Of a stretch of 64,000 bases of DNA, positions 1 through 64,000 are shown piece after piece. Location: contig CANKVS010000002.1 in NCBI GenBank assembly GCA_947487155.1, positions 62,001 to 126,000 of the forward strand, read 5' to 3'. The translations under genes were made by a program, and so were the position numbers. This DNA comes from an uncultured Flaviramulus sp. (lineage in GTDB: Bacteria; Bacteroidota; Bacteroidia; Flavobacteriales; Flavobacteriaceae). Numbering within the stretch: the first letter of the stretch is position 1; each line of letters starts with the position of its first letter. The notes beneath the pieces are model-generated. The model saw only the letters and a list, made by a program, of their open reading frames with translations, was not told where the DNA came from and ran no database searches.

Positions 1-526
1 CAGCACCTTTTCGCAATGCTTCAATAACATTAGCATCTTGAATTCCGATAGGTAAATTTCTTTGATACCCACCAGGAACCACAGTCATCCATTTTGCATT
101 AACGCGTTTTGCAACTTCAACAGCTCTTTTACAGCCGTCTAAAAAAATGTCTACATGTTCTTTTTTACCAGCAGCAAGGGTATTTGCCATATTTCCGCCT
201 TTATCAACAACAAAAACACCCATAGTCATATTATGTTTTGCAAGTGTTTCTCCAATTTTGGTTTGCATAGCGGTGTCTCGCGTCATCATACGATTGTCTT
301 CAAAAGCTGTAAACCCTTGTTCTGCCATAAAGTTTAATTGATCAATAGGATCGTTTCCTGCATGATTTTTAAACATGCCAAAGTGCGGTGCGTATTTTAA
401 ATTAAAATGATGCTTGTTCATAAATTCTTTTTTTTTGTGGTTGTTTAGTGCATTCATTCCGTGTAAACCTACAGATACAAATGAAGCTGCAGCAGCTCCT
501 TTTTTAATGAATGATCTTCTTTTCAT
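1..526 (-). CDS. Hydroxypyruvate isomerase-like TIM-barrel protein, Tat signal (3' end cut by window edge)
   Basis: An open frame runs from an ATG at 526 to the window edge without a stop, so only about 175 N-terminal residues are visible. It opens with a twin-arginine leader (MKRRSFIKKGAAAASF), which suggests Tat export. The following sequence (NLKYAPHFGMF, then DQLNFMAEQGFTAFEDN, then TLAKHNMTMGVFVVDKGG and WMTVVPGGYQ) matches hydroxypyruvate isomerase and other AP-endonuclease-2-type sugar isomerase TIM barrels. It follows the Gfo/Idh gene by 27 bases on the same strand and is probably the distal gene of the leftward sugar-oxidation arm. Family is well supported; the substrate is unknown, and a keto-sugar is inferred from its neighbours. 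Confidence 0.75.
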   Translation of the reverse strand, partial: MKRRSFIKKGAAAASFVSVGLHGMNALNNHKKKEFMNKHHFNLKYAPHFGMFKNHAGNDPIDQLNFMAEQGFTAFEDNRMMTRDTAMQTKIGETLAKHNMTMGVFVVDKGGNMANTLAAGKKEHVDIFLDGCKRAVEVAKRVNAKWMTVVPGGYQRNLPIGIQDANVIEALRKGA

Positions 527-553
527 TTTATGTGTTTTTAGGACTATTAAATA

Positions 554-1882
554 TTATAAAAATGTAGTTTGCCCTGGAATAGGAATGGGGTAATTTCCAA
601 ACTCATCTCTAATAATTGGTGGCACCGAATCAAAAGAAAGAGTGTCCTCGTCTGGCATTAATTTATGGTCGAGGGCCATGGCTTCATCCCATGTTATTTC
701 TTTTCCAGAGTAAGTTGCCATTCTACCCAAAATGGCTGTCATGGTACTTTTTGCGCCATATTCAGCATTACTAATTACTTCACCATTTCTAATAGATTTA
801 AATAATTGATTGTGTTCTTGTTGATACGGATTAATATCATTCTCACTATCATGATTATAAATATTTTTTCCATTATACTTTTTTAATTTAGCAGTACCAC
901 CGCCACTAGTGTATGATGTGCCTTTTGTACCTTGAAACGATTCGTCTACTCTAGTTTTTGTTCCTGGTTGGTGTCTGCATTGACTGGAAATAATAGCACC
1001 ATTTGCATATTCGAATTCTACAGCATGATGGTCGAAAATATGACCATGATCTTTACCTTTTCTAACTTCTCTACCGCCAACTCCAGAGGCTTTTATTGGG
1101 TATTCGCCAATAAACCAATTGGCAACATCTATATTATGAATGTGTTGCTCTAAAATATGATCGCCACAAATCCAATTAAAATAATACCAATTTCTCATTT
1201 GGTATTCCATTTCTTTTTGATTGAATTCTCTAGGTCTAACCCAAACGCCAGCACTATTCCAATACACTTGCCCTGAAACAATTTGACCAATGTCTCCTTT
1301 TTGAATACGTTTATAAGCTTCTATATAGCTGGTTTGATAATGCCTTTGAAGTCCAACAACAACATTTAGTTTTTTTGCTTTTGCAACTTTAGCAGCATCT
1401 AAAACTTTTTTAATTCCAGCTACATCTGTAGCTACTGGTTTTTCCATAAAAACGTGTTTTCCTTGAGAAACAGCATATTCGAAATGCTGAGGTCTAAATC
1501 CTGGAGGCGTTGTTAAAATAACAACATCGGCAGCATCAATGGCTTTTTTATACGACCCAAAGCCAACAAATTTATGGGATGGTTTTACATTTACCTTACC
1601 CGACTGGAACATTTTTGATAACCTGTTATGGGCTTTTTCTAAGCGATCTGAAAATGCATCGGCCATAGCAACTAACTCAACATTGTTATCGGCTTTCAAT
1701 GCCTGACTTACAGCGCCAGTACCTCTTCCTCCGCAGCCAACGACTGCAATTTTTAATGGTTTCTCTTTTTTAGAAAATGTACTTGCTGTAACAAGTGATG
1801 GAGCAAGTATAATACCTCCAGCAGCTAACGAAGACTCTTTTACAAAATGACGTCTCGATATATTGTTCTTTTTTTGGTCCAT
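554..1882 (-). CDS. Tat-exported Gfo/Idh/MocA-family oxidoreductase
   Basis: The product is an NAD(P)-dependent sugar oxidoreductase of the Gfo/Idh/MocA family, about 442 residues. A twin-arginine leader (SRRHFVKESSLAAGG) is followed by a Rossmann nucleotide-binding segment (KIAVVGCGGRGTGAV) and the family EKP motif (MEKPVATD). The frame is open upstream to a TTG at 1891, but the ATG at 1882 keeps a normal Tat leader and is preferred. Tat export fits a cofactor-loaded periplasmic enzyme like glucose-fructose oxidoreductase. It lies between a TIM-barrel gene and an FGE-like gene in the leftward arm, so oxidation, reduction or epimerisation of a keto-sugar is likely (inference). Confidence 0.85.
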   Translation of the reverse strand: MDQKKNNISRRHFVKESSLAAGGIILAPSLVTASTFSKKEKPLKIAVVGCGGRGTGAVSQALKADNNVELVAMADAFSDRLEKAHNRLSKMFQSGKVNVKPSHKFVGFGSYKKAIDAADVVILTTPPGFRPQHFEYAVSQGKHVFMEKPVATDVAGIKKVLDAAKVAKAKKLNVVVGLQRHYQTSYIEAYKRIQKGDIGQIVSGQVYWNSAGVWVRPREFNQKEMEYQMRNWYYFNWICGDHILEQHIHNIDVANWFIGEYPIKASGVGGREVRKGKDHGHIFDHHAVEFEYANGAIISSQCRHQPGTKTRVDESFQGTKGTSYTSGGGTAKLKKYNGKNIYNHDSENDINPYQQEHNQLFKSIRNGEVISNAEYGAKSTMTAILGRMATYSGKEITWDEAMALDHKLMPDEDTLSFDSVPPIIRDEFGNYPIPIPGQTTFL

Positions 1883-1896
1883 AACTTTCAAGTATT

Positions 1897-2871
1897 TTAA
1901 TTTAATCCGTAATCTTCAATGGCGTTAAGCCAATATGTTTTTATGTCTTCTTTTGATGGTTGAATTTTTGGTCGTACTACACGAAAACCAACAAAAGGAG
2001 CATTGGTATGCCACCAGTTGCTTTTTGGAATTTGCGGATCTCTTTTTTTCCATTTTTGATTAGATTGTCCTCTTGATGTGCAGCATAATTTGTCTTTGGT
2101 GTCTTTCCACGACCCTCCTCGTACTACTCTAGGGTATAATTCTGTGGGTTTATTCCATGGATTATTTTTCTGTGATGATTTATAATAATTAGCATCATAT
2201 TGATCCATAACCCATTCTGAAACGTTACCTAGCATGTCATGAATTCCCAAACTATTAGCTTCTTTTAATCCTGTTTTTTCGTATTTATCGTTGGTGTTTT
2301 TATCAAACCAAGCCACATTTTTTAAATCTGTAACCTCATCTGTTTTTCCTTTTTTACAAACATATTCCCATTCTGCTTCAGTGGGTAGTCTATAAAATAT
2401 GCCTGTTTTTGAAGTTAACCATTTGCAATACATGATGGCTGCATATTGCGTCATATTTACTGCTGGCGATGTGCCTTTACCCATATTAAAACTCATATCT
2501 ACGTATGGGGGTGTTGCTCCAGATACTGCATCAATTCCTAAATTATTTAATTCGGTTATAGATTTAAATTTTTCAGGACCAAATTCCCCAAATACAAAAG
2601 CATCATATTGCTCCCATGTAATTTCACATTTTCCTATCCAAAAATCATCAACGGTTACGTGGTGTTGTGGTTTTTCATCGGCATTTCTGGAAGCATCATT
2701 TTCTAGAGTTCCCATTACAAAATCGTTTCCCTTTACTGCTACCATTTCAATAGAAAAACTTTCACCTTCTAAAGTTTGAGAGTAGCTGTTAAAATTTTGA
2801 GCACTTCCTGTTTTTATGTTGAAGATTATATAAGCAGCAAAGCTTAATTTTAAGTAGCTTTTTAGTTTCAT
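1897..2871 (-). CDS. Formylglycine-generating-enzyme (SUMF1) domain protein, secreted
   Basis: This 324-residue protein has an N-terminal signal peptide (KSYLKLSFAAYIIFNI, cleavage near GSAQ) and one FGE-sulfatase domain. Family motifs are plain: GNDFVMGT near residue 48, EITWEQYDAF, RLPTEAEWEYVCKKG, DMLGNVSEWVMDQYD, RVVRGGSWKD and a terminal GFRVVRP. The canonical FGE active-site cysteine pair (C-x4-C in CxxSYCxRYR) is not present; the same place reads LCCTSRGQSN. No sulfatase gene is in view. It is therefore more likely a non-canonical member of the fold than a sulfatase activator. It is 14 bases from the Gfo/Idh coding start and probably co-transcribed. Confidence 0.8.
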   Translation of the reverse strand: MKLKSYLKLSFAAYIIFNIKTGSAQNFNSYSQTLEGESFSIEMVAVKGNDFVMGTLENDASRNADEKPQHHVTVDDFWIGKCEITWEQYDAFVFGEFGPEKFKSITELNNLGIDAVSGATPPYVDMSFNMGKGTSPAVNMTQYAAIMYCKWLTSKTGIFYRLPTEAEWEYVCKKGKTDEVTDLKNVAWFDKNTNDKYEKTGLKEANSLGIHDMLGNVSEWVMDQYDANYYKSSQKNNPWNKPTELYPRVVRGGSWKDTKDKLCCTSRGQSNQKWKKRDPQIPKSNWWHTNAPFVGFRVVRPKIQPSKEDIKTYWLNAIEDYGLN

Positions 2872-2878
2872 TTTGTAT

Positions 2879-3685
2879 TTATAACTCTAAAATTTCAATA
2901 TTTTTAAATTCTACAGGATGACTTTCGCTTTGTAAAGAAATGTAGCCTTTTTTTAAAGGATGCCCTTCTTTATCTTTCCAATAATCTTGATTGAAATCTA
3001 CAGATCCTCCAATTTGAGGCTTGGTATAGGTTAGTACATTTTCGCCATTAATAAAGTGTTTTATAATGGAATCGTTTCTAACTTCAATTTCTAAATTAAG
3101 CCATTGGTCTCCATTGTAAGTTTTTGATGAAGAATTTACACAATGTGGCGTAAATAACTCATTATTCATTACAACGTTGGTTCCTGGGGTGCATAAGTTT
3201 CCTGTAGGGCGCTCACCTTTATCTAACCCTCCAAGAAGTTGAACCTCAATCGATACAGGGAAATCTTGATTTAAACCTATGTTTTTGGGGTCTTCACAAT
3301 GTATCATTACACCGCTGTTTCGAGTAGCCCACCCTGCGCCATCTTTTAGTTGCTTTCCTATAAACCTATATTGCATTCTAAATTTATAGTTTGAAAATAC
3401 TTTGTTATAATAAATATGACCGTAAGATGCGTTGAAAGTGTCATCGTATTCATCATAATTTACTTTCATAACACCATTTTCAACTCTAAAAGTATTCTTG
3501 TAATTTTCACCTAAAGGTTGTCCTTTAATTTTTATAGTCCAGTTTTGTAAATCTTTCCCATTAAATAAACTTACCCAATTTTCTTTTTCAGGAGCAACAT
3601 CTAAGGCTTCCTTTTTATCGGTTTTACAATTAAATAGAAAAAGTGCACATAAAAATATTATAATGGCATGTTGTGTTTTATTCAT
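2879..3685 (-). CDS. DUF1080 (3-keto-disaccharide hydrolase family) lipoprotein
   Basis: A 268-residue lipoprotein: the N-terminus has a hydrophobic stretch ending in a lipobox (ALFLFNC, Cys near residue 20). The rest is one DUF1080/PF06439 jelly-roll domain, seen in NWVSLFNGKDLQNWTIK, the GAGWATRNSGVMIHCEDP segment, SIEVQLLGG, and the C-terminal KKGYISLQSESHPVEFKNIEI. The family is now linked to hydrolysis of 3-keto-disaccharides. It sits next to a GMC dehydrogenase large/small pair, which supports a role in cleaving C3-oxidised glycosides at the cell surface or in the periplasm (inference). A second, diverged copy ends the rightward arm. Confidence 0.85.
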   Translation of the reverse strand: MNKTQHAIIIFLCALFLFNCKTDKKEALDVAPEKENWVSLFNGKDLQNWTIKIKGQPLGENYKNTFRVENGVMKVNYDEYDDTFNASYGHIYYNKVFSNYKFRMQYRFIGKQLKDGAGWATRNSGVMIHCEDPKNIGLNQDFPVSIEVQLLGGLDKGERPTGNLCTPGTNVVMNNELFTPHCVNSSSKTYNGDQWLNLEIEVRNDSIIKHFINGENVLTYTKPQIGGSVDFNQDYWKDKEGHPLKKGYISLQSESHPVEFKNIEILEL

Positions 3686-3697
3686 GTGTTATTTGTT

Positions 3698-4312
3698 TTA
3701 TAAAGCCCAAGCTTTTCCATTAGTAGCTTCATTTACGGGGATACATCCTTTTTGTGATCCAGGAATGGGGTCGTAGGCTAATACATTTTCACCAATTTGT
3801 TCGCTGGTTTTAAAAGCCCAAATGGAAGACCCTCTTAAACTATCTAAAGCTTTAAAAATTATAGCATCTTCATTTTTAGGATCTTTTTCATCATTATAAG
3901 CTCTATAAGCTAACTGTTGTTCTTTACTTGTTTTTAAATACTTGCTTAGTAAAGCATCATAATCGCTAGTTTTTAAATCGCTAACGCCTTTTTCAGAAAT
4001 TGGTAATGCATTTAATATGGCAGTAAGGCTGCTTTTATATTTTTCTTGTCTAACTTCTGTGTAAGTTTTAGAAATATATAAATCTAGAAATTCTGGAACA
4101 TTAACCTCCAAAGCTCCAGGAACGTTTTTTGTTTTTGGTAATATTAAGTCTATTAAATTTTTTATTACGATGCCTTCATCATTCGAAAAAAAGTTTGGTA
4201 CCCATAGGTCTACCTCGGTTTTACAACTTTGTAACATGCTAACAATAGTTGGTGCTGCAAGCGTGTAACCAATAGATAAGCCAAGTCCTTTTAAAGCATG
4301 TCTTCTATTCAT
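3698..4312 (-). CDS. Gluconate 2-dehydrogenase subunit 3-like small subunit, Tat signal
   Basis: This 204-residue protein starts with a twin-arginine leader (MNRRHALKGLGLSIGY) and continues with the helical subunit-3 domain of gluconate 2-dehydrogenase (NDEGIVIKNLIDLILPKT, NVPEFLDLYI, EKDPKNEDAIIFKALDSLR). In related membrane or periplasmic GMC dehydrogenases this subunit carries the Tat signal, and the large subunit, which has none, is co-exported as a complex. The large-subunit gene is one base upstream, so tight co-expression is expected. No haem-binding CxxCH subunit is found nearby, so the electron acceptor is not shown here. Confidence 0.85.
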   Translation of the reverse strand: MNRRHALKGLGLSIGYTLAAPTIVSMLQSCKTEVDLWVPNFFSNDEGIVIKNLIDLILPKTKNVPGALEVNVPEFLDLYISKTYTEVRQEKYKSSLTAILNALPISEKGVSDLKTSDYDALLSKYLKTSKEQQLAYRAYNDEKDPKNEDAIIFKALDSLRGSSIWAFKTSEQIGENVLAYDPIPGSQKGCIPVNEATNGKAWAL

Positions 4313-4313
4313 T

Positions 4314-6032
4314 TTAGATGTTTTTAGTTTTATTAAATTGTTCTACCGCATGGTTAGCAGCTCTTGCCGTTATAGCCATATAGGTTAAAGATGGGTTTTG
4401 GCACCCTGAAGACGTCATACAAGCCCCATCTGTAACATATACATTAGGTACAGTGTGTATTTGATTGTGTTTGTTTAACACTGATGTTTTTGGGTCGTGT
4501 CCCATTCGGGCGGTACCCATTTCATGAATTCCAATTCCAGGAGCAGAACGATTATCAAATGTTTTAATATCTCTAAATCCAGCATTTTTGAGCATTTCGG
4601 CTGCTTGCTTAATCATGTCTTTTCGCATGGTTAATTCATTCTCTTTCCATTCGGCATCAAAGGTTACAGTTGGTAAACCCCATTCATCTAGTTTGTTATA
4701 ATCAAGAGACATTTTATTATCATGATTAGGGAGGCATTCTCCAAAACCGCCTAAACTCATTCTCCAATTACCAGGTTCTAATATTTTTTCTTTTAGTTTG
4801 GTGCCATAGCCTAATTCTGCTACATGATCAGATATATCGCCTCTTCCTGCACCACCCTGGTAACCATAGCCTCGTAGAAATTCTTTTTTAGTAGTTTCTT
4901 TAGTTCCTAAATTCCTAAAACGTGGGATGTAAATACCATTTGGTCGTCTACCTTTATAATATTTGTCTTCAAAACCATCAAATTTTCCTGAGGCACCAGC
5001 ACCTAAATGATGATCCATAATATTATGCCCTAATTCGCCAGAATCGTTCCCTAATCCGTTAGGGAATCTTTCAGATTTAGATTGCATCAAAATACTAGCT
5101 GTTGGTATTGCCGATGCGCAGCAGAATATAATGTCTGCCTTAAATTCAAAATGTTCTTTTGTTTCAGCATCAATAACTTTAACCCCCGTCGCTTTCTTGA
5201 GCGTGTCATCATAAACAATTTCATGAACAATAGAATTAGGTCTTAAGGACATATTTCCTGTTTTTTGAGCGGCAGGTAAGGTTGATGAATTACTACTGAA
5301 ATAACCACCAAAAGGACAGCCCCGTATACACCGGTTTCTAAATTGACAATTACTTCTGCCTTCACGTTCTTTGTTGCCAGTAATATGAGCGACTCTTCCT
5401 ATTGTTAAAAGTCTGTCGGAGTAATTATCAGAAATTTTTTCTTTTAAATGCTTTTCAACACAGTTTAATTCCATTGGAGGTTCAAAAACGCCATCGGGTA
5501 ATTGAGGAAGACCTAGTTTTTCTCCACTCACACCAATGTATTCTTCTACCTTATCATACCACGGTGCAATATCTTTATAGCGTATAGGCCAATCTACACC
5601 ATGTCCGTCTTTTTTGTTTGCTGTAAAATCCAAATCACTCAATCTGTAGCTTTGTCTGCCCCACACAATAGAGCGTCCGCCTACATGGTATCCGCGCATC
5701 CAGTCGAAGCGTTTTGTCTCGTTATAAGGGTGTTTTAAGTCATTAACAAACCAATGTTTGCTAGCTTCACCTGTGGTGTATCCTGTTCTGCTTTGTTTTA
5801 ACTGTGTTTTTTTGTCTTCAAGCGATTGAGAGCCTCTCAATTCAAAATCCCACGGATCCATATTGGCGGTTGGGTAATCTTTTATGTGTGTTACCATAGG
5901 ACCTCGTTCTAAAACAAGTGTTTTTAAACCTTTTTCGCAAAGTTCTTTAGCTGCCCATCCACCTGAAATTCCAGTTCCAATTACAATAGCATCATAGCTA
6001 TCTTCAATTGGGTTCATGCAATTTGTATTCAT
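4314..6032 (-). CDS. GMC-family FAD oxidoreductase, probable glycoside 3-dehydrogenase large subunit
   Basis: A 572-residue glucose-methanol-choline family flavoenzyme. The FAD-binding loop GTGISGG is at residues 19-25 and GGRSIVWGRQS follows near 117. The C-terminal domain has the active-site His in GIHEMGTARMG and the Asn in CQNPSLTYMAIT. Cysteines at about 229, 235 and 239 (NCQFRNRCIRGCPFGG) occupy the place where FAD-glucose dehydrogenases hold a 3Fe-4S cluster. It has no signal peptide of its own; co-export with the Tat-tagged small subunit is inferred. With the adjacent small subunit and DUF1080 protein the best match is a glucoside 3-dehydrogenase. ATG at 6032 is used; an in-frame ATG at 6017 is possible. 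Confidence 0.85.
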   Translation of the reverse strand: MNTNCMNPIEDSYDAIVIGTGISGGWAAKELCEKGLKTLVLERGPMVTHIKDYPTANMDPWDFELRGSQSLEDKKTQLKQSRTGYTTGEASKHWFVNDLKHPYNETKRFDWMRGYHVGGRSIVWGRQSYRLSDLDFTANKKDGHGVDWPIRYKDIAPWYDKVEEYIGVSGEKLGLPQLPDGVFEPPMELNCVEKHLKEKISDNYSDRLLTIGRVAHITGNKEREGRSNCQFRNRCIRGCPFGGYFSSNSSTLPAAQKTGNMSLRPNSIVHEIVYDDTLKKATGVKVIDAETKEHFEFKADIIFCCASAIPTASILMQSKSERFPNGLGNDSGELGHNIMDHHLGAGASGKFDGFEDKYYKGRRPNGIYIPRFRNLGTKETTKKEFLRGYGYQGGAGRGDISDHVAELGYGTKLKEKILEPGNWRMSLGGFGECLPNHDNKMSLDYNKLDEWGLPTVTFDAEWKENELTMRKDMIKQAAEMLKNAGFRDIKTFDNRSAPGIGIHEMGTARMGHDPKTSVLNKHNQIHTVPNVYVTDGACMTSSGCQNPSLTYMAITARAANHAVEQFNKTKNI

Positions 6033-6068
6033 TTAATAGTAGTGTTTTTAGTTACAAAATAAAGAAAT

Positions 6069-6076
6069 CAAATGTA
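6069..6076 (-). promoter_or_regulatory. Predicted -7 promoter element for the leftward arm
   Basis: On the minus strand these bases read TACATTTG, a perfect match to the Bacteroidota -7 consensus TAnnTTTG. They lie 37 bases before the GMC large-subunit start in the 116-base gap between the divergent operons. No clear TTG at -33 was found, so this is a single-element match. Confidence 0.45.
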
Positions 6077-6148
6077 TTGAAGAGTTAGAATTATTTATTT
6101 TAAGGCAAATTAGCTATTTTGCAGACAATTAATGTTCAAATTATTTCA

Positions 6149-7195
6149 GTGAAAATAAATATACAAGAAATCACGCCATTTGAAGCAGAAGGAGCTGTTT
6201 ATCATGCTGATACTTGTTTGCCTTTAGTGGATGCTGTACAACGCAAAAAATTAAAATTTAAAGCCTTGGCAAGACATACGTATCCAGGAGAGCGTTTAAC
6301 TGATGATACCCTTGGCTTAAGTAGTATAGGGTATTGGGATGCCAACGAGCCTCAAGATTGGGGTTTAGATTGGCATAGAAATGAAGGTATTGAAATCCAT
6401 TTTTTAGAATCAGGAACCATGCCGTATTCTCAAGAAAGAAAGGAAATGGAATTGTTTCCCAACAGCCTTACTATAACTAGACCATGGGAGGTGCATAAGG
6501 TAGGGAACCCCCGAATAGGAATGGGGAAATTTTATTGGGTTATTTTAGATTTGAATGTTAGAAGACCTCATCAAAAGTGGGTGTGGCCAGATTGGATTAT
6601 GCTAGCTCCTAACGACCTTGAACGACTTACTGCTATATTAAGGCAAAATGAAAAGATACATTGGAAAACAGATAAGCGTATTCGAGATTGTTTTCAGCGT
6701 ATAGGTGCTGCTGTTGATACAGATAATAAAGGGAGTAACTCATCTAGAATTAGGTTGTTAATCAATTATTTACTAATCTTAATTTTAGATTTATTAAACT
6801 CAGAAAATGTTAAATTGAATGAAAATCTTATCGATAGTTCTCGAAGTGTTAAATTGTTTTTAAAAGAACTCGATAAAAATCTGTCTGATGATTGGACAAT
6901 TGGTCAAATGGCACAATCTGCAGGTGTAGGGTTAACACGTTTTACACACCACTGTAAGCGATTAACTAATTTAACACCAATGCGCTATTTGATGATTAAA
7001 AGAATAGAGTTGTCTAAAGAATTATTAATTAAAAATCCAGATTTTAGTATTGCTGAAATTGCTTTTAGTTGCGGGTTCTCCACTAGTCAGTATTTCTCTA
7101 CAGTGTTTAAAAAACACGAAAAATGCACACCTATTGAATATCGCGAAACCATTTTATTTCATGGTCATTCTAAATTAGTAAAGGACTTGTTGTAG
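6149..7195 (+). CDS. AraC-family transcriptional regulator
   Basis: The C-terminal region holds a two-part AraC helix-turn-helix (DDWTIGQMAQSAGVGLTRFT, then FSIAEIAFSCGFSTSQYFST and KKHEKCTPIEYR). The N-terminal half is a cupin-like sensor (NEGIEIHFLESGTMPYSQ, LTITRPWEVHKVG). No ATG lies near the family's usual N-terminus (ITPFEAEGAVYHADTCLPL); a GTG at 6149 gives a 348-residue protein, and a TTG at 6119 would add ten residues. GTG is preferred because a weak TATTTTG promoter-like element overlaps the TTG. The gene sits between the two sugar-oxidation arms and most likely controls both in response to a sugar-derived inducer (inference). Confidence 0.85.
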   Translation: MKINIQEITPFEAEGAVYHADTCLPLVDAVQRKKLKFKALARHTYPGERLTDDTLGLSSIGYWDANEPQDWGLDWHRNEGIEIHFLESGTMPYSQERKEMELFPNSLTITRPWEVHKVGNPRIGMGKFYWVILDLNVRRPHQKWVWPDWIMLAPNDLERLTAILRQNEKIHWKTDKRIRDCFQRIGAAVDTDNKGSNSSRIRLLINYLLILILDLLNSENVKLNENLIDSSRSVKLFLKELDKNLSDDWTIGQMAQSAGVGLTRFTHHCKRLTNLTPMRYLMIKRIELSKELLIKNPDFSIAEIAFSCGFSTSQYFSTVFKKHEKCTPIEYRETILFHGHSKLVKDLL

Positions 7196-7297
7196 GATAT
7201 TTCTAAGAAAAAGTTGTATAAAATCTTTCACTGAATAAAAATAAACAAGAATCGAAGATTGATTTTTTATTTTCACAGTTACTAAACACTTTATTCT

Positions 7298-8269
7298 ATG
7301 ATACATAAAAAAACCATAAGAAGAACATTTCAAGTTGCCATGTTGTTTTTTATTTTTACTGCATGCGGAGATGATAAGAAAAAACAAAATGCAACTAAAG
7401 CACAAATAGAAGCAGAAGTAGATATGCCATCAAAACAATTTTTTGAAATTTCATTAGCACAATGGTCTTTGCATAAAGCTATAAGAGAAAACGGAATGGA
7501 TCCTTTTGATTTTGCAAAACAGGCAAAAGCTTTGGGGTTTAATGCCATTGAATATGTTAGCGGACTGTATACCAAACAAGTTAAAGCTTTGGGAATAGAT
7601 GCTGTTGTAGAAAAGTTGAAACATGAAAGCGAAAAGCATAATGTTAAAAATTTACTTATAATGATTGATGGCGAAGGGCATTTGGCAAGTAGCGATGAAA
7701 AACAATTGCATAAGGCTATTGAAAATCATAAAAAATGGGTAGATGCAGCTAAAGAATTAGGGTGCCACTCCATTAGAGTAAATGCACATGGAGAAGGCGC
7801 TTATCAAGAGGTGTTAGAGCAGGCTGTAAAAGGCTTGTCAAAACTATCAGAATATGCGCAAACCAAAGGCATTAATATTCTAGTTGAAAATCATGGCGGG
7901 TATACATCAAACGGGCAATGGTTAGCTTCGGTTATGGCTAAAGTAAATATGCCTAATTGTGGTACGTTACCCGATTTTGGAAACTTTTGTATTAAACGTA
8001 AAGAAGATGGATGTGAAGACGAATACGATAAATATAAAGGTGTAGAAGAACTCATGCCTTATGCTAAAGCCGTAAGTGCAAAGTCGTATGATTTTGATGA
8101 ACATGGCAATGAAAAAGAAATTGATTATTCTAGAATGTTGCAAATTGTAAAAAATGCAAATTATTCAGGGTATATAGGTATTGAATATGAAGGAAGTATT
8201 TTAAGCGAAAAAGACGGCATTATAGCAACTAAAAAGTTACTTGAAAAAGCCGCAAAAACAGTTAAATAA
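7298..8269 (+). CDS. Sugar phosphate isomerase/epimerase-type TIM-barrel lipoprotein
   Basis: A 323-residue protein with an N-terminal lipoprotein signal (TFQVAMLFFIFTAC, Cys near residue 24) and an AP-endonuclease-2-like TIM barrel. Landmarks are EISLAQWSLHKAIRENGMDP, the KALGFNAIEYVSG strand-helix, LLIMIDGEGHLA, SIRVNAHGEG, ILVENHGGYTSNG, GTLPDFGNF and the terminal GYIGIEYEG; the E, D, H and E positions expected for metal binding are present. Lipidation places it in the periplasm or at the cell surface. Among three such TIM barrels in the island this may be a 3-keto-sugar lyase, hydratase or epimerase; the exact reaction cannot be read from the sequence. Confidence 0.8.
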   Translation: MIHKKTIRRTFQVAMLFFIFTACGDDKKKQNATKAQIEAEVDMPSKQFFEISLAQWSLHKAIRENGMDPFDFAKQAKALGFNAIEYVSGLYTKQVKALGIDAVVEKLKHESEKHNVKNLLIMIDGEGHLASSDEKQLHKAIENHKKWVDAAKELGCHSIRVNAHGEGAYQEVLEQAVKGLSKLSEYAQTKGINILVENHGGYTSNGQWLASVMAKVNMPNCGTLPDFGNFCIKRKEDGCEDEYDKYKGVEELMPYAKAVSAKSYDFDEHGNEKEIDYSRMLQIVKNANYSGYIGIEYEGSILSEKDGIIATKKLLEKAAKTVK

Positions 8270-8303
8270 TAGCTTACGCATTAATTAAAAAAAATAAAAA
8301 TAA

Positions 8304-9512
8304 ATGGATAGTATTAATAAAAATAGACTTTTTCTAGCCTCATGTATTTCATTGATAGTTACAGCTATGACATTTGCTATAAGAGCAGGTATATTAGGGC
8401 AACTTGGAACCGATTTCGCATTATCTGATACAGAATTGGGATGGGTAAATAGTATGGCTTTTTTAGGTTTTCCTGTAGCTACAATTTTTGGAGGGCTGGT
8501 CTATAATTCTGTTGGCCCAAGACGGTTAATGATAATCGCTTTTTTGTCGCATTTATTAGGAATAATACTTACTGTTTTTGCAGGAGGCTTCTGGACACTT
8601 TTAATATCAACCTTTTTTATTGGTTTTGCAAACGGATCGGTAGAAGCTGCATGTAATCCGTTAATTGCAGATATGTATACTGCAAAGAGAACTACAATGC
8701 TAAACAAGTTTCATGTGTGGTTTCCAGGAGGAATAGTTATTGGGGCGTTAGTTTCAAAATTTATGACAGATTTAGAATTGGGTTGGCAATGGCAAATTGG
8801 AATAATGCTGATTCCAACCTTAATTTATGGCTTCTTATTCCTAGGTCAAAAATTCCCAAAAAACGAAAATATTGTTTCAGATACTTCAGTAAATATAAAA
8901 AGTCTGTTGTCTCCATTGTTTATTTTTATGGTGGTTTGTATGACATTAACGGCCACCACAGAATTAGGTACACAACAATGGATTGAAAAGATTTTAGGAA
9001 ATACAGGGGCAAGTGCTATGTTAATATTAGCTATGGTAACAGGTTTAATGGCAGTAGGACGTTATTTTGCAGGTCCAGTAATTCATAAGTTAAACCCACC
9101 AGGCGTGTTATTTGCTTCAGCTATCATTTCTACATTGGCTATATATCTTATGAGTTCTGCTACGGGAGGCGCGGTGTATGTTTATGCTATATTGTTTGCT
9201 ATAGGTGTTTGTTATTTTTGGCCAACTATGATTGGTTTTGTTAGTGAATATATCCCAAAAACAGGAGCATTAGGAATGTCTTTAATTGGTGGTGCCGGTA
9301 TGTTTGCTACTAGCATTTGGCAACCAGTTATAGGTTCTTGGTTAGATAATGCAAAATCTGTAGCCATAGATTCTGGTGCTTCTATAGAACAAGCCGAATT
9401 AATTGCAGGACAAGAAACGTTAAGCAATATTGCATTTTTTCCTATGGTACTCATTGTATTATTTGGAATACTATATACACAACGAAAAAAATTAGAAGCC
9501 AATAGAATTTAA
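8304..9512 (+). CDS. MFS transporter, probable sugar or keto-sugar permease
   Basis: A 402-residue polytopic membrane protein with about twelve hydrophobic segments and MFS features: RAGILGQLGTDFALSDTELGWVNS after TM1, a GGLVYNSVGPRRLM loop between TM2 and TM3, and paired glycine-rich helices in the second half (VTGLMAVGRYFAGP, GALGMSLIGGAGMF). It lies 34 bases after the TIM-barrel lipoprotein and 4 bases before a Gfo/Idh gene, inside the same transcription unit. The likely job is inner-membrane uptake of the oxidised sugar made in the periplasm (inference from context). Confidence 0.85.
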   Translation: MDSINKNRLFLASCISLIVTAMTFAIRAGILGQLGTDFALSDTELGWVNSMAFLGFPVATIFGGLVYNSVGPRRLMIIAFLSHLLGIILTVFAGGFWTLLISTFFIGFANGSVEAACNPLIADMYTAKRTTMLNKFHVWFPGGIVIGALVSKFMTDLELGWQWQIGIMLIPTLIYGFLFLGQKFPKNENIVSDTSVNIKSLLSPLFIFMVVCMTLTATTELGTQQWIEKILGNTGASAMLILAMVTGLMAVGRYFAGPVIHKLNPPGVLFASAIISTLAIYLMSSATGGAVYVYAILFAIGVCYFWPTMIGFVSEYIPKTGALGMSLIGGAGMFATSIWQPVIGSWLDNAKSVAIDSGASIEQAELIAGQETLSNIAFFPMVLIVLFGILYTQRKKLEANRI

Positions 9513-9516
9513 AATA

Positions 9517-10650
9517 ATGTCAGAAAAAATAAAATTAGGAATCCTTGGTGGTGGTGGCGATTCACTTATAGGAGTATTGCATCGCGTAGCCTCTTCAATG
9601 TACGATAAATATGAAATTGTAGGCGGTGTTTTTAATCCCGTTTGGGAAGAAAATATAGGTTTTGCAAAGAAATTAGGATTGTCTACCAATCGCATTTATA
9701 TAGATTTTGATACATTTATTGAAGAAGAATTAAAACGTCCAGAGTCTGAGCGTATCGAAGTTGTTTCAGTGTTAACACCTAACTTTTTGCATTTTCCTAT
9801 GGCAAAGAAGTTAATTGAAAACGGGTTTCATGTTATTTGTGAAAAACCATTAACCACAACACTAGCTGAAGCTGAAATTTTAGAAAGTGTACTCAAAAAA
9901 TCAAATAGCATTTTTGCTGTAACCTATACATATACAGGCTATCCCATGATTCGTCAAATGCGAGAAATGATTCAATCTGGTGTTATAGGCGACGTTCAAA
10001 AAGTAGATGTGCAATATTATCAAGGTTGGATAAACCCTGTATTATTAGATAAAGAATTACGAAAAACAATATGGCGTTTAGATCCTAAAAAAGCAGGAAT
10101 AAGTAGTTGTATTGGTGATATAGGAACCCACGCTTTTAATATGGCAGAATATGTAACAGGGCAGGAAGTTAAATCTGTGTTGGCAGATCTTAATACACGT
10201 TATGAAGATAACCAGCTAGACGTTGATGGAACTATATTAATCCGTTTTTCAGACTATGTAAAAGGAGTTATAAGAGCAAGTCAAATCGCCACAGGAGAAG
10301 AAAATGGACTTGAAGTGAAAATTTATGGAACAAAAGGCGGTTTTAATTGGAAACAAGAAAATCCTAATTATTTATATTATTTAACTGATGATAAACCCAT
10401 GCAGGTTTTAAAACCAGGACATGTCTATAATGGAGATATTTCGCTAAATGGAACGAAATTACCGCCAGGGCATCCAGAAGGGATATTCGATTCTATGGGG
10501 AATATTTATTATGGAGTTGCTAAGGCTGTTAGAAGTCAATCTTATGATAGTGGAGAATATCCAACCATGAATGATGGTGTACGAGGCATGAAGTTTATTG
10601 AAAAATGTGTAGAATCGCATAAACTAGGTAACCTTTGGTTAGATTTATAG
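9517..10650 (+). CDS. Cytoplasmic Gfo/Idh/MocA-family oxidoreductase
   Basis: A 377-residue NAD(P)-dependent sugar oxidoreductase without signal peptide. The N-terminal nucleotide-binding segment (KLGILGGGGDSLIGVLHRVAS) is followed by VVSVLTPNFLHFPMA and the EKP motif (VICEKPLTTTLAEAE). The C-terminal dimerisation and catalytic domain includes SSCIGDIGTHAFNMAEYVTG, which carries the conserved D-x3-H of the family. Because it lacks a Tat signal, unlike the leftward Gfo/Idh, it likely acts on the sugar after import, for example reducing a 3-keto-sugar back to the free sugar. The four-base gap to the MFS gene indicates co-transcription. Confidence 0.85.
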   Translation: MSEKIKLGILGGGGDSLIGVLHRVASSMYDKYEIVGGVFNPVWEENIGFAKKLGLSTNRIYIDFDTFIEEELKRPESERIEVVSVLTPNFLHFPMAKKLIENGFHVICEKPLTTTLAEAEILESVLKKSNSIFAVTYTYTGYPMIRQMREMIQSGVIGDVQKVDVQYYQGWINPVLLDKELRKTIWRLDPKKAGISSCIGDIGTHAFNMAEYVTGQEVKSVLADLNTRYEDNQLDVDGTILIRFSDYVKGVIRASQIATGEENGLEVKIYGTKGGFNWKQENPNYLYYLTDDKPMQVLKPGHVYNGDISLNGTKLPPGHPEGIFDSMGNIYYGVAKAVRSQSYDSGEYPTMNDGVRGMKFIEKCVESHKLGNLWLDL

Positions 10651-10652
10651 AT

Positions 10653-10814
10653 TGAACTCATCTTAATTTTTTGTGTTCAACCGAAAATGAATTAAAATTT
10701 ATCCATATGAGGCCCTTTTTGAAATACATAGCAGCGAAACGGATAAGAAAAGTAACAAAATATGGGTGAATTTTGAGCATTTTTTAGGAAATAGAAAAAG
10801 TCAAGATGAGTTCA
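10653..10814 (+). repeat. Inverted-repeat-bounded element (possible MITE)
   Basis: The gap between two genes is bounded by a perfect 12-base inverted repeat: TGAACTCATCTT at 10653-10664 and its complement at 10803-10814. Inside, 10679-10710 and about 10769-10800 are also roughly complementary (both include CCATAT/ATATGG), so the whole 162-base element could fold into one long imperfect hairpin. It has no ORF of note. It looks like a small non-autonomous element or a structured RNA placed inside the rightward arm. I did not find another copy in the window. Confidence 0.5.
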
Positions 10815-10827
10815 TTAAAAATAATAT

Positions 10828-11880
10828 ATGAAAACAATAAAAGGACCTGCCGTTTTTCTTGCGCAGTTTGTAGGTAAGGAAGCACCGTTTAATACTTTAG
10901 ACGGTATGTGTAAATGGGCTGCAGATTTGGGTTATAAAGGGATTCAAATACCAGCATGGGAGACACATTTAATTGATATAGATAAAGCAGCCGAAAGTCA
11001 AACCTATTGCGATGAATTAAAAGGAAAAATAAATTCGTATGGTTTAGAAATAACAGAGCTTTCAACACATTTACAAGGGCAATTGGTTGCTGTAAATCCA
11101 GCGTACAATGTCATGTTTGACGGATTTGCTCCAGAAGCCGTAAAAAACAATCCAAAAGCTAGAACAGCATGGGCTATAGATGTTGTTAAAAAATCTGGAA
11201 CAGCAAGCAGAAGGTTAGGACTAAAAACACATGCTACATTTTCGGGTGCATTATTATGGCATACAGTTTACCCATGGCCACAACGTCCTAATGGACTTGT
11301 AAAAATGGGTTTTGAAGAATTAGCTAAACGCTGGTTACCAATTTTAAATCATTTTGATGAAAACGGTGTTGATGTGTGTTATGAAATTCATCCAGGTGAA
11401 GATTTACACGATGGTATTTCTTTTGAACGCTTTTTAGAAGCTACAGGAGGTCATAAGCGCGCTAATATATTATACGATCCGAGTCATTATGTGCTTCAAC
11501 AATTAGATTACCTAACATTTATAGATTATTATTACGAACGCATTAAAGCGTTTCATGTTAAGGATGCCGAATTTAATCCAACAGGAAAACAGGGTGTTTA
11601 TGGGGGGTATTCAGATTGGATTGATCGCGCAGGACGTTTTCGTTCTTTAGGAGATGGGCAAGTAGATTTTGCAGGAATTTTTTCTAAATTAACGCAATAC
11701 GGGTGCGACGTTTGGGCGGTAATGGAGTGGGAATGTTGTATAAAATCACCAGAACAAGGCGCAAGAGAAGGAGCACCTTTTATTAAAAAGCAAATAATAG
11801 AAGCCACCGAAAAAACATTTGATGATTTTGCAGGCGGTGATGTTGATAAAGAACAATTAAAAAAAATATTAGGATTATAA
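10828..11880 (+). CDS. IolE-like sugar isomerase/epimerase TIM barrel (cytoplasmic)
   Basis: A 350-residue TIM-barrel protein without signal peptide. It carries the full divalent-metal site expected of the xylose-isomerase-like superfamily: Glu in VCYEIHPGED, Asp in ILYDPSHY, His in KAFHVKDAE and Glu in AVMEWECC. Its size and the long inserts (GALLWHTVYPWPQRPNG, YGGYSDWIDRAGRFRSLGDG) resemble the IolE-like and keto-glycoside deglycosidase branches more than hydroxypyruvate isomerase. It lies 11 bases before the GMC large subunit. A role as cytoplasmic 3-keto-sugar isomerase, dehydratase or lyase is plausible but not proven. Confidence 0.8.
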   Translation: MKTIKGPAVFLAQFVGKEAPFNTLDGMCKWAADLGYKGIQIPAWETHLIDIDKAAESQTYCDELKGKINSYGLEITELSTHLQGQLVAVNPAYNVMFDGFAPEAVKNNPKARTAWAIDVVKKSGTASRRLGLKTHATFSGALLWHTVYPWPQRPNGLVKMGFEELAKRWLPILNHFDENGVDVCYEIHPGEDLHDGISFERFLEATGGHKRANILYDPSHYVLQQLDYLTFIDYYYERIKAFHVKDAEFNPTGKQGVYGGYSDWIDRAGRFRSLGDGQVDFAGIFSKLTQYGCDVWAVMEWECCIKSPEQGAREGAPFIKKQIIEATEKTFDDFAGGDVDKEQLKKILGL

Positions 11881-11891
11881 ATAAGTAAACT

Positions 11892-13610
11892 ATGCAAATA
11901 AAAGAATCTCCTGAAACTTTTGACGTCATTATTGTAGGTTCTGGCGCCGGTGGAGGGATGGCAACTAAAATACTTTCTGAAGCAGGTTTAAATATTGCTG
12001 TTATTGAAGCAGGCCCGTTTTTCGATCCTGCAAACCCAGAAACCCGTACACAATTAAAGTGGTCTTACGAATCGCCAAGGAGAGGCGCTAGCTCTACTAG
12101 AGATTTTGGGGATTTTGATGCGGCTTATGGCGGATGGAATATAGAAGGAGAACCTTATACAAAAAAGAACGGCACAAAATTCGACTGGTTTCGTTCTAGA
12201 ATGCTTGGAGGAAGAACCAACCACTGGGGGCGAATTTCATTACGATTTGGCCCATTAGATTTTAAAAGAAAAAGTTTAGATGGATTAGGCGATGATTGGC
12301 CTATTTCTTATGACGATGTAAAGCCATATTACGATAAAGTTGATAAACTTATTGGTGTTTTTGGTAGTAATGAAAATTTACCAAACGATCCAGATGGCTT
12401 CTTTTTGCCAGCACCAAAGCCAAGGCTTCATGAAATGTATTATATAAAAGGTGCTAAAAAAGCCAATGTACCTGTGTACCCTTCGCGGTTATCAATATTA
12501 ACAAAAGCTATTAATAATGAAAGAGGCGTTTGTTTTTATTGTAGTCAGTGTAGCCGATCATGTAGTGTGTATGCCGATTTTTCTTCTGGATCTTGCTTAA
12601 TTTTTCCAGCACAAAAATCTGGAGGGCAAATTAAACTCTATACCGATTCTATGGTAAGAGAAGTGGTTACAGACGATTCTGGAAAAGCAACAGGTGTTAT
12701 TTTTATAAATAAACTTGATAGAAAAGAATATAAATTAAATGCCAAAGTTATTGTTTTGGCAGCTTCAGCATGTAGTACAGCTAGAATTTTACTAAACTCT
12801 AAAAGTAAAATTCATAAAGATGGCTTAGGAAATAGTAGCGGATTGGTAGGTAAATATTTGCATGATTCTACAGGCTCCGATAGGGTTGCATTTGTTCCAG
12901 ATTTAATGAATAGGGAAATATATAATGAAGATGGTGTTGGTGGTGCTCATATTTATACACCATGGTGGGGAAATAATAAAAAACTAGATTTTGCTAGAGG
13001 CTACCATATTGAAATTTGGGGCGGACTAGGAATGCCATCGTATGGTTTTGGATTTAATACCAATGAATTAAATAAGTTTATTGGAGAACATGTTAGTGGT
13101 TATGGCGATGCCTTAAGAGATGATATTAAGAAATTTTATGGCGCAATAATAGGGATGTCTGGTCGTGGAGAAAGTATTCCTGTAGAAAGTAATTATTGCG
13201 AAATTGACCCTGATGTTGTTGACGAGTGGGGAATTCCCGTATTGAGGTTTCATTATAAATGGGGAAAACACGAAAAGTTACAAGCTAAGCATATGCATAA
13301 TACTTTTGAAGATATTATTGATGGTATGGGAGGTCATGTATTAGGTGATAAACCAACAGAAGATCAAGAATATGGGTTGCACGCTCCAGGTAGAATTATA
13401 CATGAAGTAGGAACAACTCGCATGGGTAATAATCCTAAAAAATCAGTTACAAATGCACATCAGCAATTGCACGATGTGGATAATGTGTTTATTGTTGATG
13501 CAGGTCCTTTTGTATCGCAAGCAGATAAAAATCCAACGTGGACTATATTGGCCTTGTCATGGCGTACTTGCGATTATATTATTAGCGAATTAAAAAAACA
13601 AAATATTTAG
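11892..13610 (+). CDS. GMC-family FAD oxidoreductase, second probable glycoside 3-dehydrogenase large subunit
   Basis: A 572-residue GMC flavoenzyme, the counterpart of the leftward one but clearly diverged. It has the FAD loop GSGAGGG near residue 16, GGRTNHWGRISLRFGP, a C-terminal active-site His in IIHEVGTTRMGNNP and Asn in KNPTWTILALSWR. A cysteine-rich insert at about residues 214-224 (CFYCSQCSRSC) is in the position of the 3Fe-4S ligands of FAD-glucose dehydrogenase. It lacks a signal peptide and is followed by its Tat-tagged small subunit after 12 bases. Two divergent pairs suggest two substrate ranges (inference). Confidence 0.85.
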   Translation: MQIKESPETFDVIIVGSGAGGGMATKILSEAGLNIAVIEAGPFFDPANPETRTQLKWSYESPRRGASSTRDFGDFDAAYGGWNIEGEPYTKKNGTKFDWFRSRMLGGRTNHWGRISLRFGPLDFKRKSLDGLGDDWPISYDDVKPYYDKVDKLIGVFGSNENLPNDPDGFFLPAPKPRLHEMYYIKGAKKANVPVYPSRLSILTKAINNERGVCFYCSQCSRSCSVYADFSSGSCLIFPAQKSGGQIKLYTDSMVREVVTDDSGKATGVIFINKLDRKEYKLNAKVIVLAASACSTARILLNSKSKIHKDGLGNSSGLVGKYLHDSTGSDRVAFVPDLMNREIYNEDGVGGAHIYTPWWGNNKKLDFARGYHIEIWGGLGMPSYGFGFNTNELNKFIGEHVSGYGDALRDDIKKFYGAIIGMSGRGESIPVESNYCEIDPDVVDEWGIPVLRFHYKWGKHEKLQAKHMHNTFEDIIDGMGGHVLGDKPTEDQEYGLHAPGRIIHEVGTTRMGNNPKKSVTNAHQQLHDVDNVFIVDAGPFVSQADKNPTWTILALSWRTCDYIISELKKQNI

Positions 13611-13622
13611 TAATTTGTAAAC

Positions 13623-14330
13623 ATGAATAGACGTGATACTTTAAAATCGTTAATTTTAGGTTCTGTAGCTACTGGGTTTGCATTACATGGTTGCTCGCCA
13701 AAAGCATCCACCTCTAATGAGTTACCTGTGAGTAACGATGCTCCGCTTTACGGAAGAACTGAAAGTGAGAAACTAAGAGATAAAAAATTATTTGAAGCTA
13801 CATTTTTTAACGAACATGAGCTGTTAACTATTGCTGTGCTTTGCGATATCATTCTTCCAAAAAGTACAGCATTTAACGCAGCTACAGATGCCAATACGGT
13901 TGCGTTTATAGAATTTATCGCAAAAGATATAGAAGCGCATCAAATACCGTTACGAGGTGGATTAATGTGGCTAGATAGTTTTAGTAATAAATTATATAAT
14001 AAAGAATTTATAGCGTGCTCTAAAGAAGAACAATTCTACATTTGTGATCAAATAGCGTATCCCGAAAAAACAGAACCTGAATTAATTCAAGGTGAAGCAT
14101 TTTTTACAAGAATGCGCAATTTAACACTTACAGGATTTTATTCTTCAAAAATGGGAATGGAAGAACTTGGTTATAAGGGTAATACCCCTAATGTTTGGGA
14201 TGGTGTTCCAGATCATATTCTTAAAAAGCATGGTTTTGAATACGAAAAAGCATGGTTAGCCAAATGTGTAGACCAATCAAAAAGAGGGGATATTGCCCAA
14301 TGGGATGAAAACGGAAATTTAATAAGTTAA
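13623..14330 (+). CDS. Gluconate 2-dehydrogenase subunit 3-like small subunit, Tat signal
   Basis: A 235-residue protein opening with a twin-arginine leader (MNRRDTLKSLILGSVATGF) and then a cysteine in LHGCSP that could also serve as a lipobox. The subunit-3 domain is seen in NEHELLTIAVLCDIILPKS, DANTVAFIEFIAKDIEAHQ and TFFTRMRNLTLTGFYSSKMG-like sequence. It would chaperone and co-export the preceding GMC large subunit. It is longer than the leftward counterpart (204 residues), mainly through its C-terminal extension ending in DQSKRGDIAQWDENGNL. Confidence 0.85.
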   Translation: MNRRDTLKSLILGSVATGFALHGCSPKASTSNELPVSNDAPLYGRTESEKLRDKKLFEATFFNEHELLTIAVLCDIILPKSTAFNAATDANTVAFIEFIAKDIEAHQIPLRGGLMWLDSFSNKLYNKEFIACSKEEQFYICDQIAYPEKTEPELIQGEAFFTRMRNLTLTGFYSSKMGMEELGYKGNTPNVWDGVPDHILKKHGFEYEKAWLAKCVDQSKRGDIAQWDENGNLIS

Positions 14331-14371
14331 ACGCACAGTTTATTATAAAACACTTAAAATAATTTAAGCAT

Positions 14372-15112
14372 ATGAAATCATTTATTTATTTGTTAGTAGC
14401 CATGGTTATTATTGTTTCTTGTAAACAAAAAAAGGAAAATATAGTCGTAGAAGAAAAAATAGCAGACGTTGTTAAAGAGCATGTAAACGAGGAATGGATT
14501 ACACTTTTTGATGGGACTTCTTTTGATAACTGGCGTGGGTATTTAGCAGAAGGTATATATCCAGAATGGACTATTGAAAATGGAACCATGCTTTTTACAC
14601 CAAGCGAAAAAGGAGGAAAAAATATTATAACAAAAGACAAGTTTACCAATTTTATTTTATCCTTAGAATGGAAAATTTCAGAAGGCGGGAATAGTGGTAT
14701 TTTCTGGGGTGTTTATGAAGATGAAGCTTTTAAGGAAGCCTATCATACAGGGCCAGAAATTCAGGTGTTAGATAACGAGCGTCATCCAGATGCAAAAGCA
14801 AACCCTAAATTTCATCAAGCAGGGGCGTTGTACGACATGGTACAACCAATGTTTGATGTTTGTAAACCAGCTGGCGAATGGAATACCTGTATTATAAAAG
14901 TCGATCATAAATCAAACTCAGGAAGTGTAACTTTAAACGGAACTGTTATTGTTGAATTTGATGTTCATGGTGAAAAATGGGATGCTTTGGTTGCCAATTC
15001 TAAGTTTAAAAAATGGAAAGGTTTTGGAAAATTTCAAACAGGGCATATAGGGCTTCAAGACCATAACGATAAAGTATGGTATAGAAATATTAAGATTAAA
15101 AAATTAAAATAA
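14372..15112 (+). CDS. DUF1080 (3-keto-disaccharide hydrolase family) lipoprotein
   Basis: A 246-residue lipoprotein with signal peptide and lipobox (LLVAMVIIVSC, Cys near residue 17). The DUF1080/PF06439 domain follows: EEWITLFDGTSFDNWRGY, WKISEGGNSGIFWGVYED, PEIQVLDNERHPDAK, QAGALYDMVQP, EWNTCIIKVDHKSNSGSVTLNG and a terminal GHIGLQDHNDKVWYRNIKI. This is the more canonical of the two DUF1080 proteins in the island. It closes the rightward arm, directly after the GMC dehydrogenase pair, and is a good candidate for the hydrolase that splits the C3-oxidised glycoside. Confidence 0.88.
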   Translation: MKSFIYLLVAMVIIVSCKQKKENIVVEEKIADVVKEHVNEEWITLFDGTSFDNWRGYLAEGIYPEWTIENGTMLFTPSEKGGKNIITKDKFTNFILSLEWKISEGGNSGIFWGVYEDEAFKEAYHTGPEIQVLDNERHPDAKANPKFHQAGALYDMVQPMFDVCKPAGEWNTCIIKVDHKSNSGSVTLNGTVIVEFDVHGEKWDALVANSKFKKWKGFGKFQTGHIGLQDHNDKVWYRNIKIKKLK

Positions 15113-15210
15113 TATCTGAAAGCGAATTTTTTCTGAAGTGAAGCCTTGTGAAAAATCATTTTCATTTACTTCTTATTTCTTTTATTATAGCTTGTTTTTT
15201 TCCGTGTGTG

Positions 15211-15240
15211 CAAACAAAAATGTTAATTGTTTGTTTTTTA
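15211..15240 (+). terminator. Candidate terminator of the rightward arm
   Basis: A 7-base stem (CAAACAA at 15211-15217, TTGTTTG at 15227-15233) with a 9-base loop is followed by six T. It lies about 100 bases after the DUF1080 stop codon. The stem is AT-rich and therefore weak. Confidence 0.45.
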
Positions 15241-15319
15241 TACTGTAACTTAATAGTATGAACTTGATATTGATTGTTAATTAGTTTATTATCAATATTT
15301 TAATGTTAAAAATAATTAA

Positions 15320-15407
15320 TTTTGTCATTCCGAAAGAGGAACGAGGAGAAATCTCATTATTCTGAGATTTCTCGTTACTCATACTTCGTTCTGTAAAAAT
15401 GACAAAA
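15320..15407. repeat. Palindromic interspersed repeat (GTCATTCCGA type)
   Basis: Outer arms TTTTGTCATT (15320-15329) and AATGACAAAA (15398-15407) are exact complements, and an inner stem pairs GAGAAATCTCA with TGAGATTTCTC. This is the typical flavobacterial hairpin repeat; a rearranged relative is seen at 21102-21195. The surrounding stretch 15113-15676 has no gene I can support. Confidence 0.65.
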
Positions 15408-15676
15408 TGCTCTTATTCAGTAGTTTATCATTGTTTGTTATATGGATTATTAATCGAAATCAGGTTATGAAAAAGATATTGATTTATAGAGGATTATAGA
15501 ATTCTAGAAAGATTTAAACCTTAAAAATGCTATAGATTACTATTTGAAAAATAGTATTTATTTAAAATAAATGGATTGGTTGTTAGATTTTTAAAATGAA
15601 ATAGCCAATAAATAGAGAAATCAATAAATTTTATAAAAAGCCAGTGTTTTTAATGTACAGTGTTAGAATAAATTAA

Positions 15677-15684
15677 TATTTTTG
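15677..15684 (+). promoter_or_regulatory. Predicted -7 element before the arginine leader peptide
   Basis: TATTTTTG is a perfect match to the Bacteroidota -7 consensus TAnnTTTG. The leader-peptide ATG at 15690 begins only five bases after it, so the transcript would be leaderless or nearly so. No good TTG at -33 is visible. Confidence 0.45.
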
Positions 15685-15689
15685 TATCA

Positions 15690-15758
15690 ATGATTACTCA
15701 AGAAAATAAAATACGTGTTAATATTCCCAGTTTGCGCTTGCGCAACCGCCGTCGCTAA
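15690..15758 (+). CDS. Candidate arginine-rich regulatory leader peptide
   Basis: A 22-codon ORF begins MITQENKIRV and ends in RLRNRRR followed by TAA. Six of 22 codons are arginine and five of the last seven are CGC or CGT. It is the first ATG after a consensus -7 element and lies 315 bases upstream of the first gene of an arginine biosynthesis operon. Such a stack of codons for the end-product amino acid just before a stop is the hallmark of ribosome-mediated attenuation or of stalling on low charged tRNA-Arg. I did not find a clear terminator/antiterminator pair downstream, so the mechanism is open. Confidence 0.6.
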   Translation: MITQENKIRVNIPSLRLRNRRR

Positions 15759-16073
15759 TTCTTAATTTTAGCTTTGAACCGAATACGTAATTTTTATTTT
15801 TTCACTTTGTATCAATCAATTTCAATAACATTTTTTAAAACCCAAGTTGTTTCTCAAAACAACAAAAACTTTGTGCGTCGCTTTTTTCCACGTCGCCCGT
15901 AAGGGTGTACTTCAATTTTTGAACAAGGTGAGTCCAGTTCAGCATAAAAAAAAGACCGAAATTTAATTTATATTCAATAAAAGATATACAACGAAACATT
16001 CATGATTAAAAATTTAATTATACAGCATAATAATTTTGAATGTTATCATTAAAAAAGAAATAAGTATTAACGC
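15759..16073 (+). promoter_or_regulatory. Long untranslated leader of the arginine operon
   Basis: This 315-base stretch between the leader peptide and the acyltransferase gene holds no convincing ORF. It contains a small hairpin (GTTGTTT CTCA AAACAAC at about 15848-15865), the pentamer GTCGC twice more in the same sense as in the leader ORF, a short CGCCC GTAA GGGTG stem near 15895-15908 and a T-run after GTGCGTCGC. These may form the attenuation structure, but I could not derive a clean alternative pairing by eye. Confidence 0.35.
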
Positions 16074-16694
16074 ATGAAAATTGTAATTGCCGATACATCA
16101 CATAGTAAATACGCAGAAATTATTTGCGAGACTATTGCAGAGTCTGCAAGTGTTAGGGGTACAGGTATTGCTAAGCGTACACCAGAGTATATTGCAACCA
16201 AAATGAAAAATGGTAATGCAGTTATAGCTTTAGATGGAGATATTTTTGCTGGATTTTGCTATATAGAAGCATGGGGACATGGTAAATTTGTTGCTAATTC
16301 TGGGCTTATTGTTCACCCAAAATACCGAGGAAAAGGTTTAGCAAAACAAATAAAGCATATTGTATTTAAGCATTCCAGAGAAAAATATCCTAACTCTAAG
16401 GTGTTTAGCATCACAACAGGATTAGCCGTAATGAAGCTTAATAGTGATTTGGGATATAAACCTGTTACGTTTTCTGAACTAACAGACGATCAATCGTTTT
16501 GGAAAGGTTGTCAAACCTGCAAAAATTACGATGTTTTAACACGAACTAAACAAACCATGTGTTTGTGTACAGGAATGTTATACGACCCTAATTTAAAAGC
16601 AACAAAAACAGATAATAAAAAAATAAAAGAGAAGGTTTTTAAAAGATTAAAAAGAATTAAAGAGGCCTTGTATTTAAAAAAGAATAAAAAATAA
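16074..16694 (+). CDS. GNAT acyltransferase, probable N-acylglutamate synthase of arginine synthesis
   Basis: A 206-residue GNAT-fold protein. The acetyl-CoA site is visible in GLIVHPKYRGKGLAKQIKH (R/Q-x-x-G-x-G/A motif) and ends with an unusual basic tail (KIKEKVFKRLKRIKEALYL). A cysteine set (CQTCKNYDVL...TMCLCTGMLYD) is atypical for GNATs. It is the first gene of the arginine operon and no other argA or argJ is present, so it probably makes the N-acylglutamate that argB and argC use. The acyl group could be acetyl or, given the carbamoyltransferase type, succinyl (inference). Confidence 0.7.
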   Translation: MKIVIADTSHSKYAEIICETIAESASVRGTGIAKRTPEYIATKMKNGNAVIALDGDIFAGFCYIEAWGHGKFVANSGLIVHPKYRGKGLAKQIKHIVFKHSREKYPNSKVFSITTGLAVMKLNSDLGYKPVTFSELTDDQSFWKGCQTCKNYDVLTRTKQTMCLCTGMLYDPNLKATKTDNKKIKEKVFKRLKRIKEALYLKKNKK

Positions 16695-16738
16695 TAATAA
16701 GATTTCCTCCTACGAGGAAATGAAAAAAATAGTTTTAG

Positions 16739-17914
16739 ATGAAAAAGTTAGTTATAGCCTATAGTGGAGGTTTAGATACATCATATTGCGCAGTAAGTTT
16801 ATCGAAAGCATACGATGTGCATGCCGTAAGTGTAAATACTGGAGGGTTTACAAAAGAAGAAATAAACCATATTGAAGCGAATGCTTATAAAATGGGCGTT
16901 TCAACGTATAAAAATATTGATGCAGTAGCTACATTTTATCAAAAAGTAGTGAAATATTTAATTTTTGGTAATGTGTTAAAAAATAACAGTTACCCATTAT
17001 CTGTAAGTGCAGAACGAATTATTCAGGCTATTGAAATTGTAGAGTATGCAAAAAGTATTGATGCCGAATATATTGCACACGGCAGTACAGGAGCAGGAAA
17101 CGATCAAGTACGATTCGATATGATTTTTCAAACATTGGCACCAAATATTAAAATTATTACACCAATTAGAGACGAAAAATTAACCAGACAAGAAGAAATC
17201 GATTATTTAAAATCGAATGGCATCGATATGTCTTGGGAAAAAGCAAAATATTCAATTAATAAAGGGCTTTGGGGAACAAGTGTAGGCGGAGAAGAAACGC
17301 TAACTTCTGAAAAACCATTGCCAGAACACGCTTATCCATCGCAAGTAAAACATTCTGAACCAGAAAAAGTAACACTAAGCTTTTTAAGAGGAGAATTGGT
17401 TGCTGTAAATGGTATGGAGAACGATCCAGAAATTAATATTGAAGTACTAAATAACTTAGCTTCGGTGTATGGAATTGGTAGAGATATTCATGTAGGCGAT
17501 ACCATTGTAGGTATTAAAGGGCGTGTAGGGTTTGAAGCAGCGGCGGCATTAATTACCATAAAAGCACACCACCTTTTAGAAAAGCATACCTTAACCAAAT
17601 GGCAATTACAACACAAAGAATATTTGTCTAGCTTTTATGGTATGCACTTGCATGAAGGGCAGTATTTAGATCCAGTAATGCGAGACATTGAGTCGTTTTT
17701 AGCAAGCAGTCAAGATAAAGTAAGTGGCGATGTTATAGTAACGTTGATGCCTTATCATTTTACTTTAGATGGTATTATATCTGAACATGATTTAATGAGT
17801 GCTAAATTTGGAAGCTACGGCGAAGAAAATAAAGGATGGACAGCAGACGAGGCTAAAGGTTTTATTAAAATTTTAGGCAATCAAAACAAAATATATCAAC
17901 AAATAAATTCGTAG
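16739..17914 (+). CDS. argG: Argininosuccinate synthase
   Basis: A 391-residue ATP-dependent ligase joining citrulline and aspartate. The PP-loop motif AYSGGLDTSYC is at the N-terminus; EYIAHGSTGAGNDQVRF carries the citrulline and ATP contacts, and TSVGGEETLTSEKPLPEHAYPS follows. The length is normal for the family. It lies 44 bases after the GNAT gene, a gap containing a small hairpin (ATTTCCTCCTACGAGGAAAT), and 2 bases before argC, so it belongs to the operon core. Confidence 0.93.
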   Translation: MKKLVIAYSGGLDTSYCAVSLSKAYDVHAVSVNTGGFTKEEINHIEANAYKMGVSTYKNIDAVATFYQKVVKYLIFGNVLKNNSYPLSVSAERIIQAIEIVEYAKSIDAEYIAHGSTGAGNDQVRFDMIFQTLAPNIKIITPIRDEKLTRQEEIDYLKSNGIDMSWEKAKYSINKGLWGTSVGGEETLTSEKPLPEHAYPSQVKHSEPEKVTLSFLRGELVAVNGMENDPEINIEVLNNLASVYGIGRDIHVGDTIVGIKGRVGFEAAAALITIKAHHLLEKHTLTKWQLQHKEYLSSFYGMHLHEGQYLDPVMRDIESFLASSQDKVSGDVIVTLMPYHFTLDGIISEHDLMSAKFGSYGEENKGWTADEAKGFIKILGNQNKIYQQINS

Positions 17915-17916
17915 TT

Positions 17917-18894
17917 ATGATTGAAGTTGGAATTATTGGAGGCGCTGGGTATACAGCAGGAGAATTAATTAGGTTGTTGATTTCTCATCCAAATACAAAC
18001 TTAAATTTTGTGTTTAGTACAAGTAACGCTGGAAACAAAATTAGTAAGGTGCATCAAGATTTGGTGGGGTCTTTAGATTTAAAATTTACAGATACTGTTA
18101 ACCCTAATGTAGATGTTTTGTTTCTGTGTTTGGGGCATGGTAATTCAGTGAAGTTTTTAGAAAACAATACATTTTCAGAAAACACTAAAATCATTGATTT
18201 GGGTAACGATTTTAGATTAGAAGCTGATAAAGTTTTTAATGGAAAAACCTTTGTTTACGGCTTGCCAGAATTACAAAGAGAAGCTATTAAACAAGCTAAT
18301 TACATAGCAAATCCAGGGTGTTTTGCTACAGCAATTCAGTTGGGGTTGTTACCGTTAGCAGAACACGATTTGTTAAATAACGATGTGCATATTAATGCTG
18401 TAACAGGTGCAACAGGAGCGGGAACGTCATTGTCTGCAACAACGCATTACACTTGGAGAGATAATAATTTTTCGTATTATAAACCTTTTACGCATCAGCA
18501 TTTAGATGAAATTAATCAATCGGTAAAACAATTGCAAAGTAGTTTTGTGTCAGATATTTTGTTTATGCCCAATAGAGGTAATTTTTCAAGAGGTATTTTT
18601 GCAACAATTTACACCAATTTTGAAGGTTCGTTGGAAGAGGCAGTAAGTATGTATAAAATATTTTATAAAGATGCTAAATTTACCTTTGTTTCAGATGAAG
18701 CGATTCATTTAAAACAAGTTGTTAATACAAATAAGTGCATTATTCATTTGCATAAACACGAAGGTAAATTGCTAATTACAAGTGTTATAGATAACCTTTT
18801 AAAGGGAGCGTCTGGTCAAGCGATTCAGAATATGAATTTAATGTTCGGACTCGAAGAAACAGAAGGGTTACAATTAAAAGCAACGTATTTTTAG
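17917..18894 (+). CDS. argC: N-acyl-gamma-glutamyl-phosphate reductase
   Basis: A 325-residue NADPH-dependent reductase. It has the Rossmann motif GIIGGAGYTAGELIRLL at the N-terminus, the catalytic cysteine in NPGCFATAIQLGLLPL, and the KPFTHQHLDEI segment bearing the active-site His. It acts after argB in the acylated branch of arginine synthesis. Only two bases separate it from argG, and a repeat-filled 220-base gap separates it from proC. Confidence 0.93.
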   Translation: MIEVGIIGGAGYTAGELIRLLISHPNTNLNFVFSTSNAGNKISKVHQDLVGSLDLKFTDTVNPNVDVLFLCLGHGNSVKFLENNTFSENTKIIDLGNDFRLEADKVFNGKTFVYGLPELQREAIKQANYIANPGCFATAIQLGLLPLAEHDLLNNDVHINAVTGATGAGTSLSATTHYTWRDNNFSYYKPFTHQHLDEINQSVKQLQSSFVSDILFMPNRGNFSRGIFATIYTNFEGSLEEAVSMYKIFYKDAKFTFVSDEAIHLKQVVNTNKCIIHLHKHEGKLLITSVIDNLLKGASGQAIQNMNLMFGLEETEGLQLKATYF

Positions 18895-18981
18895 AGATTA
18901 ATTTCTGCGAAGGCAGACATCTTAATAATGCGATTTCTCTTAAAATGGAATGCCTTTAGTAAAATTGAAGTTAGAAAGCTC

Positions 18982-19063
18982 GCGTTAGCGATTGCAGTGG
19001 AAAGCCCACAGCGAGGCACGAGCGCGGACTTGCAACGTAAAGCTCGACCCTTGTGGTAACGCC
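18982..19063 (+). repeat. Interspersed repeat GCGTTAGC...GGTAACGCC, copy 1
   Basis: Begins CGTTAGCGATTGCAGTGG, has ACGTAAAGCTCGACCC inside and ends GGTAACGCC; the two ends are partial inverted complements. Two further copies are at 29405-29480 and 56451-56557. It lies between argC and proC and stays open in the proC frame, which can mislead start prediction. Confidence 0.7.
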
Positions 19064-19114
19064 AAAAAAATAAAAGAATCCCCTCTTTTTGAGGGAATAA
19101 TAAAAATAGTAATT

Positions 19115-19909
19115 ATGAAAATAGCCATTATAGGAACAGGAAATTTAGGAAGCTCGATTGCCAAAGGGCTTATTAATAATGACAGTTTTACATCATTGTA
19201 TTTAAGTGATAGAAATACCAAAGCCGTAAAGTGTTTTGAAACTCTTGAAAAAGTTTCGGTTACTAGCGATAATGTGTTGGCTGTTGAAAATTCAGATATA
19301 ATAATTTTTGCATTACAGCCTAAACATATTAATGATGTTTTAAAAAGTGTAGCATCTAAAATAACAGATACTCATGTTATCATGTCTGTTGCTGCAGGTG
19401 TTACTATTTCTAGGATTGAAGCGATTTTAGGAGCTGATAAAAGAATAATTAGAGTGATGCCTAATACTGCCATCTCAATAGGAAAATCTATGACTTGTAT
19501 CGCTGCAAATGCAATGAGTCAAGATAAAGTGCCTTTGGCAGAAGAAATATTTAATCAATTAGGCACTACCATGATAATTCCTGAAGATTTGGTACAAGCA
19601 GCAACAGTAATTTGTGCCAGTGGTATTGCTTTTTGGATGCGCTTAGTGCGTGCTACAACTCAAGGTGCTATTCAGCTAGGTTTTGAGGCCGAAGAAGCAC
19701 ATGAACTCGCAGTACAAACATGTTTTGGGTCAGCTAGTTTATTAATAGAATCTGGAAGACATCCAGAACAAGAAATCGATAGAGTTACCACACCAAGCGG
19801 TTGTACTATTGAAGGTTTAAACGAAATGGAACATCAAGGATTAAGCTCAGCTTTAATTCAAGGTATTGTAGCATCGTTTGAAAAAATAAATCAACTTAAA
19901 AAAAATTAA
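19115..19909 (+). CDS. proC: Pyrroline-5-carboxylate reductase
   Basis: A 264-residue NAD(P)H-dependent enzyme for the last step of proline synthesis. KIAIIGTGNLGSSIAKGL is the Rossmann motif; MSVAAGVTISRIE, RVMPNTAISIGKSMT and DRVTTPSGCTIEGLNEMEHQG are diagnostic. The frame is open 41 codons upstream into an interspersed repeat and a hairpin (CCCTCTTTTTGAGGG), but the ATG at 19115 gives the normal family N-terminus. Its place between argC and argD ties proline and arginine synthesis together in one operon. Confidence 0.92.
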   Translation: MKIAIIGTGNLGSSIAKGLINNDSFTSLYLSDRNTKAVKCFETLEKVSVTSDNVLAVENSDIIIFALQPKHINDVLKSVASKITDTHVIMSVAAGVTISRIEAILGADKRIIRVMPNTAISIGKSMTCIAANAMSQDKVPLAEEIFNQLGTTMIIPEDLVQAATVICASGIAFWMRLVRATTQGAIQLGFEAEEAHELAVQTCFGSASLLIESGRHPEQEIDRVTTPSGCTIEGLNEMEHQGLSSALIQGIVASFEKINQLKKN

Positions 19910-19910
19910 A

Positions 19911-21044
19911 ATGCCATTATTTGACGTTTATCCACTATATAATGTAACCCCAGTTTCGGGTAAAGATATTCATGTTTATGATGATAAAGGAACAGAATAT
20001 TTAGACCTTTATGGCGGGCATGCTGTAATTTCTATTGGGCATGCGCACCCAAATTATGTAAAGGCAATTACCAAGCAAGTTGAAACTTTAGGGTTTTACT
20101 CTAATGCCATACAAAATCCTTTACAAAAACAATTAGCAGATAAAATTGAAACACTTTCGGGTTGTAACGACTATGAATTGTTTTTATGTAACTCTGGTGC
20201 CGAAGCTAATGAAAATGCTTTAAAATTAGCATCTTTTAAAACGGGTAAAAAACGTGTTGTTGCTTTTAAAAATGGGTTTCACGGGCGTACATCGGCGGCT
20301 GTAGCGGCAACCGATAATGGAACCATTATAGCTCCAATAAATGCACAACAAGCAGTTACTATTTTGCCTTTAAATGATATTGAAGGTGTTAAAACTGAAC
20401 TAGAAAAAGGCGATGTTTGTGCTGTTATTGTGGAGTTTATTCAAGGCGTTGGGGGCTTAGATCAAGGTACTAAAGCCTTTTTTGAAGCAGTAGATAACCT
20501 TTGTAAAGCTAATAATACGTTGTTTATTGCTGATGAAATTCAGTGTGGCTATGGGCGTTCTGGTAAATTCTTTGCGTTTCAATATTACAACGTTACACCA
20601 GATATTATTTCTTTAGCCAAAGGCATGGGAAATGGGTTTCCAATAGGCGGGATTTTAATTCACCCAAGTATCGAATCTAAATATGGGATGTTGGGCACCA
20701 CATTTGGTGGTAATCACTTAGCTTGTGCAGCTGGATTAGCCGTTTTAAATACGATTGAAGAAGAAAATTTAATAGCTAATACAAACGAGATTTCGGAGTA
20801 TTTAATATCGAAAGCAAAAACAATTCCGCAGATAAAAAACATTAAAGGAAGAGGGTTAATGATTGGTTTAGAATTTGATTTTGAAGTGGGAGAACTTAGA
20901 AAACAATTAATTTATAATCATCATATATTTACAGGAGGAGCTACAAATAAAAAATTATTGAGAATATTACCGCCTCTAACAGTAAAAAAAGAGCATATAG
21001 ATCAGTTTTTTGATGCTTTGAAAAAGACTTTAGAAGAAGTGTGA
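19911..21044 (+). CDS. argD: Acylornithine aminotransferase
   Basis: A 377-residue class-III, PLP-dependent aminotransferase. Landmarks are LDLYGGHAVISIGHAHP, FLCNSGAEANENALKLA, GFHGRTSAAVAAT, the PLP region FIADEIQCGYGRSGKFF and the lysine in ISLAKGMGNGFPIGG. It converts N-acylglutamate semialdehyde to N-acylornithine. It starts one base after the proC stop codon. The usual glutamate-dependent specificity is assumed, not shown. Confidence 0.9.
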   Translation: MPLFDVYPLYNVTPVSGKDIHVYDDKGTEYLDLYGGHAVISIGHAHPNYVKAITKQVETLGFYSNAIQNPLQKQLADKIETLSGCNDYELFLCNSGAEANENALKLASFKTGKKRVVAFKNGFHGRTSAAVAATDNGTIIAPINAQQAVTILPLNDIEGVKTELEKGDVCAVIVEFIQGVGGLDQGTKAFFEAVDNLCKANNTLFIADEIQCGYGRSGKFFAFQYYNVTPDIISLAKGMGNGFPIGGILIHPSIESKYGMLGTTFGGNHLACAAGLAVLNTIEEENLIANTNEISEYLISKAKTIPQIKNIKGRGLMIGLEFDFEVGELRKQLIYNHHIFTGGATNKKLLRILPPLTVKKEHIDQFFDALKKTLEEV

Positions 21045-21087
21045 AAATATTATTAGACAAATAAGAAAAGAAAAATAGTTAGGCAGG

Positions 21088-21200
21088 TTTGTATTATGAG
21101 ATGTCTCAATCGTACCTCATTTTGACATGACAAAAAGTTATATATTTATATAGGTGAGTGAGTCATTTCGACGAAAGGAGAAATCACATAATTAGCTATA
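21088..21200. repeat. Rearranged interspersed hairpin repeats
   Basis: The argD-proA gap (199 bases) holds two opposed half-elements: one on the minus strand (TGAGATGTCTCA...ATGACAAAAAG) and one on the plus strand (GTCATTTCGACGAAAGGAG AAATCACA in two adjoining pieces). They resemble the GTCATTCCGA repeat at 15320-15407. A direct repeat (CTGAAGACTGATAACTGAAGAC) follows just before proA. Confidence 0.5.
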
Positions 21201-21243
21201 GAAAAGTAGCTAAACTGAAGACTGATAACTGAAGACTAAAATT

Positions 21244-22437
21244 ATGAACACATTACTACCCATAGAAAAAAGAAATGCTGTTTTACTTAAAATGGCGGTG
21301 CTTTTAGAGCAGGAACGTCAAGTTATAATTGATATTAATAAGTTGGATTTAGACGCTTACAAAGGCGATGATATTTCAATGTACGATAGATTGAAAGTAG
21401 ACGACGCTAAAGTAGATGAAATGATTAAAGCGGTAACCCATTTAGCGTCGCAAAGCGATCCTGTAGGTGTAGAACGTTTTAGTTTTAAGCATGATAATGG
21501 TATGCAAGTTTATAACAAAACAGCATCGTTTGGAACCGTTTTAATTATTTACGAATCGCGTCCAGACGTAACTGTTGAAGCTGCTGGTATTGCATTTAAA
21601 TCGGGTAATAAAATATTACTAAAAGGCGGAAAAGAATCTTTGCGTTCAAACTTAAAAATTGTAGCGTTGTGGCATCAAGCATTGCAGGAAGAAGATGCAC
21701 AGACAGATTGGGTTTCGTATTTACAATTTAACAGAACAGAAACACAAGCTTTTTTAGAAAAGCCAACGCAAAAGGTCGATTTAATTGTACCGCGTGGTGG
21801 CGAACGTTTAATTGCTTTTGTAAAGTTGCATGCTACTTGCCCTGTAATTATTAGCGGGCGTGGTAATAACTTTGTGTACGTGCATAGCGAAGCAAATTTA
21901 GACATTGCTTTAGATGTTATTTTAAACGGAAAATCAAAAATATCGGCATGTAATGCTGTAGATAAAGTACTAATTGATAAAAACCTTCCTAATAAAGCAG
22001 CTTTTGTTCAAAATTTAATTTCTAAATTAAAAGCATCAGAGATTGCTATTTTAGGTGATGAGTCAACATGTCAATTTGATGAGGTTGAAGCTTTCAAATC
22101 TGATGATATTTGGTACGAAGAATTTTTAGATTATAAAATTGTTATAGGAGAAATAGCATCAAATGTAGATACGATTGCTAAAATAAATAAATACTCAGGT
22201 GGGCATTCTTCAGCAATTATAACAGCAAATGAAGCTGAAGCTAAATTGTTTATGGAAAATGTAGATACCGCAGCAGTATATCATAACGCATCTACACGAT
22301 TTACAGATGGCGGGCAATTAGGCTTAGGAGGCGAATTGGCTATTAGTACCGATAAATTACACCAACGTGGACCTATAGGATTACAACATTTAGTGACTAA
22401 TAAGTGGTATGTTCATGGCAACGGACAAATAAGATAA
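21244..22437 (+). CDS. proA: Glutamate-5-semialdehyde dehydrogenase (gamma-glutamyl phosphate reductase)
   Basis: A 397-residue aldehyde-dehydrogenase-superfamily enzyme for the second step of proline synthesis. TVLIIYESRPDVTVEAAGIAF, ALKSGNKILLKGGKESLRSN-like sequence, LIVPRGGERLIAFV and the catalytic cysteine in KSKISACNAVDKVLID fit ProA, as does the terminal TDGGQLGLGGELAISTDKLHQRG. Spacing to proB is 84 bases. Confidence 0.92.
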   Translation: MNTLLPIEKRNAVLLKMAVLLEQERQVIIDINKLDLDAYKGDDISMYDRLKVDDAKVDEMIKAVTHLASQSDPVGVERFSFKHDNGMQVYNKTASFGTVLIIYESRPDVTVEAAGIAFKSGNKILLKGGKESLRSNLKIVALWHQALQEEDAQTDWVSYLQFNRTETQAFLEKPTQKVDLIVPRGGERLIAFVKLHATCPVIISGRGNNFVYVHSEANLDIALDVILNGKSKISACNAVDKVLIDKNLPNKAAFVQNLISKLKASEIAILGDESTCQFDEVEAFKSDDIWYEEFLDYKIVIGEIASNVDTIAKINKYSGGHSSAIITANEAEAKLFMENVDTAAVYHNASTRFTDGGQLGLGGELAISTDKLHQRGPIGLQHLVTNKWYVHGNGQIR

Positions 22438-22521
22438 AATGCAAGCCCATAATGGGCATTTAAAAAATAAACAAGTACTCGTTAATAAATGATTATTAAT
22501 GATTAGTGAAGTTTTAAATAA

Positions 22522-23283
22522 ATGAAGAAAAAACGCATATTACTAAAAGTAGGTTCTAACACACTTACAAAAGAAACCGATAATATTTCTAGAGGTAAAA
22601 TTGAAGATATAGCAAATCAAATTGCAAAACTTCAAGATACTTGCGAATTTATTATTGTGAGTTCTGGTGCTATTGCCGTGGCTAAACAATTTGTAAAGTT
22701 AGAGAGTAGGCGTAAAGAGATTTTTGTAAAACAAGCCTTGGCTTCTATTGGTCAGCCACATCTTATTAGAATGTATCAAGAAACATTTAGAGAATTGGGC
22801 TTGTTAACATCGCAGTGTTTATTGTCCTATTCAGATTTTGAAAAACAAGACAGTAAAAACAATATTGTAAACACTATAAATGTTTTAGTTAATAATAATT
22901 ATATTCCTATTATTAATGAAAATGACACGGTTGCTACCGATGAAATTAAGTTTGGAGATAATGATAAATTAGGAGCTTTAACAGCATCACTTTTAGAAGT
23001 CGATTTATTTATTATAGCAACAAATACCAATGGAATTTATACCAAAGCATCAATAACTAATGGCGATTTTAAAACCATTAAACATGTTGTGAATTTAGAT
23101 GAGTTAACCAATCAAGTTGTCGATTCAAAATCATCTCATGGCACAGGCGGCATGCAATCAAAAATAGATGCCATTTCGGTAGCAAAACAATCAAAAATAG
23201 AAACGTGGATTGTAAACGGTTTAGAAGATAATTTTATAATAAATGCGTTAGAAAACAGTGTGCCGTTTACCAAAATAAATTAA
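22522..23283 (+). CDS. proB: Glutamate 5-kinase, short form without PUA domain
   Basis: A 253-residue amino-acid kinase for the first step of proline synthesis. It shows RILLKVGSNTLTKET, EFIIVSSGAIAVAKQ, PIINENDTVATDEIKFGDND and SSHGTGGMQSKIDAISVAK, all typical of ProB. It ends after the kinase domain; the C-terminal PUA domain of the longer (about 367-residue) E. coli type is absent. It is separated from the carbamoyltransferase by two bases. Confidence 0.9.
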   Translation: MKKKRILLKVGSNTLTKETDNISRGKIEDIANQIAKLQDTCEFIIVSSGAIAVAKQFVKLESRRKEIFVKQALASIGQPHLIRMYQETFRELGLLTSQCLLSYSDFEKQDSKNNIVNTINVLVNNNYIPIINENDTVATDEIKFGDNDKLGALTASLLEVDLFIIATNTNGIYTKASITNGDFKTIKHVVNLDELTNQVVDSKSSHGTGGMQSKIDAISVAKQSKIETWIVNGLEDNFIINALENSVPFTKIN

Positions 23284-23285
23284 AA

Positions 23286-24227
23286 ATGAAACATTACACA
23301 TCCATAAACGACATCGATAATATAAATACTTGGATTGAAGAAGCGAAAGCATTAAAAACCAATCCTTTAAAATATACAGCCTTAGGGAAAAATAAAACTA
23401 TAGGGTTACTGTTCTTTAACTCAAGTTTACGTACCCGCTTAAGTACTCAAAAGGCAGCATTAAATTTAGGGATGAATCCTATTGTAATGAATGTTTCTGG
23501 CGATGCTTGGGGTATCGAGTTTGGAGATGGTACGGTTATGAATGGTAGCACTGCAGAACATATTAAGGAAGCAGCAGCCGTAGTGTCTCAGTATTGCGAT
23601 ATTATTGCGGTAAGAGCATTTCCAACTTTGACAGATAAAGTTAAAGATGAGAGCGAGGAAGTACTAAATGCGTTTAAAAAATACGCATCTGTACCCATTG
23701 TAAATATGGAAAGTGCAACAGGGCACCCACTACAAGGGTTAACCGATGCGATTACAATTTCTGAGCATGCAAAAGTAGCTAAACCAAAAGTGGTGTTAAG
23801 TTGGGCACCACATATTAAAGCATTGCCACATGCCGTGGCCAATAGTTTTGTTCAGGCGATGCAAAAAATGGATGTAGAATTTGTTATTGCAAATCCAGAA
23901 GGGTATAATTTGAATTCTGAAATAACAGGAGATACACCAATACTACATAATCAAAATGAAGCTTTTAAAGATGCCGATTTTGTTTATACAAAAAACTGGA
24001 GTTCTTATGACGATTATGGAAAAATTCTAAATACAGATCCAGATTGGATGATAACTAAAGAAAAATTAGGAACAGCTAAATTTATGCATTGTTTACCTGT
24101 TAGGCGTAATGTAATTGTTGAAGATGCTGTTTTAGATACAGATAGTTCTTTGGTTATTCAGCAAGCAAACAATAGAACGTATGCAGCACAATTGGTGCTT
24201 AAAAAGATTTTAGAAAATTTAAATTAA
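23286..24227 (+). CDS. N-acylornithine carbamoyltransferase, probably N-succinylornithine type
   Basis: A 313-residue transcarbamylase. The carbamoyl-phosphate motif is SLRTR (residues 47-51) rather than the STRTR of ordinary ornithine carbamoyltransferase, and KFMHCLPVRRNVIV is at the C-terminal active site, as in the acetyl- and succinylornithine enzymes. The loop DGTVMNGSTAEH places alanine at residue 90, where the Bacteroides fragilis succinylornithine enzyme has Pro and the Xanthomonas acetylornithine enzyme has Glu. Lack of Glu there favours a succinyl substrate. It sits in the operon where argF is expected. Confidence 0.85.
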   Translation: MKHYTSINDIDNINTWIEEAKALKTNPLKYTALGKNKTIGLLFFNSSLRTRLSTQKAALNLGMNPIVMNVSGDAWGIEFGDGTVMNGSTAEHIKEAAAVVSQYCDIIAVRAFPTLTDKVKDESEEVLNAFKKYASVPIVNMESATGHPLQGLTDAITISEHAKVAKPKVVLSWAPHIKALPHAVANSFVQAMQKMDVEFVIANPEGYNLNSEITGDTPILHNQNEAFKDADFVYTKNWSSYDDYGKILNTDPDWMITKEKLGTAKFMHCLPVRRNVIVEDAVLDTDSSLVIQQANNRTYAAQLVLKKILENLN

Positions 24228-24238
24228 TCTAAAAAGTT

Positions 24239-24269
24239 TCCTCTCCTTTGGAGAGGGCGGAGGGAGAGG
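24239..24269 (+). repeat. CTCCTTTGGAGAGGG-type hairpin repeat before argB
   Basis: CCTCTCCTTTGGAGAGGG forms a small hairpin followed by CGGAGGGAGAGG and then one base later the argB start codon. Relatives of the repeat are at 48631-48660, 56405-56432 and 56601-56632. Its purine-rich end may act as the ribosome binding site for argB. Confidence 0.55.
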
Positions 24270-24270
24270 C

Positions 24271-25047
24271 ATGGAAAAACTATCCATAGTAAAAATAGGA
24301 GGAAATATTATTGAAGATGAAACGTCTTTAAATGCGTTTTTAAAACTATTTTCTAATTTAAAAGGGAAAAAAATTTTAGTGCATGGCGGCGGAAAACGTG
24401 CAACGCATATGGCATCTAAATTAGGGATAGTATCTAAAATGGTTAACGGTAGACGCATTACCGATGCAGAAACTTTAGAAGTGATCACTATGGTTTATGG
24501 CGGATTAGTAAATAAAAATGTGGTTGCAAAACTACAAGCTTTAAATACCAATGCCATTGGATTAACAGGGGCAGATGTAAATAGTATCGTTTCAAAAAAA
24601 CGCCCAGTTAAAGAGGTTGATTTTGGTTTTGTAGGCGATGTAAAACAAGTAGCGCATCAGTCTATTAATACATTAATTCAAGCTAATTTTACACCTGTTT
24701 TTTGTGCCATAACGCATGATGGAAACGGACAATTATTAAACACCAATGCCGATACTATTACCTCACAAGTAGCGGTTGGTATGAGCAAGTTATACGAAAC
24801 TTCAATTTATTACTGTTTTGAATTAAATGGGGTTTTAAAAGATATAAACGATAAAAATTCAGTAATACAACATATCGATACTACTAGCTATAAAGATTTA
24901 TTAGATAGAGGCATTATTGCAGACGGCATGCTACCAAAGCTAGAAAATTGTTTTGATGCTTTAAAAAATGGCGTAAACAATATAAATATGGGGAATACAT
25001 CAATGTTAACTCAAGAAAATGATAATTTTACCACAATAACGCTATAA
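24271..25047 (+). CDS. argB: N-acylglutamate kinase
   Basis: A 258-residue amino-acid kinase that phosphorylates N-acetyl- or N-succinylglutamate. SIVKIGGNIIEDE is at the N-terminus and ILVHGGGKRATHMASKLG replaces the more common HGGG(P/H) segment. NGRRITDAETLEVITMVYGG contains the conserved arginine that binds the substrate, and NTNADTITSQVAVGM is near the ATP site. The start codon lies directly after a purine-rich repeat. It is one base from argE. Confidence 0.88.
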   Translation: MEKLSIVKIGGNIIEDETSLNAFLKLFSNLKGKKILVHGGGKRATHMASKLGIVSKMVNGRRITDAETLEVITMVYGGLVNKNVVAKLQALNTNAIGLTGADVNSIVSKKRPVKEVDFGFVGDVKQVAHQSINTLIQANFTPVFCAITHDGNGQLLNTNADTITSQVAVGMSKLYETSIYYCFELNGVLKDINDKNSVIQHIDTTSYKDLLDRGIIADGMLPKLENCFDALKNGVNNINMGNTSMLTQENDNFTTITL

Positions 25048-25048
25048 A

Positions 25049-26113
25049 ATGACGCAACAAGAATTAACAAATGATGCCATATCACTTTTAAAAAAGTTGA
25101 TAGAAACACAGTCTTTTTCATCAGAAGAAGACCGAACAGCATCTCATATTGAATATTGGTTTAAGCGTTATAATATTGATTTTAAGCGAACACAAAACAA
25201 TGTTTGGGCAGTTAATAAATATTTCGATAAAAGCAAACCAACGCTATTACTTAATTCGCATCACGATACCGTAAAACCTAATAGTGCTTACACAAAAAAT
25301 CCGTTTAAAGCGAGTGTAGAAGACGGGAAACTATTTGGTTTAGGAAGCAATGATGCAGGCGGATGTTTAGTGTCTTTAATAGCAACGTTTACGTATTTTT
25401 ATAATCAGAAAGATTTAAAATATAATATGGTTATTGTCGCTTCCGCGGAAGAAGAAAGTAGCGGTCCAAACGGGCTTAACAGTATGCTACCAATAATTCC
25501 TAAAATTGATGTAGCCATTGTTGGTGAGCCAACATTAATGAATTTAGCAGTGGCCGAAAAAGGATTGGTGGTTTTTGATGCTGTTATTACAGGTACACCA
25601 AGTCATGCAGCTCATCCTAACGATAATAATGCCATTTATAATACGATTGAAGTATTACAATGGTTTAAAGATTTTAAATTTGAAAAAGGCTCTGAAGCCT
25701 TAGGCGATGTAAAATTAACGGTTACACAAATAAGTGCAGGATCGCAACATAATGTGGTACCTGGTCATGTAGATTTAGTAATTGACGTTCGTGTAAACGA
25801 CGCGTATAGCAATGCAGAAGTTGCTCAAATATTAAAAGAAAATGCTCCAGTTACAAGTATTACACCACGAAGTTTACGATTAAACTCGTCATCTATTCCG
25901 GTGAATCATGATTTGGTTAAAGCAGGAATAGCTATGGGAAGAAGTACTTATGGGTCGCCCACATTATCAGATCAAGCAGTGTTATCATGCCCTAGTTTAA
26001 AATTAGGACCAGGCGATAGCACACGCTCACATTCGGCAGACGAATTTATTTATGTAAACGAGATTGAAGAAGGTGTAAAAATATATATAGAATTGTTAGA
26101 AAAGGTATTGTAA
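25049..26113 (+). CDS. argE: M20-family N-acylornithine/N-acylcitrulline deacylase
   Basis: A 354-residue zinc peptidase-family hydrolase. Metal ligands fit M20: His in LLNSHHDTVKPN, Asp in GLGSNDAGGCL, the catalytic Glu pair in ASAEEESSGPNG and the terminal His in STRSHSADEFIYVNE. In pathways with an acylornithine carbamoyltransferase the deacylase acts after carbamoylation, on N-acylcitrulline, so the true substrate here is probably N-succinyl- or N-acetylcitrulline (inference). It is immediately downstream of argB. Confidence 0.87.
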   Translation: MTQQELTNDAISLLKKLIETQSFSSEEDRTASHIEYWFKRYNIDFKRTQNNVWAVNKYFDKSKPTLLLNSHHDTVKPNSAYTKNPFKASVEDGKLFGLGSNDAGGCLVSLIATFTYFYNQKDLKYNMVIVASAEEESSGPNGLNSMLPIIPKIDVAIVGEPTLMNLAVAEKGLVVFDAVITGTPSHAAHPNDNNAIYNTIEVLQWFKDFKFEKGSEALGDVKLTVTQISAGSQHNVVPGHVDLVIDVRVNDAYSNAEVAQILKENAPVTSITPRSLRLNSSSIPVNHDLVKAGIAMGRSTYGSPTLSDQAVLSCPSLKLGPGDSTRSHSADEFIYVNEIEEGVKIYIELLEKVL

Positions 26114-26120
26114 AAGAAAT

Positions 26121-26236
26121 AAGAATATAGAATCAAGAAACAAGAATATAGAATCAAGATTTATAACAGTCTTTTTTCTAAAAACGAAGCGGTATTTTCT
26201 CTTGATTCTAAATTTTAAGAATTAAAATTTAGAAAA
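26121..26236. repeat. AGAATCAAGA direct and inverted repeats
   Basis: The argE-argH gap has two direct copies of AAGAATATAGAATCAAG (about 26120-26158) and an inverted relative, CTTGATTCTAAATTTTAAG, at about 26201-26219. No promoter or terminator is clear. Confidence 0.5.
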
Positions 26237-27511
26237 ATGAAACTCTGGGATAAAGGTATATCAATAGATAAAAAAATAGAACAATTTACGGTAGGCAATG
26301 ATAGAGAAATTGATATTCATATTGCAAAATACGATGTTATAGCCTCTAAGGCGCATGCTAAAATGCTTCAAAAAATAGGTATTATAACTGTTGAAGAATT
26401 GGTTGATTTATTAAGTGGCCTAAAAGTTTTAGAAGCCCAAATTGAAGCTGGTACTTTTGTTATTGATGAACAATTTGAAGATGTACATTCTAAAATAGAA
26501 TTTGAGTTGACTAAAAGCTTGGGTGAGGTAGGAAAAAAAATTCATACGGCACGTTCAAGAAACGATCAGGTTTTAGTAGCGCTTAATTTGTATTACAAAG
26601 ACCATTTGGGAGTTGTTAAAGAGAAAACAGAAACTCTTTTTAATACACTTTTAAATTTAGCAGATAGTTACAAAGACAGCGTGTTACCTGGGTACACACA
26701 TTTGCAAGTAGCTATGCCATCATCGTTTGGGTTGTGGTTTTCGGCTTATGCCGAACTTATGATAGACGATGTGTTTTTGCTAAATGCAGCCATTAAAACG
26801 GTAGACCAAAACCCTTTGGGTTCTGCTGCAGGTTACGGAAGCTCGTTCCCTATAGACAGAGAATTAACCACCAAGGAAATGGAATTTACTACCTTAAAAT
26901 ATAATGTTGTTGCTGCACAAATGGGACGCGGTAAAAACGAGCGAACTATTGCCGCAGCATTGGGTGGTTTAGGGAATACCTTAGCGCGTTTTGCTATGGA
27001 TGTTTGTTTGTATATGAGTCAGAATTTCGGATTTATTTCCTTTCCAGATGAGTTAACAACGGGTAGCAGCATTATGCCACATAAAAAGAATCCTGATGTT
27101 TTTGAATTAATTCGTGGTAAGTGTAATAAAATACAAGCCTTGCAAAGCGAAATGATTTTAATAACCAACAATTTACCAAGTGGATACCATAGAGATTTTC
27201 AGTTATTAAAAGAAAATACAATAGCTGCTTTTGAAGAGATAAAAGATATTTTAGATATTTTTAATTATTCTATTCAGCAAATTATTGTAAAGGATATTGA
27301 TATAAAAGACGATAAATATAAATACTTGTTTACAGTCGATAATATTAATACGTTAGTTGTAGAAGGGCAAAGTTTTAGAGAAGCATATCAAAAAATTGGT
27401 GGACAAGTACAAGATGGGACTTATGTTCCAGATACATCAAAACATCATACCCATGTGGGCAGTATTCATAATTTGTGTTTAGATAAAATAAAGGCTAAAT
27501 TCCCTCATTAA
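26237..27511 (+). CDS. argH: Argininosuccinate lyase
   Basis: A 424-residue fumarase/aspartase-superfamily lyase that releases arginine and fumarate. HTARSRNDQVLVALNLYYKD, LPGYTHLQVAMPSSFGLW, NPLGSAAGYGSSFPIDRE and the signature GSSIMPHKKNPDVFELIRGK are all present. It is the last gene of the arginine/proline operon. Its length is slightly below the usual 450-460 residues but no motif is missing. Confidence 0.93.
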   Translation: MKLWDKGISIDKKIEQFTVGNDREIDIHIAKYDVIASKAHAKMLQKIGIITVEELVDLLSGLKVLEAQIEAGTFVIDEQFEDVHSKIEFELTKSLGEVGKKIHTARSRNDQVLVALNLYYKDHLGVVKEKTETLFNTLLNLADSYKDSVLPGYTHLQVAMPSSFGLWFSAYAELMIDDVFLLNAAIKTVDQNPLGSAAGYGSSFPIDRELTTKEMEFTTLKYNVVAAQMGRGKNERTIAAALGGLGNTLARFAMDVCLYMSQNFGFISFPDELTTGSSIMPHKKNPDVFELIRGKCNKIQALQSEMILITNNLPSGYHRDFQLLKENTIAAFEEIKDILDIFNYSIQQIIVKDIDIKDDKYKYLFTVDNINTLVVEGQSFREAYQKIGGQVQDGTYVPDTSKHHTHVGSIHNLCLDKIKAKFPH

Positions 27512-27531
27512 AGAAACAATATATAAATATT

Positions 27532-29376
27532 ATGATAAACGTTTTCACTCCTTTTTTTAATAATCGTGTTGTTGCAGTTTTAGCATTAATACTTTGTTTA
27601 TACAGTTGTTCTTCTGCTCAAATAGATTTTAATCAAGAGTTAATTCGTGTAAAAGAAGAGGCTAAAACCACGCTGTCTAAGAACGTATTAGAGTTTAATC
27701 ATTATAAAGATCGTCCTAAATCTGACGGTCCTTTTAATAAAGAAAATAATACGGCTTTTTTGCAGGAGAATATACCCTTGTTTGTGAGTTCAGATAACGA
27801 ATTTACTAAGGTGTATAATTACAGATGGTGGATGATTTCTAAGCATTTAAAAACATATCATGATGAGTATGATGCAAAAGATTATTGGGTAGTTACCGAG
27901 TTTTTTGGTGTAAAACCATGGGCATCACTTAGTGGGGCTATAACTTGTCCGGCAGGTCATCAATTTTACGATGTTCGCTGGCTTAGAGATCCTAAATATT
28001 TGCAATCTTATGCAGAGTATTATATGAAAGGATCTGCATCTAAATTAAACCAACGAGAAAACAAAAACTTTTTAACCTATTTAAGTCGTCCAGAAAGTCA
28101 TCATTATTCAAGTTGGATGATTGATGGAGTTGATGCTTTTTTAAAAATACATCCAGATAATACATGGTTACAAACCATGCTTCCCCATATGGAGAATCAT
28201 CAAAAGGTATGGGATGATTTGTTTACAGTAAAGCATCCTAACTCCAAAACAAATGGTATGTATAAAATACTTGATGTGTATGATGGTATGGAGTTTACTA
28301 TTTCTGCTGCCATGGCATTAATAGCTAGTAATGGTGCTTATAAACAAATAAATGAAGCGAGTTGGAAAAACTATTATATAGGATGGGGAACTACAAATAA
28401 ATTAGCTAAAACTCCAGATACGAAACTGTTTCCCAAAGCATACCGTAATGGTTACCCTGTGATGCATTTGGTGCGACCAACAATGAATAGTTATGCTTAC
28501 GGAAACTTTAAATCACTTTCAAATCTTTACGCATTACAAGCCAATAGTACTCCTAATGACGAATATCTTGAGAAAAGTAAGCATTATCAAAGTAAAGCAG
28601 ATGCGATTGAAAATAAAATATTTTCAACACTTTGGAATGCAGACGATTTGTTTTTTAATACTTACACCGCTGGAGATAATGCGTTTGGTGTAAAAGATTT
28701 TGAATCTAGAGTTCGCGAATCTGTAGGGTATACGCCGTGGTATTTTAATATGCCAAAACTTTCTAAAGGGAATTATAGTGAAGCTTGGAAAATGTTTGCA
28801 TCAAATAAAGGGTTTTTAAATAATAAGGGGATGACTACTGCAGAGATACAGCATCCGTATTATAATGAGCATGCTTATGCGTGGAATGGTCGTGGGTGGC
28901 CGTTTCAAAATTCGGTAGTGTATAAAGCTTATGCCAATTATTTAAAAAACTACAAAGCATCTATAGAAGCTTCTGATAAGGATCTTTTTTATAATTACCT
29001 TACTAAATTAGTACACATGCATGGTGAAGAAAAAAATATAGGAGAATGGTATATTCCTAGCAATGGTAAAACTTTTGGAGGTGTAAAAGATTATTTTCAC
29101 TCAACTTTCCCAGATATTATAATTGAAGATTTAATAGGGTTTACAGCTTCGCATACCAATAGTTTTTCTTTGCAACCTATATTACCCGAACATGCTTGGG
29201 ATTCTTTTTACCTAGGAAATATTAATTATCATGGTTATGATATTGATATTATTTGGAAAAAAGATTGGGATGAAAATGAAGCTGGAAACCAAAGCTTTTT
29301 ATGTGTTTGGGTAGATAATAAATTGGTAGCTAGTAACAAATCTTTAAGCGAAAAGATAAATATAACGTTACCTTAA
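27532..29376 (+). CDS. Clan GH-G-like (MGH1/GH63-type) glycoside hydrolase lipoprotein
   Basis: A 614-residue protein with a lipoprotein signal (VLALILCLYSC, Cys near 26). The body resembles the alpha/alpha-barrel of mannosylglycerate hydrolase and GH63-like enzymes: DVRWLRDPKYLQSYAEYY, HHYSSWMIDGVDAF, YDGMEFTISAAMAL, YPVMHLVRPTMNSYAYGN, ESVGYTPWYFNMP, and the WNGRGWPFQNSVVYKAY signature followed by PDIIIEDLIGFTAS. It lies 20 bases after argH and may share its transcript, though its function fits sugar use. The acceptor glycoside is unknown. Confidence 0.68.
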   Translation: MINVFTPFFNNRVVAVLALILCLYSCSSAQIDFNQELIRVKEEAKTTLSKNVLEFNHYKDRPKSDGPFNKENNTAFLQENIPLFVSSDNEFTKVYNYRWWMISKHLKTYHDEYDAKDYWVVTEFFGVKPWASLSGAITCPAGHQFYDVRWLRDPKYLQSYAEYYMKGSASKLNQRENKNFLTYLSRPESHHYSSWMIDGVDAFLKIHPDNTWLQTMLPHMENHQKVWDDLFTVKHPNSKTNGMYKILDVYDGMEFTISAAMALIASNGAYKQINEASWKNYYIGWGTTNKLAKTPDTKLFPKAYRNGYPVMHLVRPTMNSYAYGNFKSLSNLYALQANSTPNDEYLEKSKHYQSKADAIENKIFSTLWNADDLFFNTYTAGDNAFGVKDFESRVRESVGYTPWYFNMPKLSKGNYSEAWKMFASNKGFLNNKGMTTAEIQHPYYNEHAYAWNGRGWPFQNSVVYKAYANYLKNYKASIEASDKDLFYNYLTKLVHMHGEEKNIGEWYIPSNGKTFGGVKDYFHSTFPDIIIEDLIGFTASHTNSFSLQPILPEHAWDSFYLGNINYHGYDIDIIWKKDWDENEAGNQSFLCVWVDNKLVASNKSLSEKINITLP

Positions 29377-29404
29377 TGTCTTTACGATTAAGCCAGTTGG
29401 TACC

Positions 29405-29480
29405 GCGTTAGTGATTGTAGCGGCATCCTTAAAAAGATATAGCGTAAAGCACGACCCTAAATGTATTTAGGGTAACGCCC
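29405..29480 (+). repeat. Interspersed repeat GCGTTAG...GGTAACGCCC, copy 2
   Basis: Begins GCGTTAGTGATTGTAGCGG, contains AGCGTAAAGCACGACCCT and ends GGGTAACGCCC. It is the shortest of three copies in the window (others 18982-19063 and 56451-56557) and lies between the glycoside hydrolase and the esterase. Confidence 0.7.
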
Positions 29481-29551
29481 AAATAATTAGGAGAAATAGG
29501 GATTTTTAAAAGAATATCTTTAACTTGTTGTCTTAATTAATACACATTATA

Positions 29552-30418
29552 ATGATGCAAAGTGTTTTTAGAGTATTTGTTTTTTGCCTGTTATTACCTC
29601 ACTTAAGTTTTACACAAACCGGAAAGGTGTTTGATCAATTATCGCACACTAGCAAAATATTGAAAGGTGAACGAAATTTTGCTATTTATTTACCACCAGA
29701 TTACGACACGTCTCAACGTAGCTATCCTGTATTGTATTTGTTACATGGTGCAGGTGATGACCAAACTGGGTGGGTGCAATTTGGAGAAGTGTTAAAAATT
29801 ACAGACCAAGCAATAAAAAACGGAACGGCAACACCTATGATTATTGTAATGCCTGATGCATACACAAAACGATTGGGTTACTTTAACGACATTAGAGGAG
29901 ATTGGAATTACGAGGATTATTTTTTTGAAGAATTAATGCCTTATGTAGAGGGTAAATACCGTATTAAAAGTAGTAAAGAATTTAGGGCTGTTGCTGGTTT
30001 GTCTATGGGTGGTGGCGGATCTTTTATGTATGCGTTGCATCGTCCTGATTTGTTTTCGGCGGCTTGCCCTTTAAGTGCTTATATTGGACCTAGGTCTATT
30101 GAAGAAGTTAAAAGTTCGGCTAAGCGTTATAATAATTTTGAAGTTAATGATGCGGATGCAGAAAAATATTTTCCAAAGCATAACGCGTTGTCTCTTATTG
30201 ATAGCATGACTAAAGAGCAAATTGAATCGGTACGTTGGTTTATTGATTGTGGTGACGACGATTTTCTTTATGAAGGAAATAGTTTAGTGCATTTAGCGTT
30301 ACGAAAAAAAGAGGTGAAACACGAGTTTAGAATTAGAGATGGCGGACATTCTTGGAAGTATTGGCGAGAGTCTCTCCCAGAAGTTTTAAAATTTGTTTCG
30401 GATGGATTTCATCGATAA
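29552..30418 (+). CDS. Secreted CE1-like esterase (alpha/beta hydrolase)
   Basis: A 288-residue alpha/beta hydrolase with signal peptide (FRVFVFCLLLPHLSFT). The oxyanion region YPVLYLLHGAGDDQTGW, the nucleophile Ser in VAGLSMGGGGSFM, an Asp in WFIDCGDDDF and the His in RIRDGGHSWKYW form the expected catalytic set of the esterase-D/feruloyl-esterase (CE1) group. It follows a glycoside hydrolase lipoprotein, so removal of acyl groups from carbohydrate is plausible. ATG at 29552 or 29555 could start it. Confidence 0.8.
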   Translation: MMQSVFRVFVFCLLLPHLSFTQTGKVFDQLSHTSKILKGERNFAIYLPPDYDTSQRSYPVLYLLHGAGDDQTGWVQFGEVLKITDQAIKNGTATPMIIVMPDAYTKRLGYFNDIRGDWNYEDYFFEELMPYVEGKYRIKSSKEFRAVAGLSMGGGGSFMYALHRPDLFSAACPLSAYIGPRSIEEVKSSAKRYNNFEVNDADAEKYFPKHNALSLIDSMTKEQIESVRWFIDCGDDDFLYEGNSLVHLALRKKEVKHEFRIRDGGHSWKYWRESLPEVLKFVSDGFHR

Positions 30419-30487
30419 TAGCTATGTGAATTTAAACCCTAACAAATTATAATGGTTTAGCTATAGGAAAATGCAGTATTTTTTATG

Positions 30488-30518
30488 CAAAAAAAGAGCA
30501 TTGTTTTTACAATGCTCT
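30488..30518 (-). terminator. Rho-independent terminator of leuA-leuB
   Basis: A perfect 10-base stem (AGAGCATTGT at 30495-30504, complement at 30509-30518) with a four-base loop. Read on the minus strand it is followed by a run of T, about 50 bases beyond the leuB stop. The plus-strand side has only a weak T-rich tail, so it may act on the esterase transcript only partly. Confidence 0.8.
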
Positions 30519-30566
30519 CTTTGTGTGGACTCCAAAAATTTAATGTTTGGTGACTAATTCAAATAA

Positions 30567-31685
30567 TTAAATGATAGTGGATTGCCCTAAATGTATATTA
30601 GTAAAATTTAAATTTGTTTCTTCTGGGTTATTAATAAAATCTTCTATGAAATCGCCTACTTTATTTGTTGTAATATGATCGTATTTTGTATTTAAATCTG
30701 GAGTAGTAATATGAAGTTTTAACGATTTATCTACGGCTTTTCTAATTAAAGAAGCTTCGTCATGCAACTCAAAATGATCGAGTAACATAGCGGCAGATAA
30801 AATAGATGCTATAGGGTTTGCAATACCCTTATTAGCCGCTTTAGTATAAGCACCATGAATAGGTTCAAACATAGCATGTTTGCTACCAATTGATGCTGAA
30901 GCTAGCAACCCTATAGATCCAACAATTACACTCGCTTCTTCAGAAAGTATATCGCCAAACATGTTTTCTGTTAAAATAACATCAAACTGTCTTGGGTTTA
31001 TTATAAGTTCCATAGCGGCATTGTCTATGTATAAAAAATCTAAATTAACATCGGGGTATTGCGGTGCTAATTCTAAAATAACTTTGCGCCAAAGTCTTGA
31101 ACTTTCTAAAACATTGGCTTTATCTACTAATGTTAACTTGCGTTTTCTAGATTGTGCTGCTTTAAAAGCTAAATGTGCCACACGTTCAATTTCAAACCTT
31201 GAATATGCACAGGTGTCTGATGCGAAATTACCATCATCACTAACCATTTTTTCTCCAAAGTAAATACCTCCAGTAAGCTCTCGATAAATTAAAATATTAG
31301 CATTTTCAATTTGTTTTTTCTTTAAAGGCGATTTGTTTAATAAATCATCGTAAGCAATTACGGGTCTAATATTTGTGTATAAATCGAGTAGTTTTCTAAT
31401 GCCTAAAAGCCCTTGTTCTGGTCTTATTTCTGCCGTTGGATCCATATCGTATTTGGTATCTCCAATGGCTCCAAATAAAATAGCATCTGCGTTTTCGCAA
31501 ATGTTAATGGTATCTTGTGGTAGTGGGTCGCCTGTTTTATCTATAGCACATGCGCCAACTAAACCTGTGTTAAATGTAAATACGTGATTAAATTCCATAG
31601 CTATTGCCTTTAAAGCTTTTAAGGCTTGTGCTGTAACTTCTGGACCTATGCCATCTCCAGGTAATATGGCAATATTTAATCTCAT
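30567..31685 (-). CDS. leuB: 3-isopropylmalate dehydrogenase
   Basis: A 372-residue NAD-dependent decarboxylating dehydrogenase of leucine synthesis. AILPGDGIGPEVTAQALKAL, DAILFGAIGD, ELTGGIYFGEK, RVAHLAFKAAQSRKRKLTLVDKANV in two parts, NMFGDILSEEASVIVGSIG and FEPIHGAYTKAANKGIANP are all standard. It follows leuA by 46 bases; that spacer holds a small hairpin repeat. leuC and leuD are not in the window. Confidence 0.93.
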   Translation of the reverse strand: MRLNIAILPGDGIGPEVTAQALKALKAIAMEFNHVFTFNTGLVGACAIDKTGDPLPQDTINICENADAILFGAIGDTKYDMDPTAEIRPEQGLLGIRKLLDLYTNIRPVIAYDDLLNKSPLKKKQIENANILIYRELTGGIYFGEKMVSDDGNFASDTCAYSRFEIERVAHLAFKAAQSRKRKLTLVDKANVLESSRLWRKVILELAPQYPDVNLDFLYIDNAAMELIINPRQFDVILTENMFGDILSEEASVIVGSIGLLASASIGSKHAMFEPIHGAYTKAANKGIANPIASILSAAMLLDHFELHDEASLIRKAVDKSLKLHITTPDLNTKYDHITTNKVGDFIEDFINNPEETNLNFTNIHLGQSTII

Positions 31686-31703
31686 TAATTTACTTTTTTA
31701 TCA

Positions 31704-31719
31704 TTCCGCGAAAGCGGAA
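31704..31719. repeat. TTCCGCGAAAGCGGAA hairpin repeat
   Basis: A GNRA-type hairpin (TTCCGC, GAAA, GCGGAA) in the leuA-leuB spacer. It is a relative of the ATTCCTGCGAAAGCAGGAAT repeat at 58734-58753 and typical of flavobacterial intergenic DNA. Confidence 0.6.
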
Positions 31720-31731
31720 ATTTTCTCCAGT

Positions 31732-32907
31732 TTATGCAGATGTTATTTCGTTATAAACTTTACTGTTTTCAATAATTTGATGAATATCAGAATCAACAAC
31801 TTCTTTCTTTTTATCGGCGAAATTTAAAAAGCTAACATAAATTTCATCAAGTTGTAGTTTTGTTAATTCGTATCCAATATTTTTTGCTCTATATGCTAAT
31901 GCTGCTCTTCCGCTTCTTGCGGTTAAAACAATAGCCGATTCTGTAACACCAACATCTTTTGGGTCGATAATTTCGTAAGTTTCACGATTTTTAATAACAC
32001 CATCTTGATGAATACCAGAACTGTGAGCAAATGCGTTAGCACCTACAATAGCTTTGTTTGGTTGGGTGTAAATACCCATGCTATCTGAAACTAATTGGCT
32101 AATACCATAAAGCATTTCGGTTTGAATTCTAGTGTCTAAATTTAAGTAAGGGTGCTGTTTTAAAATCATAACTACTTCTTCTAAAGCTGTGTTTCCAGCA
32201 CGCTCTCCAATACCATTAATAGTACACTCAATTTGTCGTGCGCCATTAATAACACCTTCAATTGAGTTGGCCGTAGCTAAACCTAAATCGTTATGGCAAT
32301 GGCACGATAAAATGGCTTTATCAATACCTTTTACATGTTCTTTTAAATATTTAATTTTTGCGCCATATTCGTGTGGTAAACAGTACCCAGTAGTATCTGG
32401 AATGTTTAAAACAGTGGCTCCAGCTTTAATAACAGCTTCGCAAACGCGTGCTAAATATTCGTTATCTGTTCTACCAGCATCTTCGGCATAAAACTCAACA
32501 TCTTCAACAAAAGACTTAGCGTAGCTAACGGCTTTAACTGCACGTTCTATAATAGCTTCTTGAGTAGATTTAAATTTAAATTTTATATGGGAGTCCGATG
32601 TACCTATTCCCGTATGAATTCGAGCTGTTTTTGCATATTTTAATGCTTCTGCAGCTACCTTAATATCGTTTTCAACAGATCTGGTAAGTCCACAAACTGT
32701 TGCATTTTTTACAATTTTCGAAATAGCTTCAACCGATTTGAAATCGCCTGGACTTGAAACTGGAAAGCCTGCTTCAATAATATCTACACCTAAATTATCA
32801 AGCTGTTCAGCTATAATTAATTTTTGCTCTGTATTTAGTTTACAACCTGGAACTTGTTCACCATCTCGAAGCGTTGTATCAAAAATTTGGACTTTATTAT
32901 CAGACAT
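31732..32907 (-). CDS. leuA: 2-isopropylmalate synthase, catalytic-domain-only form
   Basis: A 391-residue member of the HMGL-like aldolase family. [92 protein letters not shown] and [15 protein letters not shown] match LeuA. It stops after the catalytic and short linker domains and lacks the C-terminal leucine-binding regulatory domain found in the 510-560-residue form. Feedback control by leucine at that domain is therefore unlikely. Citramalate or homocitrate synthase is less likely given leuB next to it. Confidence 0.88.
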
Positions 32908-33055
32908 TTATTAAAATATATTTTCGTATTGTATTACGAATGTATATTTTGGTTTCGTAAAAGCAGAATTCAACATATTATTTTTACGATGTTTAACCTA
33001 TTTGTGAATTAATTAAATAACTAATAATCAGATTATTAAAACTGTTTTTGTAACT

Positions 33056-34606
33056 ATGACAAAAGAACAAAAAGATAATTTGTTTGTATTAATAAAGTCG
33101 CTGTCTAAATCGGAAAAAAGACAGTTTAAGCTTTATGTGGGAAGATTGGGGGTAAATGAAGACTCAAAATTCTTAACACTTTTTAATATTTTAGACAAGC
33201 TATCTCTGTATGATGAATCGGTTATTTTAAAAAAAGGCATTGTAAAAAAACAGCAGCTTTCAAATTTAAAAGCCCATTTATATAAGCAGATATTAATAAG
33301 CTTGCGTTTAAACCCATCGCATCAAAATATTAGAATTCAAATTCGAGAACAATTAGATTTTGCAACTATTTTATACCATAAAGGGCTTTATAAGCAAGGT
33401 TTAAAAATATTGGATAAAGCAAAAACTTTGGCTATTGCTAACGAAGAAAAAAATATTGCTTCCGAAATTGTAGAGCTTGAAAAAGTTATTGAATCGCAAT
33501 ACATTACACGAAGTTTAAGTAATCGCGCAGATGAATTAACTGTTCAGGCAAAAGAGCTTAGTTTGCAAAATGTATTGGCTAGTAAATTATCAAATTTATC
33601 GCTTCAGTTATACGGGTTATTTTTAAAAACAGGTTATACTAAAAATGATGCCGAACATAAGCGAATAACACATTATTTTAACGATAGACTTCCCGAATAC
33701 AATATTAACACCCTAGGTTTTAGAGAAAAATTATGGCTATATAAAGCCTATTTGTGGTATAGTTTTTTAACACTAGACTTTTTATCGTGCTATAAATATG
33801 CCAGTAAATGGGTAAATCTTTTTTATAAGAATAAAGATATGATTGTTTTAAATCCTGTCTTTTTTTTAAGAGGAAATCATTACTTATTAGAAGCTTTATT
33901 TTATTTAAGACACTACGATAAATTTAAAGAAACACTGTTTCGGTTAGAAGAAGTAACTCAAGAAAAATGGTTTCCTGTTGATGACAATGTAGACGGATTA
34001 ACCTTTTTGTATATTTATAATAATAAGTTTAATCTGCACTTTATCGAAGGTAGTTTTAATGAAGGATTACAGATAGTAGAAGACGTTTTAGAACGCTTAA
34101 AAAACTACAATGATAGAATTGATGAACACCACATTATGGTGTTTTACTATAAAATTGCAAGCATGTATTTTGGTGCTGGCGAAAATAAAAAGTGTATTCT
34201 GTTTTTAGAAAAAATTATTAGTAATAAGTCGCTTCAAATGCGAGAAGATTTATTGTGTTTTTCTAGAATATTAAACCTTGTTGCTCACTATGAAGCAGGA
34301 ATGGATTATAATTTAGATGTGCTAATACGAAGCACATACAAGTTTTTAATAAAAATGGAAGACCTGTATGAAGTGCAAAAAGAATTTATTAAGTTTTTAA
34401 GAGGATTAGGCGATATTTATCCGCAAGAAGTGAAAGGCGAATTTATTAAACTGCACAAAAAATTAAAGCAGTTTGAAGATGACCCATACCAAAGTAGAGC
34501 GTTCTTGTATTTAGATATTATTTCGTGGTTAGAATCTAAGATTGAAAACAAGCCAGTTGGTCAAATAATTAGAGATAAATTTGAAAAAAATCTGTTGAAA
34601 AAATAA
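33056..34606 (+). CDS. Conserved Bacteroidota protein of unknown function, helical repeat type
   Basis: I do not recognise a characterised family. The 516-residue product is predicted to be almost wholly alpha-helical, with repeated helix pairs that look TPR-like (ILYHKGLYKQGLKILDKAKTLA, LYGLFLKTGYTKNDAEHKRI, MYFGAGENKKCILFLEKII). There is no signal peptide or membrane segment. It is divergent from leuA across a 148-base gap that contains a TTCGTA-N6-TACGAA palindrome (about 32932-32950), and it is followed by the SAM riboswitch. A scaffold or regulatory role would be a guess. Confidence 0.6.
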   Translation: MTKEQKDNLFVLIKSLSKSEKRQFKLYVGRLGVNEDSKFLTLFNILDKLSLYDESVILKKGIVKKQQLSNLKAHLYKQILISLRLNPSHQNIRIQIREQLDFATILYHKGLYKQGLKILDKAKTLAIANEEKNIASEIVELEKVIESQYITRSLSNRADELTVQAKELSLQNVLASKLSNLSLQLYGLFLKTGYTKNDAEHKRITHYFNDRLPEYNINTLGFREKLWLYKAYLWYSFLTLDFLSCYKYASKWVNLFYKNKDMIVLNPVFFLRGNHYLLEALFYLRHYDKFKETLFRLEEVTQEKWFPVDDNVDGLTFLYIYNNKFNLHFIEGSFNEGLQIVEDVLERLKNYNDRIDEHHIMVFYYKIASMYFGAGENKKCILFLEKIISNKSLQMREDLLCFSRILNLVAHYEAGMDYNLDVLIRSTYKFLIKMEDLYEVQKEFIKFLRGLGDIYPQEVKGEFIKLHKKLKQFEDDPYQSRAFLYLDIISWLESKIENKPVGQIIRDKFEKNLLKK

Positions 34607-34695
34607 TTTTTTTTGAAAAAAAACCAAAAAAATTAGGATTTTAACTTTTTCTGAACGAATATTTGTATTCACAAAGTTCAATAAGGTATTGAAAT

Positions 34696-34792
34696 GTTAT
34701 CAAGAAAGGCAGAGGGATTAGACCCAATGAAGCCTTAGCAACCCTTTACTTGTAAAGAAGGTGCTAAATTCTACCCATAACGGATAGATAAC
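34696..34792 (+). ncRNA. SAM-I (S-box) riboswitch upstream of metY
   Basis: The stretch GTTATCAAGAAAGGCAGAGG, GGATTAGACCC, ATGAAGCCTTAGCAACCC and AAGGTGCTAAATTC carries the conserved S-box core. P1 is closed by GTTATC at 34696-34701 and GATAAC at 34787-34792. It lies 187 bases before metY and should shut off the metY-fusion-metZ transcript when SAM is abundant. The 3' platform contains a possible stem (TTTACTC with GAGTAAA) that could be the switch. Confidence 0.92.
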
Positions 34793-34979
34793 TAGACGAA
34801 ATTATTTTCTGTAATTTCTTAAATTTCTTCTTAACATTTTTCTATTAAATCTAAGAGTTTACTCTGAGGTGCTTTTGCATCGAAGTTTTAATTCAATTTT
34901 TAATTCTCGTGTGAGCACTGAGTAAAATCGAAGTGAAAAGCGGGAAACTTTAAGTTTAACTAAATAAAATATTAGAGAA

Positions 34980-36257
34980 ATGAGTACACAAAAATTGGCA
35001 ACACAAGCACTACACGCAGGGCACGATGTAACAGCAAATGCAGGAACAAGAGCTGTTCCTATTTATCAAACAACATCTTATGTTTTTAATGATTCCGACC
35101 ATGCAGCAAATTTATTTTCATTGCAAGAATTAGGTTTCATTTACACACGTTTAAATAACCCAACCAATCAAATTTTACAAGAGCGATTAGCAGCTCTAGA
35201 AGGCGGTATAGGAGCCGTTGTTTTTGCATCAGGGACTTCAGCCATTTCAACAGGGTTATTAACCTTGTTAAAAGCAGGAGACCACATAGTTGCTTCGAGT
35301 AGTTTGTATGGTGGTACATATAACTTGCTAAAAGTTACATTACCTCGATTTGGTATTACAACAACTTTTGTTGATGCCGATAATCCAGATAATTTTGCAG
35401 CTGCTGTACAAGATAACACTAGGGCATTTTTTGTGGAATCTTTAGGAAATCCTAAATTAGATGTTTTAGATTTAGAAGCCATTTCTGTACATTCAAAAGC
35501 GGCAGGAGTACCTTTTATTGTTGATAATACAGTTGCAACACCAGCATTATTAAATCCTTTAAAACATGGTGCAAATATTGTAATTCATTCATTAACCAAA
35601 TACATTGGAGGACAAGGAAATTCTATAGGAGGTGCTATTATTGATGGTGGAACTTTTGATTGGGCTAATAGAAAATTTCCAGAATTTACAGAACCATCTG
35701 CAGGATATCACGGATTAGTGTATCACGAAGCTTTAGGTGCTGCTGCCTATACTTTTAAATTAATATTAGAAGGATTAAGAGATTTAGGTGGTGCTTTAAG
35801 TCCAACAAATGCCTTTAATATTATTCAAGGGTTAGAAACATTACCAGTAAGAATAAAACAACATAGCGAAAATGCTTTGGCTTTAGCAAAATGGTTAGAG
35901 CAGCAAGATGAGGTTACCTGGGTAAATTACCCTGGATTAGAAAGTAGTAAATACAAATCGTTAGCAAATAAATACTTGCCTAAAGGGCAAAGTGGTATTG
36001 TAACTTTTGGAGCTAAAGGTGGGTACGATGCTGCAAAAACGATAGCTGATACAACTAAAGTATTTTCATTATTAGCTAATATTGGAGATACCAAATCATT
36101 AATTATTCACCCAGGAAGTACAACCCATCAACAATTAACTGAAGAAGAACAAGCATCATCTGGTGTGACTTCAGATTTAATAAGATTGTCTGTAGGTATT
36201 GAAGATTTAGATGATTTAAAAGCTGATTTAAAAGCAGCATTTGCAGAAATTAAATAG
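34980..36257 (+). CDS. metY: O-acetylhomoserine sulfhydrylase
   Basis: A 425-residue PLP enzyme of the Cys/Met metabolism family. TQALHAGHDVTANAGTRAVP and PIYQTTSYVFNDSDHAANLF open it; ASGTSAISTGLLTLLKAGDH, VDNTVATPALLNPLKHGANI and the PLP lysine in VIHSLTKYIGGQGNSIGG follow. The long form and sequence near the lysine fit MetY rather than cystathionine gamma-synthase. It makes homocysteine from O-acetylhomoserine and sulfide. It sits directly behind a SAM riboswitch and in front of the enzyme that makes its substrate. Confidence 0.9.
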   Translation: MSTQKLATQALHAGHDVTANAGTRAVPIYQTTSYVFNDSDHAANLFSLQELGFIYTRLNNPTNQILQERLAALEGGIGAVVFASGTSAISTGLLTLLKAGDHIVASSSLYGGTYNLLKVTLPRFGITTTFVDADNPDNFAAAVQDNTRAFFVESLGNPKLDVLDLEAISVHSKAAGVPFIVDNTVATPALLNPLKHGANIVIHSLTKYIGGQGNSIGGAIIDGGTFDWANRKFPEFTEPSAGYHGLVYHEALGAAAYTFKLILEGLRDLGGALSPTNAFNIIQGLETLPVRIKQHSENALALAKWLEQQDEVTWVNYPGLESSKYKSLANKYLPKGQSGIVTFGAKGGYDAAKTIADTTKVFSLLANIGDTKSLIIHPGSTTHQQLTEEEQASSGVTSDLIRLSVGIEDLDDLKADLKAAFAEIK

Positions 36258-36269
36258 TTTACCATACTC

Positions 36270-39200
36270 TTGAAAAAAGACTTACAACATATCATTATTA
36301 CCGATTTTATTACAGAAAATAATACTGTAATTAACAATATCGAATTAAGCTATCAGGTATTTGGGAAACCTTTAGGAAGCGCTCCTATAGTACTAGTAAA
36401 TCATGCGTTAACAGGAAATAGTGATGTTGCAGGGAAAACGGGTTGGTGGTCAGATTTAATCGGTGATAATAAAGTTATAGATACTAAATTATATTCAGTT
36501 TTAGCATTTAATATTCCTGGTAATGGTTTTGATGGTTTTACTATTGAAAACTATAAAGATTTTATTGCTAGAGATATTGCTAAACTGTTTATAATTGGTC
36601 TGCAAGAGTTAAAAATAGAAAAATTATATGCTGTTATAGGCGGCTCTTTAGGTGGTGGTATTGCATGGGAAATGGCTGCTTTAAAACCAGATTTTACAGA
36701 GCATTTAATTCCTGTAGCTACCGATTGGAAATCTACGGATTGGCTTATTGCGAATTGTCAAATTCAAGAACAATTTCTTTTAAACTCTAAAAACCCAGTG
36801 CACGATGCTAGAATGCATGCCATGTTATGTTATCGTACGCCAGAGTCGTTTAAGGAGCGTTTTCAGCGTTCTAAAAATGATGATTTAGAAATTTTTAATG
36901 TAGAAAGTTGGTTGTTACATCACGGCAATAAATTACAAGAACGTTTTCAACTTTCAGCATATAAGTTGATGAATCAGTTGCTTAAAACAATTGATGTTAC
37001 AAAAAATAGAAAAAACGATTTTAATGTTTTAGAAAACATAACGGCTAATATTCATATTGTTGGTGTGGATTCAGATTTGTTTTTTACAGCCGAAGAAAAT
37101 AAGCAAACTCATAAACAACTAGCACTTACGCATCCTAATGTAACCTATAACGAAATTAATTCGGTGCATGGTCATGATGCATTTTTAATAGAATACGACC
37201 AATTAGAAAAAATTATAGAAGGCATTTTTGTGCCAGATTCTAAAAAAAGAAAAATGAAAGTATTAAAGTTTGGAGGAAAATCTTTAGCAAACGGTGATGG
37301 ATTAAATAAAGTACTTTCCATCATTGAAAATAAAGTGAATGGTGGCGAAAAAATTACTGCTGTTCTTTCAGCGAGAGGAAATGCAACCGATGATTTAGAA
37401 CGGATTTTAAATAAGGCTCTTAAAGGGCAAGACTATAAAATTGATTTAGAAGAATTTAAGGTTTATCAAAAAGAACCACTTAAGGAAATAGATTTTTCAG
37501 AAGAATTTTTAACCCTAGATAAACTCTTTGAAGGTGTAAGTTTACTGCGAGATTACAGCCAGAAAACTAAAGATGAAATTTTGGCTCAAGGGGAGTTACT
37601 GTCTGTTAAACTCGTTTCAGGATTGCTTAATGCGCGTGGTATAGATGCTAAAGCTACAGATTCAAGGCAGTTAATTAAAACCGACGATAATTTTGGCAAT
37701 GCGCAACCCATTTCTCAGCTTACCAAAGACAACGTTAGGCGTTATTTTAAGCAAAATAATAATACAGTTAATATTATTACTGGTTTTATTGCTTCAAATT
37801 CAAATAATGAAACAACCACGTTAGGTAGAAACGGAAGTAATTATTCAGCAGCATTATTAGCCAATTATTTAGATGCTGAAGAATTGCAAAATTATACACA
37901 CGTAAACGGCATTTACACAGCTAATCCAGATTTAGTGGCTGATGCTCAAAAAATACGTGAGCTATCATTTAGTGAAGCAAATGAGTTGGCTAATTTTGGT
38001 ACCACAGTATTACATGCAAAAACCATTATTCCGTTAGTAGAAAAAAACATCAACTTACGAATTTTAAACACCTTTAATCCAGATGATGAAGGCACCTTAA
38101 TTACAGCTAAACCAAGCACTAAAGAGGTAACTTCACTATCTGTTTTAGATAATGTAGCGTTATTAAATTTAGAAGGACGTGGGTTATTAGGGAAAATTGG
38201 TGTTGATGCTAGAATTTTTAGAGCCTTAAGCGATCATGGTATTAGTGTTAGTATAATTTCTCAAGGCTCGTCAGAGCGAGGCATTGGGCTAATTATAGAT
38301 GCTGAAAAAGCAACTCAAGCAGTTATAGCCTTAGAACGCGAATTTGAAAGCGACTTTTATTCGCAAGATGTAAATAAAATTGAAGTGGTTGATGATGTTT
38401 CAGTCATTTCAATTATTGGTATAGAGCTAAGTTCTTTCCATAAACCATTCAATGCCTTAATTAAAAATCAAATTACACCATTGTTGTTCAATAATACGGT
38501 TACAGGTAGAAATGTGAGTTTGGTGGTTAAAAAAAATCAACTGCATAAAGCTGTAAATGTAATTCATGGTGAAGTTTTCGGAATTTCAAAAAAAATAAAC
38601 ATAGCTATTTTTGGTCATGGCGGTGTTGGTGGTGCACTAATAAACCAAATTTTAAAATCGAAAGATGAGATTGAAAAACGAAAAGGTATCAACCTGAATG
38701 TTTTTGCTATTGCAAATTCTAGAAAACTACTTTTAAATAAAAATGGCGTTGATGAGAATTGGCAAGATAATTTAGATTCTACTTTACAAGAAAGTTCAAT
38801 CGAGTCTATTATTGCATTTGCAAAATCACATCATTTAGAAAATTTAATTGGGGTAGATAATACTTCAAGTTCAGAGTTTCACTCAAATTATGTGCCTTTA
38901 GTTGAAGCTGGTTTTGATTTGGTGTCGTCTAATAAAATAGCTAATACTATTTCTCATGATTTTTATAGCGATTTAAGAGTTCAATTAAAAGAAAATAATA
39001 AGCAGTATTTGTATGAAACTACGGTTGGTGCTGGTTTGCCATTAATAGATACGATTAAGTTATTACACGAGTCTGGTGAGAATATTACTAGAATTAGAGG
39101 TGTGTTTTCTGGGACATTAAGTTATTTATTTAATAATTTTTCAATTCAAGACAAACCATTTAGTGAAATTATTCAAGAAACTATTGATAAAGGATTTACT

Positions 39201-39668
39201 GAACCAGATCCTAGAGAAGATTTTTCAGGAAATGATGTGGCTAGAAAATTGTTAATTCTCGCAAGAGAGTTAGATTTGCAGAATGAATTTGAAGATGTTG
39301 AGGTTCAGAATTTAATTCTGGAAGCATATCAAAATATTTCGGTTGAATCTTTTTTAAGTCAGTTGAATGTTTTAGATGAGCAATATCAAAAGATAAAAGA
39401 AGATCAAGCAGAAGGGCACGTGTTGAGATATGTTGGTGATTTATCTGGTGATTTGTCTCAAGACAAAGGAAATTTAGAAGTAAAATTAGTATCTATTCCA
39501 GAAGATAGCACGTTGGGCCATGTAAAAGGCTCTGATGCCATTTTTGAAATATTTACAGAATCTTATGGCGAACAACCTATTGTAATTCAAGGAGCAGGAG
39601 CAGGAGCAGAAGTAACCGCCAGAGGTGTTTTTGGAGATATTTTAAGGTTGTCGAAGCATATAAATTAG
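36270..39668 (+). CDS. Trifunctional fusion: homoserine O-acetyltransferase / aspartokinase / homoserine dehydrogenase
   Basis: A 1132-residue fusion. Residues 1 to about 325 are an alpha/beta hydrolase of MetX type (NHALTGNSD, nucleophile Ser in IGGSLGGGIAWEMA, Asp in GVDSDLFF, His in VHGHDAFLI). Residues 329 to about 770 are aspartokinase with ACT domains (MKVLKFGGKSLANG, TTLGRNGSNYSAALLA, GLLGKIGVDARIFRAL). Residues 776-1132 are homoserine dehydrogenase (INIAIFGHGGVGGALI, FSGTLSYLFNNF, GFTEPDPREDFSGNDVARK). The start is a TTG; no in-frame ATG lies nearby. It joins the first, branch-point and acylation steps of methionine synthesis in one chain under SAM control. Confidence 0.9.
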   Translation: MKKDLQHIIITDFITENNTVINNIELSYQVFGKPLGSAPIVLVNHALTGNSDVAGKTGWWSDLIGDNKVIDTKLYSVLAFNIPGNGFDGFTIENYKDFIARDIAKLFIIGLQELKIEKLYAVIGGSLGGGIAWEMAALKPDFTEHLIPVATDWKSTDWLIANCQIQEQFLLNSKNPVHDARMHAMLCYRTPESFKERFQRSKNDDLEIFNVESWLLHHGNKLQERFQLSAYKLMNQLLKTIDVTKNRKNDFNVLENITANIHIVGVDSDLFFTAEENKQTHKQLALTHPNVTYNEINSVHGHDAFLIEYDQLEKIIEGIFVPDSKKRKMKVLKFGGKSLANGDGLNKVLSIIENKVNGGEKITAVLSARGNATDDLERILNKALKGQDYKIDLEEFKVYQKEPLKEIDFSEEFLTLDKLFEGVSLLRDYSQKTKDEILAQGELLSVKLVSGLLNARGIDAKATDSRQLIKTDDNFGNAQPISQLTKDNVRRYFKQNNNTVNIITGFIASNSNNETTTLGRNGSNYSAALLANYLDAEELQNYTHVNGIYTANPDLVADAQKIRELSFSEANELANFGTTVLHAKTIIPLVEKNINLRILNTFNPDDEGTLITAKPSTKEVTSLSVLDNVALLNLEGRGLLGKIGVDARIFRALSDHGISVSIISQGSSERGIGLIIDAEKATQAVIALEREFESDFYSQDVNKIEVVDDVSVISIIGIELSSFHKPFNALIKNQITPLLFNNTVTGRNVSLVVKKNQLHKAVNVIHGEVFGISKKINIAIFGHGGVGGALINQILKSKDEIEKRKGINLNVFAIANSRKLLLNKNGVDENWQDNLDSTLQESSIESIIAFAKSHHLENLIGVDNTSSSEFHSNYVPLVEAGFDLVSSNKIANTISHDFYSDLRVQLKENNKQYLYETTVGAGLPLIDTIKLLHESGENITRIRGVFSGTLSYLFNNFSIQDKPFSEIIQETIDKGFTEPDPREDFSGNDVARKLLILARELDLQNEFEDVEVQNLILEAYQNISVESFLSQLNVLDEQYQKIKEDQAEGHVLRYVGDLSGDLSQDKGNLEVKLVSIPEDSTLGHVKGSDAIFEIFTESYGEQPIVIQGAGAGAEVTARGVFGDILRLSKHIN

Positions 39669-39678
39669 TATAACCTGG

Positions 39679-39743
39679 AAGGTCTCAAAGACCTTGTAGG
39701 TTTCAAAACAAAAAGAAATACCTCCAAGGTTGTTAAAACCTTG
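39679..39743 (+). repeat. Two AAGGTCTCAAAGACCTT-type hairpin repeats
   Basis: Two hairpins lie between the fusion gene and metZ: AAGGTC-TCAAA-GACCTT (39679-39695) and CAAGGTTGTTAAAACCTTG (39725-39743). They belong to the common flavobacterial ACCT...AGGT hairpin type. The second ends six bases before the metZ ATG and could affect its translation. Confidence 0.55.
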
Positions 39744-39749
39744 CAGGAT

Positions 39750-40934
39750 ATGAGTAATAAAATGAAAAATAAAAAACAGTTTGAAACCGAAGCGATTCGA
39801 ACACAATTAGAACGTACAGATTTTTTAGAACATACAAGCCCACTATATTTAACATCTAGTTTTGTGTTTGAAGATGCCGAGGATATGCGTGCCTCTTTTT
39901 CTGAAGAAAAAGAACGTAATATTTATAGCCGATTTTCAAACCCAAACACATCAGAGTTTGTAGATAAAATATGTAAAATGGAAGGGGCAGAAAGTGGTTA
40001 TGCCTTTGCAACAGGAATGTCTGCTATATTTTCAACGTTTGCTGCCTTGTTAGATAGTGGCGATCATATTGTATCTGCGCGTTCTGTATTTGGATCAACA
40101 CATACATTATTTACAAAGTATTTGCCTAAATGGAATATTGAAACAAGCTATTTTAATATAAACGAACCAGAGACTATAGAAAGCCTTATTACCCCAAAAA
40201 CAAAAATTTTATATGCAGAGTCGCCCACAAACCCAGCTATAGATATTATTGATTTAGAGGTTTTAGGACATATTGCTAAAACACACAATTTAATTTTAAT
40301 AATTGATAATTGTTTTGCAACACCGTATTTGCAACAACCTATAAAGTTTGGTGCACATTTGGTAATTCACTCTGCAACTAAATTAATTGATGGACAGGGG
40401 CGTGTTTTAGGAGGTGTAACCGTTGGAAATGCCGATTTAATTCGAGAGATATATTTGTTTTCTCGCAATACAGGACCTGCATTATCGCCGTTTAACGCTT
40501 GGACACTGTCTAAAAGTTTAGAAACTTTGGCTGTTAGAGTAGATAGACATTGTGAAAATGCATTAAAAGTTGCCGAATTTTTAGAAGCACATCCTAAGGT
40601 AAATTGGGTAAAGTATCCATTTTTAAAGTCGCATCCACAATATAAAGTGGCTAAAAAACAAATGAAATTAGGAGGCAATATTGTGGCTTTTGAAGTTAAA
40701 GGCGGTATAGAATCTGGACGCAAATTTTTAAATGCTATTAAAATGTGCTCGCTTTCGGCTAATTTAGGAGATACTAGAACTATTGTAACACACCCAGCAT
40801 CAACAACACATAGTAGTTTAGCGGAAGCAGATAGATTAGTCGTTAATATTTCAGATGGCTTAGTAAGAGTATCTGTTGGTTTAGAGCATGCAGATGATAT
40901 TATACAGGATTTGGATAGCGCATTGAACGATTAA
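39750..40934 (+). CDS. metZ: O-acylhomoserine sulfhydrylase (MetZ-like)
   Basis: A PLP enzyme of about 394 residues. FETEAIRTQLERTDFLEHTS and PLYLTSSFVFEDAEDMRASF are typical of MetZ; YAFATGMSAIFSTFAALLDSGDH, IIDNCFATPYLQQPIKFGAHL and the PLP lysine in VIHSATKLIDGQGRVLGG follow. It probably duplicates or complements MetY in direct sulfhydrylation, since the acyltransferase of this operon looks like an acetyltransferase. ATG at 39750 is chosen, with 39762 as alternative; the frame also opens at a TTG (39741) inside a hairpin repeat. Confidence 0.85.
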   Translation: MSNKMKNKKQFETEAIRTQLERTDFLEHTSPLYLTSSFVFEDAEDMRASFSEEKERNIYSRFSNPNTSEFVDKICKMEGAESGYAFATGMSAIFSTFAALLDSGDHIVSARSVFGSTHTLFTKYLPKWNIETSYFNINEPETIESLITPKTKILYAESPTNPAIDIIDLEVLGHIAKTHNLILIIDNCFATPYLQQPIKFGAHLVIHSATKLIDGQGRVLGGVTVGNADLIREIYLFSRNTGPALSPFNAWTLSKSLETLAVRVDRHCENALKVAEFLEAHPKVNWVKYPFLKSHPQYKVAKKQMKLGGNIVAFEVKGGIESGRKFLNAIKMCSLSANLGDTRTIVTHPASTTHSSLAEADRLVVNISDGLVRVSVGLEHADDIIQDLDSALND

Positions 40935-40936
40935 AA

Positions 40937-41740
40937 ATGAGAGTTTTCACAGTAGATTCATTTACCGATACTCCATTTAAAGGAAATCCAGCAGCTGTTT
41001 GTGTTTTAGAGCATGAGCTTTCCAATGAGAAGTGTATTCATATTGCTCAAGAGATGAATCTTTCGGAAACAGCTTTTGTATATTTAGATAATGGGAAATA
41101 TCAATTAAAATGGTTTACACCAACTAAAGAAGTAGACCTTTGTGGTCATGCAACATTAGCAACAGCAAAAATTTTATTTGATAAATACGAAATAAAAAAT
41201 GAAGTTTTAGAGTTTGTTACAAAGAGTGGTGTGCTTGTAGTTAGAAAGTTAGGAGATAGGTTGGAAATGAATTTTCCTTTAGGACACCTAACACTTAATA
41301 AAGAAAAAGACGATATTCTTGAAAGTTTTTTAAATGAAAAACCTTTAGCTATAAGTGTAGATAAAGATTGGTGTATAGTTGAATTGGTATCAGATAAATC
41401 AGTTACAAACTTAATGCCTAATTTAAACCTTTTACTGGCTCATAATAAAAAATCGTTTGTAATTACCGCAAAGTGTTCTAATGATAAATATGACTTTATT
41501 TCTAGATTTTTTGGTCCAGCTATTGGAATTGACGAAGATCCAGTAACTGGATCTGCTCATTGTTATTTAGCAAATTATTGGGGTAGTAAATTAAAGAAGA
41601 ATAGATTGATTGGCTATCAGGCTTCAATACGGGGAGGTGTAGTTGAATGCGAATTGATTGGAAATGACAGAGTGTTATTAAGAGGTGATTGTGTTATAAT
41701 GTCCGAGTTACTTATTCAGTGGGATAAATTTCAAAAATAA
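40937..41740 (+). CDS. PhzF-family isomerase/epimerase-like protein
   Basis: A 267-residue protein of the PhzF/diaminopimelate-epimerase-like fold. The N-terminal VFTVDSFTDTPFKGNPAAVC and MNLSETAFVYL with the family Glu, VDLCGHATLATAKILFD, and the C-terminal IDEDPVTGSAHCYLANYW, GVVECEL match PhzF-like proteins. It starts two bases after metZ and may be read from the same SAM-controlled transcript. Substrates for most PhzF homologues are unknown, so no function in sulfur metabolism is claimed. Confidence 0.85.
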   Translation: MRVFTVDSFTDTPFKGNPAAVCVLEHELSNEKCIHIAQEMNLSETAFVYLDNGKYQLKWFTPTKEVDLCGHATLATAKILFDKYEIKNEVLEFVTKSGVLVVRKLGDRLEMNFPLGHLTLNKEKDDILESFLNEKPLAISVDKDWCIVELVSDKSVTNLMPNLNLLLAHNKKSFVITAKCSNDKYDFISRFFGPAIGIDEDPVTGSAHCYLANYWGSKLKKNRLIGYQASIRGGVVECELIGNDRVLLRGDCVIMSELLIQWDKFQK

Positions 41741-41767
41741 ATTTTTATTTAAGTATATTAGCCACTT

Positions 41768-42181
41768 ATGCTATCCAAAAAAACCAAATACGGCTTAAAA
41801 GCACTTACTTATATTGCTAAAAGTGAAGGTGATACGCCAGTTCAAATAGGAGAGATTTCTAAGAGTGAAAATATTCCTCAAAAATTTTTAGAGAGTATTA
41901 TGCTTACGCTTAGAAAGTCAGGGTTTTTAGGTTCAAAAAAAGGAAAACATGGCGGGTATTATCTTATTAAAAAACCTGCGGAGATAAAAATGTCTGATGT
42001 CATGCGTGTATTAGAAGGTCCAATAGCTATGGTACCTTGTGTGAGTTTAAATTTCTATGAAAAATGTGATGACTGTCCAGATGAACACGAATGCAGTGTG
42101 CATAAACTCATGATTCAAGTAAGGGATAATACCCTTTATGTTTTAAGAAGCAATACTTTAGAAGATTTAGCAGGTAAATAA
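41768..42181 (+). CDS. Rrf2-family transcriptional regulator with cysteine motif
   Basis: A 137-residue Rrf2-type winged-helix regulator (KKTKYGLKALTYIAKSEG, IPQKFLESIMLTLRKSGFL, KGKHGGYYLIKKP). Cysteines at 91, 100, 103 and 109 (PCVSLNFYEKCDDCPDEHEC) could bind an iron-sulfur cluster, as in IscR, or sense redox state; CymR-type regulators lack such a set. It lies just upstream of the sulfate-assimilation operon, whose promoter carries a palindrome, so it is the best candidate regulator of that operon (inference). Confidence 0.87.
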   Translation: MLSKKTKYGLKALTYIAKSEGDTPVQIGEISKSENIPQKFLESIMLTLRKSGFLGSKKGKHGGYYLIKKPAEIKMSDVMRVLEGPIAMVPCVSLNFYEKCDDCPDEHECSVHKLMIQVRDNTLYVLRSNTLEDLAGK

Positions 42182-42303
42182 AAGCATAAGTTCTAAATAT
42201 TCATTTTTAGCCTTTTTTGTTATAATTTTCATTAAATTTCTTACTCATTATTATACATTTCCACAAAAAAATAGTGCTTTAATCTAAAAAAACGTTAATA
42301 AAG

Positions 42304-42333
42304 TTTGTTGTATATCAAAATGTATTACATTTG
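42304..42333 (+). promoter_or_regulatory. Consensus Bacteroidota promoter of the sulfate-assimilation operon
   Basis: TTTG at 42304-42307 and TACATTTG at 42326-42333 match the -33 and -7 elements (TTTG, TAnnTTTG) with 18 bases between. Start of transcription would be near 42339, about 38 bases before the DUF2061 gene. Confidence 0.7.
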
Positions 42334-42337
42334 TAAT

Positions 42338-42356
42338 TCCTATTAAATCGATAGGA
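42338..42356 (+). promoter_or_regulatory. Palindromic operator candidate over the transcription start
   Basis: TCCTAT-TAAATCG-ATAGGA is a perfect 6-base inverted repeat with a 7-base spacer, extended by imperfect AT/AT pairs. It starts five bases after the -7 element, where a bound repressor would block transcription. The upstream Rrf2 gene is the obvious candidate binder. Confidence 0.55.
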
Positions 42357-42376
42357 TTAATGTAATAGAACGACAA

Positions 42377-42634
42377 ATGATTGCGCAAATGTTATTAAAA
42401 AGTAAAGAAAAATCCACTTATAAAGACGATAGTGCGGGCGAAAAACCAATACGTAGTGTAGCAAAAGCACTAAGTTGGAGGGTAATAGGGACTTTAGATA
42501 CTTTGGTTGTTTCGTATTTTTTAACAAATAAAATAACTGTTGCGGCATCTATTGCATCGGTAGATTTTTTAACAAAAATGGTGTTGTACTTTTTCCATGA
42601 GCGTATTTGGAATACCATTAAATGGGGAAAATAA
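42377..42634 (+). CDS. DUF2061 small membrane protein
   Basis: An 85-residue protein with two hydrophobic segments (VIGTLDTLVVSYFLTNKITVA in two parts, and AASIASVDFLTKMVLYFFHERIW), the full DUF2061 pattern (SVAKALSWRVIGTLDT...HERIW). It is the first gene of the sulfate-assimilation operon. The family often accompanies cys genes and may act in sulfate or sulfur-compound handling at the membrane, but its biochemical role is unknown. Confidence 0.8.
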   Translation: MIAQMLLKSKEKSTYKDDSAGEKPIRSVAKALSWRVIGTLDTLVVSYFLTNKITVAASIASVDFLTKMVLYFFHERIWNTIKWGK

Positions 42635-42645
42635 TAATAAAAAGT

Positions 42646-43266
42646 ATGTTTACAGAAAATCAAATAGAAGAACTAAATAAAAGCTTTGAAAGTGCATCAC
42701 CTTCTGAAATTATTCAAAAGGCTTTAGAGCTTAATAATAAAACAATAGTAACTACAAATTTTAGACCTTATGAAGCTGCAATTTTGCACGCTGTAAGTTC
42801 TATTAAAACAAGCATTCCAGTTATTTGGTGCGATACAGGATATAATACACCACAAACATATAAACATGCCGAACAGGTTATTAAAGATTTAAGTCTTAAT
42901 GTATTTTTATATGTACCAAAACAAACATCATCTCACCGCGATGTGGTTTTAGGAATTCCAAGTATAGATGCTCCAGAGCATACTTTGTTTACAGAGCAAG
43001 TAAAATTAGAACCTTTTAAACGGGCTATGGACGAGCATAAACCAAACGTATGGTTTACCAATTTACGTCAAGGGCAAACAGCTTTTAGAAATAGTATTGG
43101 TATTTTTAGTTTAAGTAAAGATGGTGTTTTAAAAGTAAGCCCTTTTTACTACTGGTCTGATGAAAAATTAGACACCTACTTACGCGATAATAACTTGCCA
43201 AACGAGTTTAAGTATTTCGACCCAACAAAAGCATTAGAAAATAGAGAGTGTGGTTTACACGCTTAA
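42646..43266 (+). CDS. cysH: Adenylylsulfate or phosphoadenylylsulfate reductase
   Basis: A 206-residue reductase with the PP-loop-like nucleotide site (TTNFRPYEAAILHAV, IPVIWCDTGYNTPQTY), TNLRQGQTAFR and the catalytic C-terminal cysteine in RECGLHA. Only two cysteines are present; the CC and CxxC ligands of the iron-sulfur (APS-type) enzymes are missing, so by motif it is a PAPS-type enzyme. Yet no APS kinase is seen in this operon. The frame opens at 42622 inside DUF2061, but ATG 42646, 12 bases after that gene's stop, gives the standard N-terminus. Confidence 0.87.
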   Translation: MFTENQIEELNKSFESASPSEIIQKALELNNKTIVTTNFRPYEAAILHAVSSIKTSIPVIWCDTGYNTPQTYKHAEQVIKDLSLNVFLYVPKQTSSHRDVVLGIPSIDAPEHTLFTEQVKLEPFKRAMDEHKPNVWFTNLRQGQTAFRNSIGIFSLSKDGVLKVSPFYYWSDEKLDTYLRDNNLPNEFKYFDPTKALENRECGLHA

Positions 43267-43276
43267 ATAAAATATT

Positions 43277-44182
43277 ATGAAGAAAGATACATCATACATT
43301 AATTCGCTTGAAAATGAAGCGATTTACATCATGAGAGAAGTAGCAGCACAATTTGAAAAACCAGTGCTGTTATTTTCAGGAGGAAAAGATTCAATTACAT
43401 TAGTTAGGTTAGCTGTAAAAGCGTTTTACCCAGCTAAAATACCTTTCCCATTAATGCATATTGATACAGGGCATAATTTTCCTGAAACAATTGAATTTAG
43501 GGATCGTTTAGTTAAAGAATTAGGGTTAGAGTTAATTGTTAGAAATGTACAAGATTCTATAGACCAGGGAAAAGTAAAAGAAGAATCTGGTCGATATGCA
43601 AGTAGAAATATGCTGCAAACCACAACACTTTTAGATGCTATTGAAGAATTTAAATTTGATGCTTGTATTGGTGGCGCACGTCGTGATGAAGAAAAAGCAA
43701 GAGCTAAAGAACGTATTTTTTCTGTTAGAGACGATTTTGGACAGTGGGATGAAAAAAATCAGCGTCCAGAGTTATTCGATATGCTAAATGGAGATATAGA
43801 ACATGGGCAAAATGTTCGCGTATTTCCAATTTCTAACTGGACAGAATTAGACGTTTGGTCTTATATAGAAAAAGAAAATATAGAGATTCCTTCAATTTAT
43901 TTTGCTCACAAACGAAAAGTATTCTTAAGAGACGGTATGATTTGGTCTGCAGAAGATGGTGTAGTGTATAGAGACGAAAACGAAGAAGTAATTGAAGAAT
44001 TAGTTCGTTTTAGAACAGTAGGAGATATGAGTTGTACAGCAGCAGTATTATCTGATGCGGTATCAATCTCAAAGGTTGTTGAAGAAATTAGAGAAAGTAC
44101 AATTTCAGAGCGTGGTGCACGTATAGATGATAAACGATCGGAAGCAGCCATGGAAAAACGTAAACAACAAGGGTATTTTTAA
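43277..44182 (+). CDS. cysD: Sulfate adenylyltransferase subunit 2
   Basis: A 301-residue ATP-sulfurylase small subunit with the PP-loop SGGKDSITLVRLAVKAF, LMHIDTGHNFPETIEFRD, DACIGGARRDEEKARAKERI and SNWTELDVWSYIEKENI. It works with CysN to make APS from sulfate and ATP. It follows cysH by 10 bases and is complete (E. coli CysD is 302 residues). Confidence 0.94.
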   Translation: MKKDTSYINSLENEAIYIMREVAAQFEKPVLLFSGGKDSITLVRLAVKAFYPAKIPFPLMHIDTGHNFPETIEFRDRLVKELGLELIVRNVQDSIDQGKVKEESGRYASRNMLQTTTLLDAIEEFKFDACIGGARRDEEKARAKERIFSVRDDFGQWDEKNQRPELFDMLNGDIEHGQNVRVFPISNWTELDVWSYIEKENIEIPSIYFAHKRKVFLRDGMIWSAEDGVVYRDENEEVIEELVRFRTVGDMSCTAAVLSDAVSISKVVEEIRESTISERGARIDDKRSEAAMEKRKQQGYF

Positions 44183-44184
44183 AT

Positions 44185-44306
44185 TTGCTTTGCAAATTTT
44201 GCCGTTGGCTTTTAGCAATTAGCTATTAGCTGAAAATAGAATAAAAAAGTAAACAGAATATTAAACAAGCCAGCAGCTAACAGCTAAAGGCTAACAGCTA
44301 TAAAGC
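44185..44306. repeat. AGCTAACAGCTAAAGGC-type repeat region
   Basis: The cysD-cysN gap holds a TTGGCTTTTAGC AATTAGCTATTAGCTG stretch and, 60 bases on, AGCTAACAGCTAAAGGCTAA CAGCT, which is largely its inverted complement. Similar TTAGTAATTAGC repeats occur at 53199-53240. No promoter is clear. Confidence 0.5.
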
Positions 44307-45554
44307 ATGGAAGTATTAAAAATTGCAACAGCAGGAAGTGTAGATGATGGAAAAAGTACGTTGATAGGACGAATTCTATACGATACAAAATCATTAACTA
44401 CAGATAAGTTAGAAGCTATTGAAAAAACAAGTAAACAACGCGGTTACGACTATTTAGATTTCTCTTTAGCTACCGATGGTTTAGTTGCCGAAAGAGAACA
44501 AGGTATTACAATTGATGTTGCTCATATTTATTTTTCAACAAAAAAGAAAAGTTACATTATCGCAGATACACCAGGGCACGTAGAATACACACGAAACATG
44601 GTTACGGGCGCATCAACATCGCAAGCATCAATCATTTTAATTGATGCTAGAAAAGGTGTGATTGAGCAAACTAATCGCCACTTCTTTATTAATAATTTAT
44701 TAAGAATTAAAGATGTAGTTGTTGCCATTAATAAAATGGATTTGGTTGATTATTCTGAAGATGTTTATAATAAAATCAAAGCAGATTTTACAGAACTAAT
44801 GGGTAAGCGCGATTATCAAGATCAAAAAATAACGTTTATCCCTGTAAGTGCTTTAAAAGGTGATAATGTTGTTAATAAATCTGAAAAGATGTCTTGGTAT
44901 TCAGGCGAAGCTTTATTAGAACATTTAGAGAAAATAGATAAAGCAGATATTTTTAATATTGGTACACCACGTTTCCCTGTACAGTATGTAATTCGCCCAA
45001 AAACTGAAGATTTTCATGATTATAGAGGTTACGCAGGTAAAGTGTATGGTGGTAATTTAAGTGTTGGAGACGATATTGTTGTATTGCCATCGCAAACAAA
45101 ATCGAAGATAAAAGATATTTATTTCTACGACGAAAAATACGAAACAGCATCAAGACGGTCATCGGTTACAATTACATTAGAAAACGATATTAATGTAAGC
45201 CGTGGCGATATGATTGTTAAAGCTAACGATTTACCAACCATAGAAAAGCAGTTTACAGCTAATGTGTGTTGGATGGATTCAACGCAATTAACAGCAGGAA
45301 CAAAATATGTTGTGCAACATGGTATAAATAAAGTGTTAGCGAAAGTAGATAAAATTCATCATAAAATTAATCCTGATTATTCGGGTATTGAGACAGATGT
45401 GTCTGGTTTGGGTGTTAACGATATTGCTTCAGTAACATTTAAATTAAACAAACCTATTTTTTACGATCAGTTTAAAAACCATAGAACAAATGGGTCGTTT
45501 ATTTTAATTGATCCGCAATCTAATAATACTGTTGGTGCAGGATTTATTCAATAA
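44307..45554 (+). CDS. cysN: Sulfate adenylyltransferase subunit 1 (GTPase), without APS kinase domain
   Basis: A 415-residue EF-Tu-like GTPase. G1 is AGSVDDGKSTLIGR, G2/G3 lie in REQGITIDVAHIYF and ADTPGHVEYTRNM, and G4 is INKMDL. Two beta-barrel domains follow (SVGDDIVVLPSQTKSKIKDI, AVRGDMIVKAND-like). It ends with GAGFIQ at the place where the plain CysN ends; the CysC (APS kinase) extension of the CysNC form is absent. It powers APS formation by CysD. Confidence 0.93.
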   Translation: MEVLKIATAGSVDDGKSTLIGRILYDTKSLTTDKLEAIEKTSKQRGYDYLDFSLATDGLVAEREQGITIDVAHIYFSTKKKSYIIADTPGHVEYTRNMVTGASTSQASIILIDARKGVIEQTNRHFFINNLLRIKDVVVAINKMDLVDYSEDVYNKIKADFTELMGKRDYQDQKITFIPVSALKGDNVVNKSEKMSWYSGEALLEHLEKIDKADIFNIGTPRFPVQYVIRPKTEDFHDYRGYAGKVYGGNLSVGDDIVVLPSQTKSKIKDIYFYDEKYETASRRSSVTITLENDINVSRGDMIVKANDLPTIEKQFTANVCWMDSTQLTAGTKYVVQHGINKVLAKVDKIHHKINPDYSGIETDVSGLGVNDIASVTFKLNKPIFYDQFKNHRTNGSFILIDPQSNNTVGAGFIQ

Positions 45555-45622
45555 ATAAGTGAAAAGTTATAAGGGAAATTACTTTTCAACTTTAAAACTT
45601 TCAACATTCAAACTTAAAAAAG

Positions 45623-47728
45623 ATGCAAAGCTTTAGAACAGAAATAGAAAATCCAGTTGTTGAAAACGACATTATAGAATTAGCCAATAAAATTGAACTT
45701 TTTCATAATGGCAAAATAGATGAAGAAAAATTTAGAAGTCTTCGTTTAGCACGAGGTGTTTACGGTCAGCGTCAAGAAGGCGTACAAATGATACGTATTA
45801 AATTACCTTACGGAAAAGTAAAAAGTAATCAATTACATAGAATTTCAGATGTTTCAGATGAGTATTCTCGTGGACGTTTGCACATTACTACACGTCAAGA
45901 TATTCAAATTCATTATGTCGATTTAAACAGAACACCAGAACTTTGGGCAGAATTAGAACGCGACGATGTCACTTTGCGTGAAGCTTGTGGTAACACCGTA
46001 CGTAATGTAACAGCAAGTGAAACAGCAGGCATCGATGTAAACGAACCGTTTGATGTGTCACCTTATGCAGATGCTTTATTTCGTTTCTTTTTAAGAAATC
46101 CAATTTGCCAAGAAATGGGACGTAAGTTTAAAGTCTCGTTTTCTTCTTCAGATGAAGATACAGGATTATCATACATGCACGATTTAGGTTTTATAGCTAA
46201 AATTGAAAATGGTGTTCGTGGTTTTAAAGTCATGCTTGCAGGAGGATTAGGGTCTCAACCACGTCATGCCGATGTGTTATACGAGTTTTTACCTTCAGAT
46301 AAAATTATTCCTGTAATGGAAGGTGTTTTAAGAATTTTTGATCGCCATGGCGAACGTAAAAGTCGTGCCAAAGCAAGAATGAAATTTCTTTTAAAAGATA
46401 TAGGATTAGATGCTTTTAAAGAATTAGTTGAAGCAGAACAAGAGGCTATAGAATTCAAATCGGTTGCTATTGACGCTGATGCTTATGAGGCTTCAAAACC
46501 AGTTTCGGTTGAAGTACCACAGGTTGAAATTGCAAATAAAAACGCTTTTAATTTATGGAAAACAACAAATGTAATTCCTCAAAAACAAGAAGGCTATGTA
46601 GCTATAGGTATTAAGGTTTTACTTGGTGATTTTTATACCGATAAAGCAAGACTATTGGCTGATTTAGTTGAGAAATATGCAGCTGGCGAAATACGTTTAA
46701 CCCTACGCCAAAATATTTTAATTCCATTTGTTAAAGAAGATTTATTAGCGTTTTTCTATGTTGAATTAGAAAAATTAGGCTTTGTTGAGGCTGGTTATAA
46801 TAAAGCTGTCGATATTACAGCTTGTCCAGGAACAGATACATGTAATTTAGGTATTGCGAGTAGTACAGGAATTGCTGATGAATTAGAGCGTGTTATAAAA
46901 ACAGAATATCCTCAATATTTAAAAAACGAAGATTTAGTTATAAAAATTAGTGGCTGTATGAATGCTTGTGGTCAACATAATATGGCTAATATAGGTTTTC
47001 AAGGTATGTCTGTTCGTACTCCAGATAAGTTAGTAGCACCAGCTTTACAAGTATTGTTAGGCGGTGGGAATTTAGGAGACGGAAATGGCGTTTTTGCCGA
47101 TAAAGTGGTGAAGGTACCAAGTAAAAGAGGGCCTGAAGCATTGCGTAGAATTTTAAATGATTTTGAAAATAATGCTAAAGGAAAATCATTTGTAGACTAT
47201 TATAAAGAGAAAGGTGAAAAGTATTTCTATGATTTCTTAACAGATCTTTCAGATGTTTCAAATTTAACTCAAGACGATTTTATCGATTGGGGCGAAGAAG
47301 ATAAGTATGTTAAAGAAATTGGTATTGGTGAGTGTGCAGGTGTGGTAATCGATTTAATTGCAACGTTATTTTTAGAAAGCGAAGAAAAAATTGAAAATGC
47401 AAAAGCTGCATATAATGATAAGGTGTATTCTAGTGCAATTTATCATGCTTATAGTTCTTTAGTAAATTCCGCGAAAGCGCTATTATTAGCCGAAAATAAG
47501 AAAACGAATACCCATGCAGGCATAATAAGTCAGTTTGACGAATTGTTTGTTGCAAGCGGAAAAATAGATTTAGGAGTAGATTTTTCAGAGTTGATTTATC
47601 AAATAAAAAAATATGCACCAATACAAGAGTTTGCAGCAAGATACATTAAAAATGCAAATCAGTTTTTAGATAAAGTAAGAGCTTACAGAGAAGCAGAAAC
47701 AAGTAAACTTCAACAAAAAGCAGTTTAA
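45623..47728 (+). CDS. Siroheme sulfite reductase fused to a C-terminal HEPN domain
   Basis: A 701-residue protein. Residues 1 to about 560 are a ferredoxin-type nitrite/sulfite reductase: FRSLRLARGVYGQRQEG, GRLHITTRQDIQIHYVDL, ACGNTVRNVTAS, and the siroheme/4Fe-4S ligands in ACPGTDTCNLG and GCMNACGQHNMANIGFQG (C-x5-C, C-x3-C). From about 565 to the end lies an all-helical HEPN domain (AAYNDKVYSSAIYHAYSSLV, NSAKALLLAEN, FAARYIKNANQFLDKVRAYR). The HEPN part lacks an R-x4-6-H nuclease motif. Position after cysN and before siroheme genes makes sulfite, not nitrite, the likely substrate. Confidence 0.88.
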   Translation: MQSFRTEIENPVVENDIIELANKIELFHNGKIDEEKFRSLRLARGVYGQRQEGVQMIRIKLPYGKVKSNQLHRISDVSDEYSRGRLHITTRQDIQIHYVDLNRTPELWAELERDDVTLREACGNTVRNVTASETAGIDVNEPFDVSPYADALFRFFLRNPICQEMGRKFKVSFSSSDEDTGLSYMHDLGFIAKIENGVRGFKVMLAGGLGSQPRHADVLYEFLPSDKIIPVMEGVLRIFDRHGERKSRAKARMKFLLKDIGLDAFKELVEAEQEAIEFKSVAIDADAYEASKPVSVEVPQVEIANKNAFNLWKTTNVIPQKQEGYVAIGIKVLLGDFYTDKARLLADLVEKYAAGEIRLTLRQNILIPFVKEDLLAFFYVELEKLGFVEAGYNKAVDITACPGTDTCNLGIASSTGIADELERVIKTEYPQYLKNEDLVIKISGCMNACGQHNMANIGFQGMSVRTPDKLVAPALQVLLGGGNLGDGNGVFADKVVKVPSKRGPEALRRILNDFENNAKGKSFVDYYKEKGEKYFYDFLTDLSDVSNLTQDDFIDWGEEDKYVKEIGIGECAGVVIDLIATLFLESEEKIENAKAAYNDKVYSSAIYHAYSSLVNSAKALLLAENKKTNTHAGIISQFDELFVASGKIDLGVDFSELIYQIKKYAPIQEFAARYIKNANQFLDKVRAYREAETSKLQQKAV

Positions 47729-47775
47729 AATATTTTTAAATTGGTATTGTGAAGAGCTTTTTCCGAAAAGTTTTT

Positions 47776-48594
47776 ATGCTTACAATGAATAAGAAAAACG
47801 AAAATATAAATATAGAGAATCCAATGTCTCTTTCGGTGAGTAGCGGACAATTAACAGTTGTAGGCGCAGGACCAGGCGATGTCGATTTAATTACGCTTAA
47901 AGCTATTAAAGCTATAAAATCGGCAAATGTTATTCTGTACGATGCACTTATAAACGAAGCGTTGTTAGAATATGCAGCACCCGAAACTGAACTTATTTTT
48001 GTGGGGAAACGTAAGGGTTGTTATGCGTACCAACAAACTCAAATTAACGAGCTTATAGTTAGTAGAGCAAAATCTCACGGACATGTGGTTCGCTTAAAAG
48101 GTGGTGATCCATTTATTTTTGGTCGTGGTGCTGAAGAAATAGATTATGCCAGACAATTTGGTGTAAAAACATACGTTGTGCCAGGAATAACATCAGCAAT
48201 AGCTGTACCTGCATATCAAGGCATTCCGTTAACCAAACGTGGTGCTTCAGAAAGTTTTTGGGTAATCACAGGAACTACAAAAGCACATAAATTATCTAAC
48301 GATGTGGCATTAGCAGCTAAATCATCAGCAACGGTTGTTATTCTTATGGGGATGGGTAAACTCAATGAAATTGTTGAGGTGTTTTCGGCAGAGAATAAAC
48401 AAGATATGTCGGTAGCAATCATTCAAAATGGAACTACTAAAAATGAAAAATTTGGTATTGGCACCATTAGTACTATTAGTAAAATTGTTGAAGAGAAGCA
48501 ACTGTCTTCTCCTGCTATAATAGTTATTGGAGATGTGGTAAAAGAGCGCGTTGTTTTAGATTCAATCTATAATGAAGTAGCCAGTAATTCATGA
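47776..48594 (+). CDS. cobA: Uroporphyrinogen-III C-methyltransferase
   Basis: A SAM-dependent methyltransferase of about 272 residues that makes precorrin-2 for siroheme. VVGAGPGDVDLITLKAIKAI, YDALINEALLEYA, VRLKGGDPFIFGRGAEE and VVPGITSAIAVPAYQGIPLT are the SUMT signatures. Several starts are possible: GTG 47749, ATG 47776, 47785 or 47824; the conserved domain begins after the last. It overlaps the next gene by four bases (ATGA), so translation is coupled. Confidence 0.9.
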   Translation: MLTMNKKNENINIENPMSLSVSSGQLTVVGAGPGDVDLITLKAIKAIKSANVILYDALINEALLEYAAPETELIFVGKRKGCYAYQQTQINELIVSRAKSHGHVVRLKGGDPFIFGRGAEEIDYARQFGVKTYVVPGITSAIAVPAYQGIPLTKRGASESFWVITGTTKAHKLSNDVALAAKSSATVVILMGMGKLNEIVEVFSAENKQDMSVAIIQNGTTKNEKFGIGTISTISKIVEEKQLSSPAIIVIGDVVKERVVLDSIYNEVASNS

Positions 48595-49247
48595 AAACTG
48601 AAGATATAAATATTGATACTTTGAGTAAAGTGTCTCCTTTGGGGACGGAAGGGGAGGAAAGAAATAATCTATACCCTATTTTTTTAAAGGCAAAAAACTT
48701 AAACATACTTATTGTAGGTGGCGGGAATGTAGCTGAAGAAAAATTGAGATTTTTATTAAAATCTAGTCCAGATGCTTGTGTAACAATAGTGTCACCTATG
48801 TTTAGAGAAGATACTATATCTTTGTCTAAGCAAGGAGATGTTACTCTAGTAAAAGAAGTGTATAATAAGAAATATTTAAAAGGAAAGCATATTGTAATTG
48901 CAACGACAAATGTTCCTAAAGTAAATATAAAAGTTTACAAACAGTGTAGAAAAAGAAGCATTTTAGTTAATGTGGCAGATAACCCTCCATATTGCGATTT
49001 TTATATGGGAGGCATTGTTACAAAAGGTAATGTTAAGGTAGCCATTTCAACTAATGGTAAATCGCCAACAACAGCAAAACGTTTACGTCAGTTTTTTGAA
49101 GATGTTATTCCAGAAAATATTGACGATTTAGTTAAAAATTTAAATGAATACAGAAAAACAATAAAAGGAGATTTCGAACAAAAAGTGGAAACACTTAACG
49201 AATTCACAAAAGGATTAATTGAAAAAAAAGAAGCATATAATGATTAA
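48591..49247 (+). CDS. Precorrin-2 dehydrogenase (siroheme synthase N-terminal domain type)
   Basis: A 218-residue protein like the N-terminal part of CysG or Met8: NNLYPIFLKAKNLNILIVGG GNVAEEKLRF is the NAD-binding segment, followed by VIATTNVPKVN, ILVNVADNPPYCDFYMGG and VAISTNGKSPTTAKRLRQFF. It oxidises precorrin-2 and probably inserts iron. Its first 26 residues (MKTEDINIDTLSKVS then PLGTEGEER) are unlike the family; this segment is coded by a CTCCTTTGGGGACGGAAGGG repeat, so a repeat has become the N-terminus. Confidence 0.88.
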   Translation: MKTEDINIDTLSKVSPLGTEGEERNNLYPIFLKAKNLNILIVGGGNVAEEKLRFLLKSSPDACVTIVSPMFREDTISLSKQGDVTLVKEVYNKKYLKGKHIVIATTNVPKVNIKVYKQCRKRSILVNVADNPPYCDFYMGGIVTKGNVKVAISTNGKSPTTAKRLRQFFEDVIPENIDDLVKNLNEYRKTIKGDFEQKVETLNEFTKGLIEKKEAYND

Positions 49248-50295
49248 AACAGATATATTAATAATTGGAGCTGGACCAACAGGATTATTTACGGTTTTTG
49301 AAGCAGGATTGTTAAAACTTAAATGTCATTTAATAGACGCATTACCACAACCAGGTGGGCAATGTTCAGAAATTTACCCAAAGAAACCTATTTACGATAT
49401 TCCTGGTTTTCCAGAAATATTAGCAGGCGATTTAACAAAAAACTTATTGGAGCAAGGGAAGCAATTCGAGCCAGGATTTACGCTAGGTGAACGTGCCGAA
49501 ACTATAGAAAAACAGGAAGATGGCTCTTTTATTGTTACCACTAACAAAGGCACACAGCATCAAGCACCTGTTGTTGCCATAGCTGGAGGACTTGGGTCGT
49601 TTGAACCAAGAAAACCTGCTATTGAAGGTATTGCAGATTACGAAGATAAAGGCGTTGAATATTTTATTAAAGACCCTGAAGTATATAGAAATAAAAAAGT
49701 GGTTATTTCAGGAGGTGGAGATTCTGCCTTAGATTGGAGTATATTTTTAGCCGATGTAGCTTCAGAAGTAACCTTAATTCACAGAAGAAATGAATTTAGA
49801 GGTGCTTTAGATTCTGTTGAAAAAGTAGGCGAATTAAAACTTTTAGGTAAAATTAATTTAATTACGCCAGCAGAGGTGAAAGGCATTAATGGAGATGGAA
49901 AAGTTGAAAGTGTTACCGTTGTAAAAGATGGCGAAGAACAAATATTAGAAACCGACCATTTTATTCCTTTATTTGGGTTATCACCTAAATTAGGACCCAT
50001 TGCTAATTGGGGATTAGACATTGTAAAAAATGCTATAAAAGTTGATAACACATTAAATTATCAAACTAACATTCCTGGTATTTTTGCTATTGGAGACGTT
50101 AATACATATCCTGAAAAATTAAAGCTTATTCTTTGTGGTTTTCACGAAGCAACGCTAATGTGTCAAGCGGCTTATAGAATTATTAACCCAGGAAAAAAGT
50201 ATGTTTTAAAATATACTACAGTAAGTGGCGTTGATGGTTTTGATGGTTCTAGAAAAGAAGCGCCTAAAGCTGTTGTTAGAGCTATTGAGGCATAA
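49240..50295 (+). CDS. Thioredoxin-reductase-like ferredoxin-NADP reductase
   Basis: A 351-residue flavoprotein. FAD-binding ILIIGAGPTGLFTVFEAGLL, QPGGQCSEIYPKKPIYDIPG and the NADPH-binding VVISGGGDSALDWSIFLAD match TrxR-like FNRs; the CxxC of thioredoxin reductase is lacking. The end has FAIGDVNTYPEKLKLILCGF HEATL. The ATG at 49240 overlaps the preceding gene by eight bases; the frame opens earlier at a TTG. It most likely feeds electrons through ferredoxin to the sulfite reductase (inference from operon). Confidence 0.87.
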   Translation: MIKTDILIIGAGPTGLFTVFEAGLLKLKCHLIDALPQPGGQCSEIYPKKPIYDIPGFPEILAGDLTKNLLEQGKQFEPGFTLGERAETIEKQEDGSFIVTTNKGTQHQAPVVAIAGGLGSFEPRKPAIEGIADYEDKGVEYFIKDPEVYRNKKVVISGGGDSALDWSIFLADVASEVTLIHRRNEFRGALDSVEKVGELKLLGKINLITPAEVKGINGDGKVESVTVVKDGEEQILETDHFIPLFGLSPKLGPIANWGLDIVKNAIKVDNTLNYQTNIPGIFAIGDVNTYPEKLKLILCGFHEATLMCQAAYRIINPGKKYVLKYTTVSGVDGFDGSRKEAPKAVVRAIEA

Positions 50296-50307
50296 TTAAT
50301 TAATGAT

Positions 50308-51066
50308 ATGACCTTATTTGGTAAACCATTTAAATGTTTTAATCTCAGATTAAAAGAGACTGTCGAAAACTTTGCGAAGCAATTATTTTATGCCCTTTTT
50401 GATGAAGAAGATGATAAAGAATGGGAGCAGTTAAAACATACTTTTTTACAAATTGCACAGCAAGTATGTTCAGAAGATAGAGCAGAAACATGGGAGGCGT
50501 TTTATAAAGAGTTGCCTAACGTTAGAAGGCAATTAGATTTGGATGTTTTAGCATTCGATAAAAATGACCCAGCATCTGAAAGTTTAGAAGAAATATACCT
50601 AGCATATCCAGGTTTTCATGCTATTGCTATTCATAGAATTAGCCATGAATTATATAAACTAAACTTACCTATTATTCCAAGGATGATGAGTGAATATGTA
50701 CATGGAATTACGGGTATCGATATTCACCCTGGAGCAACTATTGGAGAATCGTTTTTTGTAGATCACGGCACAGGAATTGTTATAGGCGAAACAGCTATTA
50801 TTAAGAACAACGTTAAAATTTATCAAGGGGTAACTTTAGGAGGTTTGCAAGTAAAAAAGAATTTGGCATCTACAAAAAGACACCCTACTATTGAAGAAAA
50901 CGTTACTATTTATGCTAACGCCACTATTTTAGGCGGCGATATTGTAATTGGTGCAAATAGTACAATTGGTGCTAATGTTTGGATAACAGAATCTGTTCCA
51001 GAAAACTCATTGGTAACGTATCAAACCGAAATAAAAATTAGACCCAAAAAGAATGGCATACGTTAA
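50308..51066 (+). CDS. cysE: Serine O-acetyltransferase
   Basis: A 252-residue left-handed beta-helix acetyltransferase. An N-terminal helical domain (ALFDEEDDKEWEQLKHTFLQ, FHAIAIHRISHELYKLNLP) is followed by hexapeptide repeats (GIDIHPGATIGESFFVDHGT GIVIGETAIIKNNVKIYQGV) with the catalytic HGTG-type histidine. It makes O-acetylserine for the cysteine synthase encoded next, whose start overlaps its end by 14 bases. The long helical N-terminus resembles EpsC-type enzymes. Confidence 0.9.
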   Translation: MTLFGKPFKCFNLRLKETVENFAKQLFYALFDEEDDKEWEQLKHTFLQIAQQVCSEDRAETWEAFYKELPNVRRQLDLDVLAFDKNDPASESLEEIYLAYPGFHAIAIHRISHELYKLNLPIIPRMMSEYVHGITGIDIHPGATIGESFFVDHGTGIVIGETAIIKNNVKIYQGVTLGGLQVKKNLASTKRHPTIEENVTIYANATILGGDIVIGANSTIGANVWITESVPENSLVTYQTEIKIRPKKNGIR

Positions 51067-51943
51067 TAGCATTCTAAATCAAATTGGAAATACACCTCTT
51101 GTTGAAGCCAGTCATATCATTTCAAATAAAAATGTTAGACTATTTTTAAAACTTGAAGGCAATAACCCAGGTGGAAGTGTAAAAGATAGAGCTGCTTTTA
51201 ATATGATTAATGAAGCACTTAAGCGCGGAGATATTAAAAAAGGAGGAACACTTGTTGAAGCAACTAGCGGAAACACAGGAATTGCATTGGCATTCATAGC
51301 ACAACTTTTAGGATTAAATATGGTTTTAATTATGCCTGAGAATTCTACCGAAGAACGTGTTAAAACCATGCGTGCTTATGGTGCAGAGGTTATTTTAACC
51401 CCTGCTGATATTGGAATAGAAGGCTCGCGAGATGTTGCTTTTCAACTTAGAGATGAAAAAGGGTATGTGCTGTTAAACCAATTTGAAAATGATGATAATT
51501 GGAAAGCACATTATAAAACCACAGGACCAGAAATTTGGGAAGCTACCAACGGTAAAATAACACATTTTGTTTCTGCTATGGGAACCACTGGAACTATTAC
51601 GGGTGTTTCTACTTATTTAAAAGAAAAGAGTAGCGATATTACAATTGTAGGCGCACAACCAGCAGACGGTTCTAGAATTCCAGGTATTAGAAAGTGGTCG
51701 CCAGAATATGTTCCAAAATTTTTCGATAAAAATAGAGTCGACCAAGTTGTAGAAGTCACTCAAGATGAAGCAAAAGCAATGACACAGCGTTTAGCCAAAG
51801 AAGAAGGCGTTTTTGCAGGTATGAGTAGTGGCGGTTCTGTGCATTGTGCGTTAAAAATAGCAGAGACAATTAAAGAAGGCATTGTTGTTGCAATTATTTG
51901 CGATAGAGGCGACCGTTATTTATCGTCAAGTTTATTTGAATAG
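51053..51943 (+). CDS. cysM: Cysteine synthase (CysM/CysK family)
   Basis: A 296-residue PLP lyase that joins O-acetylserine and sulfide. NQIGNTPLVEASHII, the PLP lysine in NNPGGSVKDRAAFNMINEAL, ATSGNTGIALAFIAQ, MPENSTEERVKTMRAYGAEV and SAMGTTGTITGVSTYLKE are present. The short C-terminus and EERVKTMRAYGAEV segment fit CysM. It closes the sulfate-to-cysteine operon; the metH riboswitch begins 79 bases later. Confidence 0.92.
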   Translation: MAYVNSILNQIGNTPLVEASHIISNKNVRLFLKLEGNNPGGSVKDRAAFNMINEALKRGDIKKGGTLVEATSGNTGIALAFIAQLLGLNMVLIMPENSTEERVKTMRAYGAEVILTPADIGIEGSRDVAFQLRDEKGYVLLNQFENDDNWKAHYKTTGPEIWEATNGKITHFVSAMGTTGTITGVSTYLKEKSSDITIVGAQPADGSRIPGIRKWSPEYVPKFFDKNRVDQVVEVTQDEAKAMTQRLAKEEGVFAGMSSGGSVHCALKIAETIKEGIVVAIICDRGDRYLSSSLFE

Positions 51944-51986
51944 CGTATTTTTTTAAAATTAGCGTGAATAAAAAAAATATAGTTAG

Positions 51987-51994
51987 TACTTTTG
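51987..51994 (+). promoter_or_regulatory. Predicted -7 element before the metH riboswitch
   Basis: TACTTTTG matches TAnnTTTG exactly and lies 28 bases before the riboswitch P1 stem, a normal distance for its promoter. No TTG at -33 is clear. Confidence 0.5.
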
Positions 51995-52021
51995 CGCTCA
52001 GTTCATAAACGTATTAATAGT

Positions 52022-52129
52022 GTTATCAAGAAAGGCAGAGGGATTAGATCCGATGAAGCCTTGGCAACCCTTTAATTTTTAAAGAAGGTGCTACATTCTA
52101 CTAATATTTAATAATATTAGAAAGATAAC
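52022..52129 (+). ncRNA. SAM-I (S-box) riboswitch upstream of the split metH
   Basis: GTTATCAAGAAAGGCAGAGG, GGATTAGATCC, ATGAAGCCTTGGCAACCC and AAGGTGCTACATTC reproduce the S-box core and differ from the metY copy mainly in loops. P1 is GTTATC (52022-52027) with GATAAC (52124-52129); a P4-like stem is formed by CTAATATT and AATATTAG. A T-rich run with CCTGTCAGGTTTTTAAAA follows just before metH. Confidence 0.92.
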
Positions 52130-52200
52130 GAAAAGTGTTTCCTTAACTTTTCTTGATGACATTAAAATTAATAGACCTGTCAGGTTTTTAAAAATAAAAA

Positions 52201-53199
52201 ATGTCAAACATACACCAAGCTTTACAAGAGCGTATTTTAGTGCTAGATGGTGCCATGGGTACTATGTTGCAAGCCTATAAATTTTCAGAAGAAGATTTTA
52301 GAGGCGACCGCTTTAAAGATTACCCAACACCATTACAAGGAAATAACGATTTGCTGTCTATTACCCAACCAGAAGCTATTAAAACCATTCACGGTAAATA
52401 TTTTGAAGCAGGTGCAGATATTGTTGAAACCAATACGTTTTCTGGTACTACCATTGCTATGGCAGATTACCAAATGGAAGATCTGGTGTACGAGCTAAAT
52501 TACCAATCGGCTAAAATAGCAAAAGAAGTTGCTGAAGAGTTCACAGCAAAAGAACCACATAAACCCAGATTCGTAGCAGGTTCAATAGGACCTACAAATC
52601 GTACAGCAAGTATGTCGCCAGATGTTAACGACCCAGGATACAGAGCCGTTACCTTTGATGAATTACGCATTGCTTATAAACAACAAGTGGAAGCCTTAAT
52701 GGATGGTGGCGCAGATTTACTTTTAGTAGAAACTGTATTTGATACATTAAATGCAAAAGCAGCATTATTTGCTATTGAAGAAGTAAAAGAAGAACGTAAT
52801 ATTGATATTCCAATTATGCTAAGTGGAACCATTACAGATGCATCAGGAAGAACGTTATCAGGTCAAACTGCTGAAGCTTTTTTAATATCCGTATCACATA
52901 TTCCGCTGTTGTCTGTAGGGTTTAATTGCGCTTTAGGAGCCAATTTATTGCAACCACATTTAGAAGCTATTGCCCTTAAAACAGATTTTGCAATTTCGGC
53001 GCATCCCAATGCAGGTTTACCAAATGCTTTTGGCGAATACGATGAAACTCCAGAAGAAATGGGAGCACAAATTGAAGACTATTTAAAGAAAAATTTAATT
53101 AATATTATAGGCGGGTGCTGTGGTACATCGCCAGAACATATTCGAGTTATTGCAGATATTGCAGCAAAGTATAAACCGAGATTGGTTGCTAGTAATTAG
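52201..53199 (+). CDS. Methionine synthase part 1: homocysteine-binding domain
   Basis: A 332-residue stand-alone homocysteine S-methyltransferase domain, equal to the first module of Met[58 protein letters not shown] and the zinc-binding cysteines in [10 protein letters not shown] and [13 protein letters not shown] are present. It must work together with the downstream gene that codes the folate, cobalamin and activation modules. It is directly under a SAM-I riboswitch. Confidence 0.92.
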
Positions 53200-53255
53200 T
53201 TAATGGCTATTAGTAATTAGCTAATGATTATTAGTTGTTTTTAAAAGAGTAAAAA

Positions 53256-53612
53256 ATGAAATCATATATAGAACTTGATGTTTGGGTTGAAGCTAGGAAA
53301 CTAGTAAGTGATGTATATTTAATAACCAATGATTTTCCAAAAGAAGAGATTTACGGAATTACAAATCAAATTAGAAGATGTTCAGTTTCCGTTCCATCTA
53401 ATATTGCGGAAGGTTGTGGAAGGCAAACACCAAAAGATATTATTCGTTTTTTGTATATATCAAGAGGTTCTTTATATGAATTAGAAACCCAATTATATCT
53501 TTCAAACGATTTGAAGTTTATCTCAGAAGAAAAATTAAATAATACATTATCTCAAATAGAAACTTATAAAAAGCTGCTTAATGGATTTATCAACTATTAC
53601 AAGAAATTATAA
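53256..53612 (+). CDS. Four-helix-bundle protein (23S rRNA intervening-sequence type)
   Basis: A 118-residue helical protein with the PF05635 pattern: [46 protein letters not shown] and [20 protein letters not shown]. It lies between the two parts of the split methionine synthase, with AT-rich repeats before it (TTAGTAATTAGCTAATG) and only two bases before part 2. Members of this family turn up at scattered sites, including within rRNA genes, and look mobile; their function is unknown. No methionine-related role is claimed. Confidence 0.87.
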
Positions 53613-53614
53613 GT

Positions 53615-56314
53615 ATGAGTGATTCTAATAACCAAAAACGAATAACCATTAACCAAACCAAATACATGAGACTTTCTGGTTTAGAACCACTAATTCTAAA
53701 CGAGAACAGTAATTTTATAAATGTTGGTGAGCGTACTAATGTAGCAGGATCAAGAAAATTTCTTCGATTAATAAAAGAAGAAAAATTTGATGAAGCTTTA
53801 GATATAGCAAGGCATCAAGTTGATGGTGGCGCGCAAATTATAGACATTAATATGGACGATGGTCTTATTGATGGTAAAGAAGCCATGGTACGCTTTTTAA
53901 ACTTAATAGCTGCCGAACCAGATATTTGTCGTGTACCAATAATGATTGATAGTTCAAAATGGGAAATTATCAATGCAGGACTTCAAGTGGTTCAAGGAAA
54001 ATGCGTAGTGAATTCAATTTCATTAAAAGAAGGAGAAGAAAAGTTTATTTGGGAAGCAAAACAAATAAAACGCTATGGAGCAGCAGTTGTTGTAATGGCG
54101 TTTGATGAGGTTGGACAAGCCGATAATTATGAAAGACGTATTGAAATAGCTAAAAGATCGTATGATGTTTTAGTTAATAAAGTGGGCTTCCCATCAGAAG
54201 ATATAATATTCGATTTAAATATTTTTCCTGTAGCCACAGGAATGGAAGAACATCGCAAAAATGCTATCGATTTTATTGAAGCAACACGTTGGGTACGTGA
54301 AAATTTGCCAAACGTAAGTGTTAGTGGTGGGGTAAGTAATGTGTCATTTTCTTTTAGAGGAAATGATGGTGTTCGCGAAGCGATGCACTCGGTATTTCTT
54401 TATTATGCCATTCAAGCAGGAATGAATATGGGTATTGTAAATCCAGCACTTTTAGAGATTTATGATGACATTCCAAAAGATTTATTAGAGCATGTTGAAG
54501 ATGTTATTTTAGATAGAAGGGATGATGCTACAGAACGGCTATTAGATTTTGCTGAAACAGTAAAAGGATCTAAAGTTGAAAAAGGATTAGATTTATCATG
54601 GCGTGAAAATCCACTTCAAGATAGAATTACGCATGCCTTAGTAAAAGGTATTGATGCTTATATTATTGAAGATGTAGAGCAAGCACGACAAGAAGCAGAA
54701 AAACCAATAGAGGTTATTGAAGGGCACTTAATGATTGGGATGAATGTGGTAGGCGATTTGTTTGGAGCTGGTAAAATGTTTTTACCGCAAGTGGTAAAAT
54801 CGGCACGAGTTATGAAAAAAGCAGTAGGCTATTTAAATCCGTTTATTGAGGCTGAAAAAGGCGAAAAACAACAAGCTTTAGGTAAAGTTTTAATGGCAAC
54901 TGTAAAAGGCGATGTACACGATATAGGTAAAAATATTGTAAGCGTAGTTTTAGGCTGTAATAATTACGAAATAGTAGATTTAGGCGTTATGGTGCCGCCA
55001 GAAAAAATTATAGAAACTGCTAAAAAAGAGAATGTAGATGTTATTGGGCTGTCGGGTTTAATTACGCCGTCACTTGACGAAATGGTGTATTTAGCTAAAG
55101 AAATGGAACGTCAAAATTTTAAAGTTCCATTACTTATTGGTGGAGCTACAACATCCAAAGCACATACGGCTGTTAAAATAGATACACAATACAAAAATGC
55201 TGTGGTTCATGTAAACGATGCATCAAGAGCGGTTACTGTAGTAGGGGATTTGTTGAATAAAAAAACGGCTCATGAGTATGTAGCAAAAATGAAGAAAGAT
55301 TATGATGAATTTCGCGAAAAGTTTTTAAAACGCGGAAAAGAAAAATCATATATTTCTATAGCAGAAGCACGTAAAAAGAAATTTACTATTGATTGGGAAT
55401 TGGCAGAAATTATTAAGCCTAAAGAATTAGGTATTCAAATATTAAAGCAATTAAGTTTAAAAGCATTATTGCCTTTTATAGATTGGAGTCCGTTTTTTAG
55501 AAGTTGGGATTTACACGGTAAATATCCAGGCATTTTAAAAGATGAAGTTGTTGGCGAACAAGCAATGCAGTTATTTGAAGATGCACAAGAAATGATAACG
55601 CAAATTATCGCTAAACAGCTTTTTAAACCTAAAGCTGTTTTTGGATTGTTTGAAGCTAATACTATTAATGATGATGATATTTCTATTCAGAAAAAAGGAA
55701 AAGAAATAGCTGTTTTTAGAACGCTGCGTCAGCAATTAAAAAAACGAGAAGGTATTCCAAATCATGCATTGGCAGATTTTGTTGCGCCAAAAGAAACTGG
55801 TAAAACAGATTATATGGGTGTATTTTGTACGGCTATTTTTGGAGCTCAAGAATTAGCAACATTTTATAAAGAAAGAGAGGATGATTATAATGCGATTATG
55901 GCACAAGCTATAGCCGATCGATTTGCCGAAGCTTTTGCTGAATATTTGCATAAACAAATTAGAATAAAACATTGGGGTTACGGCGCTGATGAAAATTTAA
56001 CCAACGACGATTTAATTAAAGAAAGTTATAAAGGTATTAGACCAGCACCGGGTTATCCAGCATGTCCAGACCATTTAGAAAAGGAAACCATTTGGGAGCT
56101 GCTTGATGTTGAAAAATTAATAGGCGTAACGCTTACCGAAAGTTTAGCCATGTGGCCAGCAGCAGCGGTTTCGGGATATTATTTTGGTAACCCAGAAGCT
56201 AAATATTTTGGTTTAGGTAAAATTACTGACGACCAGGTAACCGATTTTGCAGAACGAAAAGGAATTACAAAAGAAAAAGCAAGAAAGTGGTTGCATCCTA
56301 ATTTGGCGGAATAA
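53615..56314 (+). CDS. metH: Methionine synthase part 2: folate, cobalamin and activation domains
   Basis: An 899-residue protein corresponding to MetH without the first module. The pterin-binding barrel has [18 protein letters not shown] and [18 protein letters not shown]. The B12 domain has the cobalt-ligand motif [35 protein letters not shown] and [14 protein letters not shown]. The C-terminal activation domain, which binds SAM, has [19 protein letters not shown] and [16 protein letters not shown]. Length agrees with E. coli MetH minus about 330 residues. It probably pairs with part 1 as a two-subunit enzyme. Confidence 0.93.
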
Positions 56315-56331
56315 AAAGCCCTCCTAATCTC

Positions 56332-56450
56332 TCCATTTCGACTGCGCTCAATACAGGCTCGGGGAGGAATGGATTGTGGATAAAAAAAGTAATTGAGTGT
56401 GTGTTCCCCTCCTTTGGAGGGGCTAGGGGAGGATTTAGAGCAAGAGTGGA
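56332..56450. repeat. Repeat cluster before metF, left part
   Basis: The 321-base metH-metF gap has no gene and is built of repeats. This part holds a TTTCGACTGCGCTCAA motif (about 56334-56350) inside a CTCTCC...GGGGAGG stem and a CCCCTCCTTTGGAGGGG hairpin with AGGGGAGG tail (56405-56432). Confidence 0.6.
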
Positions 56451-56557
56451 GCGTTAGCGATTGCAGTGGAAAGCCCACAGCGAGGTATAAGCGAGGACTT
56501 GTAACGTAAAGCGCGACCACTTGTACTGAACGTAGTCGAAGTATTGTGGTAACGCCC
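56451..56557 (+). repeat. Interspersed repeat GCGTTAGC...GGTAACGCCC, copy 3
   Basis: The longest of three copies: GCGTTAGCGATTGCAGTGGA AAGCCCACAGCGAGG opens it and GTGGTAACGCCC closes it. Its first 55 bases are close to identical with copy 1 (18982-19063); an added TGAACGTAGTCGAAGTA motif explains the greater length. Confidence 0.72.
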
Positions 56558-56600
56558 AAAAAAGAATAAAATATTAAAAAACAATAAAATTAACCTAAGT

Positions 56601-56632
56601 AATTCCCTTCCTTTGGAGGGGTTAGGGGAGGC
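56601..56632 (+). repeat. CCTTTGGAGGGG hairpin repeat at the metF start
   Basis: CCCTTCCTTTGGAGGGG and GTTAGGGGAGG end three bases before the metF ATG. The purine-rich AGGGGAGG is well placed to act as a ribosome binding site, as at argB. Confidence 0.55.
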
Positions 56633-56635
56633 ATT

Positions 56636-57589
56636 ATGAAAGTAACAGAACATTTAAAGAAAGCCAACGGAAAAACATTGTTTTCGTTTGAAATTATTCC
56701 ACCGCAAAAAGGAAGAAATATTCAGGAATTATATAATAATATAGACCCTTTAATGGAGTTTAATCCGCCGTTTATTGATGTAACAACTTCGCGAGAAGAG
56801 TTTGTTTATATTGAGAAAGAAGGGTTGTTTGATAGAAAAATTACCAGAATGCGCCCAGGGACTTTAGGTATTTGTGCAGCTATAAAACATAAGTATAATG
56901 TAGATACGGTACCGCATGTTTTATGTGGTGGGTTTACCAAAGAAGAGACAGAATATTTGTTGGTTGACTGCCATTATTTAGGAATAAATAATGTGATGGC
57001 ATTACGTGGTGATGCTATGAAAGGTGAACAATATTTTAAAGCTACAAAAGGCGGGCATGCCTATGCTACCGAGTTAGTGGGGCAAATTCAGAATTTAAAT
57101 ACGGGTCAGTATTTGCATGATAATATTGATGCTGATGATAAAGCCGATTTTTGTATTGGTGTTGCTGGATACCCAGAAAAACATTTAGAAGCACCATCAA
57201 TGAAAAGTGATTTAAAACGATTAAAAGAAAAAGTTGATGCAGGTGCCGATTATGTGGTGACTCAAATGTTTTTTGATAATCAGAAGTATTTTGATTTTGT
57301 TGAAGCTGCCAAAAAAGAGGGGATTACCGTTCCTATTATTCCAGGAATTAAACCTATTGCAGTAAAGCGTCATTTACAATTATTACCTCAAGTTTTTAAA
57401 ATAGACTTGCCAGAAACTTTAATTGCAGAAGTTGATAAATGTACAGACAATAAACAAGTAAGACAAGTAGGTGTAGAGTGGTGTATACAACAATCTAAAG
57501 AATTATTAGATGCTGGCGTACCAGTATTACATTATTATTCTATGGGTAAAAGTGATAATATAAAAGCGATAGCTTCTAAGATATTTTAA
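56636..57589 (+). CDS. metF: Methylenetetrahydrofolate reductase
   Basis: A 317-residue FAD-dependent reductase. TLFSFEIIPPQKGRNIQELY, PPFIDVTTS, VPHVLCGGFTKEETEYLL, NVMALRGD, FCIGVAGYPEKHLEAPS and YVVTQMFFDNQKYFDFV fit MetF. It supplies 5-methyltetrahydrofolate to the methionine synthase encoded just upstream and completes the SAM-riboswitch methionine unit if read through. The start codon is preceded by a purine-rich repeat. Confidence 0.93.
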   Translation: MKVTEHLKKANGKTLFSFEIIPPQKGRNIQELYNNIDPLMEFNPPFIDVTTSREEFVYIEKEGLFDRKITRMRPGTLGICAAIKHKYNVDTVPHVLCGGFTKEETEYLLVDCHYLGINNVMALRGDAMKGEQYFKATKGGHAYATELVGQIQNLNTGQYLHDNIDADDKADFCIGVAGYPEKHLEAPSMKSDLKRLKEKVDAGADYVVTQMFFDNQKYFDFVEAAKKEGITVPIIPGIKPIAVKRHLQLLPQVFKIDLPETLIAEVDKCTDNKQVRQVGVEWCIQQSKELLDAGVPVLHYYSMGKSDNIKAIASKIF

Positions 57590-57626
57590 ATATTCTGTTA
57601 CATTTGCGGTAAAAGCAAACCTGTTA

Positions 57627-58727
57627 ATGAAGTTATTTTTTACCTGTATTTTTTGTGCAGTTAGTTATGTGTCGTTTTCTCAAGAAAAAGAACATACATT
57701 GTATTTAGATATTAACTATTTTAAGGGTAATATTGCGTTACATAATAACGATATTCTTCATTTAATACAAGGGCATCCTGAAGGTTTTATTTTAAGTTGG
57801 AGCAAAAAAACCTATGGTTTTAATGCTTGGGAACAACGTTTTAATTATCCCGATTATGGTGTGTCTTTTGCTTATCAAAACCTGAAAAATGATGTTTTAG
57901 GAAATGTATCATCGCTTTATGCGCATTATAATTTCTATTTTTTAAAACGAAATTTAATGATGCGTATTGGTCAAGGACTTGCCATTACTACCAATCCGTA
58001 CAATAAAGAAGAGAATTTTAGAAACATTGCTTTTGGCTCGAAACTAATGAGTAGTACCTATGTGATGCTTAACTATAAGAAGGAGCGTATAATTAATAAT
58101 TTAGGGCTACAAGCAGGATTATCTCTTATTCATTATTCCAATGCTAATGTAAAAGCACCAAATACGAGCATAAATGCGTTAACACTCAATTTAGGGGTAA
58201 CATATAATCTAGACGACGAAGAATTAGAATATAAAACAGCACCGACCGATAGTATTAAAAAGAAATTTACCGAACCCATAAAATATAATTTAGCATTTAG
58301 AAGTGGAATTAATGAAAGTGATGTTGTTGGTAGCGGGCAATTTCCGTTTTATATTTTTTCTGCTTATGCAGATAAAAGAATTAATGTAAAAAGTGCATTC
58401 CAATTTGGAACCGATGTGCTTTTTTCAAATTTTTTAAAAGAATTAATTGCATATCAAAGTGTTGCATTTCCAGAGAATAATGTTATTGGTAATGAAGATT
58501 ATAAACGTGTAGGGGTTTTTGCTGGTCATGAGTTATTTATTAATAAAACATCGTTAATAACCCAGTTGGGATACTATGTGTATTATCCATTTGATTTTGA
58601 AGGAAGAACATATTTTAGAGTTGGACTGAAACGTTATTTTACTAATAAGTGGTTTGGAGCTTTAACATTAAAATCGCATGGAGCAAAAGCTGAAGCGGTG
58701 GAATTTGGAATTGGTATTAGATTGTAG
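57627..58727 (+). CDS. PagL-like acyloxyacyl hydrolase (lipid A deacylase), outer membrane
   Basis: A 366-residue protein with signal peptide (FFTCIFCAVSYVSFS) and beta-strand-rich sequence typical of an outer-membrane barrel. The segment GLQAGLSLIHYSNANVKAPN TSINALTLNLGV contains the His-x-Ser pair and Asn of the PagL family active site. It is longer than PagL (about 150-170 residues), with a C-terminal half that could be further strands. It probably removes an acyl chain from lipid A or a related lipid; the substrate is not shown. Confidence 0.72.
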   Translation: MKLFFTCIFCAVSYVSFSQEKEHTLYLDINYFKGNIALHNNDILHLIQGHPEGFILSWSKKTYGFNAWEQRFNYPDYGVSFAYQNLKNDVLGNVSSLYAHYNFYFLKRNLMMRIGQGLAITTNPYNKEENFRNIAFGSKLMSSTYVMLNYKKERIINNLGLQAGLSLIHYSNANVKAPNTSINALTLNLGVTYNLDDEELEYKTAPTDSIKKKFTEPIKYNLAFRSGINESDVVGSGQFPFYIFSAYADKRINVKSAFQFGTDVLFSNFLKELIAYQSVAFPENNVIGNEDYKRVGVFAGHELFINKTSLITQLGYYVYYPFDFEGRTYFRVGLKRYFTNKWFGALTLKSHGAKAEAVEFGIGIRL

Positions 58728-58733
58728 TTACCA

Positions 58734-58800
58734 ATTCCTGCGAAAGCAGGAATCTTTTAAATTGAATCTAAAAATATAAGTGGATTTCTGCTTTCGCAGT
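58734..58800. repeat. ATTCCTGCGAAAGCAGGAAT repeat pair
   Basis: A perfect GAAA-loop hairpin (58734-58753) is followed 30 bases later by an inverted relative (GGATTTCTGCTTTCGCAG, about 58783-58799). This is a widespread flavobacterial intergenic repeat; it may end transcription between the PagL-like and VOC genes. Confidence 0.6.
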
Positions 58801-58829
58801 GTTTAGAGTAAAACTAAGGTTATAATATT

Positions 58830-59255
58830 ATGGAACAAAGGTTAACTATAATTACTCTTGGGGTTGAAGATTTAAAAATGGCTTCAGAATTTTATGAAAA
58901 AAAGTTTGGTTGGGAAAAGATGAAATCGAGTAATGAGTTTATTAGCTTTTTTCAATTAAATGGCATTTTGTTATCTCTTTATCCAAAAGGTAAATTAGCA
59001 GAAGACGCTACTGTTTCTTCAAAAGGAAGTGGGTTTAAAGGATTTACTTTAGCATTTAATGCAAGAACAAAGGAAGAAGTTGATGAGTTAATTGACACAC
59101 TAGAATCTAAAGGTGTGAAAATTATTAAAAAACCTAAAACTGCTCTTTGGGGAGGTTATAGTGGATATATTGCAGACCTTGATCAGAATTTATGGGAAAT
59201 AGCATTTAATCCGTATTTATCTTTAGATGAAAACGGAAATGCTATTGAAGAGTAG
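58830..59255 (+). CDS. VOC-superfamily (glyoxalase-like) protein
   Basis: A 141-residue protein with the paired beta-alpha-beta3 modules of the VOC fold: RLTIITLGVEDLKMASEFYEKKFGWEK in two parts, FISFFQLNGILLSLYPK, then GFTLAFNARTKEEVDELIDT and GGYSGYIADLDQNLWEIAFNP with the usual metal-site Glu. VOC proteins act as lyases, dioxygenases or resistance proteins; nothing nearby tells which. It is preceded by a repeat pair and seems independently transcribed. Confidence 0.83.
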   Translation: MEQRLTIITLGVEDLKMASEFYEKKFGWEKMKSSNEFISFFQLNGILLSLYPKGKLAEDATVSSKGSGFKGFTLAFNARTKEEVDELIDTLESKGVKIIKKPKTALWGGYSGYIADLDQNLWEIAFNPYLSLDENGNAIEE

Positions 59256-59274
59256 TTGGGTTAGAATATTAAAC

Positions 59275-60021
59275 ATGACAAAAATAAAATACATATTAAT
59301 TCTGTTATTAACTTTTGCTTGCGACAGTGAAAATGCAGCCGACTGTTTTCAAAAAACAGGAGCTATAATTCAGCAAGACATAGCGGTTGATGCTTTTGAT
59401 AAAATATTAGTTAACCGAGATATTGAATTGATTATTAAAGAAGGCGCGGAACAAAAAATCATCATTGAAACTGGGGAAAACTTATTAAATGATGTTAAAG
59501 CTAAAGTAGTAGACGGAAAACTAACCCTCACTGATAATAACAGTTGTAATTATGTTAGAAGTTATGGTATTACTAAAATATATATAACCTCGCCAAATAT
59601 TACAGAAATTAGAAGTTCAACACAATATGATATAAGTTCTAACGGTGTTTTAACCTACCCTAGTTTAACCATATTGTCTGAAGATTTTGGAGCACCAGAT
59701 ACATTTACTAACGGAAATTTTAGACTACAAATTGATAACACTACTTTTAGAGTAGTGTTTAATAACTTATCAAATTGTTTTATTTCTGGGAAAACGAATA
59801 ACTTGAATATTACATTTGCAGCAGGAACCTCTCGTTTTGAAGGACGAAATTTGATAGCAGAAAATGTTCAACTATGGAACAGGAGTGCTAATGATATGAT
59901 TGTAAATCCGCAACAAGAAATAAAAGGCAAAATATCAGGGACAGGCCATGTGATTTCTGTAAATAAACCGCCTGTTGTTGAGGTGGAAGAAGTGTATAAA
60001 GGCCGATTAATTTTTGAATAA
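59275..60021 (+). CDS. Head-GIN (DUF2807) domain lipoprotein
   Basis: A 248-residue lipoprotein: the N-terminus (KYILILLLTFAC) ends in a lipobox cysteine near residue 15. The rest is a repetitive beta-rich DUF2807 auto-transporter-like domain, with FDKILVNRDIELIIKEG at its start and repeated short strands (KIYITSPNITEIRSSTQYDI, LNITFAAGTSRFEGRNLIAE). The frame opens 16 codons earlier inside the VOC gene, but ATG 59275 gives the proper signal peptide. Its 3' end overlaps ackA (opposite strand) by 15 bases. Function is unknown. Confidence 0.82.
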   Translation: MTKIKYILILLLTFACDSENAADCFQKTGAIIQQDIAVDAFDKILVNRDIELIIKEGAEQKIIIETGENLLNDVKAKVVDGKLTLTDNNSCNYVRSYGITKIYITSPNITEIRSSTQYDISSNGVLTYPSLTILSEDFGAPDTFTNGNFRLQIDNTTFRVVFNNLSNCFISGKTNNLNITFAAGTSRFEGRNLIAENVQLWNRSANDMIVNPQQEIKGKISGTGHVISVNKPPVVEVEEVYKGRLIFE

Positions 60022-61194
60022 ACCAACAGCTTGTTTTGCTATTTCTAATTCTTCATTGGTAGGAATTACTAAAATTTTAACTTTAGAATTATCATTATTT
60101 ATAGGGTTAATGCTTTTAGATTTTAATTTATTTTTTTCATCATCTAATTGAATACCTAAAAAATCTAAGTCTTCACAAATCATTTTCCGCATTAATTCAG
60201 AGTTTTCACCAATACCAGCAGTAAATACAATGGCGTCTAATCCATTTAAAATAGCTGTATAACTACCAATATACTTTTTTATGCGATAGGTGTTTATTTG
60301 TAAAGCTAGTTGGCAATTTATATTTCCGTTTTTTGCTTCGTTTTCAATGTCTCTTAAATCGCTAAACCCAGTAAGTCCAAGCATGCCACTTTCTTTTTGC
60401 AGTAAGTTGTTTATTTCATTTAGACTAAGATTCTGTTTTTTTGCTAAATAAAAAATAATAGCAGGATCAATATCCCCAGAGCGAGTACCCATAACCAAAC
60501 CACTTACGGGCGAAAACCCTAAAGAATGATCAATGCTTTTTCCATTTTTTATGGCTGTCATACTACAACCGTTGCCTAAATGAATGGTTATTATTTTTGA
60601 ATCTTTTTTACCTAAATATTCAATAGCTTTTTCAGAAACGTATTTATGACTTGTGCCGTGAAATCCATATAAACGAATTTTATGTGTATTGGCAAACGTA
60701 TTTGGGATGGCATATCTATAAGCGTGTTCTGGAATAGATTGATGGAATGCCGTATCGAAAACAGCTACTTGTTTGGCATTAGGAAAAATATCCTCAGCAA
60801 CTTCAATGCCTTGTAAATTAGCAGGATTGTGAAGCGGCGCTAGAGAAGATAGGGCTTTTATTTTTTCTTTTACACGAGTTGTTATTTCTGTAGTGTCACT
60901 AAAATGTTTTCCCCCGTGTACCACACGATGCCCAACAATAGAAATGTCGTTAGCAGATTTTATAACTCCCGTTTTTTTATCTAAAAGTTGTTCAGCTAAA
61001 AGATTTAACCCTATTTTATGGTTTAAGATTGAGGTTTCTAAAGCAATGGTTTTATTTGCAGTTTTAAATTTGAATATTGCATCGTCAAAACCAATACGTT
61101 CTATTAAACCAGAGCATATAATGGTTTCATTAGGCATTGAGAATAGTTGAAACTTTATAGATGAACTTCCGGAGTTTAAAATTAGTACTTGCAT
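60007..61194 (-). CDS. ackA: Acetate kinase
   Basis: A 395-residue ASKHA-fold kinase. LILNSGSSSIKFQLF is the N-terminal signature, GHRVVHGGKHFSDTTEI, VFDTAFHQSIPEHAYRYAIP, RLYGFHGTSHKYVSEKAIEY and ITIHLGNGCSMTAIKNGKS follow, all conserved in AckA. It converts acetyl phosphate to acetate with ATP formation. It lies two bases after pta on the same strand. Confidence 0.94.
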   Translation of the reverse strand: MQVLILNSGSSSIKFQLFSMPNETIICSGLIERIGFDDAIFKFKTANKTIALETSILNHKIGLNLLAEQLLDKKTGVIKSANDISIVGHRVVHGGKHFSDTTEITTRVKEKIKALSSLAPLHNPANLQGIEVAEDIFPNAKQVAVFDTAFHQSIPEHAYRYAIPNTFANTHKIRLYGFHGTSHKYVSEKAIEYLGKKDSKIITIHLGNGCSMTAIKNGKSIDHSLGFSPVSGLVMGTRSGDIDPAIIFYLAKKQNLSLNEINNLLQKESGMLGLTGFSDLRDIENEAKNGNINCQLALQINTYRIKKYIGSYTAILNGLDAIVFTAGIGENSELMRKMICEDLDFLGIQLDDEKNKLKSKSINPINNDNSKVKILVIPTNEELEIAKQAVGLFKN

Positions 61195-61196
61195 AT

Positions 61197-63287
61197 TTAA
61201 AATTCTTGAGCTTGAATGGCTGTGATAATAACGGTGCTATAAATATCGTCTGCGGTACAACCACGACTTAAGTCGTTTACAGGTTTGTTAAGGCCTTGTA
61301 AAACAGGTCCAATAGCCAGTGCGCCAGTTTCACGCTGTACTGCTTTGTAGGTGTTATTTCCTGTGTTTAAATCTGGAAAAATTAATACACTTGCATGTCC
61401 TGCAACTTCAGAGTTTGGTAACTTGTTTTTTCCTATGCGTGTATCAACAGCAGCATCATATTGAATTGGCCCTTCAATTTTTATATTGGGAGCTTGTTTT
61501 TTTACAAGGTCTGTGGCAAGTCTTACTTTTTCAACATCGGCACCTTTGCCAGAAGCACCCGAAGAATATGAAAGCATAGCAACCTTAGGTTCAATACCAA
61601 AATCTTGTGTTGTTTGAGCAGATGAAATGGCTATTTCGGCTAATTGTTCAGCATTTGGATTGGGGTTAATGGCGCAGTCTCCAAAAACCGAAATTCGATC
61701 TTCTAAGCACATAAAAAATATGGAAGATACAATGTTAACCCCTGGTTTTGTTTTTATAAATTGAAGCGCAGGTCGTAAGGTGTGCTGTGTGGTGTGTACT
61801 GCTCCAGAAACCATACCATCGGCGTGTCCTTTATAAATCATCATTGTTGCAAAATACGATACATCGTTCATGGTTTCTCTGGCAATTTGCAAGTTTACGT
61901 TTTTATGTTTTCTTAGTTCGTAAAACGTGTTTACATAATCTTCAAAATGTACAGATTTTGCTGGTGATATTATGTTTATTGAGTTTATGTTTAAAGGAAT
62001 ATCAAGCTTTTCAATAGTGTCTTTAATCTTTTCTTTTTCGCCAATTAGGGTTAATTCTACGACATTGGAGTTAATTAACCTAGAGGCTGCGCGTAGTACA
62101 CGTTCGTCATAACCTTCGGGTAAAACAATATGTTTTTTATCTTTTAACGCACGTTGCATTAAATTGTATTGAAACATTCTTGGAGTAAATACTTCAGATT
62201 CAAAAGTGATTAAATAATCTGCCAGTTTATCTGAATCTACATGCTTTTCAAAGGTAGAAAGCGATGTTGCTATTTTTTGAGTGTTTTCAGCATATATTCT
62301 AGATTTAGCAGCGCCTATACTGTTTGTTACTTCGTAAGTTCCGCCATTAACACTTACAATAGGAACAACACTAGAAAGACCTTCAATAAGTTTTAATATG
62401 GGGTCTTCTGGGATAAGCCCACCAGTTAAAATAATGCCCGAAATTTTAGGGTAATTTTTAGAGATATTTGCTTGTAAAGCGCCTAAAATAATATCTGCTC
62501 TGTCACCAGGTGTAATAACTAGTGTGTTTTCTTTTAGTTTGGTGAGGTAATTGCGCAATTGCATGGCACCAACGCCAAAATTTTCTGTAAGATTGTTTAA
62601 CATACCTTTCCCAAAAAGTACTTTTCCATCTAACGATTTAGCAATTTCTTTTACTGTGGGGCTAGATAAACTAGGGATTTTAGGTATTACCGTTATATCT
62701 GTATGGTTATTAATACGAGATTTTAAAGCGAGTTTAAGTTCTTTAATATCGTTAGGATTAACCTTGTTAGTCATTATTGAAAGTACATCTACATCTTGCT
62801 TAAAGGTGTCGTGTGCTAATTGTACACTATCTACAATTTCTTTAAGTTCTTTTTTATCGCCTTGGGCAACAATAATAACTGGTATTCCTAAATTTTTAGA
62901 TATTAAAATGTTGATGTCTAATTCTAAACTTGAATTTTCATGAGAAAAATCGGTGCCTTCAACTAAAACAAAATCGAAACGCTCTTCAAGGTATTTATAT
63001 TTTTTTATAACCTCGTCTATAACTTCTCCAGACTTTCCTTGGTTGTATAGGTCTACAACTTCGTTTCTAGTGTATGCAAATGTTTTTTTATAATTAAGAT
63101 CAATCTCGAAATACGACAATACTGTATTGATATGATTGTCCATTTCTCCAGTTTCTAAATCTTCTATAATTGGTCTAAAATACCCTACTTTAGCAGTTTT
63201 ACCTAAAAGCATGCGCATTAAGCCAAGAACAACAACAGATTTACCGCTGTTGGGTTCTATAGTAGCAACATAAATTCCTTTACTCAT
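61197..63287 (-). CDS. pta: Phosphate acetyltransferase, long form
   Basis: A 696-residue three-domain Pta. An N-terminal P-loop-like domain (GIYVATIEPNSGKSVVVLGL) and a DRTGG domain (LVITPGDRADIILGALQANI) precede the catalytic domain (KHIVLPEGYDERVLRAASRL, GMVSGAVHTTQHTLRPALQF, AMLSYSSGASGKGADVEKV, GPIQYDAAVDTRIGKNKLPN). It exchanges CoA and phosphate on acetyl-CoA. Forming an operon with ackA, it supports acetate overflow or acetate use. Confidence 0.94.
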   Translation of the reverse strand: MSKGIYVATIEPNSGKSVVVLGLMRMLLGKTAKVGYFRPIIEDLETGEMDNHINTVLSYFEIDLNYKKTFAYTRNEVVDLYNQGKSGEVIDEVIKKYKYLEERFDFVLVEGTDFSHENSSLELDINILISKNLGIPVIIVAQGDKKELKEIVDSVQLAHDTFKQDVDVLSIMTNKVNPNDIKELKLALKSRINNHTDITVIPKIPSLSSPTVKEIAKSLDGKVLFGKGMLNNLTENFGVGAMQLRNYLTKLKENTLVITPGDRADIILGALQANISKNYPKISGIILTGGLIPEDPILKLIEGLSSVVPIVSVNGGTYEVTNSIGAAKSRIYAENTQKIATSLSTFEKHVDSDKLADYLITFESEVFTPRMFQYNLMQRALKDKKHIVLPEGYDERVLRAASRLINSNVVELTLIGEKEKIKDTIEKLDIPLNINSINIISPAKSVHFEDYVNTFYELRKHKNVNLQIARETMNDVSYFATMMIYKGHADGMVSGAVHTTQHTLRPALQFIKTKPGVNIVSSIFFMCLEDRISVFGDCAINPNPNAEQLAEIAISSAQTTQDFGIEPKVAMLSYSSGASGKGADVEKVRLATDLVKKQAPNIKIEGPIQYDAAVDTRIGKNKLPNSEVAGHASVLIFPDLNTGNNTYKAVQRETGALAIGPVLQGLNKPVNDLSRGCTADDIYSTVIITAIQAQEF

Positions 63288-63402
63288 ATTCGTTTTAATA
63301 ATACCAAAGAGGTTGTTTAATATAGGAACAAAATTAGTGTCTAAATAAATTGCTTAGGGTGATTTTTATCATATTTTGAATAATAATGAGTAGATTCTTT
63401 AA

Positions 63403-64000
63403 TTAACCCGCGAAATAATCGACCATAGAAAGTATTCCTAAATACGTAAGAACCGCGCCAGCTAATAGTACGGATAGCCATAAAAATTTACCCATTCGTA
63501 ACGCATTTGGTAAGCGGGTATTGTCAATTATTAACATAGCAAAACACCATAATCCACAAGTAAGAGCTCCGCCAATAATGGCTCCAAAAACCATTCTGTC
63601 TACAATATTTCCGCTTAAAGATTGAGGTAGCCATATAAGTGCTAAAGCTCCTAATAAACAATAAGTGTTTGTTGTTTTATTCCAAAACTTTATGTTTTTG
63701 CTTGTTACAATTTTACTTTTAAATGCCCTTACAGCTTCCATAATACTATACCTGTAAATTTCAAAGGCACCGTATAGTGTTCCAATAAAGGCTAAAATAA
63801 CCCCTGTACGATAAATCCATGTTAGTTGAGGATGTAACACCGCCAAAAACCCTTCTTGTTTATTTAGTAGGTCATTCCCTGCTGGTATTTCATGCATCGG
63901 ATGAAGTACCGATGTGCCCATAATGACAAAAAGTAAAGTTACTAGGGTTACTAAAAAGAAGGATATCGATGTGTCGATTAGTGGGGCTTTAATCCATGTT
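63403..64000 (-). CDS. NRAMP-like Mn/Fe transporter, C-terminal part (5' end beyond window)
   Basis: The frame is open from the stop at 63403 to the window edge (reading APLIDTSISFFLVTLVTLLF then MGTSVLHPMHEIPAGNDLLN), so the ATG at 63921 is internal and not the start. About 199 residues are visible with five or so membrane segments (GVILAFIGTLYGAFEIYRYS, CLLGALALIWLPQSLSG, GGALTCGLWCFAMLIID, FLWLSVLLAGAVLTYLG). They match the C-terminal half of NRAMP-family divalent metal transporters. The metal-binding DPGN and MPH motifs would lie outside or at the edge of the window. Confidence 0.65.
   Translation of the reverse strand, partial: TWIKAPLIDTSISFFLVTLVTLLFVIMGTSVLHPMHEIPAGNDLLNKQEGFLAVLHPQLTWIYRTGVILAFIGTLYGAFEIYRYSIMEAVRAFKSKIVTSKNIKFWNKTTNTYCLLGALALIWLPQSLSGNIVDRMVFGAIIGGALTCGLWCFAMLIIDNTRLPNALRMGKFLWLSVLLAGAVLTYLGILSMVDYFAG

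Follow-up and report, generated by a model that had tools for sequence, protein, structure and literature searches.

Ribosome-mediated attenuators of the trp, his and leu type combine a short ORF, in which codons for the amino acid made by the operon are clustered, with RNA structure around it, just past a promoter. Arginine is sensed through leader-ORF Arg codons in orf34 (SpeFL) of the speF leader of Salmonella and other gammaproteobacteria, where control also depends on occupancy of the stop codon and on hairpins further downstream (PMC6386406). A leaderless leader peptide is found at trpL of Sinorhizobium meliloti, whose RNA starts at the leader-ORF AUG (PMC7298713). Among the Bacteroidetes, the Bacteroid-trp RNA (RF01692) is a cis-regulatory RNA (PMC2864571, PMC9723704), and passages of the second of these papers report leader-peptide attenuation upstream of amino-acid biosynthesis operons in Flavobacterium psychrophilum.

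The locus described here lies in a 64,000-nt stretch of DNA (the window, meaning the whole of that stretch), which among named relatives is closest to an uncultured Flaviramulus. It shares with the trp, his and leu attenuators the short ORF rich in such codons and the RNA structure around it, and stands just past a putative promoter, but with arginine as the amino acid, a near-leaderless start, two tandem ORFs, the first of which is itself the 5' arm of a stem, and a downstream hairpin with an invariant loop; no simple terminator/antiterminator pair was found. SpeFL differs in controlling polyamine synthesis, in carrying two Arg codons in mid-ORF, in its sequence and RNA, in acting through Rho and RNase G, and in not being leaderless; its core (PF10940, HIRRTxHIMM) is present by inspection in neither ORF here, and the operon is arg rather than speF. 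The S. meliloti system is a classical tryptophan attenuator with one ORF, in an alphaproteobacterium. No Rfam family (T-box, Bacteroid-trp and Flavo-1 included) matches the leader region, and no bacterial arginine-operon leader peptide of the same kind was found in the literature searched (main texts of papers outside subscription). The best explanation, to which we give a probability of about 0.75 on sequence comparison, is a ribosome-mediated, near-leaderless arginine leader-peptide regulator with tandem leaders, controlling the GNAT-argG-argC-pro-argF operon. Comparison establishes its support: conservation of the ORF, choice of Arg codons, two covarying stems, specificity to a single locus, and the lack of an ArgR match.

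The arginine operon and its first leader ORF

By Pfam assignment, the genes after the leader are in the order GNAT, argG, argC, proC, a class-III aminotransferase (argD-like), a proA-like gene (aldehyde-dehydrogenase family), a proB-like gene (amino-acid-kinase family) and an argF-like gene (carbamoyltransferase). Features of the leader and of the first three genes, in window coordinates, are:

15677..15684, + strand: TAnnTTTG (-7) promoter element, TATTTTTG, with TATCA (five bases) between it and the ORF1 ATG
15690..15758, + strand: leader ORF1, near-leaderless, MITQENKIRVNIPSLRLRNRRR, 22 codons from ATG at 15690 to stop codon TAA at 15756-15758, ending RLRNRRR
15699..15719, + strand: outer stem, 5' arm, inside ORF1 (codons 4-10), CAAGAAAATAAAATACGTGTT; predicted fold and partner-swap covariation
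15732..15745, + strand: inner hairpin over the Arg-rich codons, TTGCG-CTTG-CGCAA; predicted fold alone
15754..15772, + strand: inner hairpin with the ORF1 stop codon, GCTAA...TTAGC; predicted fold, with a similar GCTAA...TTAGC in several relatives
15782..15809, + strand: outer stem, 3' arm, AATACGTAATTTTTATTTTTTCACTTTG, U-rich, its last bases being the ORF2 start codon; predicted fold and covariation
15807..15902, + strand: leader ORF2, TTG start, 31 codons, ending NFVRRFFPRRP, in the frame of ORF1, its start inside the stem 3' arm
15846..15863, + strand: hairpin within ORF2, AGTTGTT...AACAACA; predicted fold, an equivalent hairpin covarying in single-leader relatives (z ~ -4)
15894..15907, + strand: hairpin A, CGCCC-GTAA-GGGTG, with the ORF2 stop codon in its tetraloop; alignment of 117 loci, model R1
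15921..15940, + strand: hairpin B, whose stem is GAAC and whose loop, GGTGAGTCC at 15927-15935, is near-invariant; 128 non-redundant loci
16074..16694, + strand: GNAT-family acetyltransferase, operon gene 1 (Pfam PF13508/PF00583)
16739..17914, + strand: argG, argininosuccinate synthase (Pfam PF00764, PF20979)
17917..18894, + strand: argC, N-acetyl-glutamyl-phosphate reductase, semialdehyde dehydrogenase family (Pfam PF01118, PF22698)

The original prediction placed a 22-codon ORF, with arginine at five of its last seven codons, five bases after TATTTTTG and 315 bases ahead of an arginine-making operon. Translation agrees as to the codons, and the coordinates as to both distances (promoter element to ATG at 15690; ORF end at 15758 to GNAT start at 16074). 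The TAnnTTTG element is described as the -7 box in passages of PMC9723704.

Of 200 Flavobacteriaceae genomes searched, 133 have a GNAT homologue; the analysis took in 130 upstream regions and then a further 80 with names. These were searched for TAnnTTT[GAC] followed after 3-6 nt by an ATG or GTG opening an ORF of 14-27 codons, with at least three Arg among the last eight, 270-480 nt before GNAT. This combination is present in 85 of 198 distinct regions upstream of GNAT-argG operons, against a mean of 0.00 for dinucleotide-shuffled sequences (20 rounds) and none on the reverse strand. Flaviramulus, Winogradskyella, Tenacibaculum, Polaribacter, Gelidibacter, Flavivirga and others have an ORF of 17-24 codons at the same position, 4-6 nt after TAnnTTT (for example MKNLKNKIRCTIPGLPVRSRRRF); across 103 loci, the distance from promoter element to ATG/GTG is 4 nt in 81, 5 nt in 21 and 6 nt in one. 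The leader-peptide reading put forward for the window is thus supported by an ORF, a promoter spacing and a terminal Arg cluster that are kept across many genera; that the ORF, its Arg codons and a downstream pairing should be conserved ahead of GNAT-argG in the family had been proposed as its check, and all three are, the pairing as a covarying stem.

Of the 459 Arg codons counted in ORF1, 374 are CGC or CGT, whereas the genes around it, GNAT among them, use AGA most often. At the third codon from the end, variation amounts to 0.55, 0.52 and 1.58 bits at positions 1, 2 and 3, the first two being nearly fixed and the third variable, as coding constraint predicts. Outside the Arg cluster the sequence varies freely between genera, although some non-Arg residues are kept (PGLPVRNRRR), and the conserved N-terminal NKIR is largely accounted for by the pairing described below. 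On this comparative evidence ORF1 is real and functional.

Stems, hairpins and the second leader

No matching pair for the ORF had been found originally. This is now overturned: by fold and covariation, the partner of ORF1 is 15782-15809. In folds of 38 relatives the common theme is pairing of codons 4-10 (typically AAAAAUAAAAUACGU) with ACGUAAUUUUUAUUUUUUU after the stop codon, enclosing the Arg codons; compensatory changes in the arms are seen at five loci (L038, L043, L069, L161, L201). In the window the 3' arm lies 24-51 nt beyond the stop. MAFFT alignment with RNAalifold did not find a consensus stem, because the A- and U-rich arms slip; alignment-free partner-swap tests were therefore used. 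In 39 non-redundant loci, true partners gave -9.74 kcal/mol against -6.73 when partners were swapped, lower than any of 20,000 permutations (p<5e-5). The window leader as a whole is not unusually stable (folding z -1.36). Of 91 two-leader relatives, 86, the window included, have a U-run (seven or more U in 9) at the 3' arm; the remaining five combine the stem with a weaker U-run, and the conserved role of the stem may therefore be something other than termination. Single-leader relatives have no outer stem.

A single leader ORF was foreseen for this locus, correctly as regards ORF1; a second leader and the conserved RNA structure were missed. In 60 two-leader loci an in-frame ATG, GTG or TTG with an open frame follows 39-59 nt past the ORF1 stop, and in the predicted fold of the window the TTG start at 15807-15809 pairs with CAA at 15699-15701. 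ORF2 corresponds to the sole leader of related genera (Flagellimonas, Arenibacter, Cellulophaga and Pricia among them), where it stands behind TACATTTG, of the form TAC(A/T)TTTR, plus 6-9 nt, and ends in RRRP or RRRRP before the stop codon. In a GNAT tree (FastTree, with weak supports) two-leader loci gather in one large and one small group, and single-leader loci in a separate one. A few loci are without hairpin B, or without ORF1 or ORF2. One of the deviating loci, L020, is a natural deletion that retains ORF1 and the stem and has lost the end of ORF2 and hairpins A and B. Three others (L042, L050, L118) show a third arrangement, with variant leaders MKTxNxIxTxV...RRFRRPL(G/R)V behind TAGAGTTAC and hairpin B 179-256 nt from GNAT.

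Across 128 non-redundant loci the loop of hairpin B reads GGTG[A/T/C]GTCC, with departures at position 7 alone (T in 124 of 128). Its stem has six of six pairs in 108 of these loci and covaries (partner swap p<5e-5). In each genome, searches with the combined A+B model (R1) gave a single strong match, which lies at the arg locus, any extra matches being weak. In 198 genomes of the phylum there was no convincing match outside the Flavobacteriaceae; three extra-family matches (L149, L151, L152) were rejected as unlike arg leaders, L151 being a CRISPR-like repeat array. The distance from the B loop to GNAT is 147-158 nt in the window genome and its congener L010 and about 60 nt in most relatives; the extra DNA, at window positions 15945-16073, carries an AT-rich inverted repeat (ACATTCA...TGAATGT).

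Between the B loop and the free 3' tail of 16S rRNA, whose sequence was checked in relatives, there is complementarity worth -10 to -12 kcal/mol; shuffled loops pair as well in 0.2-1.2% of cases. This tail is a weak lead as a partner, because ribosomes of Bacteroidia normally hide it, as stated in passages of PMC9976891. Two other partners were considered and set aside: the Arg codons (GGUG with CGCC), as this pairing would rely on invariant bases and L068 has no CGCC there, and a tRNA bound in the manner of a T-box, dropped by reasoning, as the loop has no UGGN.

Termination, gating and a proposed mechanism

A consensus scan of the window for intrinsic terminators (a G+C-rich hairpin with a U-run) found none, the only candidate being the AU-rich, long-loop stem with its U-run. 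Mutually exclusive antiterminator helices were sought by an alignment-free pair scan of single-leader loci, from which a helix of invariant sequence would escape; the scan gave only hairpins B and I and weak long-range helices, and no pairing of hairpins A or B with the GNAT start. The suspicion voiced at the outset, that the mechanism might depart from classical attenuation, was well placed in that a simple terminator was not found. As the searches brought up neither a simple terminator nor, in the single-leader loci scanned, an antiterminator helix, the locus is not filed as a member of the classical attenuators.

The U-run points to termination, and the stem with a weaker U-run in five loci points to gating of ORF2; the two are compatible rather than exclusive. 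Each could also be taken as the principal event. In a classical-style transcription attenuator, the outer stem would be an intrinsic terminator, with its A-tract in ORF1 and its U-run in the 3' arm, and ORF2 and hairpin B would be secondary. The A-tract/U-tract pairing fits this, as do the seven or more U in 9 of nearly all two-leader loci, the window among them, but it is made less likely than not by a loop of some 60 nt in an AU-rich stem that the consensus scan does not recognize, by the weaker U-run in five stem-keeping loci, and by the absence of the stem from single-leader relatives. In a translational cascade, the stem would hide the ORF2 start until ribosome traffic on ORF1 opened it, and ORF2 with hairpins A and B would control translation, Rho access or mRNA stability. 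This has a good chance of being right, if one somewhat short of even, given the ORF2 start at the end of the stem, the loci that keep the stem without a strong U-run, and the likeness to Salmonella speF, where orf34 translation senses arginine via Rho and RNase G (PMC6386406); on the other side, modelling has a single ribosome at the terminal cluster leaving ORF2 access unchanged, and no pairing of A or B with the GNAT start was found.

The ORFs could conceivably be by-products of pairing constraints on a structured RNA, perhaps an arginine- or protein-binding one, whose stems are the functional element. The covarying stems and invariant loop are the strongest signals at the locus, and pairing explains much of the conserved NKIR; yet frame, start, promoter spacing and Arg cluster are kept while nucleotides and cluster length vary, the conserved Arg codon changes at its third position and not at the first two, and both clades have Arg-rich leaders, which leaves this reading improbable. 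There is a very small chance that the ORF1 product is a basic peptide acting in trans. Trans-acting leader peptides do exist (peTrpL, for example; PMC7298713), and the conserved non-Arg residues of PGLPVRNRRR might be read in this way, but the sequence outside the cluster varies freely between genera and is partly set by pairing, and ORF1 is always at the arg operon.

Returning to the arginine leader-peptide regulator, we infer its start of transcription, stalling, direction of control and events at hairpin B as follows. Judging from the promoter spacing, transcription would start at, or a few bases before or after, the ORF1 AUG, and ribosomes would bind an mRNA with hardly any 5' leader. If charged tRNA-Arg ran short, a ribosome would stall in the terminal CGC/CGT cluster, with another queued behind it on codons 4-10, which would block pairing of the 5' arm with 15782-15809. 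Queueing is proposed because a lone ribosome stalled in the cluster covers about nt 37-70 of ORF1 and leaves the 5' arm free, whereas an early-stalled or queued one covers it: in footprint-blocked folding the former left the stem unopened with no gain in access to the ORF2 start, and the latter raised access from 0.40 to ~0.6 on average. Once the stem is open, RNA polymerase would no longer be stopped by the U-rich hairpin, and the ORF2 start would be exposed. ORF2 would then repeat the test, stalling in VRR..PRRP holding hairpin A open, and hairpin B would relay this state to the operon via its invariant GGUGnGUCC loop. When arginine is plentiful, both ORFs would be completed, the stems would close, and expression of the operon would be low.

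Arginine sensing in the Flavobacteriaceae

ArgR (PF01316) was found in none of 26 genomes (the window genome and 25 relatives); as a control, the same search was positive in 9 of 14 genomes, one Bacteroides among them. The Flavobacteriaceae thus appear to be without the usual arginine repressor protein. Leader-like ORFs also precede other amino-acid operons in relatives or the window genome, with HHHH before hisG (L236, L241, L242), WWW before trpE (L261, L263, L270) and IIVIVII before ilvD (L254, L256); examples are MTFIQAHHHHFYICSQAK, MKKLNQHTWWWNAYDS and MKKQILNIVSIIVIVIISQQ. Some of these ORFs lie behind the promoter element seen at the arg leader, and some of the trp ones begin a few nucleotides past TATATTTG. 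With Trp, His and Ile/Val-type leaders before their own operons, the family seems to use leader peptides widely.

Elsewhere in the window, two SAM riboswitches (RF00162) score above the gathering threshold, at 34694-34794 and 52020-52131. The first precedes a sulfhydrylase-like gene (Cys/Met metabolism) at 34980-36257, which is followed at 36270-39668 by a single 1132-aa ORF that by eye looks like a homoserine acetyltransferase fused to an aspartate kinase-homoserine dehydrogenase. On the minus strand at 35102, a Cys-rich ORF that follows TAnnTTTG lies antisense within gene 34980-36257 and was put down to chance.

It is possible to go further and regard the leader as a family-wide replacement of ArgR, operating without a classical terminator, in which tandem ORFs test arginine twice by queueing and a trans factor (possibly the free 16S rRNA 3' tail, or a protein) reads the B loop (AGGUGnGUCC); taken as a whole, this seems unlikely. 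If the leader-peptide reading itself is true, it would explain how arginine is sensed without ArgR in a large and ecologically important family. Bacteroidota ribosomes ignore Shine-Dalgarno sequences; here they would do the sensing, on leader ORFs that are themselves nearly leaderless. With its tandem layout and covarying stems, the locus would allow ribosome queueing to be tested as a means of regulation, and the invariant loop of hairpin B hints at a further partner.
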